Source of the DNA: Pseudomonas paralcaligenes
Lineage (GTDB): Bacteria; Pseudomonadota; Gammaproteobacteria; Pseudomonadales; Pseudomonadaceae
Assembly: GCF_019655855.1 (NCBI RefSeq)
Contig: NZ_BPFX01000025.1
Coordinates: 183,426 to 247,425 of the forward strand
DNA length: 64,000 nt
Direction: 5' to 3'
The notes beneath the pieces are model-generated. The model ran no database searches. It saw nothing but the letters and a program-made list of their open reading frames with translations, and had not been told where the DNA came from. The translations under genes and the position numbers were made by a program. Positions 1-64,000 of this stretch are shown here, piece after piece. Position 1 is the first letter of the stretch. Each line of letters starts with the position of its first letter.

Positions 1-1142
1 GCCAGGCCGGGCCGGGCGGCGTCCGGCACCGCGCCCCACAGCGGATTGGTGAAGTCCACACCCTGGTAGCTGCCCAGGTCGACAGCGATCTGCGGCTCCT
101 TGGCGTGGTAGTTGATGAAGTAGAAGCCAAACTCGGTGAGGTTCAGCTCCTCCGCCACGTAGCGCAGGGCGAAGCCGTACTGGCCGTCGTTCTTGGCGTT
201 GATGTCGCTGCCGATGTTGGCCACCTTGAACACGTTGTTGGTCGGGTCCAGGTAGGCGTTCGGGCCGTACGGTCCGCTGCCCACCAGGCCGAACTGGGCG
301 GCCAGCGGATAGGCCGCCAGCAGCTGGCTCACCAGCGGATCGTCGAAGCGGGTATAGGCGGTGTTGCCGCCCTCGGCGAACAGGTCCGTCTCGGAGAAGA
401 AGGTGCCGGACGGGTCGATCGCCGATTCCTTCCAGTTCCACTGGTAGAAGCCTTCCAGGGACAGGTTGTCGGTCAGGCCGACGTTGAAGTTGAAGGCCTC
501 CACCGGGACCAGCACTTCCTTGAGTTCGGAGCCCGGCAGGCGGAACTTGCCGGCGTCGATCGGGTTGGTGGTGTTGATCCCACCGCGGTAGAAGATGCCC
601 TCGCCCCAGTTGAACACCTGGCGGCCGACCTTCACGGTCAGCGGCATGGTGCCCACGTCCCAGTTGCCGTAGACGTAGGCATCGAGGATCTCGGCGCTGC
701 GGCCGGCACTGCGGCGGGTCGCGTCGGTGAAGCGCTCGTTGTGCGGGTAGCTCTGGCTCGGCCGGAAGTCGTCGTTGTCGTTGCGCTTGTCCATGATCTG
801 GGTGTCATAGAAGGCGGTGCCGCGCACGAGCATGCCGTAGTTGCGGTAGTTGGCCTCCAGGTCGGAGGTGATCTTGAACACCTCGGAGACCAGACCGGTG
901 TCGAAGTTGCGATTGCCGTCGTTGCCGTTGGTGTCGTCGTTGGTCTTGTCCTGACCCTGCACCCGGTACAGCTGGCCGTAGGACACGGTGGTGTCCAGCG
1001 AGCCGGTCACCTCGCCATCGACGAAGCTGAATTCGACGGCCGAGGCCGGCGCCGCCAGCAGCAGCGGAACCAGCCCGGCGAGGGCGAAACCCGCCTTGGC
1101 GGGAGCGAGGGACAGGGACGACTTGCGCAAGGGGATGGCCAT
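1..1142 (-). CDS. DUF1302 family protein, 3' end outside window
   Basis: The first 380 residues are visible; the C-terminus lies beyond base 1. The N-terminus has a basic stretch (MAIPLRKSS) and a hydrophobic core ending in a signal-peptidase-like AAPASA, so export is predicted. The mature part is rich in Tyr, Asn, Asp and Gly in short alternating segments, as in beta-rich outer-membrane proteins, and matches my recollection of DUF1302 proteins, which in Pseudomonas usually precede a DUF1329 gene; that gene would lie outside the window. The start at 1142 has GGAG six bases upstream. An in-frame ATG at 1154 lacks such a site. No substrate can be named. Confidence 0.8.
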   Translation of the reverse strand, partial: MAIPLRKSSLSLAPAKAGFALAGLVPLLLAAPASAVEFSFVDGEVTGSLDTTVSYGQLYRVQGQDKTNDDTNGNDGNRNFDTGLVSEVFKITSDLEANYRNYGMLVRGTAFYDTQIMDKRNDNDDFRPSQSYPHNERFTDATRRSAGRSAEILDAYVYGNWDVGTMPLTVKVGRQVFNWGEGIFYRGGINTTNPIDAGKFRLPGSELKEVLVPVEAFNFNVGLTDNLSLEGFYQWNWKESAIDPSGTFFSETDLFAEGGNTAYTRFDDPLVSQLLAAYPLAAQFGLVGSGPYGPNAYLDPTNNVFKVANIGSDINAKNDGQYGFALRYVAEELNLTEFGFYFINYHAKEPQIAVDLGSYQGVDFTNPLWGAVPDAARPGL

Positions 1143-1433
1143 CGGCAACTCCATGGATCGATTGTTCTTGTTATGGGCACTGGGCCACGGGGCCGCGTCG
1201 GCGACCGAGCACCTGCCATTCAAGATCGATACCAAGAAGGGCCGATTTCCCGCTTCCGCCATCGCGGTCCGGAAAATGGCCGATCACGCCCGAGGTTGTC
1301 TCAATTTGTCCCCTGCCTGGCGCAGTCTAGCCTTGAGAATCCGGGGCTTCCGAAGAGGAAAAGGCGTCTGCGGCGGGGCCTGCGGCGAGGCGGAAAAGCT
1401 GATCAGGTAGAAAGGAAACAGTCGGTAACAGAT

Positions 1434-1463
1434 GGCGTTACCAAGCAAGCGCTCGGTAACGCC
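1434..1463 (-). terminator. Stem-loop downstream of pepN
   Basis: GGCGTTACC (1434-1442) and GGTAACGCC (1455-1463) form a 9-bp perfect stem nine bases after the pepN stop. A third GGTAAC copy (1424-1429) can pair with the same GTTACC, giving two mutually exclusive hairpins. The following minus-strand bases are only moderately T-rich, so terminator function is inferred. The rest of 1143-1471 holds no gene I can support and should carry the DUF1302 promoter. Confidence 0.5.
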
Positions 1464-1471
1464 ATCATCGA

Positions 1472-4129
1472 TCAGGCCAGGCTCTTGCTGACCACCTCGT
1501 AGACGTCGCTGGACAGCTCGCCCGAGGCCAGGATGCGCTCCAGTTCGCCACGCATCAGCGCCTGGCGCGGCGCGTCGTACTTGCGCCAGCGGGTCAGCGG
1601 GCTGAGCTGGCGCGAGGCGATCTGCGGGTTGGAGGCGTTCAGGCTGATCACCTGGTCGGCCAGGAAGCGGTAGCCGCTGCCGTCGGCCGCATGGAAGTTG
1701 ATCAGGTTCTGCCCGGCGAAGGCGCCGATCAGCGCGCGCACCTTGTTCGGGTTCTTCAACGTGAAAGCCGGGTGCTGCATCAGCGTCTGCACCCGCGCCA
1801 GGCCGCCCGGCAAAGTGCAGGCGGCCTGCACGCTGAACCACTGGTCCATGACCAGGGCGTTGTCCTTGAAGTGCTCGGCGAAGGCTTCCAGCGCCTGGGC
1901 CTTCTCCGCCTCGAACGGCGAGTTGACCAGCACGGCCAGGGCGGTCAGGCGCTCGGTCATGTTGTCGCAGGCCTCGTACTGCTCCAGGGTCGCGGCCAGC
2001 ACTTCCGGCTTGCCGGTGAGCATCAGGTAGGACAGCGCGATGTTCTGCAGGCTGCGCCGGGCGAAGTGGCTGGATTCGGCCACGTAGGCGGTGGCGCGGG
2101 AAATCTCGCGGTTGGCCTGGTAGCGCTTCCACAGCGGCTCGAACAGCGCCTCGGCCAGCTGCGCGCGGGCGAACTCGCGGGCCGCGTGGATGGCGTCGAC
2201 GTCGGCCACCTCGGCGATCTCGGTAAGGTAGCCCTCCCCCGGCAGCGACAGCATCTCGGCGACCATGGCCTGATCCAGCGACTCGTTCTCCAGCACGCTG
2301 CGCAGCGCGGCGACCAGGCGCTGGTCGAGCGCCAGGGCCTCGCCGCGCTGATGCTGGCCGATCAGCTCCTGCAGCACCTGCACGGCGAGCTGCTGGCCGG
2401 CCTCCCAGCGGTTGAAGCCGTCGGAGTCGTGCTGCATGAGGAACATCAGCTGGTCGCGGCCGTAGGGGAAACTCAGCTTGACCGGCGCGCTGAAGCCGCG
2501 CAGCAGCGACGGCAGCGGCTTCTCCGCGATATTGACGAAAGTGAAGGCCTGCTCGGCCTGGGTCACCTGCAGCACACGGGAGCGGCCGGCCGGGCGGTCC
2601 TCGCCGACCAGCTGCAGCGGCAGCTCGCGGCCCTGGGCGTCGAGCAGCGCCAGTTCCACCGGGATGACGAAGGGCAGCTTCTCGGCCTGGCCCGGTGTGG
2701 CCGGGCAGCTCTGGCGGAACTGCAGGCGGTAGGTGTTGGCCGCCGCGTCGTAGCTCTCGCTGACCTCCAGGCGCGGGGTGCCGGCCTGGCTGTACCAGCG
2801 CTTGAACTGGCTCAGGTCGACGCCGCTGGCGTCCTCCATGGCCTTGACGAAGTCGTCGCAGGTCACGGCCTGGCCGTCGTGGCGCTGGAAGTACAGGTCC
2901 GAGCCCTTGCGGAACTTCTCCGCGCCCAACAGGGTGTGGATCATGCGCAGCACTTCGGAACCCTTCTCGTAGATGGTCAGGGTGTAGAAGTTGGAAATCT
3001 CCATGTACGCATCCGGGCGCACCGGGTGGGCCATGGGGCCGGCGTCCTCGGCGAACTGGTGGGTGCGCAGGTAGGCCACGTCCTCGATGCGCTTGACCGT
3101 GCGCGAGTTCATGTCGGCGCTGAATTCGGCGTCGCGGAACACGGTGAAGCCTTCCTTGAGCGACAGCTGGAACCAGTCGCGGCAGGTCACCCGGTTACCG
3201 GACCAGTTGTGGAAGTATTCGTGGGCCACCACCGCCTCGACGCGCTGGTGGGCGGCGTCGGTGGCGGTCTCGGCGCGGGCCAGCACGCAGCTGGAGTTGA
3301 AGATGTTGAGGCCCTTGTTCTCCATGGCGCCCATGTTGAAGTCGTTGACCGCGACGATCATGAAGATGTCCAGGTCGTACTCGCGGCCATACACCTGCTC
3401 GTCCCACTTCATCGACTTCTTCAGGCTGTCCATGGCGTGCTGCACCTTGTCGATGTTCTCCGGCTCGACGTAGATGCGCAGGGTGACTTCGCGGGCGCTC
3501 ATGGTGGTGAAGGTATCTTCCACGCACCAGAGGTCGCCGGCGACCAGGGCGAACAGGTAGGCCGGTTTCCTGAACGGGTCTTCCCAGGTTGCCCAGTGGC
3601 GACCGCCCTCCTCGCTGCCGCTGGCGATCGGGTTGCCGTTGGACAGCAGCACCGGGTAGCTGTGCTGCTCGGCGCTGAGCGTGGTGGTGAACGTGCTCAT
3701 CACGTCCGGGCGGTCGAGGTAGTAGGTGATCTTGCGGAAGCCCTCGGCCTCGCACTGGGTGCAGAACATGCCGCTGGACTTGTACAGGCCCTCCAGCGCG
3801 GTATTGCTCTCCGGGTGGATGCGCACGCTGCTGTCGACCACGAAGCGTTCCTGGGTCGGCTGCAGGGTCAGGTGGCTGTCGCTCAGCTGGTAGTCGCCGG
3901 CGCCCAGCTCGCGGTCGTCCAGCTTCAGTTCCAGCAGCTCCAGCTGCTGGCCGTCCAGCACCAGCGGCGGAAGGCCCGCGCCGGCCTCGGGGTTGCGCCG
4001 CATCACCAGCTGGGCGTGCACCAGGGTGTGGTCCTCGAACAGCTCGAAGGTCAGGTGGGTCTCGTCGATCAGGTAGTCGGGGGCCTGATAGTCCTTGAGG
4101 TAGATCATTTTCGGCTGTTCGGTACGCAT
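1472..4129 (-). CDS. pepN: Aminopeptidase N (M1 family)
   Basis: Zinc metallopeptidase of 885 residues, the usual length for bacterial PepN, removing N-terminal residues from peptides in the cytoplasm. The exopeptidase motif GAMEN is at residues 267-271, the zinc motif HEYFH at 303-307 and the third ligand Glu near 326 (LKEGF). The N-terminal beta domain, the catalytic domain and the long helical C-terminal domain are all present and uninterrupted. The ATG at 4129 is chosen; an internal Met eight codons later is possible. It is the last gene of a minus-strand run that begins with nadK and is followed by a stem-loop. Confidence 0.97.
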   Translation of the reverse strand: MRTEQPKMIYLKDYQAPDYLIDETHLTFELFEDHTLVHAQLVMRRNPEAGAGLPPLVLDGQQLELLELKLDDRELGAGDYQLSDSHLTLQPTQERFVVDSSVRIHPESNTALEGLYKSSGMFCTQCEAEGFRKITYYLDRPDVMSTFTTTLSAEQHSYPVLLSNGNPIASGSEEGGRHWATWEDPFRKPAYLFALVAGDLWCVEDTFTTMSAREVTLRIYVEPENIDKVQHAMDSLKKSMKWDEQVYGREYDLDIFMIVAVNDFNMGAMENKGLNIFNSSCVLARAETATDAAHQRVEAVVAHEYFHNWSGNRVTCRDWFQLSLKEGFTVFRDAEFSADMNSRTVKRIEDVAYLRTHQFAEDAGPMAHPVRPDAYMEISNFYTLTIYEKGSEVLRMIHTLLGAEKFRKGSDLYFQRHDGQAVTCDDFVKAMEDASGVDLSQFKRWYSQAGTPRLEVSESYDAAANTYRLQFRQSCPATPGQAEKLPFVIPVELALLDAQGRELPLQLVGEDRPAGRSRVLQVTQAEQAFTFVNIAEKPLPSLLRGFSAPVKLSFPYGRDQLMFLMQHDSDGFNRWEAGQQLAVQVLQELIGQHQRGEALALDQRLVAALRSVLENESLDQAMVAEMLSLPGEGYLTEIAEVADVDAIHAAREFARAQLAEALFEPLWKRYQANREISRATAYVAESSHFARRSLQNIALSYLMLTGKPEVLAATLEQYEACDNMTERLTALAVLVNSPFEAEKAQALEAFAEHFKDNALVMDQWFSVQAACTLPGGLARVQTLMQHPAFTLKNPNKVRALIGAFAGQNLINFHAADGSGYRFLADQVISLNASNPQIASRQLSPLTRWRKYDAPRQALMRGELERILASGELSSDVYEVVSKSLA

Positions 4130-4190
4130 GGCTTGTGGCCCTTGTTGTGCGGGCCGGCGATACGGCCCGTTGGCGATGAGTTCGGCTGGA

Positions 4191-5018
4191 TCAGTGGTGC
4201 ACGGCCAGCTGATAGGCGGTGTACTTGCGGATGTTGATGACCCCGGTGTCGAACATCAGGTACTGACCCTTGATGCCGAGCAAGGTGCCCTCCACCAGCG
4301 GCTCCTTGTCCAGGTTGAAGCTGGTGATCTTGGCCGGGTAGGCCTCTATCGGGTAGCGGATTTCCACCACCGGCTGCTCGCCGAGCGGCTGCACGGCCTG
4401 GATGCCGAAGCGCTGCTGCAGGGCGTGCAGGCCCTCGGCGCAGGCGTCGAGGATGCGCTCGCGGATCGCCGGCAGGTCGACCGGCGCGGCGTCGCTCTTG
4501 AGCAGCGCGCGCCAGTTGGTCTTGTCCGCCACCTGGCTGCGCAGCAGGTCCTCGACGAAGCCCGACTGCTGACGGGTGGCGACGCGCAGGATCGGCAGCG
4601 CCTGGGTCGCGCCCTGGTCGATCCAGCGGGTGGGAATCTGGGTGGCACGGGTGATGCCGACCTTCACCCCGGACGAGTTGGCCAGGTAGACCACGTGGTC
4701 GGTCATGCAGAACTGCTCGCCCCAGCTCGGCTCGCGGCAGGTGCCGGCCTCGAAGTGGCAGCGCTCCGGGCTGACGATGCAGATGTCGCACTGGGCCAGC
4801 TTCTGCATGCACGGGTAGCAGTAGCCCTGGCTGAAGCTGGTCTTGGTCCGCCGCCCACAGTGGCTGCAGTGGATCGCGCCAAGGTATTCCAGGCGCAGGG
4901 TCTTGCCGATCAGCGGGTTGACCGGCACCTCCTCGTCGCCCAGGCGGAAGGCGTATTGCACCGGCGCATCCAGCTGCGCCTTCATCTTGCTCAGGGAGCC
5001 ACGGGCCAGCTCGACCAT
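4191..5018 (-). CDS. DUF2797 protein with zinc-ribbon-like cysteines and GIY-YIG-like segment
   Basis: A 275-residue protein of unknown role. The N-terminal third has cysteine pairs (CSHCG, CYPC, CDIC) followed by three more cysteines, suggesting one or two structural zinc sites. Next comes a VYLANSSGVKVGITR segment resembling the core of GIY-YIG nucleases (hydrophobic strand, then KVGITR). Whether it cuts nucleic acid is not known. Its ATG shares one base with the TGA of the DUF1315 gene upstream (TGATG), so the two are probably translationally coupled. Longer upstream frames would run through that gene and are rejected. Confidence 0.85.
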   Translation of the reverse strand: MVELARGSLSKMKAQLDAPVQYAFRLGDEEVPVNPLIGKTLRLEYLGAIHCSHCGRRTKTSFSQGYCYPCMQKLAQCDICIVSPERCHFEAGTCREPSWGEQFCMTDHVVYLANSSGVKVGITRATQIPTRWIDQGATQALPILRVATRQQSGFVEDLLRSQVADKTNWRALLKSDAAPVDLPAIRERILDACAEGLHALQQRFGIQAVQPLGEQPVVEIRYPIEAYPAKITSFNLDKEPLVEGTLLGIKGQYLMFDTGVINIRKYTAYQLAVHH

Positions 5019-5281
5019 CAGTGCAGGGTGTCCACGGAGGTGTACAGCAGGTTGGGAATCGGCTCGGACTTGGAGCCGCACTCCGAGGTGCCCATGTAGC
5101 CGGTGCGCTCTTCCTCGGGCAGGTTCTGGATCTCCCAGGCGATCATGGCCTGCAGCGACAGCTCCTTCTGCTCCTGGGTGAGCTTGCGGCCATCCGGCCA
5201 CTTGCCGATCTCCACGGCCAGCTTGAGGCTCTGGTAGATCTCGGGGGTGATGTTCTCGATCATTTCGGCAAAGGACGACAT
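5018..5281 (-). CDS. YeaC-like DUF1315 small protein
   Basis: An 87-residue protein beginning MSSFAEMIENITPEIYQSLK, recognised as the YeaC/DUF1315 family, which has no established function. It is soluble, with no signal peptide or membrane segment. GGAG lies six bases before the ATG. The stop overlaps the DUF2797 start by one base, and this pairing of DUF1315 with DUF2797 is known to me in other Pseudomonas. Intergenic 5282-5358 separates it from the rhomboid gene and holds no gene. Confidence 0.88.
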   Translation of the reverse strand: MSSFAEMIENITPEIYQSLKLAVEIGKWPDGRKLTQEQKELSLQAMIAWEIQNLPEEERTGYMGTSECGSKSEPIPNLLYTSVDTLH

Positions 5282-5358
5282 ACGGGGCTCCGGTAACGTC
5301 AGAACGCATGCAGGAACAGCTTCGCGGCCAAGGCCGCTCCCACAATCTGGGGGGCAGT

Positions 5359-6219
5359 TTACCGGCGCGCGCGCGCCAGCGCACCGCCGATCAGGCCGGC
5401 GGCACAGCCGGCGACCAGGCCGCCGACGTGGGCGGCGTTGGCGATGGAGCCGAAGCCCAGGGTATCGATCACCCCGCTCAGGCAGACCACCAGCCAGATC
5501 AGCATCATGCCCAGCACGCCACGTGGCAGCACGTAGGCCGGCGCCGGCGCCAGCAGCTGGAAGATCCAGCAGTAGCCGAGCAGGCCGTAGAGCACGCCGG
5601 ACAGGCCGCCAAACAGCGCCGGCCCGCCGAAGCGGAACTGGGCCAGGTTGGACAGCACGCCGAACAGCAACGTCAGCCCCAGCAGGACGAAGCCGCCCTG
5701 GCGCGCCTCGATGCGCCGACCCAGCTCCCAGTACCACAGGCTGTTCATCGCCAGGTGGAGGATGCCGAAGTGGATCAGCATGGGCGTCGCCAGCCGCCAC
5801 CACTGCCCCGCCTCCAGGCTCGCCTCCCAGGGCACGAAGTAGAGGTATTCGCCCTGGATGCGGAAGTCCTGGAAGGTCAGCCAGCGCAGGGCAGCGAAGT
5901 TGTCCCCGAGCAGGGTGACACCGGCCACGACCAGGGTCGCCAGCAGCACCAGCGCGGTCATCCAGCTCGCCCGCAGCTGTGCGACGAAGCCGGGCCGCTG
6001 GGGCAGCGCCGGGGTCGGCAGTTCTTCTTCCTCCGCGCCGTGCGGGTAGCGCAGGTACAGCTCGCGCACCTGGGCGGCCAGCGGCTCGGCCGGCACCCAG
6101 AGCACCTGCGAGCCGCGCTCCTCGCTGACCCGGTGCGGCACCTGCAGGCGGCGCAGCAGGGCGACGAAACCGCCGAGGTCTTCCTGCAGCGGGCGACGCA
6201 GCGCTTCCACCGGTTTCAT
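5359..6219 (-). CDS. Rhomboid family intramembrane serine protease
   Basis: A 286-residue inner-membrane protease. Residues 1-80 form a soluble N-terminal domain, as in GlpG. Hydrophobic segments follow from about residue 86. The catalytic serine is S207 in GLSGVLYG and the catalytic histidine H264 in ANAAHVGG; the HFGILHLAMN segment (150-159) provides the conserved loop and oxyanion region. The start overlaps the phosphoesterase stop by four bases (ATGA), indicating an operon. Substrates cannot be read from sequence. Confidence 0.93.
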   Translation of the reverse strand: MKPVEALRRPLQEDLGGFVALLRRLQVPHRVSEERGSQVLWVPAEPLAAQVRELYLRYPHGAEEEELPTPALPQRPGFVAQLRASWMTALVLLATLVVAGVTLLGDNFAALRWLTFQDFRIQGEYLYFVPWEASLEAGQWWRLATPMLIHFGILHLAMNSLWYWELGRRIEARQGGFVLLGLTLLFGVLSNLAQFRFGGPALFGGLSGVLYGLLGYCWIFQLLAPAPAYVLPRGVLGMMLIWLVVCLSGVIDTLGFGSIANAAHVGGLVAGCAAGLIGGALARARR

Positions 6220-7190
6220 TGCGGCACCTCCGGGCGTTCCACCTCGACCCAGACGAACTTGTCCGGGTCGATCCGCGTCTCTTCATCCAGGCGGTAGGCC
6301 ACCAGCTTGCCGTACATCACCGCGCTGTAGTCCAGGCAGGCCAGGTTGGGACGTAGCGGCGCCGGGCGGCCGCGGCGCCAGTAGTGGCCGACGAACAGCA
6401 TCGGCTCGTCCAGGCCGTACTGCAGCAGGCGGCCCTTGTCGGTCGCGCTCAGCGGCAGGCTGGCCACCCCGTCGGGCAGGCCGTCGGGCTGGAACACCAC
6501 GTCGCCATAGGTCTGCGGGTCGTCTTCCCAGAACTTGGTGCGGAAGTAGGCCCGGGTGAAGCCCTCCTCGCTGGTCAGCGTCAGGCCCTGGGGCAGGCGC
6601 AGGTCGGTGCCACGCAGCAGGCGCTCGAACACCCGGTTGGCGAAGCTGCCCGGCACCGCCGAGGCGACCACGAAGTCGCGGTCGATGCGGCCGTCCGGGT
6701 AGTCGGCCTTGAGCGCGCCGATCAGGCGGTTGTCCCAGCAGGCATGGACCAGGCGGAAGCGCCCGGCGTCGATGAACAGCGGCAGGCGCTGGAACCAGTC
6801 GAGGAAGTCGTGCCAGTCGGCCGGGTGGTTCTCGAACTGGCGGAAAGTCTGCTGCAGCAGGCGCTCATGGCGCGGCGTGTGCTCGCGCACATGGCGCCGC
6901 TCGCTGCTCGGCGGCGCCTCGGTGTACCAGCCGAGGGCGTTGTATTCGTGGTTGCCCATGATGCACAGCGCCTGGCCGGCCTCGACCATGTCGTGGACCA
7001 GGTGCAGCGCCTCGCGGATGCGCGGGCCGCGGTCGATGATGTCGCCGAGGAACAGCGCCATCCGCCGCGGATGCCGCCAGACGCCCTTCTCGCGGTGGTA
7101 GCCCATCTGTTCGAGCAGGCGCGCCAGGCTGCGCCCGCAGCCGTGCACGTCGCCGATCAGATCGTAGCCGCGCCCGCTGTCGAGCAGCAT
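6216..7190 (-). CDS. Calcineurin-like metallophosphoesterase
   Basis: A 324-residue cytoplasmic phosphoesterase with the family's metal motifs near the N-terminus: DVHG, then GDIIDRGP, then GNHE, with further His residues (VHACWD, FVGHYW) completing the binuclear site. It resembles the bacterial PP2A-like/PrpE and diadenosine-tetraphosphatase branch; the exact substrate is not determinable. The ATG at 7190 lies one base after the nadK stop. An earlier in-frame start at 7262 would run inside nadK and is rejected. Its stop overlaps the rhomboid start. Confidence 0.9.
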   Translation of the reverse strand: MLLDSGRGYDLIGDVHGCGRSLARLLEQMGYHREKGVWRHPRRMALFLGDIIDRGPRIREALHLVHDMVEAGQALCIMGNHEYNALGWYTEAPPSSERRHVREHTPRHERLLQQTFRQFENHPADWHDFLDWFQRLPLFIDAGRFRLVHACWDNRLIGALKADYPDGRIDRDFVVASAVPGSFANRVFERLLRGTDLRLPQGLTLTSEEGFTRAYFRTKFWEDDPQTYGDVVFQPDGLPDGVASLPLSATDKGRLLQYGLDEPMLFVGHYWRRGRPAPLRPNLACLDYSAVMYGKLVAYRLDEETRIDPDKFVWVEVERPEVPQ

Positions 7191-7191
7191 G

Positions 7192-8079
7192 TCAGTCGTG
7201 GCTCCACTGGCGGCCACCCCAGCCGAGCTTGGTCCGGCAGGCCTCGTAGTAGTTGTGGTCAAGCGGATGGATCAGGCGCAGCTTCTGCGGCTTCTTGGCC
7301 ACCGTGATGGTATCGCCGGGGGCGCAGGTGAAGTGGTTCTGGCCGTCGCAGGAGACCAGCGGGTAGATCGGCAGGTCGTCGGCCACCACGATCTTCAGCT
7401 CGCTGTTGCCGTCGACCACGATGGGCCGGCTGGACAGGGTGTGCGGGTACATGGGCACGATCACGATGGCGTCCAGGCGCGGATGCATGATCGGCCCGCC
7501 GGCGGACAGCGAATAGGCGGTGGAGCCGGTGGGCGTGGCGATGATCAGGCCGTCGGCCTTCTGGCTGCAGACGAAGTGGCCGTCGATGAACAGCTCGAAC
7601 TCGATCATCTTGGTCGACTTGCCCGGGTGCAGCACCACGTCGTTGAGCGCGTCGCCCTGGCCGATGGCCTCGCCGTGGCGGCGCACCTCGGCCTCCAGCA
7701 GGAAGCGGCTCTCTTCGAGGAAGCGCCCTTCCAGCACCTCGGCGACCTTCACCTCCAGCTCGTCCGGCTTGATGTCGGTGAGAAAGCCCAGGCTGCCGCG
7801 GTTGATGCCGAGCACCGGGATCTTGTGGCGCGACAGCGCCCGCGCCGCGCCCAGCATGCTGCCATCGCCGCCCACCACGATGACCAGGTCGCAGACTTCG
7901 CCGAGGTTCTTCCGCGAGCTGGTCTGCAGGCCGTGGCCGGGCAGTACCTCGGCGATGGTGTCTTCGAGGATCACGTGCAGGTGACGCTCGAGCAGGAACT
8001 TCTTCAGGCGGCGGATGGTGTCGAGCGCCTGGGCGCTGCCCAGCCGGCCGATGATGCCGATATTGCGGAATTGCTCCAT
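7192..8079 (-). CDS. nadK: NAD kinase
   Basis: ATP-dependent phosphorylation of NAD+ to NADP+ in the cytoplasm. The protein is 295 residues, typical for bacterial NadK. The diagnostic GGDGS lies in VIVVGGDGSMLGAAR and is followed by the NAD-binding INRGSLGFLTD and TPTGSTAYSLSAGGPI segments. It opens the minus-strand operon through the phosphoesterase, rhomboid, DUF1315, DUF2797 and pepN. It diverges from the DUF1853 gene at 8166, so 8080-8165 must hold both promoters. Confidence 0.97.
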   Translation of the reverse strand: MEQFRNIGIIGRLGSAQALDTIRRLKKFLLERHLHVILEDTIAEVLPGHGLQTSSRKNLGEVCDLVIVVGGDGSMLGAARALSRHKIPVLGINRGSLGFLTDIKPDELEVKVAEVLEGRFLEESRFLLEAEVRRHGEAIGQGDALNDVVLHPGKSTKMIEFELFIDGHFVCSQKADGLIIATPTGSTAYSLSAGGPIMHPRLDAIVIVPMYPHTLSSRPIVVDGNSELKIVVADDLPIYPLVSCDGQNHFTCAPGDTITVAKKPQKLRLIHPLDHNYYEACRTKLGWGGRQWSHD

Positions 8080-8165
8080 GGGGCGCTCTGCAACGGGGGT
8101 AGATTCGCCCGGATTATGGGCGAAAGGCGCTGACCGCAGCAAACCGGCTCGGCTATGCTCGGCCG

Positions 8166-9074
8166 ATGAACCTGCCGCTGGACGACCTGCTGGCGCGGCT
8201 GCGCCAGCCCCGGGTGCGCGATCTGGCCTGGGCCCTGCTCTCCCCGCCCCTGCTCGCCGGCGGCGACCCGCCGCTGCGCCATCCGCTGGCCGCCAGCGCC
8301 TGGTTCGCCGATCGCCAGCGCCTGGCCGACTGGCTGCTGCGCCAGGAAGCCGACCCGGCCGCGCTGCACGCCCGCCTGGCCAGCGGATCGAGCCGCCTGG
8401 GCCGCTACTACGAACGGCTCTGGCTGTTCGCCCTGGCCGCCGCGCCCGATGTCGAGCTGCTGGCGGCCAACCTGCCCGTGCGCGAACACGGTCGTACCCT
8501 GGGCGAACTGGACCTGCTGCTGCGCGACGCTGAGGGCGTGCACCACCTGGAACTGGCGATCAAGCTTTACCTCGGCCCGCAGCGGGACTCGGGAAAAGAC
8601 CCGGGCCACTGGCTGGGCCCCGCCAGCGAGGACCGCCTGGGGCTCAAGCTGGAACACCTGCGCCGGCACCAGCTACCGCTCTCCGCAAGCCCGGCCGGGC
8701 GCCAGGCGCTGGCGACGCTGACGCCGGCAGCGCCGAACGCCGCCGCCTGGCTGGGTGGTTATCTGTTCTACCCCTGCGATAGCCCCTGCGCGGCGCCCAA
8801 CGGCTGCGCCGCCGACCACCTGCGCGGGCGCTGGCTGCACCGCCACGACTGGCCGACGCTGGCGAGCGCGAACTGGCAACCGTTGCCGCGCCAGGCCTGG
8901 CTGGCGCCCGCGCGCCTGGCCGAATGCTGGCCACGTGGGCAGCTGGAGGCCTGGCTGGACCAGCTCGACACACACGCGCCGGCACAGCTGCTGGTACGCC
9001 TGGAACAGGGAACGGACGGCGACTGGTGGGAGCGCGAGCGGCTGTTCCTGGTCGCAGATACCTGGCCCGACTGA
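8166..9074 (+). CDS. DUF1853 family protein
   Basis: A 302-residue soluble protein matching DUF1853, a gammaproteobacterial family without an assigned function. The segment [20 protein letters not shown] followed by [12 protein letters not shown] resembles the beta-strand core of restriction-endonuclease-like (PD-(D/E)xK) folds, with ELDLLL and ELAIK in the positions of the D and ExK motifs; this fold reading is my inference. It stands alone, divergent from nadK and convergent with the cNMP/rhodanese gene. No terminator hairpin is obvious in 9075-9124. Confidence 0.85.
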
Positions 9075-9124
9075 CTCACCTGCGTTCAAGCGCAGCCACA
9101 GGCATGCGAGGCGCACCTGCTCCG

Positions 9125-10237
9125 TCAGCCGCTGCGCTCGGTGCGCCCGCCGGAGCGGGCCAGGTAGCCCGGGCCGCTCTCGCACAGCAGGCCGGCGCGG
9201 TGTACCGCCGGCAGCGCGTCCAGGCCGTCGCGCAGGGCATAGGCGGTGAAACCCAGCTGGGACAGCAGGAACACGGCGCTGGCGCTGCGCTTGCCGCTGT
9301 CGCAGTAGCACAGGTAGGTGCGTTCCTTGTCCAGCAGGCGCACCTTCAGGCGCAGCAGGTGCAGCGGCATGTTCAGCGCCTGCTGGGCGTGGCTGCGCTC
9401 GTACTCGGACTGCAGCCGCACGTCCAGCCACTGGGCGCCGGCCGACAGCAGGCGCGCGGCCTCGCCGAACGACACCTCGTCCACCACCGGCGCCTTGAGC
9501 AGGGCGAAGAAGTCCTGGCGGTCCAGGCGCATCACCACGCCGGGTTCGATCAGGGTTACCGTGGCATTGCGCGGCTGGTCGGACAGCAGCGCTTCCTCGC
9601 CGAAGCAGGCGCCGACGTCCAGCTCGGCCAGCACCTGGCGGGTGCTGCCCTCGCCGCCGCGGAACACTTCGGCGCGACCGCTCTTGAGGAAGTAGCAGCA
9701 GTCGCCGCCCTCGCCCTCGATCAGCACCCGGCTGCCGGCCGGCAGGTCGATGGGGTGCAGGCGGTCGAGCATGGCCCGCACGTTGGCCGAGGGCACCTTG
9801 GTGAACAGCGGGTTTTCCAGCAGGCGCTCCAGCCACTCGACGTCCTCGCCGCTGCCGCCCAGGTCCAGCAGCAGGTCCTGGTAGGACAGGCGCCAGGTGA
9901 GCAGGCGGCCGAGGTTGGCGCTGTCCAGCGCCAGCACGCTGACATCGCTCAGCGCTCGCGCCTCATGCAGGCGCGGCAGGGTCGGCGACAGCGGGTGGCA
10001 ACTGGCCTCGCTGCCGGCCTGCAGCAGCTCCTCGCGGCCGTCGCCGTCGCGCAGCAGCAGCTCGCCGGACAGCAGGTAGTAGGTGGTGCGGGCATGGTCG
10101 CCCTGGCGGAACAGCAACTGGCCGGCGAGCAGCGGCTGCGGCACCAGCTGGTTGCGCAACTCTCGCCACTGCTGTTCGGAAAGCACGTTGAGGGGAGTGA
10201 AGCTGCGCAGCTGTTCAGGGTTCAGCGGCTCGGTCAT
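9125..10237 (-). CDS. Cyclic-nucleotide-binding domain protein with C-terminal rhodanese domain
   Basis: A 370-residue cytoplasmic protein. Residues 15-120 form a degenerate cNMP-like domain and 140-250 a fuller one with the phosphate-binding cassette FGEEALLSDQPRNATV (residues 212-227). Residues 255-345 are a rhodanese domain with the loop cysteine C312 (YCDSGKRS), so the sulfur-accepting residue is present. A sensor coupling nucleotide or ligand binding to sulfur or phosphate chemistry is plausible but unproven. It starts 16 bases after the PLP-enzyme stop, behind a GAAGGA site; longer upstream frames would overlap that gene. Confidence 0.88.
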   Translation of the reverse strand: MTEPLNPEQLRSFTPLNVLSEQQWRELRNQLVPQPLLAGQLLFRQGDHARTTYYLLSGELLLRDGDGREELLQAGSEASCHPLSPTLPRLHEARALSDVSVLALDSANLGRLLTWRLSYQDLLLDLGGSGEDVEWLERLLENPLFTKVPSANVRAMLDRLHPIDLPAGSRVLIEGEGGDCCYFLKSGRAEVFRGGEGSTRQVLAELDVGACFGEEALLSDQPRNATVTLIEPGVVMRLDRQDFFALLKAPVVDEVSFGEAARLLSAGAQWLDVRLQSEYERSHAQQALNMPLHLLRLKVRLLDKERTYLCYCDSGKRSASAVFLLSQLGFTAYALRDGLDALPAVHRAGLLCESGPGYLARSGGRTERSG

Positions 10238-10253
10238 CGACACCTGTCCTTCA

Positions 10254-11231
10254 TTATTCTTGGCGTACCGCAGCCAGTTCTTCCAGGCGTTGGGCCATGG
10301 CCCGGCGTCCTTGCAGCCCTCCGGTATGGAGCAACAGCAGGCGCGTACCCGGAGCAAAGTAACCGGCCTCCACCTCGCCGCGCAATGCCAGCAGCGCCTT
10401 GCCCGTGTAGAGCGGCTCCAGTGGCAGGTCGCAGCACCGTTCGCTATCGAGGATGCAGCGCGCCAGCGCCGCGTCCACCCGGCCGAAGCCGCCACGGCTG
10501 GCATCCACCAGCCGGTAGCCGGCATCGGCCTGCCCCGCCTCGCCGAGGATCGCCGGCAACTGCTGCTCCACGCCATGGCCGGGCGACACCGCCATGGCCA
10601 CGTGGACGATTCGCTCCCCTCGCTCGGCCAGCACCAGGCCGGCCGCCGTGGTGCCGGTACCGGCGGCCAGCCACCAGCCGTGGTAGTCGTTCCAGCCCAG
10701 GCCGGCCAGCTGCGCCCTCGCCAACTCGGCTATCGCCGCGCAGGCCCTGGCCGCCAGCAGCCCACCGCCACCCTCGGCCACCGGCAGCAGCCCCGGATAG
10801 CGGGCCTGCCAGGCAGTCCAGAAGTCCGCATCGTGGCGCTTGCGGTAGCCGGCGTAGCCGAGCCAGTGCAGGCGCATGCCGAAGGCCTGCAGGTCGCGCA
10901 CCGTCGGCGTGTCCTGCGGCTCGCCGCGAAGCAGGCCGAGCGTGGCGAAGCCAAAGCGCCGCCCGGCCGCGGCCAGGGCGTGCAGGTGGTTGGAATGGGC
11001 GCCGCCCAGGCTCATCAGACCCTCGGCGCCACGGGCCGCGGCGGCCTCGATATGGGGTTTCAGCTTGAACCACTTGTTGCCCGAGATCAGCGGGTCGAGC
11101 AGGTCCAGGCGCAATACCGCCACCTCGACGCCGGCGCGCGCCAGCCAGTCGAGCGACAGCGGTTGCAGGGGGGCCGAGGGCTGCCAGGAGGGAAGGGCGA
11201 CGGGCCGCGGATCGGGCGCCCGCCGGATCAT
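10254..11231 (-). CDS. PLP-dependent enzyme of the ACC deaminase / D-cysteine desulfhydrase family
   Basis: A 325-residue fold-type II PLP enzyme. The PLP lysine lies in LISGNKWFKLK, and the phosphate- and substrate-binding loop SLGGAHSNHLHALAAAG is intact, as is the later glycine-rich AAGTGTTAAGL. These are shared by ACC deaminases and D-cysteine desulfhydrases; family members in Pseudomonas are often labelled ACC deaminase, but a D-amino-acid or desulfhydrase activity is equally possible. Its ATG overlaps the stop of the coiled-coil gene by four bases (ATGA). Confidence 0.87.
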   Translation of the reverse strand: MIRRAPDPRPVALPSWQPSAPLQPLSLDWLARAGVEVAVLRLDLLDPLISGNKWFKLKPHIEAAAARGAEGLMSLGGAHSNHLHALAAAGRRFGFATLGLLRGEPQDTPTVRDLQAFGMRLHWLGYAGYRKRHDADFWTAWQARYPGLLPVAEGGGGLLAARACAAIAELARAQLAGLGWNDYHGWWLAAGTGTTAAGLVLAERGERIVHVAMAVSPGHGVEQQLPAILGEAGQADAGYRLVDASRGGFGRVDAALARCILDSERCCDLPLEPLYTGKALLALRGEVEAGYFAPGTRLLLLHTGGLQGRRAMAQRLEELAAVRQE

Positions 11232-12595
11232 CCGCTCACGGTGCGCAGGCGTGCGCCCGCCTTGTGCCGGGCGCAGCAGTTGGTCTCGCCGAAGACGAAG
11301 CGGCTCGGCGTCTCCACCCGGTCGATGGGCATGGCGCAGCGCTCGCCGGACGGCAGCGTGCTCTCGCAGGTCGGCTGCTGGTAGTGGGCCAGCCACTGGC
11401 GGTACTGCTCCTCGGAGACGAAGCACTTGGCCGCCGCGTAGCCCAGGGGATTGTTCTGGTAGCGGGCCATGTCCTGCAGCGGGATGGTCAGGTGGCCGGC
11501 GCCCGGGTGATAGACCACGAACACCACGCCGAGCTTGGCCAGGCGCTCGAGAATCTGCTCGCCACCCTGGCTGGCCAGGTCGTCGCGCTCGCGGCGCAGG
11601 CGGTCAATTTCCTGCTGCAGCTGGGTGTCCTGCTCGGCGCGGTAGGCAAGCTCGACGTCGCGGATCGCCACCTGCTCCCGGTACTCGGCCACGGCCGCCG
11701 CCACCCGGGCCTGCAGCTCGGAATCGAACTGGGATCGCAGGATGTCGGCCTCGGTGCGGCCGTGGCGCTCGAGATCGCGCAGCTGGCGGGACATGTCCTC
11801 CCGGCTCTGCTGCATGCTGTCGGCCTGGGCGCCGAGCTGGGTCTTGAGGCTGTTGTTCAGTTCTTCCTGCTGGCGCAGCGACTGCTGCAGGGCGCCGATC
11901 TCCGCCTGCAGGGCGCGATGGCGCTCCTCCGCCGCCAGTTTGATGCGGGCCAGATCCTCTTCGTGCTGCTTGCCCAGCGTGCTGATGCGCAGGCGCTGCT
12001 GCTTGATCAGCTGCGCCGTCTTCAGACGGTTCTCCTGCTCCTTCTGCTCGGCCTGCTTCTCGGCCTGCTCACGGGCCGGATCGGGCGCCTGCCAGGTATC
12101 CTCGGCGGCCACCTGCAGGCGCTCGGGCAGCACCACCGGCGCCTCTTCCTCGACCAGCAGGCCGAGGGCGTTGCGCTTGACCGTATCGCGCAACAGCACC
12201 AGGTCGTTCTTGCCGGGCGCCAGGCTCGGGTCCCACAGGTGCATCTGGTGCCAGGACACCGGGCACTGGCTGCGGCAGGCCAGGCGGATGGGGCCGGCAC
12301 CCAGGTCCGGGCCGCGCCCGGCGTTGTCGGCCAGGTGGCGCAACGGCAGGTTCCAGCCCTTGTCGGCGGAGCCGTTCTCGTCGAAATCCAGGTAGAAGAA
12401 CACCACGGCGCGCACCAGCAGGCGCGGGTTGATCAGCACGTAGGCCAGGCGCATCTGCTGGTCGGCGAATTCCGCCATGCTCACCACGTTGTCGAGCAGC
12501 GCCTCGAACTCGGGGAACAGCATCTCCTTGCAGATCCCGCGCTCGTTGAAGAACAGGACGGCCTCGACCATCTGCGCTTTGTTCTGCATGCTCAT
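11228..12595 (-). CDS. Conserved coiled-coil protein of unknown function
   Basis: A 455-residue soluble protein. Residues 1-165 are a compact N-terminal domain with no motif I recognise. Residues about 175-355 are a long Glu/Gln/Arg/Leu-rich coiled coil. The last 100 residues form a second globular domain with several cysteines (CFVSEEQ, CESTLPSGERC, NCCARH), possibly a zinc site. I recall homologues in Pseudomonas sometimes named ParA-like, but no Walker A motif is present here, so that name is not supported. GAGG lies upstream of the ATG, and the gene heads a three-gene operon with the PLP and cNMP/rhodanese genes. Confidence 0.85.
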   Translation of the reverse strand: MSMQNKAQMVEAVLFFNERGICKEMLFPEFEALLDNVVSMAEFADQQMRLAYVLINPRLLVRAVVFFYLDFDENGSADKGWNLPLRHLADNAGRGPDLGAGPIRLACRSQCPVSWHQMHLWDPSLAPGKNDLVLLRDTVKRNALGLLVEEEAPVVLPERLQVAAEDTWQAPDPAREQAEKQAEQKEQENRLKTAQLIKQQRLRISTLGKQHEEDLARIKLAAEERHRALQAEIGALQQSLRQQEELNNSLKTQLGAQADSMQQSREDMSRQLRDLERHGRTEADILRSQFDSELQARVAAAVAEYREQVAIRDVELAYRAEQDTQLQQEIDRLRRERDDLASQGGEQILERLAKLGVVFVVYHPGAGHLTIPLQDMARYQNNPLGYAAAKCFVSEEQYRQWLAHYQQPTCESTLPSGERCAMPIDRVETPSRFVFGETNCCARHKAGARLRTVSG

Positions 12596-12800
12596 GGGTT
12601 TTCCTCAAGGCCATCGGGATCATGGTCGGCACGCAGCGGGCCTGCCCTGCGCGCGCACAGCCTGCGAGGCAGGCGCAATCCCTTGTTTCGGGCAAGTCTA
12701 GGGGAAAACGGAATGCGGGCAATGTGACTGGGTTGGCAGCCGCCCGCCACCGACCGCTCTAGGGCCGGCGACGAAGCGAAAGTGTGACGGGTTGGGCGAA

Positions 12801-13232
12801 TCAGGCCTGCTTGGCGGCCAGGAAAGGCGCCAGGCGCCGGCCCATTTCCTCGCCCAGGGCCTGCAGGCCGCTCATGGGACGGATCATGACCTCGAACTCG
12901 ACGATCTTGCCGCTCTCGTCGAAGCGGATCATGTCGATGCCCTTGAGCTGGCGCTCGCCGACCCGGGCACTGAACTCCAGCACCACGCTGAGGCCGTCGG
13001 CGCTGGCCAGTTCGCGGTGGTAGGCGAAGTCCTGGAACACCTGCAGCACCGTGTTGAGGATCAGGTTGACCTTCTGCGCGCCCGGATAGGGTGTGTGCGC
13101 CATGGGCGAGCGGAACACCGCGTCGGCATGCAGCAGTTCCGGCAGCGGGCTCAGGTCCTTGGCGGCGATGAGCTGGTGCCAGCGTTGCAGGCTGGCGGCC
13201 GCGGCGGGGTTCAGTTGGTTTTCGAGGGACAT
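12801..13232 (-). CDS. NTF2/SnoaL-like fold protein
   Basis: A 143-residue small soluble protein with the features of the SnoaL-like NTF2 superfamily: an N-terminal helix, then LHADAVFRSP (typical of the cone-shaped pocket entrance) and a C-terminal beta sheet ending KIVEFEVMIRP. Members bind or isomerise small hydrophobic molecules or are non-catalytic; function is not assigned. A strong AAGGAG precedes the ATG. It follows fadH1 on the same strand but with a terminator between. Intergenic 12596-12800 holds no gene I can support. Confidence 0.82.
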   Translation of the reverse strand: MSLENQLNPAAAASLQRWHQLIAAKDLSPLPELLHADAVFRSPMAHTPYPGAQKVNLILNTVLQVFQDFAYHRELASADGLSVVLEFSARVGERQLKGIDMIRFDESGKIVEFEVMIRPMSGLQALGEEMGRRLAPFLAAKQA

Positions 13233-13268
13233 CGGGCTTCTCCTTGTTGTTGTGGTGCCATAAGGAAG

Positions 13269-13291
13269 ACGCCCCGCACGAGGCGGGGCGT
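13269..13291 (-). terminator. Rho-independent-type terminator of fadH1
   Basis: ACGCCCCGC (13269-13277) pairs perfectly with GCGGGGCGT (13283-13291) around a five-base loop. It sits five bases after the fadH1 stop and is followed on the minus strand by CTTCCTTAT, a modest T-rich tail. Confidence 0.7.
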
Positions 13292-13296
13292 TCCGG

Positions 13297-15510
<2,214 letters not shown>

Positions 15511-15531
15511 TCATCGCCACCAGGCCTCATC

Positions 15532-16647
15532 ATGCTCAAGTTGCTCCATCGCACCTTCTGGCTGCTGCTCGTCGCCCTTCTGATCGCCTACGCCGCCTGG
15601 ATCCAGTGGCGCCCCGCCAGCCATTTCCTCAGCGACCTGCGCAGCTCCCTGGCCTTCAGCCAGGGCAGCGACCAGGGCCGCGGCAACCTGCTGGGCATCC
15701 AGCCCGAGCTGTACCGCGCCGACTACCGAAGCGCCCTGCACCTGCACCGCAAGCTGGCCGCCTACCTGGACCAGGCCCGGGACGAAGGCCTGCTCAACCC
15801 GAAGACGGTGGTGGTGCTGCCCGAGCACATCGGCACCTGGCTGGTCGCGGTCGGCGAGAAGCGCGAGGTGTTCGCCGCCCGCGACCTGGCCGAGGCCCGC
15901 GTCTGGCTGGGCCTGAGCCACCCGCTGGAGCTGATCCGCGCGCTGCTCGCCAACCAGGGCACCGCGCGCTTCAGCGACGCCCTGCTGCGGATGAAGGCCG
16001 AGCAGATGGCCGCCGACTACCAGAGCCTGTTCGGCGGCCTGGCCGAGACCTACGGGGTGACCATCGTCGCCGGCTCCATCGTGCTACCCGAGCCCAGCGT
16101 GGCCGAAGGCGTGCTGCAGGTCGGCGACGGCCCGCTGTACAACGTCAGCCTGGTGTTCGGCAGCGACGGCCTGCCGATCGGCCAGCCGCAGCGCAAGGTG
16201 CTGCCGCACCGCGACGAGGACAGCTTCACCGCCGCCGCCTCCGACCAGGCGCTGCAGGTGGTCAGCACGCCGGCCGGGCGCCTGGGCGTGCTGATCGGCA
16301 CCGACAGCTGGCGGCCGGAGAGCTACGCGCGGCTGGCGACGCAGCAGGTCGAACTGCTTGCGGTGCCGGCTTTCCTGCACGGCAACGGCCACTGGAACGG
16401 CACCTGGGCCGGCACGCCGAGCGACCTGCGCAGCCGCGCCAGCCAGCTCAGCGAGCGCGAGGCCTGGATGCGCCATTCACTGCCGGCGCAGCTGGCGGAA
16501 ACGCCGGCGCGGGCCGGCATGGCGGTGTTCATGCGTGGGCAGTTGTGGGGCCTGGGCAGCGACGGACGCAGCATGGCGGTGCAGCGGGACGGCCAGCAGG
16601 TGGTCGACGAAACACCCGGCGCGCGCCTGCTCAACCTGTGGCTGTGA
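15532..16647 (+). CDS. Nitrilase-superfamily (CN hydrolase fold) protein, membrane-anchored, catalytic Cys missing
   Basis: A 371-residue protein with an N-terminal hydrophobic segment (residues 8-24), then a carbon-nitrogen hydrolase fold. The family's catalytic triad is Glu-Lys-Cys. Here E98 (VVVLPEH) and K222 (QPQRKVLPH) are in place, but the cysteine motif, normally ICYD, reads IGTD, with glycine at 256. It is therefore probably inactive as an amidase or nitrilase and may act as a sensor or structural partner. Its TGA overlaps the AraC gene's ATG by one base, so the two are made together and divergently from fadH1. Confidence 0.82.
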   Translation: MLKLLHRTFWLLLVALLIAYAAWIQWRPASHFLSDLRSSLAFSQGSDQGRGNLLGIQPELYRADYRSALHLHRKLAAYLDQARDEGLLNPKTVVVLPEHIGTWLVAVGEKREVFAARDLAEARVWLGLSHPLELIRALLANQGTARFSDALLRMKAEQMAADYQSLFGGLAETYGVTIVAGSIVLPEPSVAEGVLQVGDGPLYNVSLVFGSDGLPIGQPQRKVLPHRDEDSFTAAASDQALQVVSTPAGRLGVLIGTDSWRPESYARLATQQVELLAVPAFLHGNGHWNGTWAGTPSDLRSRASQLSEREAWMRHSLPAQLAETPARAGMAVFMRGQLWGLGSDGRSMAVQRDGQQVVDETPGARLLNLWL

Positions 16648-17684
16648 TGAAACCGACCCGCGTGCGGCTGGGCGACCTCTCCGTCGCCTTCGTCCACAGC
16701 CTGGTGGCCGCGCTGCACGAGAAGGGCGTCGCCAGCGACGAGCTGCTGCGCCAGTTCCGCCTGGACGCCGCGCGGCTCGCCCTGCCCCGCGAGCGCCTGT
16801 CGATCCCGCGCTACATGCGCCTGGGCCACAGCGCCATCGGCCTGTGCGGCGACCCGGCGCTGGGCCTGGAAATGGGTCGCCACAGCCGCATCAGCCAGGC
16901 CGGGCTGGCCGGCGTCACCGCCGCCCAGGCGCCGACCCTGCGCGAGGCCGCGCGCACGCTGATCCGCTTCGAACCGCTCTACGCCCACAACTACCGGGGC
17001 CAGTCGAGCTTCACCGAGGACGCCGGCGGCGCCTGGCTGAGCTTCTACTCGATCAGCCCGTACAACGGCTTCAACCGCTTCGTGGTGGATTCAGTGCTGT
17101 CCAGCTGGCGCCACCAGCTCGGCGCCCTGCTGGGCGAGACCCTGGCTCTGGAGCGGGTGGAGATCGAATTCCCCGCCCCGGTCTACGCCGAGCGCTACGA
17201 GACCTGCTTCGGCTGCCCGGTGGACTTCGGCGCCGCCCACAACCGGCTGCGCCTGGCCAACGCCAGCCTCGACCAGCCACTGTCGCAGCACTGCCCGAGC
17301 ACCTGGCAACAGCTGCTGGAACTGGCCGAGCGGGAACTGGAACAGCTGACCCGCACCCGCAGCCTGCGCGAGCGCATCATCCACCTGCTGGGGCCGATGC
17401 TGCACGGGCGGGAGCCGGAGCTGGAAGAAGTGGCGAGAAGGCTGCAGCTGCCGAGCTGGACGCTGCGGCGCAAGCTGGCCGAGGAAGGCACCCAGTTCCG
17501 CACCCTGCTCAACGAGACCCGGCGCGACCTGGCGATGGCCTATATCCGCGATACCGAACTGACGTTCGGCGAGATCGCCTACCTGCTGGGGTTCGCCTCG
17601 GCGGAGGCGTTCCAGCGTGCCTTCAAGCGCTGGAGCGGGCAGACGCCCGGGGAGTTCCGCCGCCACCAGCGCCTGCTGGCCTGA
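16647..17684 (+). CDS. AraC family transcriptional regulator (OruR-like arrangement)
   Basis: A 345-residue regulator: an Arabinose_bd-type N-terminal ligand domain (about residues 15-205, with the conserved AGLAGVTAAQAPTLREA stretch) and a C-terminal AraC double helix-turn-helix (about 240-340: LEEVARRLQLPSWTLRRKL and FGEIAYLLGFASAEAFQRAFKRW). It is translationally coupled to the nitrilase-fold gene. Location beside fadH1 suggests control of unsaturated fatty-acid or related catabolism, but the ligand is unknown. Convergent with the small acidic ORF at 17731. Confidence 0.93.
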   Translation: MKPTRVRLGDLSVAFVHSLVAALHEKGVASDELLRQFRLDAARLALPRERLSIPRYMRLGHSAIGLCGDPALGLEMGRHSRISQAGLAGVTAAQAPTLREAARTLIRFEPLYAHNYRGQSSFTEDAGGAWLSFYSISPYNGFNRFVVDSVLSSWRHQLGALLGETLALERVEIEFPAPVYAERYETCFGCPVDFGAAHNRLRLANASLDQPLSQHCPSTWQQLLELAERELEQLTRTRSLRERIIHLLGPMLHGREPELEEVARRLQLPSWTLRRKLAEEGTQFRTLLNETRRDLAMAYIRDTELTFGEIAYLLGFASAEAFQRAFKRWSGQTPGEFRRHQRLLA

Positions 17685-17730
17685 GGCGCAGGAGGCTGGC
17701 GCGCGCGGCGCACCCTAGGGTGGGGAGAGT

Positions 17731-17817
17731 CTAGAGTTCGGTGGCGTCGTCGGCCGGTTCCAGGGTGTCCTGCTCGAAGGCGCGGGACTCAAGCAGTTCT
17801 TCGACGTAGTCGTCCAT
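17731..17817 (-). CDS. Very small acidic protein (28 aa)
   Basis: A 28-codon frame starting MDDYVEELLESRAFEQD and ending in TAG. AGGAGG lies eight bases upstream of the ATG (17826-17831), a near-perfect ribosome-binding site, which is the main reason to believe it. Ten or more of its residues are Asp or Glu, giving a strongly negative, mostly helical peptide. It lies after the DUF2383 terminator, so it needs its own promoter or read-through. No family is recognised. Confidence 0.6.
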   Translation of the reverse strand: MDDYVEELLESRAFEQDTLEPADDATEL

Positions 17818-17908
17818 AGGTTCATCCTCCTGTGGTTGCATCATGTTCCCAACAAGGACCATGCCAACAGCCTGAAGATTCCCCATGACAGAACGATGAA
17901 AACGAAAA

Positions 17909-17929
17909 CGGCCGGCAAAATGCCGGCCG
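17909..17929 (-). terminator. Rho-independent terminator of the DUF2383 gene
   Basis: CGGCCGGC (17909-17916), loop AAAAT, GCCGGCCG (17922-17929). On the minus strand the stem is followed by TTTTCGTTTTC, a clear U-tract. It is 19 bases after the DUF2383 gene stop. Confidence 0.9.
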
Positions 17930-17948
17930 CGGGTTCGCTAGCGCGGGA

Positions 17949-18407
17949 TCAGCTGGCGCGCGCCATGTTGCGCAGGGCCTTGATCTGGTCGTGGTTGCGC
18001 AGCACGCCGGCGTACTGGCGCTGGATCACTTCGCGCACCTTGATGGGCAGCGCCTTCTCTTCCAGTGCCTCGGCGTAGTGCTTCTTGGCCACGTCCTCGC
18101 CGCGCTCGCACTCGTTGAGGATGGCTTCGTCGCTCTTGCCGGTGATCAGGGCCTTGAGGTCGACCCAGCGACGGTGGATGTCGCCGCCCAGGCTGGTGCT
18201 GTCTTCCGGCTTGCCGCCCAGTTCCAGGACCAGGCCCTGCAGTTCGCCGGCGGCGGCGGCGCACTCGCGGGCGCGGTTGCTGAACAGTGCCTGCAGCTGC
18301 GGGTCCTTGACGTCCTTGGCGCAGGTGCGGAAGCCTTCTTCGCCGTCCTTGCTGGTTTCGATCAGGTTGTTGAGGACCTTGATGGTGTCTTTGACGGTAT
18401 CGCTCAT
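17949..18407 (-). CDS. PA2169-like four-helix-bundle protein (DUF2383)
   Basis: A 152-residue all-helical protein of the DUF2383 family, ferritin-like in fold. It opens MSDTVKDTIKVLNNLIETSKDGEEGF, where the family's first helix is clear, and carries regularly spaced Glu/His residues (ERGEDVAKKHYAEALEE) that in ferritin-like folds can bind metal. Its role is unknown; the family is commonly stress-associated in Pseudomonas and here sits beside the GlgE-pathway genes. A strong terminator follows. Confidence 0.9.
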   Translation of the reverse strand: MSDTVKDTIKVLNNLIETSKDGEEGFRTCAKDVKDPQLQALFSNRARECAAAAGELQGLVLELGGKPEDSTSLGGDIHRRWVDLKALITGKSDEAILNECERGEDVAKKHYAEALEEKALPIKVREVIQRQYAGVLRNHDQIKALRNMARAS

Positions 18408-18562
18408 CTCTGTCTTCCTTTGCCGGCCGTGCCGGCGGTTGGGTGGGATGATCGCAGTGGCGCGGTGTTGTCCTGCTTTCGCGCCGCCTGAAGTGTCGAC
18501 TGCGCCGTTTCGATGGGTGTTCCACCTACCCGATGGGCGGTATGGGTCGATAGATCAATCAC

Positions 18563-20718
18563 TTAGATCACTGGGGCGAGGATCAGCGCGCCCAGCGGCG
18601 GCAGGTCGAGGCACAGCGACTGGGGCTGGCCGTGGGCCGATTCCACAGTGCAGTCCAATTCGCCGCGGCTGCCGGCGTCGGAGCCGAGGAAACGCTCGTC
18701 GTCGCTGTTGAGCAGTACCTGCCAGCGCCCCCGCACAGGCACGCCGACGTGGTAGCCGTTGCGCGGCAACGGGGTGAAGTTGAGCACCACCAGCAGCGGC
18801 GCCTCGCCCTTCCCGGCGTGCCGCAGCCAGGCGAACACGCTGTTGCGCTGGTCGTCGCCGATCAGCCACTGGAAGCCCTCGGCGCGGCCGTCCTGGCGGT
18901 GCAGCGCCGGGCGCTCGCGGTACAGCCGGTTGAGTTCGCGCACCAGGCTCTGCACGCCGGCGTGCTCGCCGTAGCGCAGCAGGTACCAGTCCAGCTGCTG
19001 GTCGTGGTCCCACTCGCGCCACTGGCCGAACTCGCAGCCCATGAACAGCAGCTTCTTGCCCGGATGCGTCCACATGTTGCTGAGGAACAGGCGCAGGTTG
19101 GCGAACTGCTGCCAGCGGTCGCCGGGCATCTTGCCCAGCAGCGAGCCCTTGCCGTGCACCACCTCGTCGTGGGAGATGGGCAGGACGAAGTGCTCGGAGA
19201 AGGCGTAGATCAGGCCGAAGGTCAGCTGGTGGTGGTGGAAGCTGCGGTGCACCGGGTCCTGCTGGATGTAGGCCAGGCTGTCGTGCATCCAGCCCATGTT
19301 CCACTTGTAGGAGAAGCCCAGGCCGCCCTCCGCGCTCGGCCGGCTGACGCCCGGCCAGGCGGTGGATTCCTCGGCGATCACCAGGGCGCCGGGCGCCTCG
19401 CTGGCGACCACTTCGTTGAGATGGCGGAGGAACTCGATGGCCTCCAGGTTCTCTCGCCCGCCGTGACGGTTGGGAATCCACTCGCCGTCCTTGCGCGAAT
19501 AGTCGCGGTAGAGCATCGAGGCCACCGCGTCCACGCGCAGGCCGTCGATGTGATAGACGCGCAGCCAGTGCAGTGCCGAGGCCAGCATGAAGCCGTGCAC
19601 CTCGGTGCGGCCGAGGTTGTAGATGAAGGTGTCCCAGTCCTGGTGGAAACCCTCGAACGGGTGCTCGTACTCGTACAGCGCAGTGCCGTCGAAGCGCGCC
19701 AGGCCGTGTTCGTCGGTGGGGAAATGCGCCGGCACCCAGTCCAGGATCACGCCGATCCCGGCCCGGTGGCAGGCGTCGACGAAGGCGGCGAAGTCGGCCG
19801 GCGAGCCGTAGCGCGAGGTCGGCGCGAACAGGGACAGCGGTTGGTAGCCCCAGGAGCCGCCGAACGGGTGTTCCATCACCGGCAGCAGTTCGATGTGAGT
19901 GAAGCCCATGTCCTGCACGTAGGGGATCAGCCGCTCGGCCAGCTCGGCCCAGGTCGGCGGGCGGTCGTCGACGTGCTGCCAGGAGCCGACATGCATCTCG
20001 TAGATGCTCAGCGGCCGGTCGTGGCCCTGGAGCTCCTGGCGACGCGCCAGCCAGTCCTGGTCGTGCCAGTCGAAGTCCAGCGGCGCCGCGACGCGGGAAC
20101 CGGTCGCCGGCGGCAGCTCGCCTTCCAGCGCCACCGGGTCGGCCTTGAGCGGCAGCAGGCCGTCGACGCCGAGGATCTCGAACTTGTACACCTCGCCCGC
20201 CCCCAGGCGCGGGATGAACAGCTCCCACACCCCGGTCGGGTAGCGCAGGCGCATCGGGTGGCGGCGGCCGTCCCAGCCGTTGAAGCCGCCCACCACCGAC
20301 ACCCGCCGTGCGTTGGGCGCCCACACGGCGAAGCGCACGCCGGGGATGCCGTCCTGCTCCATCAGCTGGGCGCCGAAGCAGCGCCCCAGCGCCCGGTGGT
20401 TGCCCTCGGCGAACAGGTAGAGGTCGATCTCGCCGAGCAGCGGGCCGAAGGCGTAGGGATCCTCGGTCTCCTGTTCGGCCTCCGGCCAGTGGATGCGCAG
20501 GCGGTAGGGCCGCGGCGCGGGCAGGCGCAGGGTGAACAGCCCGGCGGCATCCTCCAGCTGCATGGCGCCGAGCGTCTCGCCGCTGTCGGCGGCCAGCAGT
20601 TCCACGGCCAGCGCGCCGGGCAGCCAGGTCCGCACCAGCACCCCCTCGCCATCGGGCCGCGGCCCGAGGAAGGCGAAGGGGTCGCCGTGCTCGGCGCGGC
20701 GCAGGCGTTCCAGGTCGG

Positions 20719-20722
<4 letters not shown>
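18563..20722 (-). CDS. glgB: 1,4-alpha-glucan branching enzyme
   Basis: Introduces alpha-1,6 branches into alpha-glucan. The protein is 719 residues: an N-terminal CBM48 pair, a GH13 barrel and a C-terminal beta domain. GH13 motifs are intact: the nucleophile Asp in [17 protein letters not shown], the acid Glu in VIAEEST, and the transition-state Asp in [11 protein letters not shown]. The start overlaps the treS stop by four bases (ATGA), so it is the last gene of the glgE-treS-glgB operon. Its stop is TAA. Confidence 0.97.
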
Positions 20723-24015
<3,293 letters not shown>

Positions 24016-24028
24016 CGGGTTACTCCTG

Positions 24029-26020
24029 TCAGCGCACCGGGCGCACGCGCCAGATGCCGAATGGAAGATGCCAGGGTTCGATGCGCATCCACTGCACCTT
24101 GCCGTGCCAGGTCCAGCGGTGGCCGTTCATCAGGTCCTCGCCCTCCAGGGCGGCATCGTCGGCCAGGCCGAACTCCCACAGCGGCAGCTCGAAATGCGCC
24201 TCCTGGGCCTGGTGCGGGTCGAGGCTGACCGCCACCAGGATGAAGTTGTCGAGTTCGGCGGTGCGCTTGCCGAAGAGCAGGATGTTGTCGTTCCAGACGC
24301 TGTAGGCCTGGAAGCCGAGGTGGCTGTGCAGCGCACGGTTGTCGCGGCGGATCTGGTTGAGCCGGGTGATCTCGCCGACGATGTTGCCCGGCGCGTGGTA
24401 GTCGCGCGGGCGCAGCTGGTACTTCTCCGAGTCCAGGTATTCCTCCTTGCCCGGCACCGGCGCCGACTCGCACAGCTCGAAGCCGGAATACATGCCCCAC
24501 AGACCCGAGCCCATAGTCGCCAGCGCGGCGCGGATGAGGAACCCGGCGCGCCCGGCGTGGTGCAGGAAGAAGGGGTTGATGTCCGGCGTGTTGACGAAGA
24601 AGTTGGGCCGGTAGCACTCGCGCCAGGGCGACTGGTTCAGCTCGGCGAGGTACTCGGCCAGTTCCTGCTTGGTGTTGCGCCAGGTGAAGTAGGTATAGCT
24701 CTGGGCGAAGCCGAGCTTGCCCAGGCGCGCCATCATGGCCGGGCGGGTGAACGCCTCGGCGAGGAAGATCACCTCAGGGTGTGCGCGCCGCACCTCGGCG
24801 ATCAGCCATTCCCAGAACGGCATCGGCTTGGTGTGCGGGTTGTCCACGCGGAACAGGGTGACGCCCTGCTCCACCCAGCCCAGCACCACCTCCAGCAGGC
24901 CCATCCACAGCTCGGGCACCGCCGCCTCGGCGTAGAAGTCGACGTTGACGATGTCCTCGTACTTCTTCGGCGGGTTCTCGGCGTGGCGGATGGTGCCGTC
25001 CGGCCGCCAGCTGAACCAGCCGGGGTGCTGCTTCAGCCAGGGATGGTCCGGCGAGCACTGGATGGCGAAGTCCAGAGCCACTTCCAGGCCGTGCTCCCGT
25101 GCCGCCCGCACCAGCTCGCGGAAATCCTCCAGGCTGCCCAGCTGCGGATGCACCGCCTCGTGGCCGCCGTCCTCGCTGCCGATGGCGTAGGGGCTGCCGG
25201 GGTCGTCCGGGCCGGCCTTGAGGCTGTTGTTCGGCCCCTTGCGATGGGTGCGGCCGATGGGGTGGATGGGCGGGAAATACAGCACGTCGAAGCCCATCGC
25301 GGCGATCTCGGGCAGGCGCCGGTGCACATCGTGGAAGGTGCCGTGGCGGGCCGGGTCGCCGCTCTCGGAACGGGGGAACAGCTCGTACCAGCTGGCGAAC
25401 CGGGCCAGCTTGCGATCCACGTCCAGGGCGAAGGTCTCGCTGCGCACCCGATGCGGGCGGTGCTCGGCGCGCCCCAGCAGCTCGCCGGTCTGCGGGTCGA
25501 GCAGCACCGCCACGCGCTGGTCCAGGGATTCGCAATCGGCGAAGCGCGCCAGTAGCTCGCCGAAGCGCCCGGCCAGTTCCGCTGGCGCCTCGGCGCCGAT
25601 GCGCCGGAGCAGCGCCTCGCCCTCCTGCACCTCCAGGCTCACCGGTACGCCGGCCGCGTATTTCTTCTTCAGCTCGTGCTGGTAGCTGGCGTAGATGTCC
25701 TGCCAGGCCTCGACGACGAACTCGGCGCGGCCCAGCGCCTCGGGGGTCAGCCAGGCCTGCCAGTGGTCGTTGCCCAGGGCGCGCATCGGCACCCGGCGCC
25801 AGTCGCTCTCGCCCTCCTGGCGCCAGAGCAGCGCGGCGGCGATCTGGTCGTGGCCATCGGTGAAGATCACCGCGCCCACCTCCAGCGCCTCGTTGACCAC
25901 GCACTTGGCGGCGAAGCGTCCGCCCTCCACCTGGGGCGTCACGGATTCGATGGCGATGCGGGGAGCGCTGGCGGCGCGGATGGCGTGGGTACGGGCTTCG
26001 TCCTGACGAATCGAGTGCAT
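24029..26020 (-). CDS. glgE: Alpha-1,4-glucan:maltose-1-phosphate maltosyltransferase
   Basis: Extends alpha-1,4-glucan using maltose-1-phosphate; the central enzyme of the GlgE pathway. The protein is 663 residues with the GH13_3 features: catalytic Asp in TLFRVDNPHTKPMPFWEWL, general acid in VIFLAEAFTRP, and an N-terminal beta domain specific to GlgE. GGAG precedes the ATG by nine bases. The operon order is glgE-treS/mak-glgB, and the region just upstream carries an AlgU-like promoter. Confidence 0.96.
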   Translation of the reverse strand: MHSIRQDEARTHAIRAASAPRIAIESVTPQVEGGRFAAKCVVNEALEVGAVIFTDGHDQIAAALLWRQEGESDWRRVPMRALGNDHWQAWLTPEALGRAEFVVEAWQDIYASYQHELKKKYAAGVPVSLEVQEGEALLRRIGAEAPAELAGRFGELLARFADCESLDQRVAVLLDPQTGELLGRAEHRPHRVRSETFALDVDRKLARFASWYELFPRSESGDPARHGTFHDVHRRLPEIAAMGFDVLYFPPIHPIGRTHRKGPNNSLKAGPDDPGSPYAIGSEDGGHEAVHPQLGSLEDFRELVRAAREHGLEVALDFAIQCSPDHPWLKQHPGWFSWRPDGTIRHAENPPKKYEDIVNVDFYAEAAVPELWMGLLEVVLGWVEQGVTLFRVDNPHTKPMPFWEWLIAEVRRAHPEVIFLAEAFTRPAMMARLGKLGFAQSYTYFTWRNTKQELAEYLAELNQSPWRECYRPNFFVNTPDINPFFLHHAGRAGFLIRAALATMGSGLWGMYSGFELCESAPVPGKEEYLDSEKYQLRPRDYHAPGNIVGEITRLNQIRRDNRALHSHLGFQAYSVWNDNILLFGKRTAELDNFILVAVSLDPHQAQEAHFELPLWEFGLADDAALEGEDLMNGHRWTWHGKVQWMRIEPWHLPFGIWRVRPVR

Positions 26021-26100
26021 CTCGGCGGGCTCCTTGACGCCTGGAGGACGTTGTCTGGGGAACGGGATGAAGGCCGGCGTCGGGCGCCGGCTCATGGAAT

Positions 26101-26128
26101 TCCGAGCCCGCCGCGCCGACAAAAGTTC
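26101..26128 (-). promoter_or_regulatory. AlgU (sigma-22)-like promoter for glgE
   Basis: On the minus strand, GAACTT (26123-26128) is followed after exactly 17 bases by TCGGA (26101-26105). The AlgU/RpoE-type consensus is GAACTT-N16/17-TCTGA, so the -35 is perfect and the -10 matches four of five. Transcription would begin about 75 bases before the glgE ATG. Not tested experimentally here. Confidence 0.6.
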
Positions 26129-26135
26129 AGGTCGC

Positions 26136-26378
26136 TTAGAGCGGGATACCGTCGGCGTAGAGCACCCCGCGGTCCGGGTGGATGTCGAGGATCGCGCACA
26201 GCATGCGCTCGGCGGCGTCCTCGGCCTCGCGCTCGCAGACGCAGCTCGGGTCGATCACCCAGAGCACGGTCACTTCGCCGCCGTAGCGCTTGGGCTGGTA
26301 CTCGATCAGGCCGATGAAGCTGGCGCCGTTGTACATGGCGTCGGTCCAGGCGGTGCAGTGTTCGAATTCGCGGAACAT
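26136..26378 (-). CDS. Conserved hypothetical protein, 80 aa
   Basis: An 80-residue soluble protein beginning MFREFEHCTAWTDAMYNG. It has a beta-strand pair (FIGLIEY, VTVLWVID), two neighbouring cysteines (SCVCERE) and an acidic helix before the C-terminus. No family is recognised. It sits between glgE and mgtC on the same strand, with an AlgU-like promoter just after its stop. Start choice is uncertain because no strong ribosome-binding site is visible. Confidence 0.65.
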   Translation of the reverse strand: MFREFEHCTAWTDAMYNGASFIGLIEYQPKRYGGEVTVLWVIDPSCVCEREAEDAAERMLCAILDIHPDRGVLYADGIPL

Positions 26379-26394
26379 GGAGCGACTCTCTCGG

Positions 26395-26898
26395 TTACGG
26401 ATCGTTGCCGGGTGGCTGCTGTTGCCGCGCCTCGCGCTCGAGCAGCGGCAGGGCGTGCAGGATGAGCAGGGCCAGCACGGTGCCGAGCAGCGCCGTGCCC
26501 TCGCGCCCGAGGCCGACGGCGATACCGATGCCGGTGCTGAACCAGAGCGAGGCCGAGGTGGTGAGGCCCTTGATCTCGCTGGTGCGATCGCCCTTGAGGA
26601 TGGTGCCGGCACAGAGGAAGCCGATGCCCGCGGCGATGCCCTGGATGGCGCGGCTGATGGCGTCGTGCTCGGCGCCGTCGAGGTCCAGCACCATGACGAA
26701 CAGTGCCGCACCCAAGGTGACCATCATGTGGGTGCGCAGCCCCGCCGCCTTGCCCTTGGCCTCGCGCTCGAAGCCCAGCAACCCGCCCAGCGCCGCGGCC
26801 ATTACCAGGCGCAGGCCGGCGCGGAACATCTGCTCGGGCTGGCCCAGGTCGGCGAATTCGTCATAGACGACCGCCCACAGGTAGTCGCTCAGCTCCAC
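26395..26898 (-). CDS. MgtC/SapB family membrane protein
   Basis: A 167-residue polytopic inner-membrane protein. The MgtC core is present: AALGGLLGFEREAKGKAAGLRTHMMVTLGAALF then IQGIAAGIGFLCAGTILK. In other bacteria MgtC helps growth under low magnesium and modulates ATP synthase; this one lacks the long C-terminal soluble domain and is of the short SapB-like type. The GTG at 26898 (VELSDYLW, read as Met) overlaps the preceding gene by ten bases; an ATG farther in (MFRAGLRLVM) is the alternative. Confidence 0.85.
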   Translation of the reverse strand: MELSDYLWAVVYDEFADLGQPEQMFRAGLRLVMAAALGGLLGFEREAKGKAAGLRTHMMVTLGAALFVMVLDLDGAEHDAISRAIQGIAAGIGFLCAGTILKGDRTSEIKGLTTSASLWFSTGIGIAVGLGREGTALLGTVLALLILHALPLLEREARQQQPPGNDP

Positions 26899-27077
26899 GG
26901 CAGACGCTGGCCAGGACGCAGGTTGAACAGCGCGCGCGGCTCGCCCGGCAACAGATAGCGGCGGAATCCGCAGCGGCTGCAGCACTCGTGCACCAGGTCG
27001 CTGCCACACACGCGCGGTGCCGCCTCGGACGGGCCCGGCAGCCACTGGCAACCGGAAATCAGGCAAAGCAGTCTCAT
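26889..27077 (-). CDS. Small cysteine-rich protein, 62 aa
   Basis: A 62-residue protein, MRLLCLISGCQW onward, with six cysteines including CxxxxC near the start and HECCSRCGFRRY in the middle. The pattern suggests a small zinc-ribbon-like or metal-binding fold; it loosely resembles DUF1660-type small proteins but I am not certain. It overlaps the start of the MgtC gene, so the two are probably co-expressed. Confidence 0.65.
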   Translation of the reverse strand: MRLLCLISGCQWLPGPSEAAPRVCGSDLVHECCSRCGFRRYLLPGEPRALFNLRPGQRLPWS

Positions 27078-27216
27078 GACGCAGGCTCCATCTCCATGGG
27101 TCTCAGAAAGATGACCCTGGCGCAGCGCGGAAGGTTTGAGAAATTTCGAACTATCGGAAATGCCGCGCTTCTCTTGAGATGAAGCCGTACTCACGCGAAC
27201 CCGAGAGGTGAAGACC

Positions 27217-27585
27217 ATGGCACGCGGCAGCAAGGACAAGTACACGGACAAGCAGAAGCGCAAGGCCGCGCATATCGAGGAAAGCTACGAGGCGCGCGGC
27301 GTTCCCAGCGAGGAAGCCGAGGCCCGCGCCTGGGCTACGGTGAACAAGCAGTCCGGCGGCGGCGAGCGCAAGGGCGGCTCGGGCCAGGACACCAGCCCGC
27401 AGAAGAAGGCGGCGGCCCGCAAGTCCTCGGCGCGCCGGGCGGTGGCGACCCGTCGCGGCACGCCCCGGCCCGGCTCCAAGCTGGAGTCCATGACCCGCCA
27501 GGAGCTGATGGAGCTGGCCCGCAAGCGCGACATCCGCGGCCGCTCCACCATGCGCAAGGCCGAATTGCTCGAAGCCCTGCGCTAG
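27217..27585 (+). CDS. Basic protein with C-terminal SAP/Rho-N-like helix-extended-helix motif
   Basis: A 122-residue, strongly basic and largely disordered protein (many Lys, Arg, Ser, Gly between residues 45 and 85) with a C-terminal motif SMTRQELMELARKRDIRGRS then KAELLEALR, the shape of SAP or Rho N-terminal nucleic-acid-binding motifs. It was sometimes named plasmid stabilization protein in Pseudomonas, which I would not accept. The ATG at 27217 is used because AGAGGTG lies about eight bases upstream. It shares CTAG at its stop with the convergent gene 27582. Confidence 0.75.
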   Translation: MARGSKDKYTDKQKRKAAHIEESYEARGVPSEEAEARAWATVNKQSGGGERKGGSGQDTSPQKKAAARKSSARRAVATRRGTPRPGSKLESMTRQELMELARKRDIRGRSTMRKAELLEALR

Positions 27586-28034
27586 CGTTCCTCATCCCCC
27601 TCCGGCGGCGACACCTGGTCGGTCCAGGGTTGGCCGTCCAGGGGGGCCGAGCGCGCCAGTTCGGCCTCGTCCAGGCCGATGCCGCCGCCGATCTCCGATC
27701 CGTCCACCACGCTCAGTTCCTTGTCCGCCGGCCGAACCTCACCGCGCTCGCCCGGGGAATAGGCGCCGCTCTCGTCGATCAGCGTCTCGGGGCTGAGGTC
27801 GTCCAGTGTCACGTTGTCCTCGTGGACGCTTTCCGAGAGCGCCTCGCCGCCGCTCATGCCGGCCTGGGCCTCGCGCTCCGGCGGGAACTCCCTGGCCACC
27901 TCGTCCGCCGGCCGCTCGTCGCCGATCCGCCCCTGGCGCTCGTCGCGGCGCTCGCTGAAGTCCAGCTCGCGCATCGAACCCATGCGGTCCTCGATGTCGT
28001 CGATCTCTGTCACTCGGGGTTTGTGCTCGCTCAT
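27582..28034 (-). CDS. Disordered acidic protein, Pseudomonas stress-cluster type
   Basis: A 150-residue, very acidic, low-complexity protein (MSEHKPRVTEIDDIEDRMGS onward) with no cysteines and few hydrophobics, predicted mostly disordered. I recall homologues in Pseudomonas called HPr-related or serine kinase/phosphatase, but no kinase or HPr motif is visible. It lies in the stress module and is convergent with the basic protein at 27217; the two stop codons share the sequence CTAG. Confidence 0.72.
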   Translation of the reverse strand: MSEHKPRVTEIDDIEDRMGSMRELDFSERRDERQGRIGDERPADEVAREFPPEREAQAGMSGGEALSESVHEDNVTLDDLSPETLIDESGAYSPGERGEVRPADKELSVVDGSEIGGGIGLDEAELARSAPLDGQPWTDQVSPPEGDEER

Positions 28035-28251
28035 GGGGCTGCTCCAGTCGCAGTGGTTTCTCTGTCGACTCGCCTGGGCGGGCAATGATTCAGGCTGTTT
28101 GACCGGGCGCATCTTTCGGACCTTCCGAAGCCCGAACCCGGCTTGATATACCGACAAGGAATCAAAAAATACTGAACACCGCCTGCCCCCACACCTCCGA
28201 ATAAAGGTGCCGGTTGGCACAACCCTTAAATTACTGACGAGGATAGTGACT

Positions 28252-28422
28252 ATGGCTGGACATAGAGGCGGTAAAGGCAACTTTGCAGAAGACCCCCAGC
28301 GCGCTTCCGAAGCTGGCAAGAAAGGCGGCCATGTTAGCGGCGGGAATTTCCGGAACGACCCACAGCGTGCCTCCGAGGCCGGCCGCAAGGGCGGCCAGAA
28401 CAGCCACGGCGGACGCAATTAG
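28252..28422 (+). CDS. KGG-repeat stress-induced small protein
   Basis: A 56-residue hydrophilic protein of the con-10/KGG family. It carries two tandem copies of a GNF-x2-DPQRASEAG-x-KGG unit, near residues 9-25 and 31-47, and ends rich in Gly and Asn. Members are induced by osmotic, desiccation or general stress. The ATG at 28252 has GAGG nine bases upstream. Located in the stress module beside the GlgE genes, in line with that role. Confidence 0.88.
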   Translation: MAGHRGGKGNFAEDPQRASEAGKKGGHVSGGNFRNDPQRASEAGRKGGQNSHGGRN

Positions 28423-28480
28423 TCTGTGAGTGGTTCGAGGGCGGAGCGGAGGCTCCTCCCTCACGCTGCGGTCTTGGCTG

Positions 28481-29164
28481 TCAGCCCCGTCGGCCCTGCG
28501 CCGCAGCACCCCCGCCCTCTCCCTCCACTCCTTCTTCGACCTTCTCTTCGTCCTCGCTACCATCGAAGGTGTTGTCCCAGATCAGGCGCGGGTCGAAGGT
28601 GACCGCGGCCATCATCGTGAGGATCACCACGCTGGCGAAGGCCGCCGCGCCCAGGTTGGCCTCGATACTCGCCAGGTTGCCGAAGTTGACCGCCGCCACC
28701 AGGATGGCGATGACGAAGATGTCCAGCATCGACCAGCGCCCGATCCACTCGATGAAGCGGTACATCAGGATGCGCTGGCGCGCCGACATCGGCTGATGGC
28801 GCTGCACCGAATAGAGCAGCAGGGCGATGCCGACCAGCTTGAAGGTCGGCACCAGGATGCTGGCGACGAACACCACCATGGCGATCGGCAGCATGCCCGC
28901 GTGCATCAGCTCCACCACCCCTTCCATGATCGTCGCCGGCGTGCCCTTGCCGAGGAAGTTCACCGTCATGATCGGCAGGAGGTTGGCCGGGATGTAGAGG
29001 ATCGCGGCGGTGACCAGCAGCGCCCAGGTGCGGGCGATGCTGTCCGGCCGGCGGGCGTGCAGGCGCGCGCCGCAGCGGGCGCAGTGCTGCACCTCGCCCT
29101 CGCGCAGGTACTCCAGCTTGTGGCATTCGCCGCAGACGATGATGCCGGCATCAAGCGCGCGCAT
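28481..29164 (-). CDS. pqiA: Paraquat-inducible protein A-like, second copy
   Basis: A 227-residue PqiA-domain membrane protein. It begins with zinc-ribbon cysteines (CGECHKLEY...CARCGARL) and then four hydrophobic segments including ALLVTAAILYIPANLLPIM. PqiA partners PqiB in moving lipid between membranes. The C-terminus is acidic and Gly/Glu-rich. It overlaps the end of the upstream pqiA copy by 14 bases. No pqiB or pqiC follows on this strand. Confidence 0.9.
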   Translation of the reverse strand: MRALDAGIIVCGECHKLEYLREGEVQHCARCGARLHARRPDSIARTWALLVTAAILYIPANLLPIMTVNFLGKGTPATIMEGVVELMHAGMLPIAMVVFVASILVPTFKLVGIALLLYSVQRHQPMSARQRILMYRFIEWIGRWSMLDIFVIAILVAAVNFGNLASIEANLGAAAFASVVILTMMAAVTFDPRLIWDNTFDGSEDEEKVEEGVEGEGGGAAAQGRRG

Positions 29165-29816
29165 GGTCGCCCTCCTCGTCCTCGCTCAGCGCATCCCAGA
29201 CCTGGTGCGGCGACATGGTCACCTCCAGCCAGACCTGGGCCAGCATCAGCGCGATGAAGCAGCCCAGCCCCACGCCCAGGTGCAGCTCGGCCATGTCGAT
29301 CAGCTTGACGATGGAGACCAGGATGCCGAACAGGTAGACCTCGAGCATCCCCCACTCGCGCATGTGGTGGTAGACCCGGTAGCAGTGGCACGCCAGCGGC
29401 CGCAGCGCCGGGTTGGGCATGGCGAGCAGGACGAACAGCTGGCACAGCAGCTTGAGCAGCGGCACCAGCATGCTGCAGAAGAACACCACCAGCGCCACGC
29501 CCTGCATGCCCGACTCGTAGAGCCCCAGCACCCCGCTCCAGACGGTATCCACGGCATTCTGGCCGAGCACGTTGAGGCTCATGATCGGCAGGAAGTTGGC
29601 CGGCACGAACAGGATCAGCGCGGTCAGCACCAGGGCCAGGGAGCGGCGGCGCATGTGCGCGCGGTGGACGACCATCTCGTAGCCGCAGCGCGGGCAGCAG
29701 GCCTTCTGCTCCTCGCCGATCCGCGGATGCTGCATGAGCAGGTCGCACTCGTGGCAGGCGATCAGCGCCTCCAGCGGCGGCAGCTGGCCGGGGGTCGGTT
29801 TGTCGGCATGCTCCAT
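29151..29816 (-). CDS. pqiA: Paraquat-inducible protein A-like, first copy
   Basis: A 221-residue PqiA-domain protein with the same plan as its neighbour: cysteine pairs (CHECDLL...CCPRCG) then four membrane segments including LVLTALILFVPANFLPIM. In E. coli the two halves are fused into one PqiA; here they are separate, and the gene pair likely acts as a heteromer. The start at 29816 is followed directly by the second copy. Confidence 0.9.
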   Translation of the reverse strand: MEHADKPTPGQLPPLEALIACHECDLLMQHPRIGEEQKACCPRCGYEMVVHRAHMRRRSLALVLTALILFVPANFLPIMSLNVLGQNAVDTVWSGVLGLYESGMQGVALVVFFCSMLVPLLKLLCQLFVLLAMPNPALRPLACHCYRVYHHMREWGMLEVYLFGILVSIVKLIDMAELHLGVGLGCFIALMLAQVWLEVTMSPHQVWDALSEDEEGDHARA

Positions 29817-29872
29817 GTTTCACCTCTCGAGCGGTATGCGCCGGATATTACCCGCCGCTGACAGCGACCGCC

Positions 29873-30496
29873 TCAGTCGCGGTCCAGCAGGTGGAAACGC
29901 GGCAGCGACAGGCGCCAGCGGATCGCCGCCAGGCGGGTGAGCAGCACGCTCAGCATGGCGATGCCGGTGTCCAGCCAGTGCGGCGTCTGCAGCTCGCGCA
30001 GGGCGATGAAGACCAGCGAGCCGAAGATGCAGGCGGTGGCGTAGATTTCCTTCTGGAAGATCAGCGGTATCTCGTTGCAGATCACGTCCCGCATCACCCC
30101 GCCGGCCACGCCGGTCACCACGCCCATGATCACCGCGGTGCTGTAAGGCATGTTGTGCTGCAGCGCCACCTCGGTGCCGATCACCGTGAACACGGCCAGG
30201 CCGAAGGCGTCGGCGATCAGCAGGCCGCGCTCGTGGATCGGCCGGGTCAGCCGCACCCAGAGCACGGTGCCGACCGCCGCCAGCGAGGCGACCAGGATGT
30301 AGGTGTCGTTGCGGATCCAGCTGACCGGGTGGTTGTCCAGGATCAGGTCGCGCAGGGTGCCGCCACCGAGGGCGGTGATCACGGCGATCACCAGCACGCC
30401 GAACAGGTCCATGGACTTGCGCCCGGCCATCAGCGCGCCGGTGATGGCGAAGACAGCGACGCCGAACAGGTCGGCCAGGTAGAACAGTTGCTGCAT
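29873..30496 (-). CDS. TRIC-type cation channel family protein (UPF0126)
   Basis: A 207-residue protein with about seven hydrophobic segments and the internal duplication of the TRIC/YicG family: GTLRDLILDNHPVSWI in the first half and GGVMRDVICNEIPLIF in the second. The GG-x-R-D motifs line the pore in prokaryotic TRIC channels. It starts seven bases after the end of gor on the same strand, so may be part of that operon. Confidence 0.9.
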   Translation of the reverse strand: MQQLFYLADLFGVAVFAITGALMAGRKSMDLFGVLVIAVITALGGGTLRDLILDNHPVSWIRNDTYILVASLAAVGTVLWVRLTRPIHERGLLIADAFGLAVFTVIGTEVALQHNMPYSTAVIMGVVTGVAGGVMRDVICNEIPLIFQKEIYATACIFGSLVFIALRELQTPHWLDTGIAMLSVLLTRLAAIRWRLSLPRFHLLDRD

Positions 30497-30503
30497 GGCG
30501 CCT

Positions 30504-31862
30504 TCAGTCGGCGACCGGAGTGCGCATGGTGACGAACTCCTCGGCGGCCGTCGGGTGGATGCCGATGGTCTCGTCGAAAACGCGCTTGGTGGCGCCGGCC
30601 TTCAGCGCCACGGCCAGCCCCTGGACGATCTCGCCGGCCTCCGGCCCGATCATGTGGCAACCCAGCACCTTGTCGGTCTTGCCATCCACCACCAGCTTCA
30701 TCAGGGTGCGCTCCTGGCACTCGGTGAGGGTCAGCTTCATCGGCCGGAAGCGGCTCTCGAACACCTTCACCTCATGCCCGCGCTCGCGCGCCTGCTCCTC
30801 GGTCAGCCCGACGGTGGCGATGTTCGGCAGGCTGAACACGGCGGTGGGGATCAGATCGTAGTCCAGCTCGCGGTATTCCTCGGGCCTGAACAGCCGGCGC
30901 GCCACCGCCATGCCCTCGGCCAGGGCCACCGGGGTGAGCTGCACCCGGCCGATCACGTCGCCCAGGGCCAGGATCGACGGTTCGTGGGTCTCGAAGTTGT
31001 CGTTCACCTCGATGAAACCCTTGTCGTTCAGCTTCACGCCGGTGTTTTCCAGCCCCAGGTTGTCCAGCATCGGGCGGCGGCCGGTGGCATAGAAGACGCA
31101 GTCGGTGGCCAGTTGGCGACCATCTTTCAACGTGGCCAGCAGGCTGCCGTCGTCCTGCCGCTCGATACGGTCGATGTCGGTGTTGAACTGCAGGTCCAGC
31201 CCCTTCTTCTCCAGCTCCTCCTTGAGGTGCTTGCGCACCGCGCCGTCGAAGCCGCGCAGGAACAGGTCCTTGCGATACAACAGCGAGGTCTGCGCGCCCA
31301 GGCCATGGAAGATCGAGGCAAACTCGACGGCGATGTAACCGCCGCCGACCACCAGCACGCGTCTGGGCAACTGTTCGAGGAAGAACGCCTCGTTGGAAGT
31401 GATCGCCAGTTCCTTGCCAGGAATGTCCGGCACCTGGGGCCAGCCGCCGGTGGCGATCAGGATGTGCCTGGCGCTGTGGCGCTCGCCGTTCACCTCGACT
31501 TCGTTCGGGCCCAGCAGCCTGGCGTGGCCTTCCAGCAGGGTCACGCCGCTGTTCACCAGCAGGTTGCGGTAGATGCCGTTGAGGCGCTGGATCTCGCGGT
31601 TCTTGTTGGCGATCAGGGTCGGCCAGTCGAAGGTCGGTTCGCCCGCGCTCCAGCCGAAGCCGGCGGCCTGCTCGAAGTCCTCGGCGTAATGCGCACCGTG
31701 GACCAGCAGCTTCTTCGGCACGCAGCCAACGTTGACGCAGGTGCCGCCCAGGTAGCGGCTCTCGGCCACCGCCACCCTGGCGCCGAAACCGGCGGCGAAA
31801 CGGGCGGCACGCACGCCGCCGGAACCGGCGCCGATCACGAACAGGTCGAATTCATAGGACAT
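30504..31862 (-). CDS. gor: Glutathione-disulfide reductase
   Basis: NADPH-dependent reduction of oxidised glutathione, a cytoplasmic FAD dimer. At 452 residues it has the N-terminal FAD motif GAGSGG, the redox pair C42/C47 in [10 protein letters not shown], a NADP domain ([12 protein letters not shown]) and the C-terminal HPTAAEE histidine pair. It is divergent from a VOC-family gene, and gor-VOC-galU-ugd is a familiar Pseudomonas neighbourhood. Confidence 0.97.
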
Positions 31863-31987
31863 CGAAGGTCTCCTCGCAGGCCGTACAGCATACCGGAGAA
31901 GCCCGGCGGGCTGGGTGTATGCTGAAAGTCATCCATGTTTGACTAGACCCGCGACCGAACGCAGCGGTTCGGGTCGGGAGGAACGCC

Positions 31988-32410
31988 ATGCGCCCCACCC
32001 TCACCCACGTCGCCCTGCACGTGCCGGACCTGCAGGCCTGCGTGGACTTCTACCGGGACCTCTGCGGCATGCGGGTGATCCACGAGCGCGCCGGCAAGGG
32101 CTCCAGGATCGTCTGGATGGCCGAACCGGGCCAGGAACACCGCTTCATCTTCGTGATCATGCCCGGCGGCACGGACCGCGAACTGGCCGCCGACGACTAC
32201 AGCCACTTCGGCTTCGCCGTCGCCAGCCGCGCGGAGGTCGACGCGATCGCCGCGCGGGCCGCCGAACGCGGCTGCCTGGTCTGGGCGCCGCGCGACGAGC
32301 CCTACCCGGTCGGCTACTACTGCGGCCTGCGCGACCCGGCGGGCAACTACGTCGAGTTCAGCTACGGCCAGCCGCTGGGGCCGGGCTCCGAGGCGATGCC
32401 CATCCCCTGA
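31988..32410 (+). CDS. VOC (glyoxalase-fold) superfamily protein
   Basis: A 140-residue VOC protein with two beta-alpha-beta-beta-beta modules. It starts RPTLTHVALHVPDLQACVDFYRD and ends CGLRDPAGNYVEFSYGQ, with candidate metal residues His in THVALHV and HFGFAV, and Glu in NYVEF. It may be a glyoxalase I or a related dioxygenase/epimerase-like member; the substrate is not determinable. Convergent with galU across a strong terminator. Confidence 0.85.
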   Translation: MRPTLTHVALHVPDLQACVDFYRDLCGMRVIHERAGKGSRIVWMAEPGQEHRFIFVIMPGGTDRELAADDYSHFGFAVASRAEVDAIAARAAERGCLVWAPRDEPYPVGYYCGLRDPAGNYVEFSYGQPLGPGSEAMPIP

Positions 32411-32429
32411 ATCGAGTAGTCTGAAACGA

Positions 32430-32453
32430 CGAAGCCACCCGCAGGTGGCTTCG
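32430..32453. terminator. Bidirectional terminator between the VOC gene and galU
   Basis: CGAAGCCACC (32430-32439), loop CGCA, GGTGGCTTCG (32444-32453): a perfect 10-bp stem between two convergent genes. The U-tracts on either side are short, but position and stem support a terminator for both. Confidence 0.8.
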
Positions 32454-32469
32454 ATCGGCTGGCGGCCCG

Positions 32470-33309
32470 TCAGTAGGCCTTGCCGGTCTTGTACAGGTTC
32501 TCGTAGCAGAAGTTGGTCGCCTCGATGTAGCCCTCGGCGCCACCGCAGTCGAAACGCTTGCCCTTGAACTTGTAGGCGATCACGCAGCCGTCCCGGGCCT
32601 GCTTCATCAGCGCATCGGTGATCTGGATCTCGCCGCCCTTGCCCGGCTCGGTCTTCTCGATCAGGTCGAAGATGTCCGGGGTCAGGATGTAGCGGCCGAT
32701 GATCGCCAGGTTCGACGGAGCGTCCTCGGGCTTCGGCTTCTCCACCATGTTGTTCACCCGGAAGATGTCGTCACGGATCATCTCGCCGGCGATCACGCCG
32801 TACTTGGAAGTCTCCTCGCGCGGCACCTCCTGGATGGCGACGATGGAGCAGCGGAACTGGTTGTACAGCTTGACCATCTGCTGCAGCACGCCATCGCCTT
32901 CGAGGTTGAAGCACAGGTCGTCCGCCAGCACCACGGCGAACGGCTCGTCGCCGATCAGCGGACGGCCGCTGAGGATGGCGTGGCCGAGGCCCTTCATCTC
33001 GATCTGGCGGGTGTAGGAGAAGGTGCACTCCTCGATCAGGCGGCGGATGCCGACCAGGTACTTCTCCTTGTCGGTGCCCTGGATCTGGTGCTCCAGTTCG
33101 TAGCTGATGTCGAAGTGGTCTTCCAGGGCGCGCTTGCCGCGGCCGGTGACCATCGCGATCTCGCTCAGGCCGGCCTCCAGGGCCTCCTCGACGCCGTACT
33201 GGATCAGCGGCTTGTTGACCACCGGCAGCATTTCCTTGGGCATGGCCTTGGTGGCGGGCAGGAAGCGGGTGCCGTAGCCAGCCGCCGGAAACAGACATTT
33301 CTTGATCAT
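32470..33309 (-). CDS. galU: UTP-glucose-1-phosphate uridylyltransferase
   Basis: Makes UDP-glucose from UTP and glucose-1-phosphate for envelope polysaccharides and trehalose metabolism. At 279 residues it matches bacterial GalU. Motifs seen: the N-terminal nucleotide-binding PAAGYGTRFLPATKAMPKEM, VVNKPLIQYGVEEA, the metal-binding VVLADDL and VEKPKPEDAPSN. It is downstream of ugd on the same strand, so UDP-glucose maker and oxidiser are co-transcribed. Confidence 0.97.
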   Translation of the reverse strand: MIKKCLFPAAGYGTRFLPATKAMPKEMLPVVNKPLIQYGVEEALEAGLSEIAMVTGRGKRALEDHFDISYELEHQIQGTDKEKYLVGIRRLIEECTFSYTRQIEMKGLGHAILSGRPLIGDEPFAVVLADDLCFNLEGDGVLQQMVKLYNQFRCSIVAIQEVPREETSKYGVIAGEMIRDDIFRVNNMVEKPKPEDAPSNLAIIGRYILTPDIFDLIEKTEPGKGGEIQITDALMKQARDGCVIAYKFKGKRFDCGGAEGYIEATNFCYENLYKTGKAY

Positions 33310-33352
33310 GGCAATCCTTGGAACTGCGGGGCGGAATTGCCGCGCAGTCTAA

Positions 33353-34714
33353 TCAGGCGGCGTCGGCCTTACAATGCCCCGCCGGTGGCCTGCCGATACC
33401 CCGGTAGAGGAAGCCCGACCGGGCGATCTCGGCCGGATCGTAGATGTTCCGACCATCGAACAGCACCGGCATTCGCATCGTCGCCCGCACGCGCTGGAAA
33501 TCCGGCTGGCGGAACTGCTTCCACTCGGTGACCAGCACCAGGGCATCGGCGCCCTGCACCGCCGCATAGGGCGACTCGCCCAGGCTCAGTTGCCCGCTTT
33601 CCAGCGCCTCGCCGTAGCGCTCGGCCACGGCGGCGCACGCCACCGGGTCGCAGGCCTGCACGCGGGCGCCGGCGGCCAGCAACGCATCGAGCAGAACCAG
33701 GCTCGGCGCCTCGCGCAGGTCATCGGTTCCCGGCTTGAAGGAAAGTCCCCAGAGGGCGATCACACGGCCCTGCAGGAAACCGTTGAAGTGCTCACGCAGG
33801 GCCTGGAACAGCAGGGTCTTCTGTAGCGCATTGCGCGCCTCCACCGCCCGCAGGATGCCAGGCTCGAAACCCTCCAGCTCGGCGGTGCGGATCAGCGCCC
33901 GCACGTCCTTGGGAAAGCAGGAGCCGCCGTAGCCGCACCCGGCGTAGATGAAGTGGGTGCCGATTCGCCTGTCGCTGCCGATCCCACGCCGCACGTCCTC
34001 GATGTCCACCGCCAGCCGCGCGCAGAGCCCGGCCATCTCGTTCATGAAGGAAATGCGGGTGGCGAGGAAGGCGTTGGCCGCGTACTTGGTGAACTCGGCC
34101 GCGCGCACGCCCATGCACAGCACCCGATCATGGTTGCGCAGGAACGGCGCGTAGAGGCGGCGCAGCTGCTCCTGGCTTTCGCCGTCGTCGCAGCCCAGCA
34201 CGACCCGGTCCGGGCGCATGAAATCCTCGACGGCGCTGCCCTCCTTGAGGAACTCGGGATTGCTCGCCACCTTCACCCGGAACGGCAGGCCACGGTCGGC
34301 CAGCCTCCGGTTGATGCGTTGCCCGACCCGCTCCGCCGTGCCCACCGGCACGGTGGACTTGTCGACGATCAGGCAGGGCGCGGAAAGGCACTGCCCCAAC
34401 TGGTCGGCGACCGCCAGCACATGGCTGAGGTCGGCCGAGCCGTCCTCCCCGGTCGGCGTGCCCACGGCGATGAACACGATCTGGGCCTGGCGCACGCCCT
34501 CGGCCAGCATCCCGGTGAAGCTCAGCTGGCCGCTGGCGATGTGAGCCCTGAGCATCGGCTCGAGGCCTGGCTCGTAGATCGGCGACTCCCCCCGGGCCAG
34601 CTGCGCCAGCCGGCCTGGGTCGCGCTCCACACAGACCACCCGGTTGCCCATCTCGGCGAAGCAGCTCGCCGTCACCAGCCCCACATAACCCGCTCCGATA
34701 ACACAAAGTCGCAT
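33353..34714 (-). CDS. ugd: UDP-glucose 6-dehydrogenase
   Basis: Oxidises UDP-glucose to UDP-glucuronate in two NAD-dependent steps. The protein is 453 residues: an N-terminal Rossmann domain with GAGYVG, a central dimerisation part, and the catalytic cysteine C266 in GCGYGGSCFPKD. UDP-glucuronate feeds exopolysaccharide and lipid A or other sugar-nucleotide modification. The ATG at 34714 begins MRLCVIGAGYVGLVTASCF, as in the family; frames running farther upstream would enter the oprF terminator region. Confidence 0.95.
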   Translation of the reverse strand: MRLCVIGAGYVGLVTASCFAEMGNRVVCVERDPGRLAQLARGESPIYEPGLEPMLRAHIASGQLSFTGMLAEGVRQAQIVFIAVGTPTGEDGSADLSHVLAVADQLGQCLSAPCLIVDKSTVPVGTAERVGQRINRRLADRGLPFRVKVASNPEFLKEGSAVEDFMRPDRVVLGCDDGESQEQLRRLYAPFLRNHDRVLCMGVRAAEFTKYAANAFLATRISFMNEMAGLCARLAVDIEDVRRGIGSDRRIGTHFIYAGCGYGGSCFPKDVRALIRTAELEGFEPGILRAVEARNALQKTLLFQALREHFNGFLQGRVIALWGLSFKPGTDDLREAPSLVLLDALLAAGARVQACDPVACAAVAERYGEALESGQLSLGESPYAAVQGADALVLVTEWKQFRQPDFQRVRATMRMPVLFDGRNIYDPAEIARSGFLYRGIGRPPAGHCKADAA

Positions 34715-34835
34715 CGCCTGGCTCCCGAGAGTCCCTGTATGGCGATTGCAGCGCAGTGATATGGCGGAGGAATGACGCGGACGTGACAAATCGCGGTAAT
34801 GGCCCGAACGGCAACCGCAGGAATCGCAGGCAACA

Positions 34836-34914
34836 AAAAATGGCCGGGAGACATTTTTGACGTCGTCCTCTGGACGACGACCCGAAGGGTGGCCGCCATG
34901 GATGGCAGGCCACA
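34836..34914. repeat. Hairpin-rich dispersed repeat upstream of ugd
   Basis: This stretch between oprF and ugd has AAAAATG (34836-34842) with CATTTTT (34852-34858), CGTCGTCC with GGACGACG (34861-34879), and a GGCC-flanked hairpin near 34890-34912. A shorter but related sequence occurs at 40763-40810; both begin GCCGGGAG, share GTCGTCC-type segments and end GGCCACAAAAAA at a terminator. Confidence 0.5.
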
Positions 34915-34915
34915 A

Positions 34916-34939
34916 AAAACCCGGCCGAGGCCGGGTTTT
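34916..34939 (-). terminator. Rho-independent terminator of oprF
   Basis: AAAACCCGGCC (34916-34926) pairs with GGCCGGGTTTT (34929-34939) around a two-base loop. It is 20 bases past the oprF stop on the minus strand and is followed by an uninterrupted U-run. Confidence 0.9.
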
Positions 34940-34959
34940 CTGCAGAGCGTCAGACCAGA

Positions 34960-35925
34960 TTACTTGGCCTGGGCTTCCACTTCGGCTTCTACGCGACGGT
35001 TGACCGCGCGACCGGCTTCGGTGGCGTTGTCGGCAACCGGGCGGGACTCGCCGTAGCCAACGGAACCAACGCGCTCGGAACCTACACCGTACTCGTTGAC
35101 CAGTACGTCACGAACGGCGTTGGCACGACGCTCGGACAGCTTCTGGTTGTAGGCGTCGGTGCCGACGGAGTCGGTGTGGCCTTCAACGGTGGTGTTGGTC
35201 TGCGGGTACTGGTTCATGAAGTCAGCCAGGTTCTTGATGTCGCTGTAGCTTTCTTCCTTGACCTTGGACTTGTCGAAGTCGAACTTCACGTCCAGCTCGA
35301 CGCGTACGGTCTCGGCGGCTTCCGGAGTAGCCGGAGCTTCTTCGACGTACGGGGCCGGCTCGGCAACCGGGGCCGGAGCCGGGGCGGAACCGCCACCGAA
35401 GTTCAGGCCGATGCCGATGCTCGGGGCCCACTCGGTGTCGCCCTGGTCGATGTTGTACTGAGCTTCAACGCCAGCGCGGGCGTAGAAGTTCTCGGTGAAG
35501 TAGTACTTGGCACCGCCGCCCAGGTTGGCGAAGGTGGAGCCATTACGACCGCTGCGGCCGTTCTGGCCGATGCTCTGGTCGGAGAAGCCAGCGGAGATGT
35601 ACGGACGCAGGCTGTCGCTCGGGGAGTTGAAGTGGTACAGAGCATCCAGGGCGGTGTTGGAGCCCTTGATGTTGCGGCCATCGTTGGAACGAGCGTTGTG
35701 CACTTCGTCGTAACCCAAGCGCAGTTCGACATCATCGGTCAGGAAGTAACCGATGGAACCGCCGAAGAGGTTGCCGTCGTTGTCGAACTCGCGAGCGCTG
35801 TCGAAGTACTGCTTCTTGGCGAAGCCTTCGATTTCAACGGCGCCCTGGCCTTGGGCCAGTGCATTCAGAGAAGAGACAGCGACCAGCGAGCCGATGACTA
35901 CGCCCAAGGTGTTTTTAAGTTTCAT
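34960..35925 (-). CDS. oprF: Major outer-membrane porin OprF
   Basis: The main structural porin and peptidoglycan anchor of Pseudomonas. The protein is 321 residues with a signal peptide ending about ALAQ (24), a beta-barrel of about 165 residues, a short Pro/Ala linker (APAPAPVAEPAP) and an OmpA-like peptidoglycan-binding domain with the NTTVEGHTDSVGTDAYNQ core. It contains no cysteine; the longer P. aeruginosa OprF has a cysteine-bearing insert. Codon use is visibly biased to common codons, as expected for an abundant protein. It follows sigX, whose product is known to drive oprF expression. Confidence 0.97.
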   Translation of the reverse strand: MKLKNTLGVVIGSLVAVSSLNALAQGQGAVEIEGFAKKQYFDSAREFDNDGNLFGGSIGYFLTDDVELRLGYDEVHNARSNDGRNIKGSNTALDALYHFNSPSDSLRPYISAGFSDQSIGQNGRSGRNGSTFANLGGGAKYYFTENFYARAGVEAQYNIDQGDTEWAPSIGIGLNFGGGSAPAPAPVAEPAPYVEEAPATPEAAETVRVELDVKFDFDKSKVKEESYSDIKNLADFMNQYPQTNTTVEGHTDSVGTDAYNQKLSERRANAVRDVLVNEYGVGSERVGSVGYGESRPVADNATEAGRAVNRRVEAEVEAQAK

Positions 35926-36066
35926 CCGTAAATCCCCATCAAAAAGACGATTAGTAGTTGCCCGCTCCAGAGACCGAGAACAACAGGGCGGCGAGTGTAA
36001 CAAAACCACACACGGTGGTGTAGTTGATATTTCACGCACCCAGCGCGTAAGAGGCGCTCGGGCTAA

Positions 36067-36657
36067 TTAAGTTTCACCAATATTCCCGAATTTTTCCCGA
36101 AGCCGGTCCAGCGCACGTTTGTAACGCATCTTCGTGGCGCTCAATCCCATGTGCATGATGTCCGCGATCTCCTGGAACTCCAGTTCGGCGACGAAACGCA
36201 GCACCAGTATTTCCCGGTCGATCGGATTGACGTGAACCAGCCAGCGGTCGAGACCGCCCTTCTCCTCCAGCCTCGGCGCCTTTTCCTCCGAGGCTTCTTC
36301 CTGCGGGTCCAGGCTGAGCGCATCGAGCAGTCGGCGCTTGCGGCGCTCCTTGCGGTATTGGGTGATGCATTCGTTGTAAGTGATGCTGTAGAGCCAGGTC
36401 TTGAACTTGGACTTGCCCTCGAAGTTCTTCAGCCCATAAAGAACTTTGAGCATAACTTCCTGACACACATCGTCGGCATCCCGCTCGTTGCCAAGGTAAC
36501 GCGCGCATACATTGAACAGGGTGCGCTGGTAACGCCGCATCAGCTCTTCATAGGCACGGGTGACGTGGAACAGCTCGACGTGAGCACGCTGCACCAGCTC
36601 CTCGTCCGAGAACTCGCGTGGGTCGTACCGCGTGGGAAGCGATTGGGCCTTGTTCAA
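36067..36657 (-). CDS. sigX: ECF sigma factor SigX
   Basis: RNA polymerase sigma factor of the ECF group, 196 residues, with region 2 (ERDADDVCQEVMLKVLYGLKNF) and region 4 (REILVLRFVAELEFQEIADIMHM). SigX controls oprF and membrane-lipid genes in Pseudomonas. The start codon appears to be TTG at 36657, reading MNKAQ as in P. aeruginosa; no better ATG precedes it. It is preceded by cmpX and followed 141 bases later by oprF. Confidence 0.95.
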   Translation of the reverse strand: MNKAQSLPTRYDPREFSDEELVQRAHVELFHVTRAYEELMRRYQRTLFNVCARYLGNERDADDVCQEVMLKVLYGLKNFEGKSKFKTWLYSITYNECITQYRKERRKRRLLDALSLDPQEEASEEKAPRLEEKGGLDRWLVHVNPIDREILVLRFVAELEFQEIADIMHMGLSATKMRYKRALDRLREKFGNIGET

Positions 36658-36746
36658 AACAGCTCGTGCCGACAGTCAGATCAGATGGCAGCGCCACAGC
36701 GCAACGCGAGTGGCGCCGGTCGCATACATTAGCAGGGATTGGTGCG

Positions 36747-37571
36747 TCAGCGGCTGCTGACGCGCTGCTCGAGCAGAGTGCGGTTGGCCACCGAGACCAG
36801 CTCACCGTCGTCGGTGAGCAGCACAGTCTTCACGGTGCCGATCTCCTCGATCTGGCCTTCGACCTCACCGACCTTCACCTGTTGCCCGACCTCGTAGAGT
36901 TCGCGCACATAGATGCCGGCCAGGATCTGCCCGGCGATCTCGCGGCTGCCCAGGCCGAGCGCCAGGGCCACGGCCAGACCCACGGAAATCAGCACGATGG
37001 CGATCACGTTGTTCAGCAGGTCGGTCTTCACTTCCAGCTGACCGATGGCCACCGAGATGCTGATGATGATCACCAGACCCTGGGCGATGCGGCCGAGGCC
37101 CGCCGAGTAGTCCAGGCCGACGCCCTCGGCGGCGCCGCGGACCAGGCTGCTGACCAGCTGGGCGAGCAGCACGCCGGCGAGCAGTACCAGAGCCGCGCCG
37201 AATACCTTGGGCAGGTACAGGGCCAGCACGTCGAGGGTCGCGGACACGCGCTGCAGGCCCAGCGACTCGGCGGCGGAGACCAGGAATATCAGCAGCACGA
37301 ACCAGTAGATGATCTTGCCGATCAGGGTCGACACCGACACCTGGATGCCTACCCGCGCCATCAGCTTGGTCAGGCCGGTGCCCGCCATCAGACGGTCGAG
37401 GCCGAGCTTGGCCAGCAGCTTGGAAATCAGGGTGTCGAGCAGCTTGGCCACCACGAAGCCGAGCAGGCCGAGGATCAGCGCGACGAACAGATTGGGAATG
37501 AAGCCCGCGATCTTGCTCCACAGGGTGGTCATGGCGGCCACGAGCGCTTGGGTCCAGGGATCGAGTTCCAT
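36747..37571 (-). CDS. cmpX: Mechanosensitive-channel-like membrane protein CmpX
   Basis: A 274-residue inner-membrane protein of the conserved TM-helix/MscS-like group, with about five hydrophobic segments (FIPNLFVALILGLLGFVVAKL; IGKIIYWFVLLIFLV; VLVLLAG-type; a C-terminal soluble part). CmpX is known to influence SigX activity and membrane stiffness responses in Pseudomonas. It starts two bases after the end of crfX and precedes sigX. Confidence 0.92.
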   Translation of the reverse strand: MELDPWTQALVAAMTTLWSKIAGFIPNLFVALILGLLGFVVAKLLDTLISKLLAKLGLDRLMAGTGLTKLMARVGIQVSVSTLIGKIIYWFVLLIFLVSAAESLGLQRVSATLDVLALYLPKVFGAALVLLAGVLLAQLVSSLVRGAAEGVGLDYSAGLGRIAQGLVIIISISVAIGQLEVKTDLLNNVIAIVLISVGLAVALALGLGSREIAGQILAGIYVRELYEVGQQVKVGEVEGQIEEIGTVKTVLLTDDGELVSVANRTLLEQRVSSR

Positions 37572-37573
37572 AG

Positions 37574-37813
37574 TCAGTCAGCCTTGTCTGCAGAGCGGGC
37601 GGTGGAGCGGGAAACCGGCGTCAGGTGGCCCGAGCCGTTGTTGAGGGCGATCATCAGAGCCTCCAGGCCACGGCCCATGAGGCCGAACAGATCGCCGGCG
37701 CCCACCTGGCGATTGGCGGTCTTGAGCACGCGCCCGAGGGCCGCATCGTCGTCATGCTCGGAGGGCGACGAATTCAGCAGGTTACGCAGGGACTCTTCGA
37801 AAGGATCGTACAT
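37574..37813 (-). CDS. crfX: CrfX small protein
   Basis: A 79-residue soluble protein (MYDPFEESLRNLLNSSPSE onward) with two helices and a disordered tail. It is recognised mainly by its place between cmaX and cmpX and its length, both as in P. aeruginosa and P. fluorescens; its function is not known. Confidence 0.88.
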   Translation of the reverse strand: MYDPFEESLRNLLNSSPSEHDDDAALGRVLKTANRQVGAGDLFGLMGRGLEALMIALNNGSGHLTPVSRSTARSADKAD

Positions 37814-37868
37814 GCCTACCTCGCACGGATTTGTTGGCTAGACGTGGCGCCCGCGGGCGAGGTCACAT

Positions 37869-38849
37869 CTACAGCCAGCGCAGACGGCGGAACAGCCACC
37901 ACTGCAGGGTGCCGATCCCCGCGAGGATGGCGCAGATGAGCAGGAAGCCATACCGGCTGTCCGCCCCGGGTATGCCGCCGACGTTGATGCCGAGCAGGCC
38001 GGTGAGAAAGCTCATGGGCAGGAAGAACACCGTGGTGACACCGAGCAGGTACATGGCGCGGTTCATCTTCTCGCTCATGCGCCGATGCTCGGCTTCGAGG
38101 ATCAGCCCCACCCGCTCGCGGACCATCTCCAGCTCTTCCAGGTAGCGGGTCAGCCGGTTGTTCAGCTCGTTCCAGTAGTCGCCATCGCCGAAGCCGCTGC
38201 GCGTGAGCTGGCCGAAGATATCCCGCTGCGGTGCCAGGAAGCGACGCAGGCCGGCGGCCCTGCGCCGGACATGCAGCACCAGCCCGTGGTCGGGCATGAA
38301 GCGCTCGTCGCCGTCGAGCAGCTCTTCCTGCCCCTCCAGCTGTTCGGACAGATTGTCGATCAGCCCATCGACGCGATCGGTCAGGTGATGGGCCAGCTCA
38401 AGCACCAGTTCGGCGCTGTTGCGCGGCCCCTGCCCCTTCTCCAGCAGCGCGATCAATTCCTCGGTGGCGCGCAGCGGGCGCAGACGCAGGGAAATGACCC
38501 GGCGCGCACCGGCGAAGATGCGCACCGACACCATGTCCTCGGGATCGGCGCCGGGGTTGAGGTTGACGCCGCGCAGGAACAGCAGCAGCTCGTGCTCTGG
38601 CAGCGTCAGCAGGCGTGGGCGGGTGTTTTCTTCCAGCAGCAGGTCGCAGCTGAACTCGCTGAGGCCACTGTGCTCGCGCAGCCAGGCGCCGGTCTGCGGA
38701 TGGCCGCGATCCCAGTGCAACCACAGGCTCTCGTGCTCGGCCAGGCGCAGGCCTTCCAGCTGGTCCCATTCCAGGCTGCGGGCGCCGCCCTCGCCGTCGA
38801 GCACGAAGGCATGCACCAGCCCCCAGTGCAGGTTGTCTTTCTCGTACAT
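37869..38849 (-). CDS. cmaX: CorA-like magnesium/divalent cation transporter CmaX
   Basis: A 326-residue CorA-superfamily transporter: a large N-terminal cytoplasmic domain and two C-terminal membrane helices. The loop signature, GMN in CorA, reads GIN here (GLLGINVGGIPG), as in the ZntB-like branch, so the preferred ion may differ from magnesium. It heads the cmaX-crfX-cmpX-sigX set. ATG at 38849 is chosen; a GTG four codons upstream is possible. Confidence 0.9.
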   Translation of the reverse strand: MYEKDNLHWGLVHAFVLDGEGGARSLEWDQLEGLRLAEHESLWLHWDRGHPQTGAWLREHSGLSEFSCDLLLEENTRPRLLTLPEHELLLFLRGVNLNPGADPEDMVSVRIFAGARRVISLRLRPLRATEELIALLEKGQGPRNSAELVLELAHHLTDRVDGLIDNLSEQLEGQEELLDGDERFMPDHGLVLHVRRRAAGLRRFLAPQRDIFGQLTRSGFGDGDYWNELNNRLTRYLEELEMVRERVGLILEAEHRRMSEKMNRAMYLLGVTTVFFLPMSFLTGLLGINVGGIPGADSRYGFLLICAILAGIGTLQWWLFRRLRWL

Positions 38850-38895
38850 CCCTATTCGCACCCTACCGGGCCCGCGAAAACGGGCCCCAGCAGTA

Positions 38896-39384
38896 TCACT
38901 CCGGCATCTTCAGCGGCTCGGGGGAAACGATCACGCCGTTGTTGTCGGCATATACGTAGTCGCCCGGCTTGAAGGTCACGCCACCGAAGGTCACCGGCAC
39001 GTTGAGGTCGCCGATGTTGCGCTTGTCGGTCTTCATCGGGTGGCTGGCCAGGGCCTGCACGCCCAGGTCGGTCTGCGCCAGCACGTCGACGTCGCGCACG
39101 CAGCCGTAGATCACCATGCCTTCCCAGCCGTTCTTCGCGGCCTTCTCGGCGATCATGTCGCCCAGCAGCGCGCGGCGCAGGGAGCCACCGCCATCCACGA
39201 CCAGCACCTTGCCCTTGCCCGGCTCGTCGGCCTGGGATTTGACCAGCGAGTTGTCTTCGTGGCACTTGACGGTGACGATCTCGCCCCCGAAGGAGTCGCG
39301 GCCGCCGAAGTTGGCGAACATGGGCTCGACCACCTGCACCAGCTCCGGGTAGGCGTCGCACAGATCGGGAGTGACGTATTGCAT
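38896..39384 (-). CDS. rraA: Regulator of RNase E activity RraA
   Basis: A 162-residue trimeric protein that binds RNase E and inhibits RNA decay. The RraA signature is present: [33 protein letters not shown] and YGCVRDVD. Some proteins of this fold are aldolases, but the close match and length favour RraA. Starts from an ATG with GGAG upstream. On the same strand as the Rieske and hydrolase genes. Confidence 0.93.
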
Positions 39385-39408
39385 GGAAAAGCTCCTTTCA
39401 GTTGAACC

Positions 39409-39741
39409 TCAAACATCGATACCGATGCGGTCGCCGTCGTACGCCAGGCTGAACCGGCGAAGCGCCGCGCAGTGCGCGTTCAGCGGCCGGCCGCTGCACA
39501 GGTCGAACTCAACGCCATGGCGCGCGCAACGCAGCACCGAGCCGCTGAGGGTGGCGTCCTGCAGCGGCGCCCCGCGATGGGGACAGCGATTCTCCAGCAG
39601 CAGCGGCTGTCGCTCGACCACCAGCAACAGCAGGTCGAGACCGGCGACCCGGAAGGTCTGCCGATAGCCGTCCTGCAGATTGATCAGACGCTCCAGAGCG
39701 ACGAACATGCGGATCGTGACCGAGCCGGCGGATTTCGTCAC
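39409..39741 (-). CDS. Rieske [2Fe-2S] domain protein
   Basis: A 110-residue protein with both halves of a Rieske cluster site: CPHRGAP and CARHGVEFDLCSG, spacing typical of ferredoxin components. It has no membrane helix or oxygenase domain, so is likely a small soluble electron carrier or nitrite-reductase-like small subunit. The start is taken as GTG at 39741; ATG at 39708 is equally possible, and neither has a clear ribosome-binding site. It starts three bases after the hydrolase stop. Confidence 0.82.
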   Translation of the reverse strand: MTKSAGSVTIRMFVALERLINLQDGYRQTFRVAGLDLLLLVVERQPLLLENRCPHRGAPLQDATLSGSVLRCARHGVEFDLCSGRPLNAHCAALRRFSLAYDGDRIGIDV

Positions 39742-39744
39742 ATC

Positions 39745-40740
39745 TTAGCCGCATGCCAGAGCGCTTGTAACCTCGTCCTGGCGTTTTTCGGGCGGCAGTC
39801 CCAGTTCCCGCAGCCAGTGCTCGACCAGCGGCCAGACCTCGGTCTGCGCCTCCTTGCTGACCAGCATCTCGATATGGCCGAAATCGCTGGAATAGCCCTT
39901 CTCCTTGCCCAGCAGCAGGAAGCTGCGCGGCGCCGAGATGAACTGGTCGTAGAGCTTGCGGCAGGCCCAGGCCGGGTCCTGCAGGTCGCCCGTGGCGCTC
40001 ACCGCCAGCAGCGGCACCGTCACGTCGGCCATGCCGGCCCACCAGTCGCGCTCGGCGTCGCCGAAGCGGCCGAACAGCCGGTGCCAGCGCAGGCTTTCCA
40101 ACGCCACACCGATCGGTTCGTCCTCGGGGCCGCGCTTGAAACGGGCACCGGAAATATGAGGAAAGCCCTTGAGCAACAGGCGGCTGCCCCATTCCAGGGG
40201 CGGCACCTTGAGCGGCCAATAGACACGGCTGATCTGGCTGCCGAACAGGGCCGCCGACGCGGCGCTGCTCTCGTCCAGGTAGCCGCCGCCCAGCGCGGCG
40301 GCCAGGGTGATGCCGCCCAGGGAGTGTCCGACCCAATGGGGCACCTGCCCGCTCTGCTCGCGAACGAAGGCGGCGATGGCCGGCAGATCGTAGCGGGCAT
40401 ATTCCGCCACGCTGTTGTGCTTGTACGCCTGGTTGCGCGGCGACAGGCCGTGTCCGCGCATCTCGGCGATCCATACGTCGAAACCGGCGCGAGCCAGGTG
40501 CGGGCCGAGTCCGATGCCACGCGGCGAGTACCAGAAACGCCGGTTGGAGAAGCTGCCGTGCAGCAGGATCACCGGCTGGCCGCGCTCCTGCTGACCGGCC
40601 AGGCCCAGCCGGGTCACGGCCAGCTCGACGGAGAAATCCGGCGCAGTGCCGGGCTTCAGGCGGTACACATCCTCGCTCAGATCGCCGCGCAGTTCGGCGC
40701 TGATCAGGGCGACGGGGAACAATTCGCTACTGCTTTGCAT
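39745..40740 (-). CDS. Alpha/beta-hydrolase
   Basis: A 331-residue hydrolase with the nucleophile elbow GHSLGGI, an oxyanion HGSFSNRRFW loop and a late Asp/His pair (SATGDLQDPAW, DFGHIEM). It resembles PHA-depolymerase-like or esterase families; substrate unknown. Located between ppsA and the Rieske gene on the same strand. Its ATG at 40740 is favoured because frames farther upstream enter the ppsA terminator. Confidence 0.88.
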   Translation of the reverse strand: MQSSSELFPVALISAELRGDLSEDVYRLKPGTAPDFSVELAVTRLGLAGQQERGQPVILLHGSFSNRRFWYSPRGIGLGPHLARAGFDVWIAEMRGHGLSPRNQAYKHNSVAEYARYDLPAIAAFVREQSGQVPHWVGHSLGGITLAAALGGGYLDESSAASAALFGSQISRVYWPLKVPPLEWGSRLLLKGFPHISGARFKRGPEDEPIGVALESLRWHRLFGRFGDAERDWWAGMADVTVPLLAVSATGDLQDPAWACRKLYDQFISAPRSFLLLGKEKGYSSDFGHIEMLVSKEAQTEVWPLVEHWLRELGLPPEKRQDEVTSALACG

Positions 40741-40762
40741 ACTGCTTTCTTGCACAAGAATT

Positions 40763-40810
40763 GCCGGGAGCGACTGCTGAGGTCGTCCCTGGGCGATAGC
40801 CCGGGCCACA
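40763..40810. repeat. Second copy of the dispersed repeat (see 34836)
   Basis: From GCCGGGAG through GTCGTCC, CTGGGCGAT and CCGGGCCAC, this stretch is a shorter relative of the repeat before ugd and, like it, ends in CACAAAAAA at a terminator. It lies between ppsA and the hydrolase gene. Confidence 0.45.
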
Positions 40811-40815
40811 AAAAA

Positions 40816-40833
40816 GGCGGGATCACTCCCGCC
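40816..40833 (-). terminator. Rho-independent terminator of ppsA
   Basis: GGCGGGA (40816-40822), loop TCAC, TCCCGCC (40827-40833), followed on the minus strand by seven U residues. It lies 18 bases after the ppsA stop. Confidence 0.92.
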
Positions 40834-40851
40834 CTTCTGCATACGACCGGA

Positions 40852-43227
<2,376 letters not shown>

Positions 43228-43382
43228 GGTGAACTCTCCACTGTACGTGGCAGAGCCGGTGCAGCGCCGCCGCATCCTGGCTTTGCCTCAAGGAAATAAG
43301 TCACAATGCCGACCAGTACGGGCCCGGCAAAGGGGGCCTATCATAGCCAAGAATCGTTCCTGACTTAAGGCCTCCGGCATCA

Positions 43383-44201
43383 ATGAAACGAACCGCATTC
43401 TTCATTTCCGACGGCACCGGCATCACCGCGGAAACCCTTGGTCAAAGTCTGCTGGCGCAATTCGAGACCATCAGCTTCACCAAGCTCACGCGCCCCTATA
43501 TAGACAGCGTCGAGAAGGCGCGGGCCATGGTACAGCAAATCAACAATGCTGCCGAGAAAGACGGCGCCCGGCCGATCATCTTCGACACCGTGGTCAACCA
43601 CGAAATCCGCGACATCCTGGGCCAGTCCGAAGGCTTCATGATCGACATCTTCTCGACCTTCCTGGCGCCGCTGGAGGCCGAGCTCAGCGAGCATTCGTCC
43701 TACTCGGTCGGCAAGTCCCACTCCATCGCCAGCAGCACCAACTACATGGAGCGCATCGAGGCGGTCAACTTCGCCCTGGACAACGACGACGGCGCCCGCA
43801 CCCACTACTACGACAAGGCCGACCTGATCCTGATCGGCGTTTCCCGCTGCGGCAAGACGCCCACCTGCCTGTACATGGCCATGCAGTTCGGCATCCGCGC
43901 CGCCAACTACCCCCTCACCGAGGAGGACATGGAGCGCCTGCAGCTGCCGACTGCCCTCAAGCCCTACAAGCACAAGCTGTTCGGCCTGACCATCGACCCC
44001 GACCGCCTCACCGCCATCCGCCACGAGCGCAAGCCCAACAGCCGCTACGCCAGCTTCGCCCAGTGCGAATTCGAGGTGCGCGAGGTGGAGAACCTGCTTC
44101 GTCGCGAAGGCATCAACTTCATCAACTCGACCCACTTCTCCGTCGAGGAAATCTCGGCGAAGATTCTGGTCGAGAAAGGCGTCGAACGACGCCTCAAATA
44201 A
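43383..44201 (+). CDS. ppsR: PEP synthetase regulatory protein PpsR
   Basis: Bifunctional ADP-dependent kinase and phosphate-dependent pyrophosphorylase that switches PEP synthase off and on by modifying a threonine near the catalytic His. The protein is 272 residues; the P-loop-like GVSRCGKT is at residues 152-159. The 155-base gap to ppsA must carry both promoters. A LysE-type gene follows 24 bases later. Confidence 0.95.
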
Positions 44202-44225
44202 TCCAGTTGCCCAGCCGGTGATGTC

Positions 44226-44873
44226 ATGACACTCATGGACGCGGTTTTGTTCGCCCCCATCGCGGCGCTGATCTCCCTCGGCCCGGGCCCCAACAACTTC
44301 TGCGCCCTCAACAACGGCATCAACTACGGCCTGCGGGCCGCGCTGCTGGCCACCTTCGGCCGGCTGGCGTCCTACGCCATCTTCCTGTTCATCTCCGCGG
44401 TCGGCCTCGGCGCCATGCTGCTGGCCTCGGAGACCGCCTTCACCCTCATCAAGTGGGTCGGCGCGCTCTATCTGGTGTACCTGGGCATCCGCACCTGGCG
44501 CAGCACCGAGTTCAGCGGCCTGAAGGTCGACGAGGGCGAGCTGCGCCCCCAGTCCGCCGCCAGGGCGCCCATCGGCAAGCTGATGCTCAACGAGTTCCTG
44601 GTCGGCATCAGCAACCCGAAGGCCATCCTGCTGTTCGCCGCGATCTTCCCCCAGTTCATCAAGCCCGGCGAGCCGGCGGCCGAGCAGTTCCTCTACCTCG
44701 GCAGCACCTACCTGCTGGCCGAGCTTTGCGTCGCCTCCATGGCCTATGCCCTGTTCGGCCTGCAGATTCGTCGCCTGGTGCGCAGCCGCAAGGGCGTCAG
44801 CCGCCTGAACAAGGGCACCGGTGCCTTCTTCGTCGGCGCCGGCGGCCTGATGCTGGGTGTCAATCACCACTGA
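44226..44873 (+). CDS. LysE family amino-acid exporter
   Basis: A 215-residue transporter with six hydrophobic segments and the LysE/RhtB signature SLGPGPNNFCALNNG near residue 18. Members export basic amino acids, homoserine or threonine; the substrate here is not known. It lies 24 bases after ppsR and ends 19 bases before the convergent prpF stop, with no clear terminator between. Confidence 0.9.
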   Translation: MTLMDAVLFAPIAALISLGPGPNNFCALNNGINYGLRAALLATFGRLASYAIFLFISAVGLGAMLLASETAFTLIKWVGALYLVYLGIRTWRSTEFSGLKVDEGELRPQSAARAPIGKLMLNEFLVGISNPKAILLFAAIFPQFIKPGEPAAEQFLYLGSTYLLAELCVASMAYALFGLQIRRLVRSRKGVSRLNKGTGAFFVGAGGLMLGVNHH

Positions 44874-44892
44874 CGCCCAGCGCGAGCGAGAC

Positions 44893-46074
44893 CTAGAACG
44901 CGTCGCCCGGCACCCTCACCCAGCCTTCCATCAGTATCCGCGCGCTGCGGCTCATGATCGCCTTGGTCACCGTCCACTGCCCCTCGACCAGCCTCGCCTG
45001 GGCACCGACCCGCAAGGTGCCGGACGGATGGCCGAAACGCACCGCCTCGCGCTCGCCGCCACCGGCGGCCAGGTTGACCAGGGTGCCAGGGATCGCCGCC
45101 GCCGTGCCGATGGCCACGGCGCAGGTGCCCATCATGGCGTGGTGCAGCTTGCCCATGGACAGGGCGCGCACCAGCAGGTCGACATCGCTCGCCTCGACCG
45201 TCTTGCCGCTCGACGCCCGGTAGCTCCGGGGCTGGGTGACGAAGGCGATCTTCGGCGTGTGCTGGCGGGTCGCCGCTTCTTCCGCGGTCTTGATCAGCCC
45301 CATGCGCAGGGCACCGGCGACGCGGATCTGCTCGAAGCGCGCCAGCTGCGCCGGATCGCCGTTGATGTCCTCACGCAGTTCGGTGCCCTGGTAGCCGATG
45401 TCCTCGGCGTTGACGAACACCGTGGGGATGCCGGCGGTGATCATGGTCGCCTTGAAGGTACCGATGCCGGGGACTTCCAGATCGTCGACCAGGTTGCCAG
45501 TGGGGAACATCGAACCGCCCTTCTCGCCGTCATCGGACGGATCGAGGAACTCCAGCACGATCTCGGCGGCCGGGAAGGTGACGCCGTCCAGCTCGAAGTC
45601 GCCGATTTCCTGCACCTGGCCGCCGGTCACCGGCACGTGGGCGATGATGGTCTTCTGGATGTTGGCCTGCCAGATACGCACCACACAGGTGCCGTTCTCG
45701 GGGATGCGCGCCGGATCGACCAGCCCCGCATGGATGGCGAAGGCGCCGGCGGCGGTGGACAGGTTGCCGCAGTTGCCGCTCCAGTCGACGAAGGCCTTGT
45801 CGATGGAGACCTGGCCGTAGAGGTAGTCGACGTCGTGGTCCGGCTGGCTGCTGCGCGACAGGATCACGCACTTGCTGGTGCTGGAGGTGGCGCCGCCCAT
45901 GCCGTCGATGTGCGCGGCATAAGGGTCGGGGCTGCCGATCACGCGCATGAACAGCCTGTCGCGCGCCTCGCCCGGTACCCGGCAGCTTTCCGGCAGGTCC
46001 TGCAGGCGGAAGAACACGCCCTTGCTGGTGCCGCCACGCATGTAGGTAGCGGGAATCTTGATCTGTTGCGCCAT
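44893..46074 (-). CDS. prpF: 2-methylaconitate cis-trans isomerase PrpF
   Basis: Works with AcnD in the 2-methylcitrate cycle, isomerising the AcnD product so that the aconitase can make 2-methylisocitrate. The 393-residue protein has the DapF-like two-domain fold (YMRGGTSKGVFF, SGNCGNLSTAAGAFA, MGTCAVAIGTAAA). It is the last gene of the minus-strand prp operon and is convergent with the LysE gene. Confidence 0.95.
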   Translation of the reverse strand: MAQQIKIPATYMRGGTSKGVFFRLQDLPESCRVPGEARDRLFMRVIGSPDPYAAHIDGMGGATSSTSKCVILSRSSQPDHDVDYLYGQVSIDKAFVDWSGNCGNLSTAAGAFAIHAGLVDPARIPENGTCVVRIWQANIQKTIIAHVPVTGGQVQEIGDFELDGVTFPAAEIVLEFLDPSDDGEKGGSMFPTGNLVDDLEVPGIGTFKATMITAGIPTVFVNAEDIGYQGTELREDINGDPAQLARFEQIRVAGALRMGLIKTAEEAATRQHTPKIAFVTQPRSYRASSGKTVEASDVDLLVRALSMGKLHHAMMGTCAVAIGTAAAIPGTLVNLAAGGGEREAVRFGHPSGTLRVGAQARLVEGQWTVTKAIMSRSARILMEGWVRVPGDAF

Positions 46075-46140
46075 GATTTCGTCCTGGCTGATGAAGGTAG
46101 ATCCTATGTTCATAGGCAGTGATTTGGCGCTGTGAGCCTA

Positions 46141-46221
46141 CTGGGTCCCCGCCTTCGCGGGGACGACGGCATGGAAGGATGGCGGGCCTGCCCCCGTCAT
46201 TCCCGCGTAGGCGGGAATCCA
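46141..46221. repeat. Inverted pair of GTCATTCCCGCG-type repeats
   Basis: Two related palindromic units: CTGGGTCCCCGCC...GGGGACGACG (46141-46167) and CGTCATTCCC...GGGAATCCA (46195-46221). They are inverted copies of one 27-bp element that recurs as a pair at 55187-55252. The element is a short interspersed palindromic repeat. Confidence 0.7.
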
Positions 46222-46245
46222 GGTATTGCTGGCCCTCAGGGCCTA

Positions 46246-46273
46246 CTCCCTCTCCCATTCATGGGAGAGGGAG
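46246..46273. terminator. Long perfect stem-loop after acnD
   Basis: CTCCCTCTCCCA (46246-46257), loop TTCA, TGGGAGAGGGAG (46262-46273): a 12-bp perfect stem 12 bases past the acnD stop, toward prpF. There is no U-tract, so it may be an RNA-stabilising or REP-like element rather than a terminator. A related CTCTCCC hairpin lies at 48935. Confidence 0.55.
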
Positions 46274-46285
46274 CAGTCCGTGCTA

Positions 46286-48895
46286 TCAGGCAACCGCCCC
46301 TTCAAGGAAGTCCTTGGCGAAGCGCTGCAACACGCCACCGGCCTTGTACACGCTGACGTCGGCGGCGGTATCCAGGCGGCAGGTCACCGGCACCCGCACC
46401 ACCTCGCCGCTGCGACGGTTGATCACCAGGGTCAGGTCGCAGCGCGGCGACACCTCGCCCTTGATGTCGTAGGTCTCGGTGCCGTCCAGGCCCAGGGTCA
46501 GGCGCGTGGTACCCGGCTTGAACTCCACCGGCAGCACGCCCATGCCCACCAGATTGGTGCGGTGGATGCGCTCGAAGCCCTCGGCGACGATCACCTCGAC
46601 CCCGGCCAGACGCACGCCCTTGGCCGCCCAGTCGCGGGACGAACCCTGGCCGTAGTCGGCGCCGGCGACGATGATGAGGTTCTGCTTGCGATTCATGTAG
46701 GTCTCGATGGCCTCCCACATGCGCATGACCTGACCTTCCGGCTCGACGCGGGCCAACGAGCCCTTCTTCACCTGGCCGTCGACCACGGCCATCTCGTTGA
46801 CCAGCTGCGGGTTGGCGAAGGTGGCGCGCTGGGCGGTCAGGTGGTCGCCGCGGTGGGTCGCGTAGGAATTGAAGTCCTCCTCCGGCAGGCCCATCTTGTG
46901 CAGGTATTCGCCGGCGGCCGAGTCCATCAGGATCGCGTTGGACGGCGACAGGTGGTCGGTGGTGATGTTGTCCGGCAGGATCGCCAGCGGACGCATGCCC
47001 TTGAGCGTGCGCTCACCGGCCAGGGCGCCTTCCCAGTACGGCGGGCGACGGATGTAGGTGGACATCGGGCGCCAGTCGTACAGCGGGCTGTCCGCCTCCT
47101 GCACACTGCCCAGGTCGAACATCGGGATGTAGACCTGGCGGAACTGCTCCGGCTTGACGCTGGCGGCGACGATGGCGTCGATCTCCTCGTCGGACGGCCA
47201 CAGGTCCTTGAGGGTGATGGGATTGCCGCTGGCATCGGTGCCCAGCGGGTCCTGCTCGATATCGAAGCGCACGGTGCCGGCGATGGCGTAGGCCACCACC
47301 AGCGGCGGCGAGGCCAGGAAGGCCTGCTTGGCGTACGGGTGGATGCGCCCGTCGAAGTTGCGGTTGCCGGAGAGCACGGCGGTGGCATACAGGTCGCGGT
47401 CGATGATCTCCTTCTGGATCACCGGATCGAGCGCGCCGGACATGCCGTTGCAGGTGGTGCAGGCGTAGGCGACGATGCCGAAGCCGAGTTTTTCCAGCTC
47501 CGGCAGCAGGCCGGCCTCTTCCAGGTACAGCCTGGCGACCTTCGAGCCAGGGGCGAAGGAGGTCTTCACCCAGGGCTTGCGCACCAGGCCCAGCGCGTTG
47601 GCCTTCTTCGCCACCAGGCCGGCGGCGACCACGTTGCGCGGATTGGAGGTGTTGGTGCAGCTGGTGATGGCGGCAATGATCACCGCGCCGTCCGGCATCA
47701 GGCCCTCCGCTTCCTCGACCTTGCCACTCTGCAGCTTGGCTTCGTCGGCGATGCCGCGCTCGGCCAGCGCCGAGGTCGGCAGGCGGCGGTGCGGGTTGGA
47801 CGGGCCGGCCATGTTGCGCACCACGCTGCCCAGGTCGAAGGACAGCACGCGCTCGTACTCGGCGGTCTTCAGCGCATCGCTCCACAGGCCGAGGGCCTTG
47901 GCGTAGTTCTCCACCAGAGCCACCTGCTCCGGCTCGCGGCCGGTGAGCTTGAGGTAGTCGATGGTCTGGCCGTCGATGTAGAACATCGAGGCGGTGGCGC
48001 CGTATTCCGGGCACATGTTGGAGATGGTCGCGCGGTCGCCGATGGACAGGCTGTCGGCCCCCTCGCCGAAGAACTCGACGTAGGCGCCGACCACGCGTTC
48101 CTTGCGCAGGAACTCGGTGATCGCCAGGACGATATCGGTGGCAGTGATGCCGGGCTTGCGCTGGCCGGTCAGTTCCACGCCGACGATATCGGGCAGGCGC
48201 ATCATCGACGGATGGCCGAGCATCACGGTTTCCGCTTCCAGGCCGCCGACGCCGATGGCGATCACGCCCAGGGCATCCACATGCGGGGTGTGCGAGTCGG
48301 TGCCGACGCAGGTGTCGGGGAAGGCCACGCCACCGCGCGCCTGGATCACCGGGCTCATCTTCTCCAGGTTGATCTGGTGCATGATGCCGTTGCCGGCCGG
48401 GATCACGTCGACGTTCTTGAACGCGGTCTTGGTCCACTCGATGAAGTGGAAGCGGTCCTCGTTGCGGCGGTCCTCGATGGCGCGGTTCTTCTCGAAGGCG
48501 TCCGGGTCGAAGCCCGGCGCTTCCACGGCCAGCGAGTGGTCGACGATCAGCTGGGTCGGCACCACCGGGTTGACCTTGGACGGGTCGCCGCCCTGCTCGG
48601 CGATGGCATCACGCAGGCCGGCCAGGTCGACCAGCGCGGTCTGGCCGAGGATGTCGTGGCAGACCACCCGCGCCGGGTACCAGGGGAAGTCCAGGTCGCG
48701 CTTGCGGTAGATCAGCTGCTCCAGCGAGGCGGTCAGGCTCTGCGGGTCGCAGCGGCGCACCAGCTGTTCGGCCAGCACGCGGGAGGTGTACGGCAGGCAG
48801 GCCCAGGCGCCGGGCTTGATGGCGTCCACCGCCGCGGGGGCGTTGTAGTAGTCCAGGTCTGTGCCTGGCAGGCGTTCACGGTATTGGCTGTTCAT
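46286..48895 (-). CDS. acnD: Fe/S-dependent 2-methylcitrate dehydratase AcnD
   Basis: Aconitase-family enzyme of the 2-methylcitrate cycle, dehydrating 2-methylcitrate; needs PrpF. The protein is 869 residues. The [4Fe-4S] cysteines are C413 (SCTNTSNP), C479 and C482 (ACTTCNG). Substrate-binding VGTDSHTPHVDALG and GSSRDWAAKG are intact. It lies between prpC and prpF. No prpD gene, the non-Fe/S alternative, is in the window. Confidence 0.96.
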   Translation of the reverse strand: MNSQYRERLPGTDLDYYNAPAAVDAIKPGAWACLPYTSRVLAEQLVRRCDPQSLTASLEQLIYRKRDLDFPWYPARVVCHDILGQTALVDLAGLRDAIAEQGGDPSKVNPVVPTQLIVDHSLAVEAPGFDPDAFEKNRAIEDRRNEDRFHFIEWTKTAFKNVDVIPAGNGIMHQINLEKMSPVIQARGGVAFPDTCVGTDSHTPHVDALGVIAIGVGGLEAETVMLGHPSMMRLPDIVGVELTGQRKPGITATDIVLAITEFLRKERVVGAYVEFFGEGADSLSIGDRATISNMCPEYGATASMFYIDGQTIDYLKLTGREPEQVALVENYAKALGLWSDALKTAEYERVLSFDLGSVVRNMAGPSNPHRRLPTSALAERGIADEAKLQSGKVEEAEGLMPDGAVIIAAITSCTNTSNPRNVVAAGLVAKKANALGLVRKPWVKTSFAPGSKVARLYLEEAGLLPELEKLGFGIVAYACTTCNGMSGALDPVIQKEIIDRDLYATAVLSGNRNFDGRIHPYAKQAFLASPPLVVAYAIAGTVRFDIEQDPLGTDASGNPITLKDLWPSDEEIDAIVAASVKPEQFRQVYIPMFDLGSVQEADSPLYDWRPMSTYIRRPPYWEGALAGERTLKGMRPLAILPDNITTDHLSPSNAILMDSAAGEYLHKMGLPEEDFNSYATHRGDHLTAQRATFANPQLVNEMAVVDGQVKKGSLARVEPEGQVMRMWEAIETYMNRKQNLIIVAGADYGQGSSRDWAAKGVRLAGVEVIVAEGFERIHRTNLVGMGVLPVEFKPGTTRLTLGLDGTETYDIKGEVSPRCDLTLVINRRSGEVVRVPVTCRLDTAADVSVYKAGGVLQRFAKDFLEGAVA

Positions 48896-48934
48896 GGTCG
48901 AACCTGTATGGGCTTGGCGGGCGGCCCCGGCGAC

Positions 48935-48954
48935 CCTCTCCCGTCCGGGAGAAG
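48935..48954. repeat. CTCTCCC-type stem-loop between prpC and acnD
   Basis: CTCTCCCG pairs with CGGGAG around a two-base turn. It falls in the 95-base gap between prpC and acnD and may tune the relative levels of the two messages. Same type of sequence as at 46246. Confidence 0.45.
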
Positions 48955-48990
48955 GCGCGCTGCACGGTCAGCGAGGAGCGCGCCGCTGGA

Positions 48991-50151
48991 TTACGGACGG
49001 TCCTTGAGGGGCACGAACTTCAGGTCTTCCGGACCGACGTAGTTGGCGCTCGGCCGGATGATCTTGCCGTCGATGCGCTGCTCGATGACGTGGCTGGACC
49101 AGCCCGAGGTGCGGGCGATCACGAACAGCGGGGTGAACATGGCGGTGGGCACGCCCATCATGTGGTAGCTGACGGCGCTGAACCAGTCGAGGTTGGGGAA
49201 CATCTTCTTGATGTCCCACATGATGGTTTCCAGGCGCTCGGCGATGTCGTACATCTTGGTGTTGCCCTGCTCGCCCGAGAGCTGGCGGGCCACTTCCTTG
49301 ATCACCTTGTTGCGCGGGTCGGCCACGGTGTAGACCGGGTGGCCGAAGCCGATCACCACTTCCTTGCGCTCGACGCGGGCGCGGATGTCGGCCTCGGCCT
49401 CGTCCGGGTTGTCGTAGCGCTTCTGGATCTCGAAGGCCACCTCGTTGGCGCCGCCGTGCTTGGGCCCGCGCAGCGCGCCAATACCGCCGGCGATGCAACT
49501 GAACATGTCGGAGCCGGTGCCGGCGACCACCCGGGAGGTGAAGGTGGAGGCGTTGAACTCGTGCTCGGCGTACAGGATCAGCGACGTGTGCATAGCGCGC
49601 ACCCAGGACTCGCGCGGCTTCTCGCCGTGCAGCAGGTGCAGGAAGTGGCCGCCGATGGAGTCGTCGTCGGTCTCCACCTCGATGCGCCGGCCGTTGTGGC
49701 TGAAGTGGTACCAGTACAGCAGCATGGAACCCAGCGAGGCCATCAGCTTGTCGGCGATGTCGCGGGCGCCCGGGTGGTTGTGGTCTTCCTTCTCCGGCTG
49801 CAGGCAGCCGAGCACCGACACGCCGGTGCGCATCACATCCATCGGGTGGGCGGACGGCGGCAGCTGTTCCAGGGCGGCCTTGAGGCCCGCCGGCAGGCCG
49901 CGCAGGGCCTTGAGCTTGGCCTTGTAGGCCGCCAGCTCGGCGACGTTCGGCAGCTTGCCGTGTACCAGCAGGTGGGCGATTTCCTCGAACTCGCAGGTGG
50001 TGGCGACATCGAGAATGTCGTAGCCGCGGTAGTGCAGGTCGTTGCCGGTGCGGCCGACGGTGCACAGAGCGGTGTTGCCGGCGGCGGTGCCGCTCAGGGC
50101 CACGGACTTCTTCGGCTTGAAGCCAGGGGTGGTCGTTTCTTGGGCGCTCAT
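48991..50151 (-). CDS. prpC: 2-methylcitrate synthase
   Basis: Condenses propionyl-CoA with oxaloacetate. The protein is 386 residues with the citrate-synthase fold ([17 protein letters not shown] start, catalytic His in GPKHGGANE and [13 protein letters not shown], late catalytic Asp). Size and neighbours identify it as PrpC rather than GltA. Followed by acnD, preceded by prpB on the same strand. Confidence 0.96.
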
Positions 50152-50208
50152 CGCGGGTGTCTCCTCATCATTCGTTCTTGTGCGTGCGCAGGCGGGCCTG
50201 CGTGCCGA

Positions 50209-51096
50209 TCACTTCTTGCCGGCGGCGAACAGCGCGTCCAGCTTCTGCTCGAAGGCGTGGTAGCCGATGCGGTCGTACAGTTCAACGCGAGTCTGCATCT
50301 GCTCGATGACGTCTTTCTGATGGCCGTTCTGGCGGATCGAGGTGTAGACACTTTCCGCTGCCTTGTTGGCCGCACGGAAGGCGGACAGCGGGTAGAGCTG
50401 GATGGCGACGCCGACCGAGGCCAGCTCGTCGCGGGTGAACAGCGGCGTGGCGCCGAACTCGGTGATGTTGGCCAGCACCGGCACGTTCAGCGCATCGACG
50501 AAGCGCTTGTAGGTCGGCAGGTCATAGGCGGCCTCGGCGAAGATGCCGTCGGCGCCCGCCTCCACGTAGCGCTGGCAGCGCTCGATGGCGGCGTCCACGC
50601 CCTCGGCCTGGATCGCATCGGTGCGGGCGATCAGGAAGAAGTCCGGGTCGGTCTTGGCATCGGCGGCGGCACGCACACGGTCGACCATTTCTTCGCAGGA
50701 GACGATTTCCTTGCCCGGACGATGGCCGCAGCGCTTGGCGCCGACCTGGTCCTCGATATGGGCGGCGGCGGCGCCGGCCTTGATCAGGTTCTTGATGGTG
50801 CGCTCGATGTTGAAGGCGCTGGGGCCGAAGCCGGTGTCGATGTCCACCAGCAGCGGCAGGTCGCACACGTCGGTGATGCGGCGCACGTCGGTGAGCACGT
50901 CGTCCAGGGTGTTGATGCCCAGGTCCGGCAGGCCGAGGGAGCCGGCCGCCACGCCGCCGCCGGACAGGTAGATGGCGCGGAAGCCGGCACGCTTGGCCAG
51001 CAGTGCGTGGTTGGCGTTGATCGCGCCGATGACCTGCAGCGGTTTCTCTTCGGCAAGGGCCTTACGGAAACGCTGGCCGGCGGTGTTCTGACTCAT
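50209..51096 (-). CDS. prpB: Methylisocitrate lyase
   Basis: Splits 2-methylisocitrate into pyruvate and succinate. The protein is 295 residues, of the isocitrate lyase/PEP mutase family, with the catalytic cysteine C123 in [10 protein letters not shown] and the metal-binding LVDIDTGFG. Its start overlaps the stop of the GntR regulator gene by four bases, so the regulator and the pathway are one transcript. Confidence 0.96.
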
Positions 51097-51818
51097 GACT
51101 CACCTCGTGTTTTGGACGGGTTGGCGAGCGCTTCCTGGTAGTGGCGCTCGATGTTGCGCTTGGAGGCGCCGATGTGACGGCGCATCAGCAGCTCGGCCAG
51201 TTCGCCGTCACGGTCGGCGATGGCATCGAGAATGCGGTGGTGTTCGGCGAAGGCCTGGTGCGGCCGGTTGGGCATGCTGGAGAACTGCAGCCGGTACATG
51301 CGCACCAACTGGTACAGCTCGCCGCAGAGCATCTGCGCCAGGGTCTTGTTGCGGCTGCCCTGGATGATCCGGTAGTGGAAGTCGAAATCGCCTTCCTGCT
51401 GGTAGTAGCCCACGCCGGCCTTGAACGCGGCGTCCTGCTCATGCAGCTCGAGCACCCGGCGCAGTTCGTTGATCTCGTCCCGCCCCATGCGCTCGGCCGC
51501 CAGGCGGCAGGCCATGCCCTCCAGGGACTCGCGGATCTCGTACAGTTCGATCAGTTCGGCATGGCTGAGCGAGACCACCCGGGCGCCCACGTGGGGAACT
51601 CGCACCAGCAGCTTCTGTCCCTCGAGACGGTGTATCGCTTCGCGCAACGGCCCTCGGCTGATGCCGTAGGTGCGCGCCAGCTCGGGCTCGGAGATCTTGC
51701 TGCCCGGGGGAATTTCGCCCTGCACGATGGCCGCCTGGATGCGGCGGAAGACGTGTTCGGCCAGGGTTTCCGAGTCGCCCTGGTCGGCAGCGGTCGAGTC
51801 GATAAATTCGAGCATCAT
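51093..51818 (-). CDS. GntR family (FCD-type) regulator of the prp operon
   Basis: A 241-residue regulator: N-terminal winged helix ([38 protein letters not shown]) and C-terminal FCD ligand domain. It heads the prp operon, so it very likely represses or activates it in response to a 2-methylcitrate-cycle intermediate. The ATG at 51818 is used; a second follows directly, and no strong ribosome-binding site is seen. Palindromic operators and a promoter lie just upstream. Confidence 0.92.
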
Positions 51819-51903
51819 TGTCAACAACACTGACTTAGACGAGCCCAAAATAAGCCCTGAAAAGCCTTTATGTCAATGAACAAAACCAGGATTGTCGACA
51901 ATC
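51817..51903 (-). promoter_or_regulatory. prp operon promoter with two GntR-type operators
   Basis: Minus-strand -35 TTGACA (51871-51876) and -10 TATTTT (51847-51852), 18 bases apart. A perfect 14-bp palindrome GATTGTCGACAATC (51890-51903) lies upstream of the -35, and a near-copy ATTGTCAACAAC (51817-51828) overlaps the start codon region. TTGTCGACAA-type palindromes fit FCD-group GntR operators. The two sites are about seven helical turns apart. Function is inferred. The rest of 51819-52096 holds the weakly recognisable promoter of the next operon. Confidence 0.65.
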
Positions 51904-52096
51904 TGAAGAGGGAGCAAAACGGTGCCCAACCGATCATTTCACCTGCAGAAACGCTCATAAGCGGCTGTCGCCACAGAAAAACCCCATGTTAGAATGCCGC
52001 CCGCATCCACCGGCCCAGGCCACCCGTGCGCCTGCTAGACTTCATCGGCCGGCCTCATGCCCCGCCGCCCCGACGACGCGACCCATCAAAGGATTT

Positions 52097-52630
52097 ATGC
52101 GACTCACGTCCCTCGCCATCCTCCTCGGCATCCTGATGCTTCCCGGCCTGAGTCCCGCCGCCGAAAAGACCGTCTATGGTCTGAACGAATACGTCAGCCT
52201 TACCGAACTGGACCTGCAGGTCGCCGCCAAGCTCGACACCGGCGCCAAGACCGCGTCCCTCAGCGCCCGTGACATCAAGCGCTTCAAGCGCGACGGCGAG
52301 ACCTGGGTGCGCTTCTACCTGGCCATCGACGACGCCCACGAGCATCCGATCGAGCGCCCGCTGGCGCGCATCAGCAAGATCAAGCGCCGCGCCGGCGACT
52401 TCGATCCCGACGAAGACAAGACCTACACCGCACGCCCGGTGATCGAACTGCAGCTGTGCATGGGCAAGGCCCGACGCACCATCGAAGTGAACCTGACCGA
52501 CCGCAGCGCCTTCCAATACCCGCTGCTGATCGGCTCCGAAGCGCTCAAGCGCCTGGATGCCCTGGTCGATCCCAGTCTTAAATATGCTGCTGGCAAACCT
52601 GGCTGCACCTCCGCAAACTCTGCCGAGTAA
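52097..52630 (+). CDS. Retropepsin-like aspartic protease domain protein (DUF785 type), exported
   Basis: A 177-residue protein with a signal peptide ending about SPAA (22). The active-site motif of clan AA proteases, D-T-G-A, is at residues 47-50 (KLDTGAKTAS). Older databases call the family ATP-dependent zinc protease, which the motif does not support. It is the first of three closely spaced genes with a transglutaminase-7TM protein and an ATP-grasp ligase; this trio was proposed by Iyer and colleagues to make or process peptide tags. AAGGA precedes the ATG. Confidence 0.87.
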   Translation: MRLTSLAILLGILMLPGLSPAAEKTVYGLNEYVSLTELDLQVAAKLDTGAKTASLSARDIKRFKRDGETWVRFYLAIDDAHEHPIERPLARISKIKRRAGDFDPDEDKTYTARPVIELQLCMGKARRTIEVNLTDRSAFQYPLLIGSEALKRLDALVDPSLKYAAGKPGCTSANSAE

Positions 52631-52635
52631 CTCAC

Positions 52636-54162
52636 ATGCGCTCTCTTACCCTGCATCTGAAAGTCCTGATCACCCTCCTGGTGACGGTGGGCGTTCTGGT
52701 CACGGCCTACCAGATCTTCATCCTCGGCATCCCGGTGACCGAAGACGAGACCGACGATCTGTGGAACATCGACGCCAAGGTCGAATTCCAGGCCAGCCCG
52801 CGCGAACCGGTGAAAGTGCAGATGTTCGTGCCGCCGTTGAACCAGGACTACGTGAGCCTCAACGAGAGCTTCATCTCCAACAACTACGGGGTGAGCGTCA
52901 ACCGCGTCGACGGCAACCGCAAGCTGACCTGGTCGGCCCGCCGCGCCAACGGCAACCAGACCCTCTACTACCGCCTGGTACTGACCAAGCGCTACAGCGG
53001 CGAGCCGGCCAAGGCCAAGGGCCCGATCTTCCGCGACAGCATCGCCGTGGAAGGCGCCGAGAAGATCGCCGCCGAAGCCCTGCTCGCCCCCATCCGCCAG
53101 CACTCAGCGGACGTGCAGACCTTCATCAGCGAGACCATCAAGCGTGTCAACAATGCCGGCGACGATAACGTCAAGCTGCTGCTCGGCGGCGACTCGTCCA
53201 CCGCCAACAAGGCCAAGGTGATCGACCTGCTGCTGTCCATCGCCCACGTGCCGATGGAGCGCGTGCACACCATCCGCCTGGTCGCCGACGCCCAGCAGAC
53301 CCCGGAACTGTGGCTGCGCAGCTTCAACGGCGACAACTGGCTGTACTTCAACCCGGAAACCGGCGAACAGGGCCTGCCGGTCGATCGCGTGGTCTGGTGG
53401 ACCGGCGACGAGCCGCTGGTGACTATCGAGGGCGGCAAGAAACCGCAGGTCAGCTTCACCCTGAACAACAGCGAGATGAACGCCATCCGCCTGGCCAAGC
53501 TGACCGACGAGAACACCGACGTCGACTTCCTCGAATACTCGCTGTACGGCCTGCCGCTGCAGACCCAGCAGACCTACCAGATCATGATCATGATCCCGAT
53601 CGGGGTGCTGGTGATCCTGATCCTGCGCAACCTCGGCGGCCTGCAGACCCTCGGCACCTTCACCCCGGTACTGATCGCCCTCGCCTTCCGCGAGACCCAG
53701 CTGGGCTTCGGCATCGCGCTGTTCACCATCATCACCGCGCTCGGCCTGTCGCTACGCTCATACCTCGAACACCTCAAACTGCAGATGCTGCCACGGCTGT
53801 CGGTGGTGCTGACCTTCGTGGTGGTGCTGATCGCGGTGATCAGCCTGTTCAGCCACAAGCTCGGCCTGGAGCGCGGCCTGTCGGTGGCCCTGTTCCCGAT
53901 GGTGATCCTGACCATGACCATCGAGCGTCTGTCCATCACCTGGGAAGAGCGCGGCGGCGCCCACGCCTTCAAGGTCGCCGTCGGCACCCTGATCGCCGCA
54001 TCGCTGGCCCACATGCTGATGAGCATCGAGCAGCTGACCTACTTCGTCTTCACCTTCCCGGCCGTGCTGCTGATCCTGGTGGGCTTCATGCTGGCGATGG
54101 GTCGCTACCGCGGCTACCGCCTGACCGAGCTGTTCCGCTTCAAAGCCTTCCTGAAGGATTGA
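52636..54162 (+). CDS. Inactive transglutaminase fused to seven membrane helices
   Basis: A 508-residue membrane protein. Residues 10-30 are an N-terminal membrane anchor. A periplasmic transglutaminase-like domain follows (about 40-290), in which the family's catalytic Cys is absent, so it is probably a binding domain. About seven hydrophobic helices occupy residues 310-495, starting QIMIMIPIGVLVILIL. It lies five bases after the protease gene and four before the ligase gene. Confidence 0.88.
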   Translation: MRSLTLHLKVLITLLVTVGVLVTAYQIFILGIPVTEDETDDLWNIDAKVEFQASPREPVKVQMFVPPLNQDYVSLNESFISNNYGVSVNRVDGNRKLTWSARRANGNQTLYYRLVLTKRYSGEPAKAKGPIFRDSIAVEGAEKIAAEALLAPIRQHSADVQTFISETIKRVNNAGDDNVKLLLGGDSSTANKAKVIDLLLSIAHVPMERVHTIRLVADAQQTPELWLRSFNGDNWLYFNPETGEQGLPVDRVVWWTGDEPLVTIEGGKKPQVSFTLNNSEMNAIRLAKLTDENTDVDFLEYSLYGLPLQTQQTYQIMIMIPIGVLVILILRNLGGLQTLGTFTPVLIALAFRETQLGFGIALFTIITALGLSLRSYLEHLKLQMLPRLSVVLTFVVVLIAVISLFSHKLGLERGLSVALFPMVILTMTIERLSITWEERGGAHAFKVAVGTLIAASLAHMLMSIEQLTYFVFTFPAVLLILVGFMLAMGRYRGYRLTELFRFKAFLKD

Positions 54163-54166
54163 ACCC

Positions 54167-55153
54167 ATGATCGGCCTGTGGAAGACGTGGAAGGCCCTTG
54201 AAGCCAAAGGCATCATGGGCATCAACCGACGCAACGCGGACTACGTGCTGAAGTACAACAAACGGCACCTGTACCCGATCGTCGACGACAAGATCATCAC
54301 CAAGGAGCGGGCCATCGAGGCCGGCATCCATGTGCCGGAGCTGTACGGCATCATCTCCACGGAGAAGGAGATCGAGCGCTTCGACGAAATCATCGGCGGC
54401 CGTAGCGACTTCGTCATCAAACCGGCCCAGGGCGCCGGCGGCGACGGCATCCTGGTGATCGCCGACAAGTTCGAGGGCCGCTTCAAGACCGTCTCCGGCA
54501 AGATCGTCAGCCACGACGAGATCGAGCAGCAGCTCTCCAGCATTCTGTCCGGCCTGTATTCGCTGGGCGGCCACCGCGACCGCGCGCTGATCGAATACCG
54601 CGTCACCCCGGACCCGATCTTCAAGAGCATCAGCTACGAGGGCGTGCCGGACATCCGCATCATCGTGCTGATGGGCTACCCGGTGATGGCCATGCTGCGC
54701 CTGCCGACCCGCCAGTCCAACGGCAAGGCCAACCTGCACCAGGGCGCCATCGGCGTCGGCGTGGACCTGGCCACTGGCGTGACCCTGCGCGGCACCTGGC
54801 TGAACAACAAGATCACCAAGCACCCGGACACCACCAACGCGGTGGACGGCGTGCAGCTGCCCAACTGGGACGGCTTCATGAAGCTGGCGGCCGGCTGCTA
54901 CGAGCTGTGCGGCCTCGGCTATATCGGCGTGGACATGGTGCTGGACGTGGACAAGGGCCCGCTGATCCTCGAACTCAACGCCCGCCCCGGCCTGAACATC
55001 CAGATCGCCAACGACTGCGGCCTGACCCATCGCGCCCACGCGGTGGAAGCCCGCATCGCGGAACTGGCGAAGGACGACATCAAGGAAAGCCCGGAGGAGC
55101 GCGTGCGTTTCTCCCAGCAGCTGTTCGGCCACATCAAGCCGAAGGAAGTCTGA
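54167..55153 (+). CDS. RimK-like ATP-grasp (alpha-L-glutamate ligase-like) protein
   Basis: A 328-residue ATP-grasp enzyme. Nucleotide-binding KPAQGAGGDGILVI is near residues 86-99, and the metal-binding ELNARPGLNIQIAN (E-x-N) is near 267. By family it joins an amino acid to a carboxylate, in the manner of RimK, MptN or CofE-type ligases; the acceptor is not known. It is the third gene of the protease/7TM/ligase set. Confidence 0.88.
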   Translation: MIGLWKTWKALEAKGIMGINRRNADYVLKYNKRHLYPIVDDKIITKERAIEAGIHVPELYGIISTEKEIERFDEIIGGRSDFVIKPAQGAGGDGILVIADKFEGRFKTVSGKIVSHDEIEQQLSSILSGLYSLGGHRDRALIEYRVTPDPIFKSISYEGVPDIRIIVLMGYPVMAMLRLPTRQSNGKANLHQGAIGVGVDLATGVTLRGTWLNNKITKHPDTTNAVDGVQLPNWDGFMKLAAGCYELCGLGYIGVDMVLDVDKGPLILELNARPGLNIQIANDCGLTHRAHAVEARIAELAKDDIKESPEERVRFSQQLFGHIKPKEV

Positions 55154-55186
55154 TACAGGGCGCGCGAACGAAGCCCCCTCAAACCC

Positions 55187-55252
55187 CGTCATTCCCGCGC
55201 AGGCGGGAATCCATGCGCAGTGTTGCTGGGTCCCCGCCTGCGCGGGGATGAC
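55187..55252. repeat. Second inverted pair of GTCATTCCCGCG-type repeats
   Basis: CGTCATTCCC...GGGAATCCA (55187-55213) and the inverted unit CTGGGTCCCC...GGGGATGACG (55226-55252). Same 27-bp element as at 46141-46221, with the two units in the opposite relative order. It separates the ATP-grasp gene from the glycosyltransferase promoter. Confidence 0.75.
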
Positions 55253-55286
55253 GGGACGGGGCGTGCAGGTTCTGAATACACGAGCG

Positions 55287-55315
55287 CGGTCACCATTCGG
55301 TCATCGCCCCGTCAC
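55287..55315 (+). promoter_or_regulatory. Pho-box-like triple direct repeat before the glycosyltransferase
   Basis: Three 7-base units, CGGTCAC (55287), CGGTCAT (55298) and CCGTCAC (55309), each begin exactly 11 bases after the last. PhoB binds CTGTCAY units with the same 11-base period. Each unit here matches six of seven consensus bases. It ends 33 bases before the glycosyltransferase ATG. Confidence 0.7.
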
Positions 55316-55348
55316 CTGCGCGACACGGCATCGGTCCAGACTGATGCC

Positions 55349-56500
55349 ATGAATGTCACAAGCCTGCATATCGCCCTGGTCAGCGAGACCTATCCGCCCG
55401 AAGTCAATGGCGTGGCCAACACCCTCGGCCGGCTCTGCCAGGGCCTGCGCGAGCGCGGCCATCGACTGCAGCTGGTACGCCCGCGCCAGGTCGACGAAGC
55501 CGGCGCCAGCGACGAGGAACTGCTGCTGACACGCGGCTGGCCGCTGCCCGGCTACGCCGGCCTGCAGTGGGGACAGTCGTCGCTGCACAAGCTGCTCCGG
55601 CGCTGGCAGCGCAACCGGCCGGACGTGCTCTACATCGCCACCGAAGGCCCGCTCGGCCTCTCGGCCCTACGCGCCGCGCGGCGTCTCGGCATCCCGGTGG
55701 TCAGCGGCTTCCACACCAACTTCCAGCAATACAGCGGCCACTACGGCCTGGGCCTGCTCAGCCGCCTGCTGACCGGCTACCTACGCTGGTTCCACAACCG
55801 CTCGCGGCTAACCTTGGTGCCCAGCCCCAGCCAGCGACTGGAACTGCAGCGGCGCGGTTTCGAGCGGCTGGAACTGCTGGCCCGCGGCGTGGATGGCCAG
55901 CTGTTCCACCCAGCACGGCGCTCGCCGGAACTACGCGCCGCCTGGGGCCTGGAGGAAGACGAGATCGCCGTGCTGCACGTCGGCCGCCTGGCCGCGGAAA
56001 AGAACCTGCAACTGCTGGTGCGCACCTATCGGGCGCTGCAACAGTCCCGGCTACGCCTGCGGCTGGTGATGGTCGGGGATGGCCCGCTGCGGGCACAGCT
56101 GCAGGAAGAGCTGCCGGACGCCGTGTTCTGCGGCGTGAAGCGCGGCGAGGACCTGGCCGCTCACTACGCCAGCGGCGACCTGTTCCTCTTTCCCAGCCTG
56201 TCGGAGACCTTCGGCAACGTGCTGCTGGAGGCCCTGGCCTCGGGGCTCGGCGTAGTCGCCTTCGACCAGGCGGCGGCAGCCCTGCATATCCGCCACGGCC
56301 ACAACGGCGCGCTGGCCACACCCGGCGACGAGCAGACCTTCATCGACGCGGCGCACTGGCTGCTGCACGATGCCGAGAGCCTGCGGCGGGTGCGCCTGAA
56401 TGCCCGCCAGCACGCGGGCAAGCAGGGCTGGCCGCAGATCGTCGCCCAGTTCGAGGCGCATCTGCACCAGGCCAGCCGGCCCGGCACAGATCAACCCTGA
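55349..56500 (+). CDS. GT4-type glycosyltransferase
   Basis: A 383-residue GT-B fold enzyme: N-terminal IALVSETYPPEVNGVANTLG (acceptor side), C-terminal donor domain with VGRLAAEKNL and the E-x7-E motif SETFGNVLLEA. It resembles GDP-mannose- or UDP-sugar-dependent alpha-glycosyltransferases of the glycolipid branch. A Pho-box-like array precedes it, so a role in making phosphate-free glycolipids under phosphate limitation is an attractive inference. No strong ribosome-binding site precedes the ATG. Convergent with yebC, seven bases apart. Confidence 0.88.
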   Translation: MNVTSLHIALVSETYPPEVNGVANTLGRLCQGLRERGHRLQLVRPRQVDEAGASDEELLLTRGWPLPGYAGLQWGQSSLHKLLRRWQRNRPDVLYIATEGPLGLSALRAARRLGIPVVSGFHTNFQQYSGHYGLGLLSRLLTGYLRWFHNRSRLTLVPSPSQRLELQRRGFERLELLARGVDGQLFHPARRSPELRAAWGLEEDEIAVLHVGRLAAEKNLQLLVRTYRALQQSRLRLRLVMVGDGPLRAQLQEELPDAVFCGVKRGEDLAAHYASGDLFLFPSLSETFGNVLLEALASGLGVVAFDQAAAALHIRHGHNGALATPGDEQTFIDAAHWLLHDAESLRRVRLNARQHAGKQGWPQIVAQFEAHLHQASRPGTDQP

Positions 56501-56507
56501 GTGGCGA

Positions 56508-57257
56508 TCAGTCCAGCTGCTCCATGAGCTCGTCGGGGATTTCCGCGTTGTGGTAGACGTTCTGCACGTCGTCCAGGTCCTCGAGCATGTCGATCAGCTT
56601 GAGCACCTTCTTCGCGGTCTCCAGGTCGGCAATCGGCGCGCTGACCGACGGGATCATGGCGATCTCCGCTTCCTCGCTCTTGAAACCGGCACCCTGCAGG
56701 GCCTCGTTCACCGCGTGGAAGTCGGAGAAGCTGGTGGAGACCAGGGCCGAACCATCCTCGCCCATCTCCACGTCATCGGCGCCGGCCTCCAGGGCCGCCT
56801 CCATCAAAGCGTCTTCGTCCACGCCCGGGGCGTAGCTGATCTGCCCCTTGCGCTCGAACATGTAGGCCACCGAGCCGTCGGTGCCGAGGTTGCCGCCACA
56901 CTTGGTGAAGGCGTGGCGCACGTCGGCGGCGGTGCGGTTGCGGTTGTCGGTCATGGCCTCGACGATGATCGCCACGCCACTCGGCGCGTAGCCTTCGTAG
57001 CTCAGCTCGATCATGTTGTCGGCTTCGTTGTTGCCGGCGCCACGGGCGATGGCACGGTCGATCACGTCACGCGACATGTTGGCGGTCAGCGCCTTGTCCA
57101 CCGCCAGGCGCAGGCGCGGATTGTCCGCCGGCACCCCGCCGCCGTGCTTGGCAGCCACGGTCAGCTCACGGATCAGCTTGGTGAAGATCTTGCCGCGCTT
57201 GGCGTCCTGACGCCCCTTGCGGTGCTTGATGTTGGCCCATTTGGAATGACCAGCCAT
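56508..57257 (-). CDS. yebC: YebC/PmpR family DNA-binding regulator
   Basis: A 249-residue protein of the YebC family ([28 protein letters not shown]). In P. aeruginosa the orthologue PmpR represses quorum-sensing gene pqsR; other YebC proteins also aid translation through stalling motifs. It follows aspS as usual. In most Pseudomonas ruvC comes next; here the next gene is an opposed glycosyltransferase. Confidence 0.95.
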
Positions 57258-57301
57258 AACTCACTCCGTCTCTTCGATCGATTTCGTACCGCTGAAATGC
57301 A

Positions 57302-57325
57302 AGGAGCCTGGCATGCCAGGCTCCT
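57302..57325 (-). terminator. 24-base perfect palindrome between aspS and yebC
   Basis: AGGAGCCTGGCA followed directly by its complement TGCCAGGCTCCT. It lies 11 bases after the aspS stop and 44 before the yebC start. The stem is strong but no U-tract follows, so it may lower rather than stop transcription into yebC. Confidence 0.6.
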
Positions 57326-57336
57326 GTCGCTCTCTC

Positions 57337-59112
57337 TTATTCCGCCTTGGGCTGTTCGCGCAGGCGGATGTGCAGCTCGCGCAGCGCCTTGGCATCGACG
57401 ATGCCCGGCGCCTGGGTCATGACGCAGGCCGCGCTCTGGGTTTTCGGGAAGGCAATGACCTCGCGGATCGAGCTGGCGCCAGTCATCAGCATCACCAGGC
57501 GATCCAGGCCGAAGGCCAGGCCGCCATGGGGCGGAGCGCCGAACTTCAGCGCGTCGAGCAGGAAGCCGAACTTCTCCTGCTGCTCGTCCTCGCTGATGCC
57601 GAGCACTCGGAACACCGCCTGCTGCATGCCCTTGTCGTGGATACGGATGGAGCCGCCACCCAGCTCGGTACCGTTGAGCACCATGTCGTAGGCGCGGGAC
57701 AGCGCGGCGGCCGGGTTGGCTTCCAGCTCTTCCGGCGAGCACTTGGGCGCGGTGAACGGGTGATGCATGGCGGTCAGGCTGCCGTCGTCGTTCTCCTCGA
57801 ACATCGGGAAGTCGACCACCCACAGCGGCGCCCACTCACAGGTGAGCAGGTTCAGATCGTGGCCGACCTTGATGCGCAACGCGCCCAGGGCATCGCAGAC
57901 GATCTTGGCCTTGTCGGCGCCGAAGAACACGATGTCGCCATCGACGGCGCCCACGCGGTCGAGGATGACCTTGAGGTTGTCCTCCGGGATGAACTTGACG
58001 ATCGGCGACTGCAGGCCCTCGACGCCCTTGGCGCGCTCGTTGACCTTGATGTAGGCCAGGCCCTTGGCGCCGTAGTTGCCGACAAACTTGGTGTAGTCGT
58101 CGATCTGGCTGCGCGGCATGGAGGCGGCGCCCGGCACACGCAGGGCGGCAACGCGGCCCTTCGGATCGTTGGCAGGGCCCGAGAACACCTTGAATTCCAC
58201 GTCCTTGAGCTGGTCGGCCACGTCGACCAGTTCCAGCGGGATGCGCAGGTCCGGCTTGTCGGAGCCGAAGCGACGCATGGCCTCGGCCAGGGTCATGTGC
58301 GGCAGCTCGTCGAACTCCACGTCCAGCACTTCCTTGAACAGGTTGCGGATCATGGTCTCGGTGAGGCCCATGATGTCGTCTTCGTCGAGGAAGCTGGTCT
58401 CGAGGTCGATCTGGGTGAATTCCGGCTGGCGGTCGGCGCGCAGGTCCTCGTCGCGGAAGCACTTGGCGATCTGGTAGTAGCGGTCGAAGCCAGCCACCAT
58501 CAGCAGCTGCTTGAACAGCTGCGGCGACTGCGGCAGGGCGAAGAAGCTGCCGGCGTGGGTGCGGCTCGGCACCAGGTAGTCGCGCGCACCCTCTGGGGTG
58601 GCACGGGTCAGGATCGGGGTCTCGACGTCGAGGAAGCCGTTGTCGTCCAGGTAGCGGCGGATGCTGCTGGTGATGCGCGAACGCAGCTTCAGCTTGGCGG
58701 CCATCTCCGGGCGGCGCAGGTCGATGAAGCGGTAGCGCAGGCGGGTTTCCTCGCCCACGTCGGAGTACTCGTCCAGCGGGAACGGCGGGGTCTCGGCCTG
58801 GTTCAGCACTTCCAGCTCGTAGCCCAGGACCTCGATGGCGCCGCTGGCCATGTTCGGGTTGCGTGCGCCCTCCGGGCGCAGGCGCACCTTGCCGGTGACC
58901 TTGACCACGTACTCGCTGCGCACGCGGTCGGCCTTGGCGAAGGTGTCGGCGCGATCCGGGTCGAACACCACCTGGGCCAGGCCTTCACGGTCGCGGATGT
59001 CGAGGAAGATCACGCCACCATGGTCGCGACGGCGGTGAACCCAGCCGCAAAGGGTGATTTCCTGGCCATCCAGGCTCTCGTTCAACTGGCCGCAATAGTG
59101 GCTGCGCATCAT
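57337..59112 (-). CDS. aspS: Aspartyl-tRNA synthetase
   Basis: Charges tRNA-Asp; in Pseudomonas the enzyme is non-discriminating and also misacylates tRNA-Asn for GatCAB. The 591-residue protein has the N-terminal OB-fold anticodon domain ([23 protein letters not shown]), class II core motifs ([16 protein letters not shown]) and the bacterial GAD insert. The start may be either of two adjacent ATGs at 59112 and 59109. Confidence 0.97.
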
Positions 59113-59330
59113 GGTCGTGGTTCGCTTCTCTAGATCAGTCTTGAATTCGCGCCCGGCTCGGGCATGTTCTGCAATCGGTGGGAAACGGGCGACCGATGGC
59201 GCCATGGTCGATGCGTCTCCGCACCCGCGGGACAAGGGGCGGGATTATATAGCGTTAATCGCACCTGCGCAGCCCACCACCGCCCCGCAGCCTTTCTATA
59301 CTGAGAGTCCAGCCCTGCGGAGAACGCCCC

Positions 59331-60443
59331 ATGGCCCTGCCCCGCCCTGCCGACGTACCCAGCGATCTGCTGGATGACTTTCGCCTCGATACCGAGGAGC
59401 AGCTGCCGCGCTGCGAGCAACTGCTGATCGAACTGGAGCGCCACCCACAGGATGGCGGCCGGTTGCGCGAACTGTTCCGCCTGGTGCACAGCATCAAGGG
59501 CAACCTCGGCTACGTCGAACTCAACCACCTGCTGCCGCTGCCCCAGGCGATGGAAGACGTGCTGGACTGCCTGCGCGCAGGCACCCTGCAGTTCGACAGC
59601 CTGCTCGGCGATATCCTGCTGCTCAGCCTGGACCAGCTGCGCAACATGATACAGGCGACCCTCGGGCTTGCCGCAGCGCCGGACCAGCGCCAGATCGACA
59701 GCCTCTGCCAGGCACTCCAGGCACTCGCGGCGGCTCCCGCATCCCGGCAGACCGAAGTCCGTCGCGGCCTGCTGCAGAACCTGGCGCCGGAAACCCGCCT
59801 GGAGCCTGTCGAAATCGGCGAGGGGCAGCTCGCCCAGCTGCTCTCCGATCATGGCATCGAGGCCAGCGCCGACCTGCTGTTCTTCGCCGGACTCATGGAA
59901 GCGGGCGAGCAGCGTTCGCCCTACTGGCAGGGTCGCGGCCTGCGCCTACTCGACCTCGCGCTGGGCATGAACGAGTCCGCCGACAAGCCGGTGGCTCCCG
60001 AGCAGCTCGCAGCTGCAGTATTCCTGCACGACCTGGGCATGGCCTTCCTGCCGCTGGACCTGCTGCACAAGGGAAGCGACCTCAGCCGCGAAGAACGCCG
60101 GCAGATGCAGTCCCACCCCCGCCAGGCCAGCGAGCTGCTCAAGCGCATGCCGCTCTGGAGCGAAGCAGGCGAGATCATCCTCCAGCACCAGGAGCACGCC
60201 GACGGCAGCGGCTATCCGAAGGGACTGCGCGAGGCGGAGATCCATCCCGGCGCGTTACTACTGAACATCGCCGACACTTACGACGCACGCACCCACGAGC
60301 GAGCCCACCAGACCCTGAGCAAGCGCCCGCGCCTGCGCGCGATCCTGGAAATCAACAACCTGGCGGGCCAGCAATTCAGCCGCCACTGGGTCGAGGCATT
60401 CAACCACACGCTGCAGAACAGACCGGAACTGGCCCACCTTTAA
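59331..60443 (+). CDS. Hpt domain fused to HD-GYP phosphodiesterase domain
   Basis: A 370-residue protein. Residues 12-110 are a histidine phosphotransfer domain with the phosphoacceptor H53 in [10 protein letters not shown]. Residues about 205-370 are an HD-GYP domain: H233-D234 (FLHDLGMAF), then H286-Q287-E288, and G294-Y295-P296 in ADGSGYP. The canonical HHE reads HQE, so one of the two adjacent histidine ligands is glutamine. It may still degrade cyclic-di-GMP at reduced rate or with fewer metals, or signal by binding. It stands alone between aspS and dps; intergenic 59113-59330 holds no gene. Confidence 0.85.
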
Positions 60444-60576
60444 ACGGAACCGCAAACCCAGCAATAGCCTCCAAGCATGGCATTCATTGATTCAAGCCAA
60501 GCTGAGCGCCATGCGGCCTATGGTAGGCTGCAATCATCACTGGGAGCTTCTGCTCCGGCCATATGAGGAGAAAGGT

Positions 60577-61047
60577 ATGGAAATCAACATCGGCATCGCC
60601 GAACAGGATCGCGCCGCCATCGCCGAGGGCCTGTCTCGCCTGCTGGCGGACACCTACACCCTGTATCTGAAGACCCACAACTTCCACTGGAACGTCACCG
60701 GCCCGATGTTCAACACCCTGCATCTCATGTTCGAGACGCAGTACACCGAACTGGCCCTGGCCGTCGACGCCATCGCCGAACGCATCCGCGCCCTCGGCTT
60801 CCCCGCCCCAGGCACCTACTCCGCCTACGCCCGCCTCTCCTCCATCAAGGAAGAGGAAAACGTGCCCAGCGCCGAGGAAATGATCAAACTGCTGGTCCAA
60901 GGCCAGGAAGCGGTGGTACGCACTGCCCGCGGCATCTTCCCGCTACTCGACAAGGTCAGCGACGAACCGACCGCCGACCTGCTGACCCAGCGCATGCAGG
61001 TACACGAGAAGACTGCATGGATGCTGCGTAGCTTGCTGGCAGACTGA
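60577..61047 (+). CDS. dps: Dps ferritin-like DNA-protection protein
   Basis: A 156-residue 12-mer-forming ferroxidase that binds DNA and stores iron under starvation or oxidative stress. The ferroxidase motif [13 protein letters not shown] is near residue 35, with the partner Asp/Glu residues in [23 protein letters not shown] strong GAGGAGAAAGGT ribosome-binding region precedes the ATG. A GGAGC/GCTCC hairpin lies in the upstream 133 bases; a clear terminator follows. Confidence 0.96.
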
Positions 61048-61102
61048 TTTGTTAGAGAAATAGCGTATCTCCCGCGACAGAGGGACACGCCAGAAAGAAC
61101 AT

Positions 61103-61137
61103 AGCCCCCAAAAATTGATATTTTTAGGGGCTTTTTA
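61103..61137 (+). terminator. Rho-independent terminator of dps
   Basis: AGCCCC-C-AAAAA (61103-61114) pairs with TTTTTAGGGGCT (61121-61132) with one bulged base, and the stem is followed by TTTTATT. It is 55 bases past the dps stop and marks the edge of the AT-richer block. Confidence 0.88.
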
Positions 61138-61165
61138 TTGACCTGTCAGCCCATCAAAGCACAAC

Positions 61166-61561
61166 TCACTCACCACACCACTCCGCCTTCTTCCGAGCAA
61201 TACGCTCAGTAGTTTTCAGATTGTGCTGTTGCAACCAGAATTGGCACTCAACCGATTGGAGCCTTCTTTCCCTTTCTTCCCTGCTCCGCTCTGCCTGACT
61301 TCGCGCTTGCTCTTCTGCGAATTGCTTAGCTCGAAACTTTTCCTCCCATGAAGGGAACTCAGCTTGGTCTTGCCCCTCCTGCAGCCCTTCTTGACCAAAG
61401 GCTTGTTGCAATTCCGAGAGCTCCTCGCCAGGGGCAGTCTTTACATGTTGCTCTTGAAAAAACTCATAAGCTAACGTTATTCCCCAAAAGCTAAAAACAA
61501 CAATCACGGAGGCCAAGATAATGGCGCGACCTGTATTCAATCCCTCGAACTCCAGTGCCAT
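61166..61561 (-). CDS. Membrane-anchored coiled-coil protein of unknown function
   Basis: A 131-residue protein with one N-terminal membrane helix (about residues 13-32, AIILASVIVVFSFWGITLAY) and then a charged Glu/Gln/Arg coiled coil of about 60 residues. Two late cysteines (VECQF, EWCGE) may form a disulfide. Base composition is clearly lower in G+C than the rest of the window. No family recognised. The 220 bases after it (61562-61781) hold no gene I can support. Confidence 0.7.
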   Translation of the reverse strand: MALEFEGLNTGRAIILASVIVVFSFWGITLAYEFFQEQHVKTAPGEELSELQQAFGQEGLQEGQDQAEFPSWEEKFRAKQFAEEQARSQAERSREERERRLQSVECQFWLQQHNLKTTERIARKKAEWCGE

Positions 61562-61781
61562 CTACCTCCTCCAAGCCTTTTTAAACTGTCTATCCATGCT
61601 CTTTCTTTCCCACTACCACTGATCTTCTGTAGCAGTGCATAACTACAAACTAAATGATCGTGGCCGACGGAGCACGCGTGATCCGTAGTCAGGATGAATA
61701 CACCAGCACAGTGACTCATAACACTAACTGCGCACAGCCTCTGGTTCGGATTAAAGTATTCAGCCTGTCAACCTCAGCGCT

Positions 61782-62162
61782 CTACAAATGCTCCTCGCTC
61801 AATAGATTTATCAATCGCTTGAGTGAGCCCTGCGCGTCCGGGGATGCCTGCAAAGCTTCTGAAATCGAACTAGTCGCCTTCTTGAACGCATCATGCTCCG
61901 CGATCTCGCTGCCGAACTCCCAGAGCAGGATTTCCTGAACCAGCACAACGGGGGCGGCCGATTCGAATTCGTTGGCAGATATCTGGCGCAGCTTTTTCAG
62001 TCGGGACTTCAATGTGCCGCGCAGTATCGAGATGTCCCGAGGTGCCTTTGCGGCCTTGGGTCCAGCCGCCTCGTTACGCCTTGCATTGGCCCCCGCCTTG
62101 CTCTGGGGAGAGGTCAACGACGCCAGAATCTGAACAAGTCGGGAGGGCTCGATCCGAGACAT
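61782..62162 (-). CDS. Helical hypothetical protein downstream of TPR genes
   Basis: A 126-residue protein with a basic, low-complexity N-terminal half (GANARRNEAAGPKAAKAP) and a helical C-terminal half (LVQEILLWEFGSEIAEHDAF, then a final SLKRLINLLSEEHL). It starts at the base where the TPR gene's TGA ends (TGATG), so it is translationally coupled to it. No family recognised; an adaptor or chaperone role for the TPR protein is conceivable. Confidence 0.72.
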   Translation of the reverse strand: MSRIEPSRLVQILASLTSPQSKAGANARRNEAAGPKAAKAPRDISILRGTLKSRLKKLRQISANEFESAAPVVLVQEILLWEFGSEIAEHDAFKKATSSISEALQASPDAQGSLKRLINLLSEEHL

Positions 62163-62710
62163 CAAGACAGCTCATCTGAACTACGATAGGCACCTAGATA
62201 GATGGGCTGCGCCGCCTCGGCAGACTCTTTCGCCACCTCATCTGGAGTCGATGAGAGGCTGGACAACACCCGACTCATATCCGCCTTCAGTGCCGGATTA
62301 CCGCAAACCTTCAAGCCTTCGTTCAATTGCGCGATAGCCTCGTGCTGCCGCTCCTCCAGCAGATGCAGATAGGCGGCCGCAAAAGCCATAAGACTTTCAT
62401 CCCTGGCAGACTCGGCAAGCTCCTTGAAAACCTGCTGCGCAGGCTCCTTGCGGTCCAGTTGCAGATTCAGCAGGCCCAACTGGAAACGAGCGATCTCCAT
62501 GCCTGGCGCAATCAGAAGCAGCTCCTGCATCTCTTCGCAGGCTCGCTCATACAAGCCGAGCTCCGCGTGCTCCGCGGCAAGAAAGTAGCGCGCCCCAGCA
62601 TGGGACGGAGCCTGCGCCAGGGCCTTGTGCAGATGTTCCAGCGAGGCATGGTGATCGCCGGTTTGGCTGGCTTTGATGGCCAGGTGCAGGTACTCGTCCG
62701 CGTCCAGCAT
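62162..62710 (-). CDS. TPR-repeat protein, 182 aa
   Basis: A 182-residue soluble protein built of about four tetratricopeptide repeats (HLAIKASQTGDHHASLEHLHKAL, ARYFLAAEHAELGLYERACEEM, and following). AGGA precedes the ATG by seven bases. TPR proteins usually act as assembly scaffolds or chaperones; no secretion or pilus gene is in view to tell which. It lies 24 bases downstream of a larger TPR gene. Confidence 0.82.
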   Translation of the reverse strand: MLDADEYLHLAIKASQTGDHHASLEHLHKALAQAPSHAGARYFLAAEHAELGLYERACEEMQELLLIAPGMEIARFQLGLLNLQLDRKEPAQQVFKELAESARDESLMAFAAAYLHLLEERQHEAIAQLNEGLKVCGNPALKADMSRVLSSLSSTPDEVAKESAEAAQPIYLGAYRSSDELS

Positions 62711-62734
62711 GTGCTTATCCTGTCAGTGATGAAA

Positions 62735-63919
62735 TCAATGGTGTCCGGGAGGGGATTTCTGCGATGGCCCTTTGCGGGCCGACATCCATTTCTCGACCAT
62801 GGCGACACCGGTTTCGGTACCCGATGGAACCGTGCGAGCCAACATGTCGCGAAAGAGTTTCTTCCCCTCTTCCGGCTTGCCCTCATGGCTCAGCAGCAGC
62901 ATCTGGGCATAACTGGCCGCTCGGCAACCAGCATCGAGACGAAGGGCTCTGCGGACTCCTTGCCGAGCCTCATCCAACCTTCCGTCCAACACGTCACAGG
63001 CCGCAAGCGCCCCATGAGTCTCGCTGAAATTGCGGTCCAGAGCATAGGCCTGTTGCAAGGCCTTGCGGGCAGGCTCGCTTTCCGAGCGCAGGATGTGAAT
63101 CCAGGCTAGCAGGTGCCAGGTACCGATGTGATTGGGCATATGAAGCACTGCGCGTTCCAGATGCTCCAGCGCCAGATCGAAGCTCAGATCGTTGAATTCG
63201 ATCTGTCCCAGCCCGCCCCATGCCCGGCCACATTCGGGATAGATTTCGACCGCATGCATCCAGGTCTTGCGTGCCGCCTCGATCGTGCCCTGCTCGAAAT
63301 GGGCGGACGCACATGCAACCAATGCATCCAACTGGTCCGGATTCCTGGACAGTGCCTCCTGGGCGGTGCGAATGGCAGAGGGATTGTCTCCATTTTCGAA
63401 CTGCTGTAGAGCCAGCAAGCCAATGGCTTCCGGATTCTCCGGTTCAAGCTGTACTGCCCTTGCCGCCAGAGACTCTGCCTCCTCGTTGCGCTCCAAGTGG
63501 TCCAGAGCACGAACATGAAGCATCAACGCTGCCACCGGGCAGTCGGAGCCAACCGTCAAGCGCTCCAGCAAAGCGGATGCAGCCTCGTAGGCGTCACTGT
63601 GAAAATGGCCGAGTGCGGTGTTGAAGACTACAGCCGGATGCTCCAGACCTGCAGCGATTGCATGATCCCCATACTCCGCTGCCTTCTTATATTGCCCAGT
63701 CCGGAGCAGCAGATAGGTTGCCTGTGCATAGAGATGCGGATCCTTGTTCGGATTGGCCTCCAGATGTTCGATCAACCGCACACTGCTGGATACCTCACCG
63801 CACTCCACGGCCAGAGCCAGTGCGTCGCCCAACAGCCGGGTGTTACCGGGGTCCGCCTCAAGGTAGTCGAGTAATCTGGCGAGTCTGCTCGAAGCGTCGG
63901 ATTGCATGCTGATGACCAT
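62735..63919 (-). CDS. TPR-repeat protein, 394 aa
   Basis: A 394-residue protein of about nine tandem TPR units with the W-x-L-G-x2-Y-like spacing (HLYAQATYLLLRTGQYKKAAEYGDHAI; GRAWGGLGQIEFNDLSFDLALEHLERAV; IGTWHLLAWIHILRSESEPARKAL). No signal peptide is visible. The start is either ATG 63919 or ATG 63907. With the two genes after it, it forms a three-gene operon of unknown function whose upstream end lies outside the window. Confidence 0.8.
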   Translation of the reverse strand: MVISMQSDASSRLARLLDYLEADPGNTRLLGDALALAVECGEVSSSVRLIEHLEANPNKDPHLYAQATYLLLRTGQYKKAAEYGDHAIAAGLEHPAVVFNTALGHFHSDAYEAASALLERLTVGSDCPVAALMLHVRALDHLERNEEAESLAARAVQLEPENPEAIGLLALQQFENGDNPSAIRTAQEALSRNPDQLDALVACASAHFEQGTIEAARKTWMHAVEIYPECGRAWGGLGQIEFNDLSFDLALEHLERAVLHMPNHIGTWHLLAWIHILRSESEPARKALQQAYALDRNFSETHGALAACDVLDGRLDEARQGVRRALRLDAGCRAASYAQMLLLSHEGKPEEGKKLFRDMLARTVPSGTETGVAMVEKWMSARKGPSQKSPPGHH

Positions 63920-64000
63920 TGGAGAAGTTCAGGCAGGATTTTGCAAAGTCCGGATTATGGCTGCGGCCTTTTGCGAATGTCATGCAAAACCCTGCTCTCA

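Follow-up and report, generated by a model that had tools for sequence, protein, structure and literature searches.

The window analysed here, a stretch of 64,000 nucleotides from the genome of Pseudomonas paralcaligenes, contains three genes, rloA, rloB and rloC, lying on the same strand and separated by only 5 bases (rloA-rloB) and 4 bases (rloB-rloC) (Table 1). These gene coordinates agree with the first-pass annotation of this DNA, which had described three genes with such gaps. A sequence scan found no terminator-like site on the coding strand of the rlo genes. A single promoter-like match is present upstream of rloA (51968-51995), although shuffled sequences give about the same (1 versus a mean of 0.5, sd 0.8). 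Judged from this layout, joint transcription of rloABC is strongly implied, and the inverted repeat located behind rloC is a possible end of the unit.

Table 1. Features of the rlo locus (positions in the window)
Feature	Position	Strand	Description
rloA	52097-52630	+	177 aa; secreted retropepsin-like aspartic peptidase; signal peptide and DTGA at 47-50
rloB	52636-54162	+	inner-membrane protein; PF14400 and PF14402
rloC	54167-55153	+	328 aa; ATP-grasp ligase related to RimK; PF14397/TIGR02291
REP-like inverted repeat	55185-55255	.	29-nt arms, 90% complementary; directly 3' of rloC

All three products are recognized by family models. RloA scores 340.9 bits with the NCBIfam RloA1 model (cut-off 280) and 159.6 with Pfam PF05618 (cut-off 27), matches PDB entry 9g58 (E 8.1e-83) and starts with a signal peptide, as read by eye. 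RloB scores 1068.5 with the NCBIfam RloB model (cut-off 900) and matches both Pfam PF14400 and PF14402. RloC, in which no signal peptide was seen, scores 559.1 with TIGR02291 (cut-off 314.2) and 328.3 with PF14397 (cut-off 31.4). The first-pass annotation was right in its reading of an exported DTGA protease, of a transglutaminase-like domain deprived of its cysteine and fused to seven helices, and of an ATP-grasp ligase. Its expectation that such a system would be new biology does not hold, since this trio was named and genetically tested in 2025 as the rlo operon of Pseudomonas aeruginosa by Lormand et al. (PMC12239564). The window holds the copy of this operon in a Pseudomonas relative, with the same three families, gene order and compartments. 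Among the matches listed, the closest named RloB relatives (96-97% identical) come from Pseudomonas sp. and Aquipseudomonas alcaligenes, and the best 120 of 4360 relatives of the window RloB share 88-100% identity with it. RloB is encoded once in this genome. P. aeruginosa possesses RloA, RloA2 and RloA3 while this genome encodes one secreted RloA: besides rloA, it has one other PF05618 gene (L058:6371-6838, minus strand), which is RimB, as it lacks a visible signal peptide and shares bases with a RimK gene (L058:5469-6374, minus strand).

The published work gives this operon a phenotype. According to Lormand et al., who solved RloA structures and described a polyE groove, RloA prefers long polyglutamate, cutting runs of 8E or 10E and not those of 6E or shorter, and both its catalysis and its basic groove residues are required in vivo (PMC12239564). 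P. aeruginosa devoid of RloA, RloA2 and RloA3 does not grow without salt; deletion of rloB, rloC or both fully rescues this growth and only partly rescues the other defects of the triple mutant (PMC12239564). The operon is reported to control low-osmolarity survival, biofilm formation and beta-lactam sensitivity in Pseudomonas (PMC12239564). Single deletions of rloB or rloC lead to defects of their own (PMC12239564), indicating that the product is not merely harmful. The in vivo substrate of RloA and the roles of RloB and RloC were left open in that study (PMC12239564).

We then compared 25 RloAs, namely 24 operon copies including that of the window and the copy of locus L040, a split copy (L022) being left out. 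The catalytic residues D47 and A50 (window numbering) are invariant. In the polyE groove, K45 is a lysine in 19 and an arginine in 6 sequences, R91 is an arginine in 24 of the 25, and R113 and R136 are arginines in all of them; the flap positions K94, K96, R98 and K108 are variable. Since the groove residues are conserved in these 25 proteins, an acidic substrate is probably shared by RloAs across the class. The window RloA also contains the two cysteines of periplasmic RloAs, C121 and C170, which are found in 21/25 and 18/25 aligned sequences, respectively.

RloB consists of one N-terminal membrane helix, a periplasmic transglutaminase-like domain (residues ~40-282), a seven-helix membrane domain (~300-490) and a basic C-terminal tail, with 6 K/R and 2 D/E among the last 19 residues. 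Its transglutaminase-like domain lacks the catalytic triad, as Thr, Glu and Asn occupy the Cys-His-Asp columns of active relatives. Among the 26 canonical RloBs, none has the triad cysteine and 12 keep the aspartate. From the count of one N-terminal helix plus the seven helices of the Pfam domain, the C-terminus of RloB would be in the cytosol, a location needed by the RloB-RloC fusions described below. For the membrane domain, no clear relative of known transport function was found. Homology to PgsC/CapC was attractive by eye and is not supported: hhalign gave E values of 0.063 and 0.13 with a changing register, and the global and local scores of the CapC core, 5.4 and 14.0, lie within the range of 61 permuted controls (global mean 3.6, maximum 11.5; local mean 13.5, maximum 19.5). 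A global score of 14.1 was obtained with untrimmed ends, a setting outside the permuted-control comparison. No PgsC structure was found in the PDB by sequence. The likeness proposed between the rlo operon and the poly-gamma-glutamate synthase PgsBCA/CapBCA is one of analogy only: in each, a ligase for a glutamate polymer would work alongside a small membrane protein of several helices. PgsB itself belongs to the Mur-ligase type and makes gamma bonds. TgpA, a transglutaminase-like membrane protein of P. aeruginosa, is also among the closest known systems.

RloC is related to RimK without belonging to its family, as it reaches 50.1 bits with TIGR00768, whose cut-off is 143.4. The RloC profile matches nine PDB entries, over short stretches only: four RimK-type ligases, three cyanophycin synthases, the tubulin polyglutamylase TTLL7 and the uncharacterised ATP-grasp protein 3df7. 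Profile comparison with the RimK of this genome gave an E value of 1.4e-8. In an alignment of 28 RloCs (26 canonical and 2 variant), 50 columns are invariant, 22 of which are identical in RimK. Among these 22, residues K85, R164, N189, D256, E269 and N271 of RloC align to K141, R189, N213, D248, E260 and N262 of RimK, of which D248 and E260 are metal ligands. The columns of K141, R189, N213 and N262 are invariant in 28/28 RloCs; among 73 variant RloCs of full length they are conserved in 72 or 73, a gap accounting for the one difference. In the structural work on P. aeruginosa RimK, K141 and N213 are among the residues contacting ADP, while R189 and N262 contact the bound glutamate chain (PMC10092738). 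With these ADP and terminal-glutamate contacts kept, RloC seems equipped to activate glutamate and to add it. The remaining chain contacts of RimK, namely S7, R8, S14, R64 and S68 (PMC10092738), belong to a chain-holding N-terminal part that is absent from RloC, whose residue 20 aligns to RimK residue 78. The growing chain or the acceptor must thus be held elsewhere, RloB being the obvious candidate, and for the same reason RloC may use another acceptor or amino acid than RimK. The RimB/RimK pair, involved in ribosomal S6 glutamylation and poly-alpha-glutamate synthesis, likewise associates a retropepsin with a RimK-type ATP-grasp ligase, but RimB is cytosolic and the pair has no membrane partner. 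RimK makes poly-alpha-glutamate, and RimB binds RimK and thereby also regulates it (PMC11957791).

Co-occurrence of the three families, a check put forward in the first-pass annotation, was studied in an even sample of 140 gammaproteobacterial genomes. PF14402 matches were found in 31 of them, 26 strong (E below 1e-90) and 5 weak. TIGR02291 matches at E <= 0.001 were found in 44 genomes and passed the cut-off in 26, which are the same 26 that possess a strong RloB. In all 26 loci RloC directly follows a full RloB, with a gap of -8 to 63 bases. RloB is itself preceded by RloA in 25 of the 26 (gap -17 to 98 bases, start codons being chosen by script). The adjacency of the rlo genes is not due to chance. 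The exception, G134, encodes RloB and RloC and has its sole PF05618 match inside its RimK locus (L045); G054, which contains the sister system described below, has no PF05618 match in its whole assembly. Both cases indicate that RloA is not always needed.

In two of the weak PF14402 matches, those of G054 and G077, the triad columns are occupied by Cys, His and Asp, and it was these two that revealed this sister system. A profile built from these two RloBs was run on 369 genomes of the class and gave seven strong members (G054, G077, G336, G390, G487, G490 and G504) and one at lower score (G374). Downstream of RloB, the seven loci encode RloC, a TPR protein with a membrane anchor and a predicted outer-membrane protein. 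Unknown bases split the RloC gene of G336; the RloB gene of G504 is divided over two frames, and its RloC is seen only in the named copy of the contig (L133). A scan of named genomes, whose patterns covered the His and Asp motifs and not Cys, yielded 110 relatives; the 80 best were retained (L112-L191), several being the same contigs as the seven. The sister set also comprises L042, L043 and L098-L103, six of which lie on the same contigs as members of L112-L191. Among the best 80 of the 110 relatives, Cys and His are both present in 80/80 and Asp in 62/80, the others having Cys (10) or Gly (8). RloB and RloC are fused in one open frame in 14 loci: 13 of these 80, one of which (L183) is cut off at the end of its contig, and L103 from G374, with 838 codons without a stop. 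Two marine species, Kangiella spongicola (L187) and Aliikangiella coralliicola (L180), carry such a fusion, the latter together with a predicted barrel gene. In 65 of the 67 unfused loci a separate RloC follows RloB, the two others ending at a contig edge. The TPR gene follows in 63 of the 64 loci with room for it, and the outer-membrane barrel profile matches in 42 of the 56 with enough room. The 80 loci, 29 of which extend over 8 kb to either side, yielded no RloA-family gene; in G077, the one PF05618 match is on another contig.

The sister system thus shares with rlo a homologous seven-helix membrane protein and an ATP-grasp ligase, here adjacent or fused, and differs from it by the conserved transglutaminase Cys and His, the absence of RloA from the locus, the TPR protein and, often, the outer-membrane barrel. 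Its taxonomic spread is also wider: the record titles include Gammaproteobacteria, Nitrospirota, Mariprofundaceae, Deltaproteobacteria, Myxococcales, Bacteroidales, Spirochaetes, Campylobacterales, Caldithrix, Bdellovibrionaceae and Maricaulis/Oceanicaulis, whereas the published figure for RloB hits is 96% Proteobacteria (PMC12239564), a count that may not have included the sister branch. We also built an RloB tree by a short search. It covers 111 of 120 rows, after removal of two duplicates and of seven rows that were broken or partial; L109 had never been entered. This tree, unrooted and with long branches, needs only one change between dead and live transglutaminase domains. Independent losses of the triad were consequently discarded as evidence, and the association of a dead domain with RloA rests on one or two events and does not count as independent evidence.

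A third kind of RloB was found in eight loci (L040, L041 and L104-L109, two of them short). The cysteine is absent in the seven aligned copies, and none of the eight loci has RloC beside RloB. An RloA-like gene lies directly beside RloB in 5/8 of these loci and ~5 kb off in one. RimK lies within 1.3 kb of RloB in three of the eight RloC-less loci (L104, L107 and L108) and near none of 14 canonical loci (12 fetched loci, L044 and the window), where two weak RimK matches correspond to RloC itself. The RimK next to RloB in G487 (L104) is an additional copy, the genome also having an ordinary one, and is 63% identical to the RimK of P. paralcaligenes. Such loci link RloB to a ligase that makes poly-alpha-glutamate (PMC11957791).

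These observations can be joined into one model, to which we give about an even chance of being correct as a whole. RloC, working on the side of RloB that faces the cytosol, would link L-glutamate through alpha bonds into a chain that is either free or attached to an acceptor. RloB would carry this chain to the periplasm or present it there, where the dead transglutaminase domain of RloB would probably do no more than bind it; and RloA, as a periplasmic dimeric retropepsin, would trim the chain by cutting it. When RloA is absent, the polyanion would pile up in the periplasm and cells would fail at low osmolarity; when RloB or RloC is absent, no chain would be made or exported and the loss of RloA would do little harm. 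Both the salt-free growth defect and its rescue would be explained by an uncut polyanion that attracts water or perturbs the wall. We infer that the product is poly-alpha-glutamate, that RloB moves it and that it accumulates in the periplasm. The first-pass annotation had cited a published prediction that such gene sets make and process a peptide tag. The pairing of ligase and protease stands, as RloA cuts polyglutamate, deletion of rloB or rloC suppresses the phenotype (PMC12239564) and RloC has the RimK residues; the product may be a peptide tag, a free polyglutamate chain fitting equally well.

A protein could nevertheless be the acceptor, RloC lacking the N-terminal chain site of RimK. In that case RloC would glutamylate an envelope protein or RloB itself, RloB would act as a scaffold or receptor, and RloA would remove the glutamate tail as RimB does on RpsF. 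RimK and RimB form such a pair in the cytosol (PMC11957791), and protein glutamylation was considered by Lormand et al. (PMC12239564), who however report no encoded polyglutamate target (PMC12239564). As a cytosolic ligase and a periplasmic protease would require the modified protein to be moved across the membrane, and as the C-terminus of RloB is basic, we find this explanation unlikely, though worth serious attention. The short and wide shape of the triple rloA mutants and their increased beta-lactam sensitivity (PMC12239564) could instead be direct effects, if RloC extended a precursor of peptidoglycan, or a lipid-linked one, by an amino acid at RloB while RloA edited a cell-wall peptide. 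The Pfam class of RloC, "sugar-transfer associated ATP-grasp", goes in this direction, but eight of the nine solved matches of the RloC profile are peptide-chain ligases (over short matched stretches), and the preference of RloA for long polyglutamate together with its need for basic groove residues in vivo (PMC12239564) make a cell-wall substrate quite improbable.

The rescue genetics taken alone would also fit (PMC12239564) if RloB and RloC formed a module for signalling or osmosensing that exports no polymer, its activity being toxic as long as RloA does not cut RloB or a partner; RimK too is regulated through RimB binding (PMC11957791). We regard such a module as very improbable, because the ligase residues of RloC are invariant in canonical and variant families and RloB-RloC is kept in sister loci without RloA. 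Polymer synthesis at RloB thus stays the preferred reading, and it can be extended to the sister form, in which the live domain of RloB would do the processing and the product would leave through the outer membrane. We tentatively propose, while judging the proposal rather more likely to fail than to hold, that RloB-RloC is the core of an unrecognised class of diderm polyamide synthase-exporters, where a membrane-embedded ATP-grasp ligase would make poly-alpha-glutamate or a similar acidic peptide and move it across the inner membrane. The rlo form would produce a periplasmic, osmotically active polyanion that a retropepsin clears; in the sister form, processing of the product would fall to an active thiol-transglutaminase domain, and the TPR protein and outer-membrane barrel would pass it to the surface, as in alginate and PNAG export. 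Export via the barrel is suggested by the neighbouring TPR gene. A model of the barrel (L043 copy) has 16 long strands (pLDDT 81.6, pTM 0.78), and the folds it matches best are a mixture of FadL, AlgE, porins and PgaA with little between their scores; the barrel is clear, but as the closest folds include ordinary porins, we did not retain the fold as an argument for a polymer exporter.

The sister system, spread over many phyla, predicts an exported acidic polypeptide, and its natural RloB-RloC fusions offer a single protein to purify and assay. We found no description of the fusions or of the sister system in the open-licence papers that were searched, although Iyer et al. 2009 may already describe some of the neighbourhoods. 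The rlo operon itself appears in other studies: it is listed among suppressor insertions in a table of a study of exopolysaccharide in flagellar mutants (PMC7314104), and it acquired parallel mutations under antibiotic selection (PMC10127599). Finally, a Shewanella was reported to produce more vesicles once a gene with an RloB-like annotation had been disrupted (PMC12096838).

MscS-type channel genes lie 1.5-6 kb away from RloB in four of the eight loci in which no RloC stands beside the rloB gene (L041, L104, L107 and L108), versus none of the 13 canonical loci that were fetched, a contrast that is biased because the MscS queries were drawn from three of the same four positive loci. As a separate observation, a mechanosensitive-channel-like gene of the window is situated about 15 kb from the rlo operon; in P. 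aeruginosa, cmpX and rlo are likewise separated by no more than some 10 genes.

An AstE/AspA-type desuccinylase-like gene was located at L108, and its relatives in L107 (60%) and in L045 (56%), the RimK locus of genome G134, also belong to a RimK-RimB cluster. Its product is possibly one more enzyme that acts in polyglutamate turnover. Four genomes from a single Pseudomonadota family carry open frames 1081-1089 codons long (L060-L067), each with two tandem PgsC/CapC domains, and a Pfam scan of two of these frames, covering 834-835 residues, detected no further domain.

Among the 80 RloBs with a live transglutaminase domain (the best 80 of 110 relatives), the third triad residue is not Asp in 18, Gly (8, as in PFGPTN) or Cys (10, as in PFCPTN) standing in its place.

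Features of the window and of related loci
Feature	Position	Strand	Remark
Mechanosensitive-channel-like gene	window 36759-37556	minus	28.8% to L104 channel gene
AstE/AspA-type desuccinylase-like gene	L108:9330-10427		Pfam-checked; inside RimK-RimB cluster
Gly at third triad position	L154, L177, L180-L183, L188, L189		
Cys at third triad position	L149, L153, L155, L159-L161, L166-L168, L175		
REP-like palindrome, CCCGCGCAGGCGGGAATCCA type	window 55185-55255		directly after rloC
REP-like palindrome, CCCGCGCAGGCGGGAATCCA type	window 46142-46221		

Finally, palindromes of the REP-like type listed match the window four times with at most 3 mismatches, versus 0.03 matches expected from shuffles.
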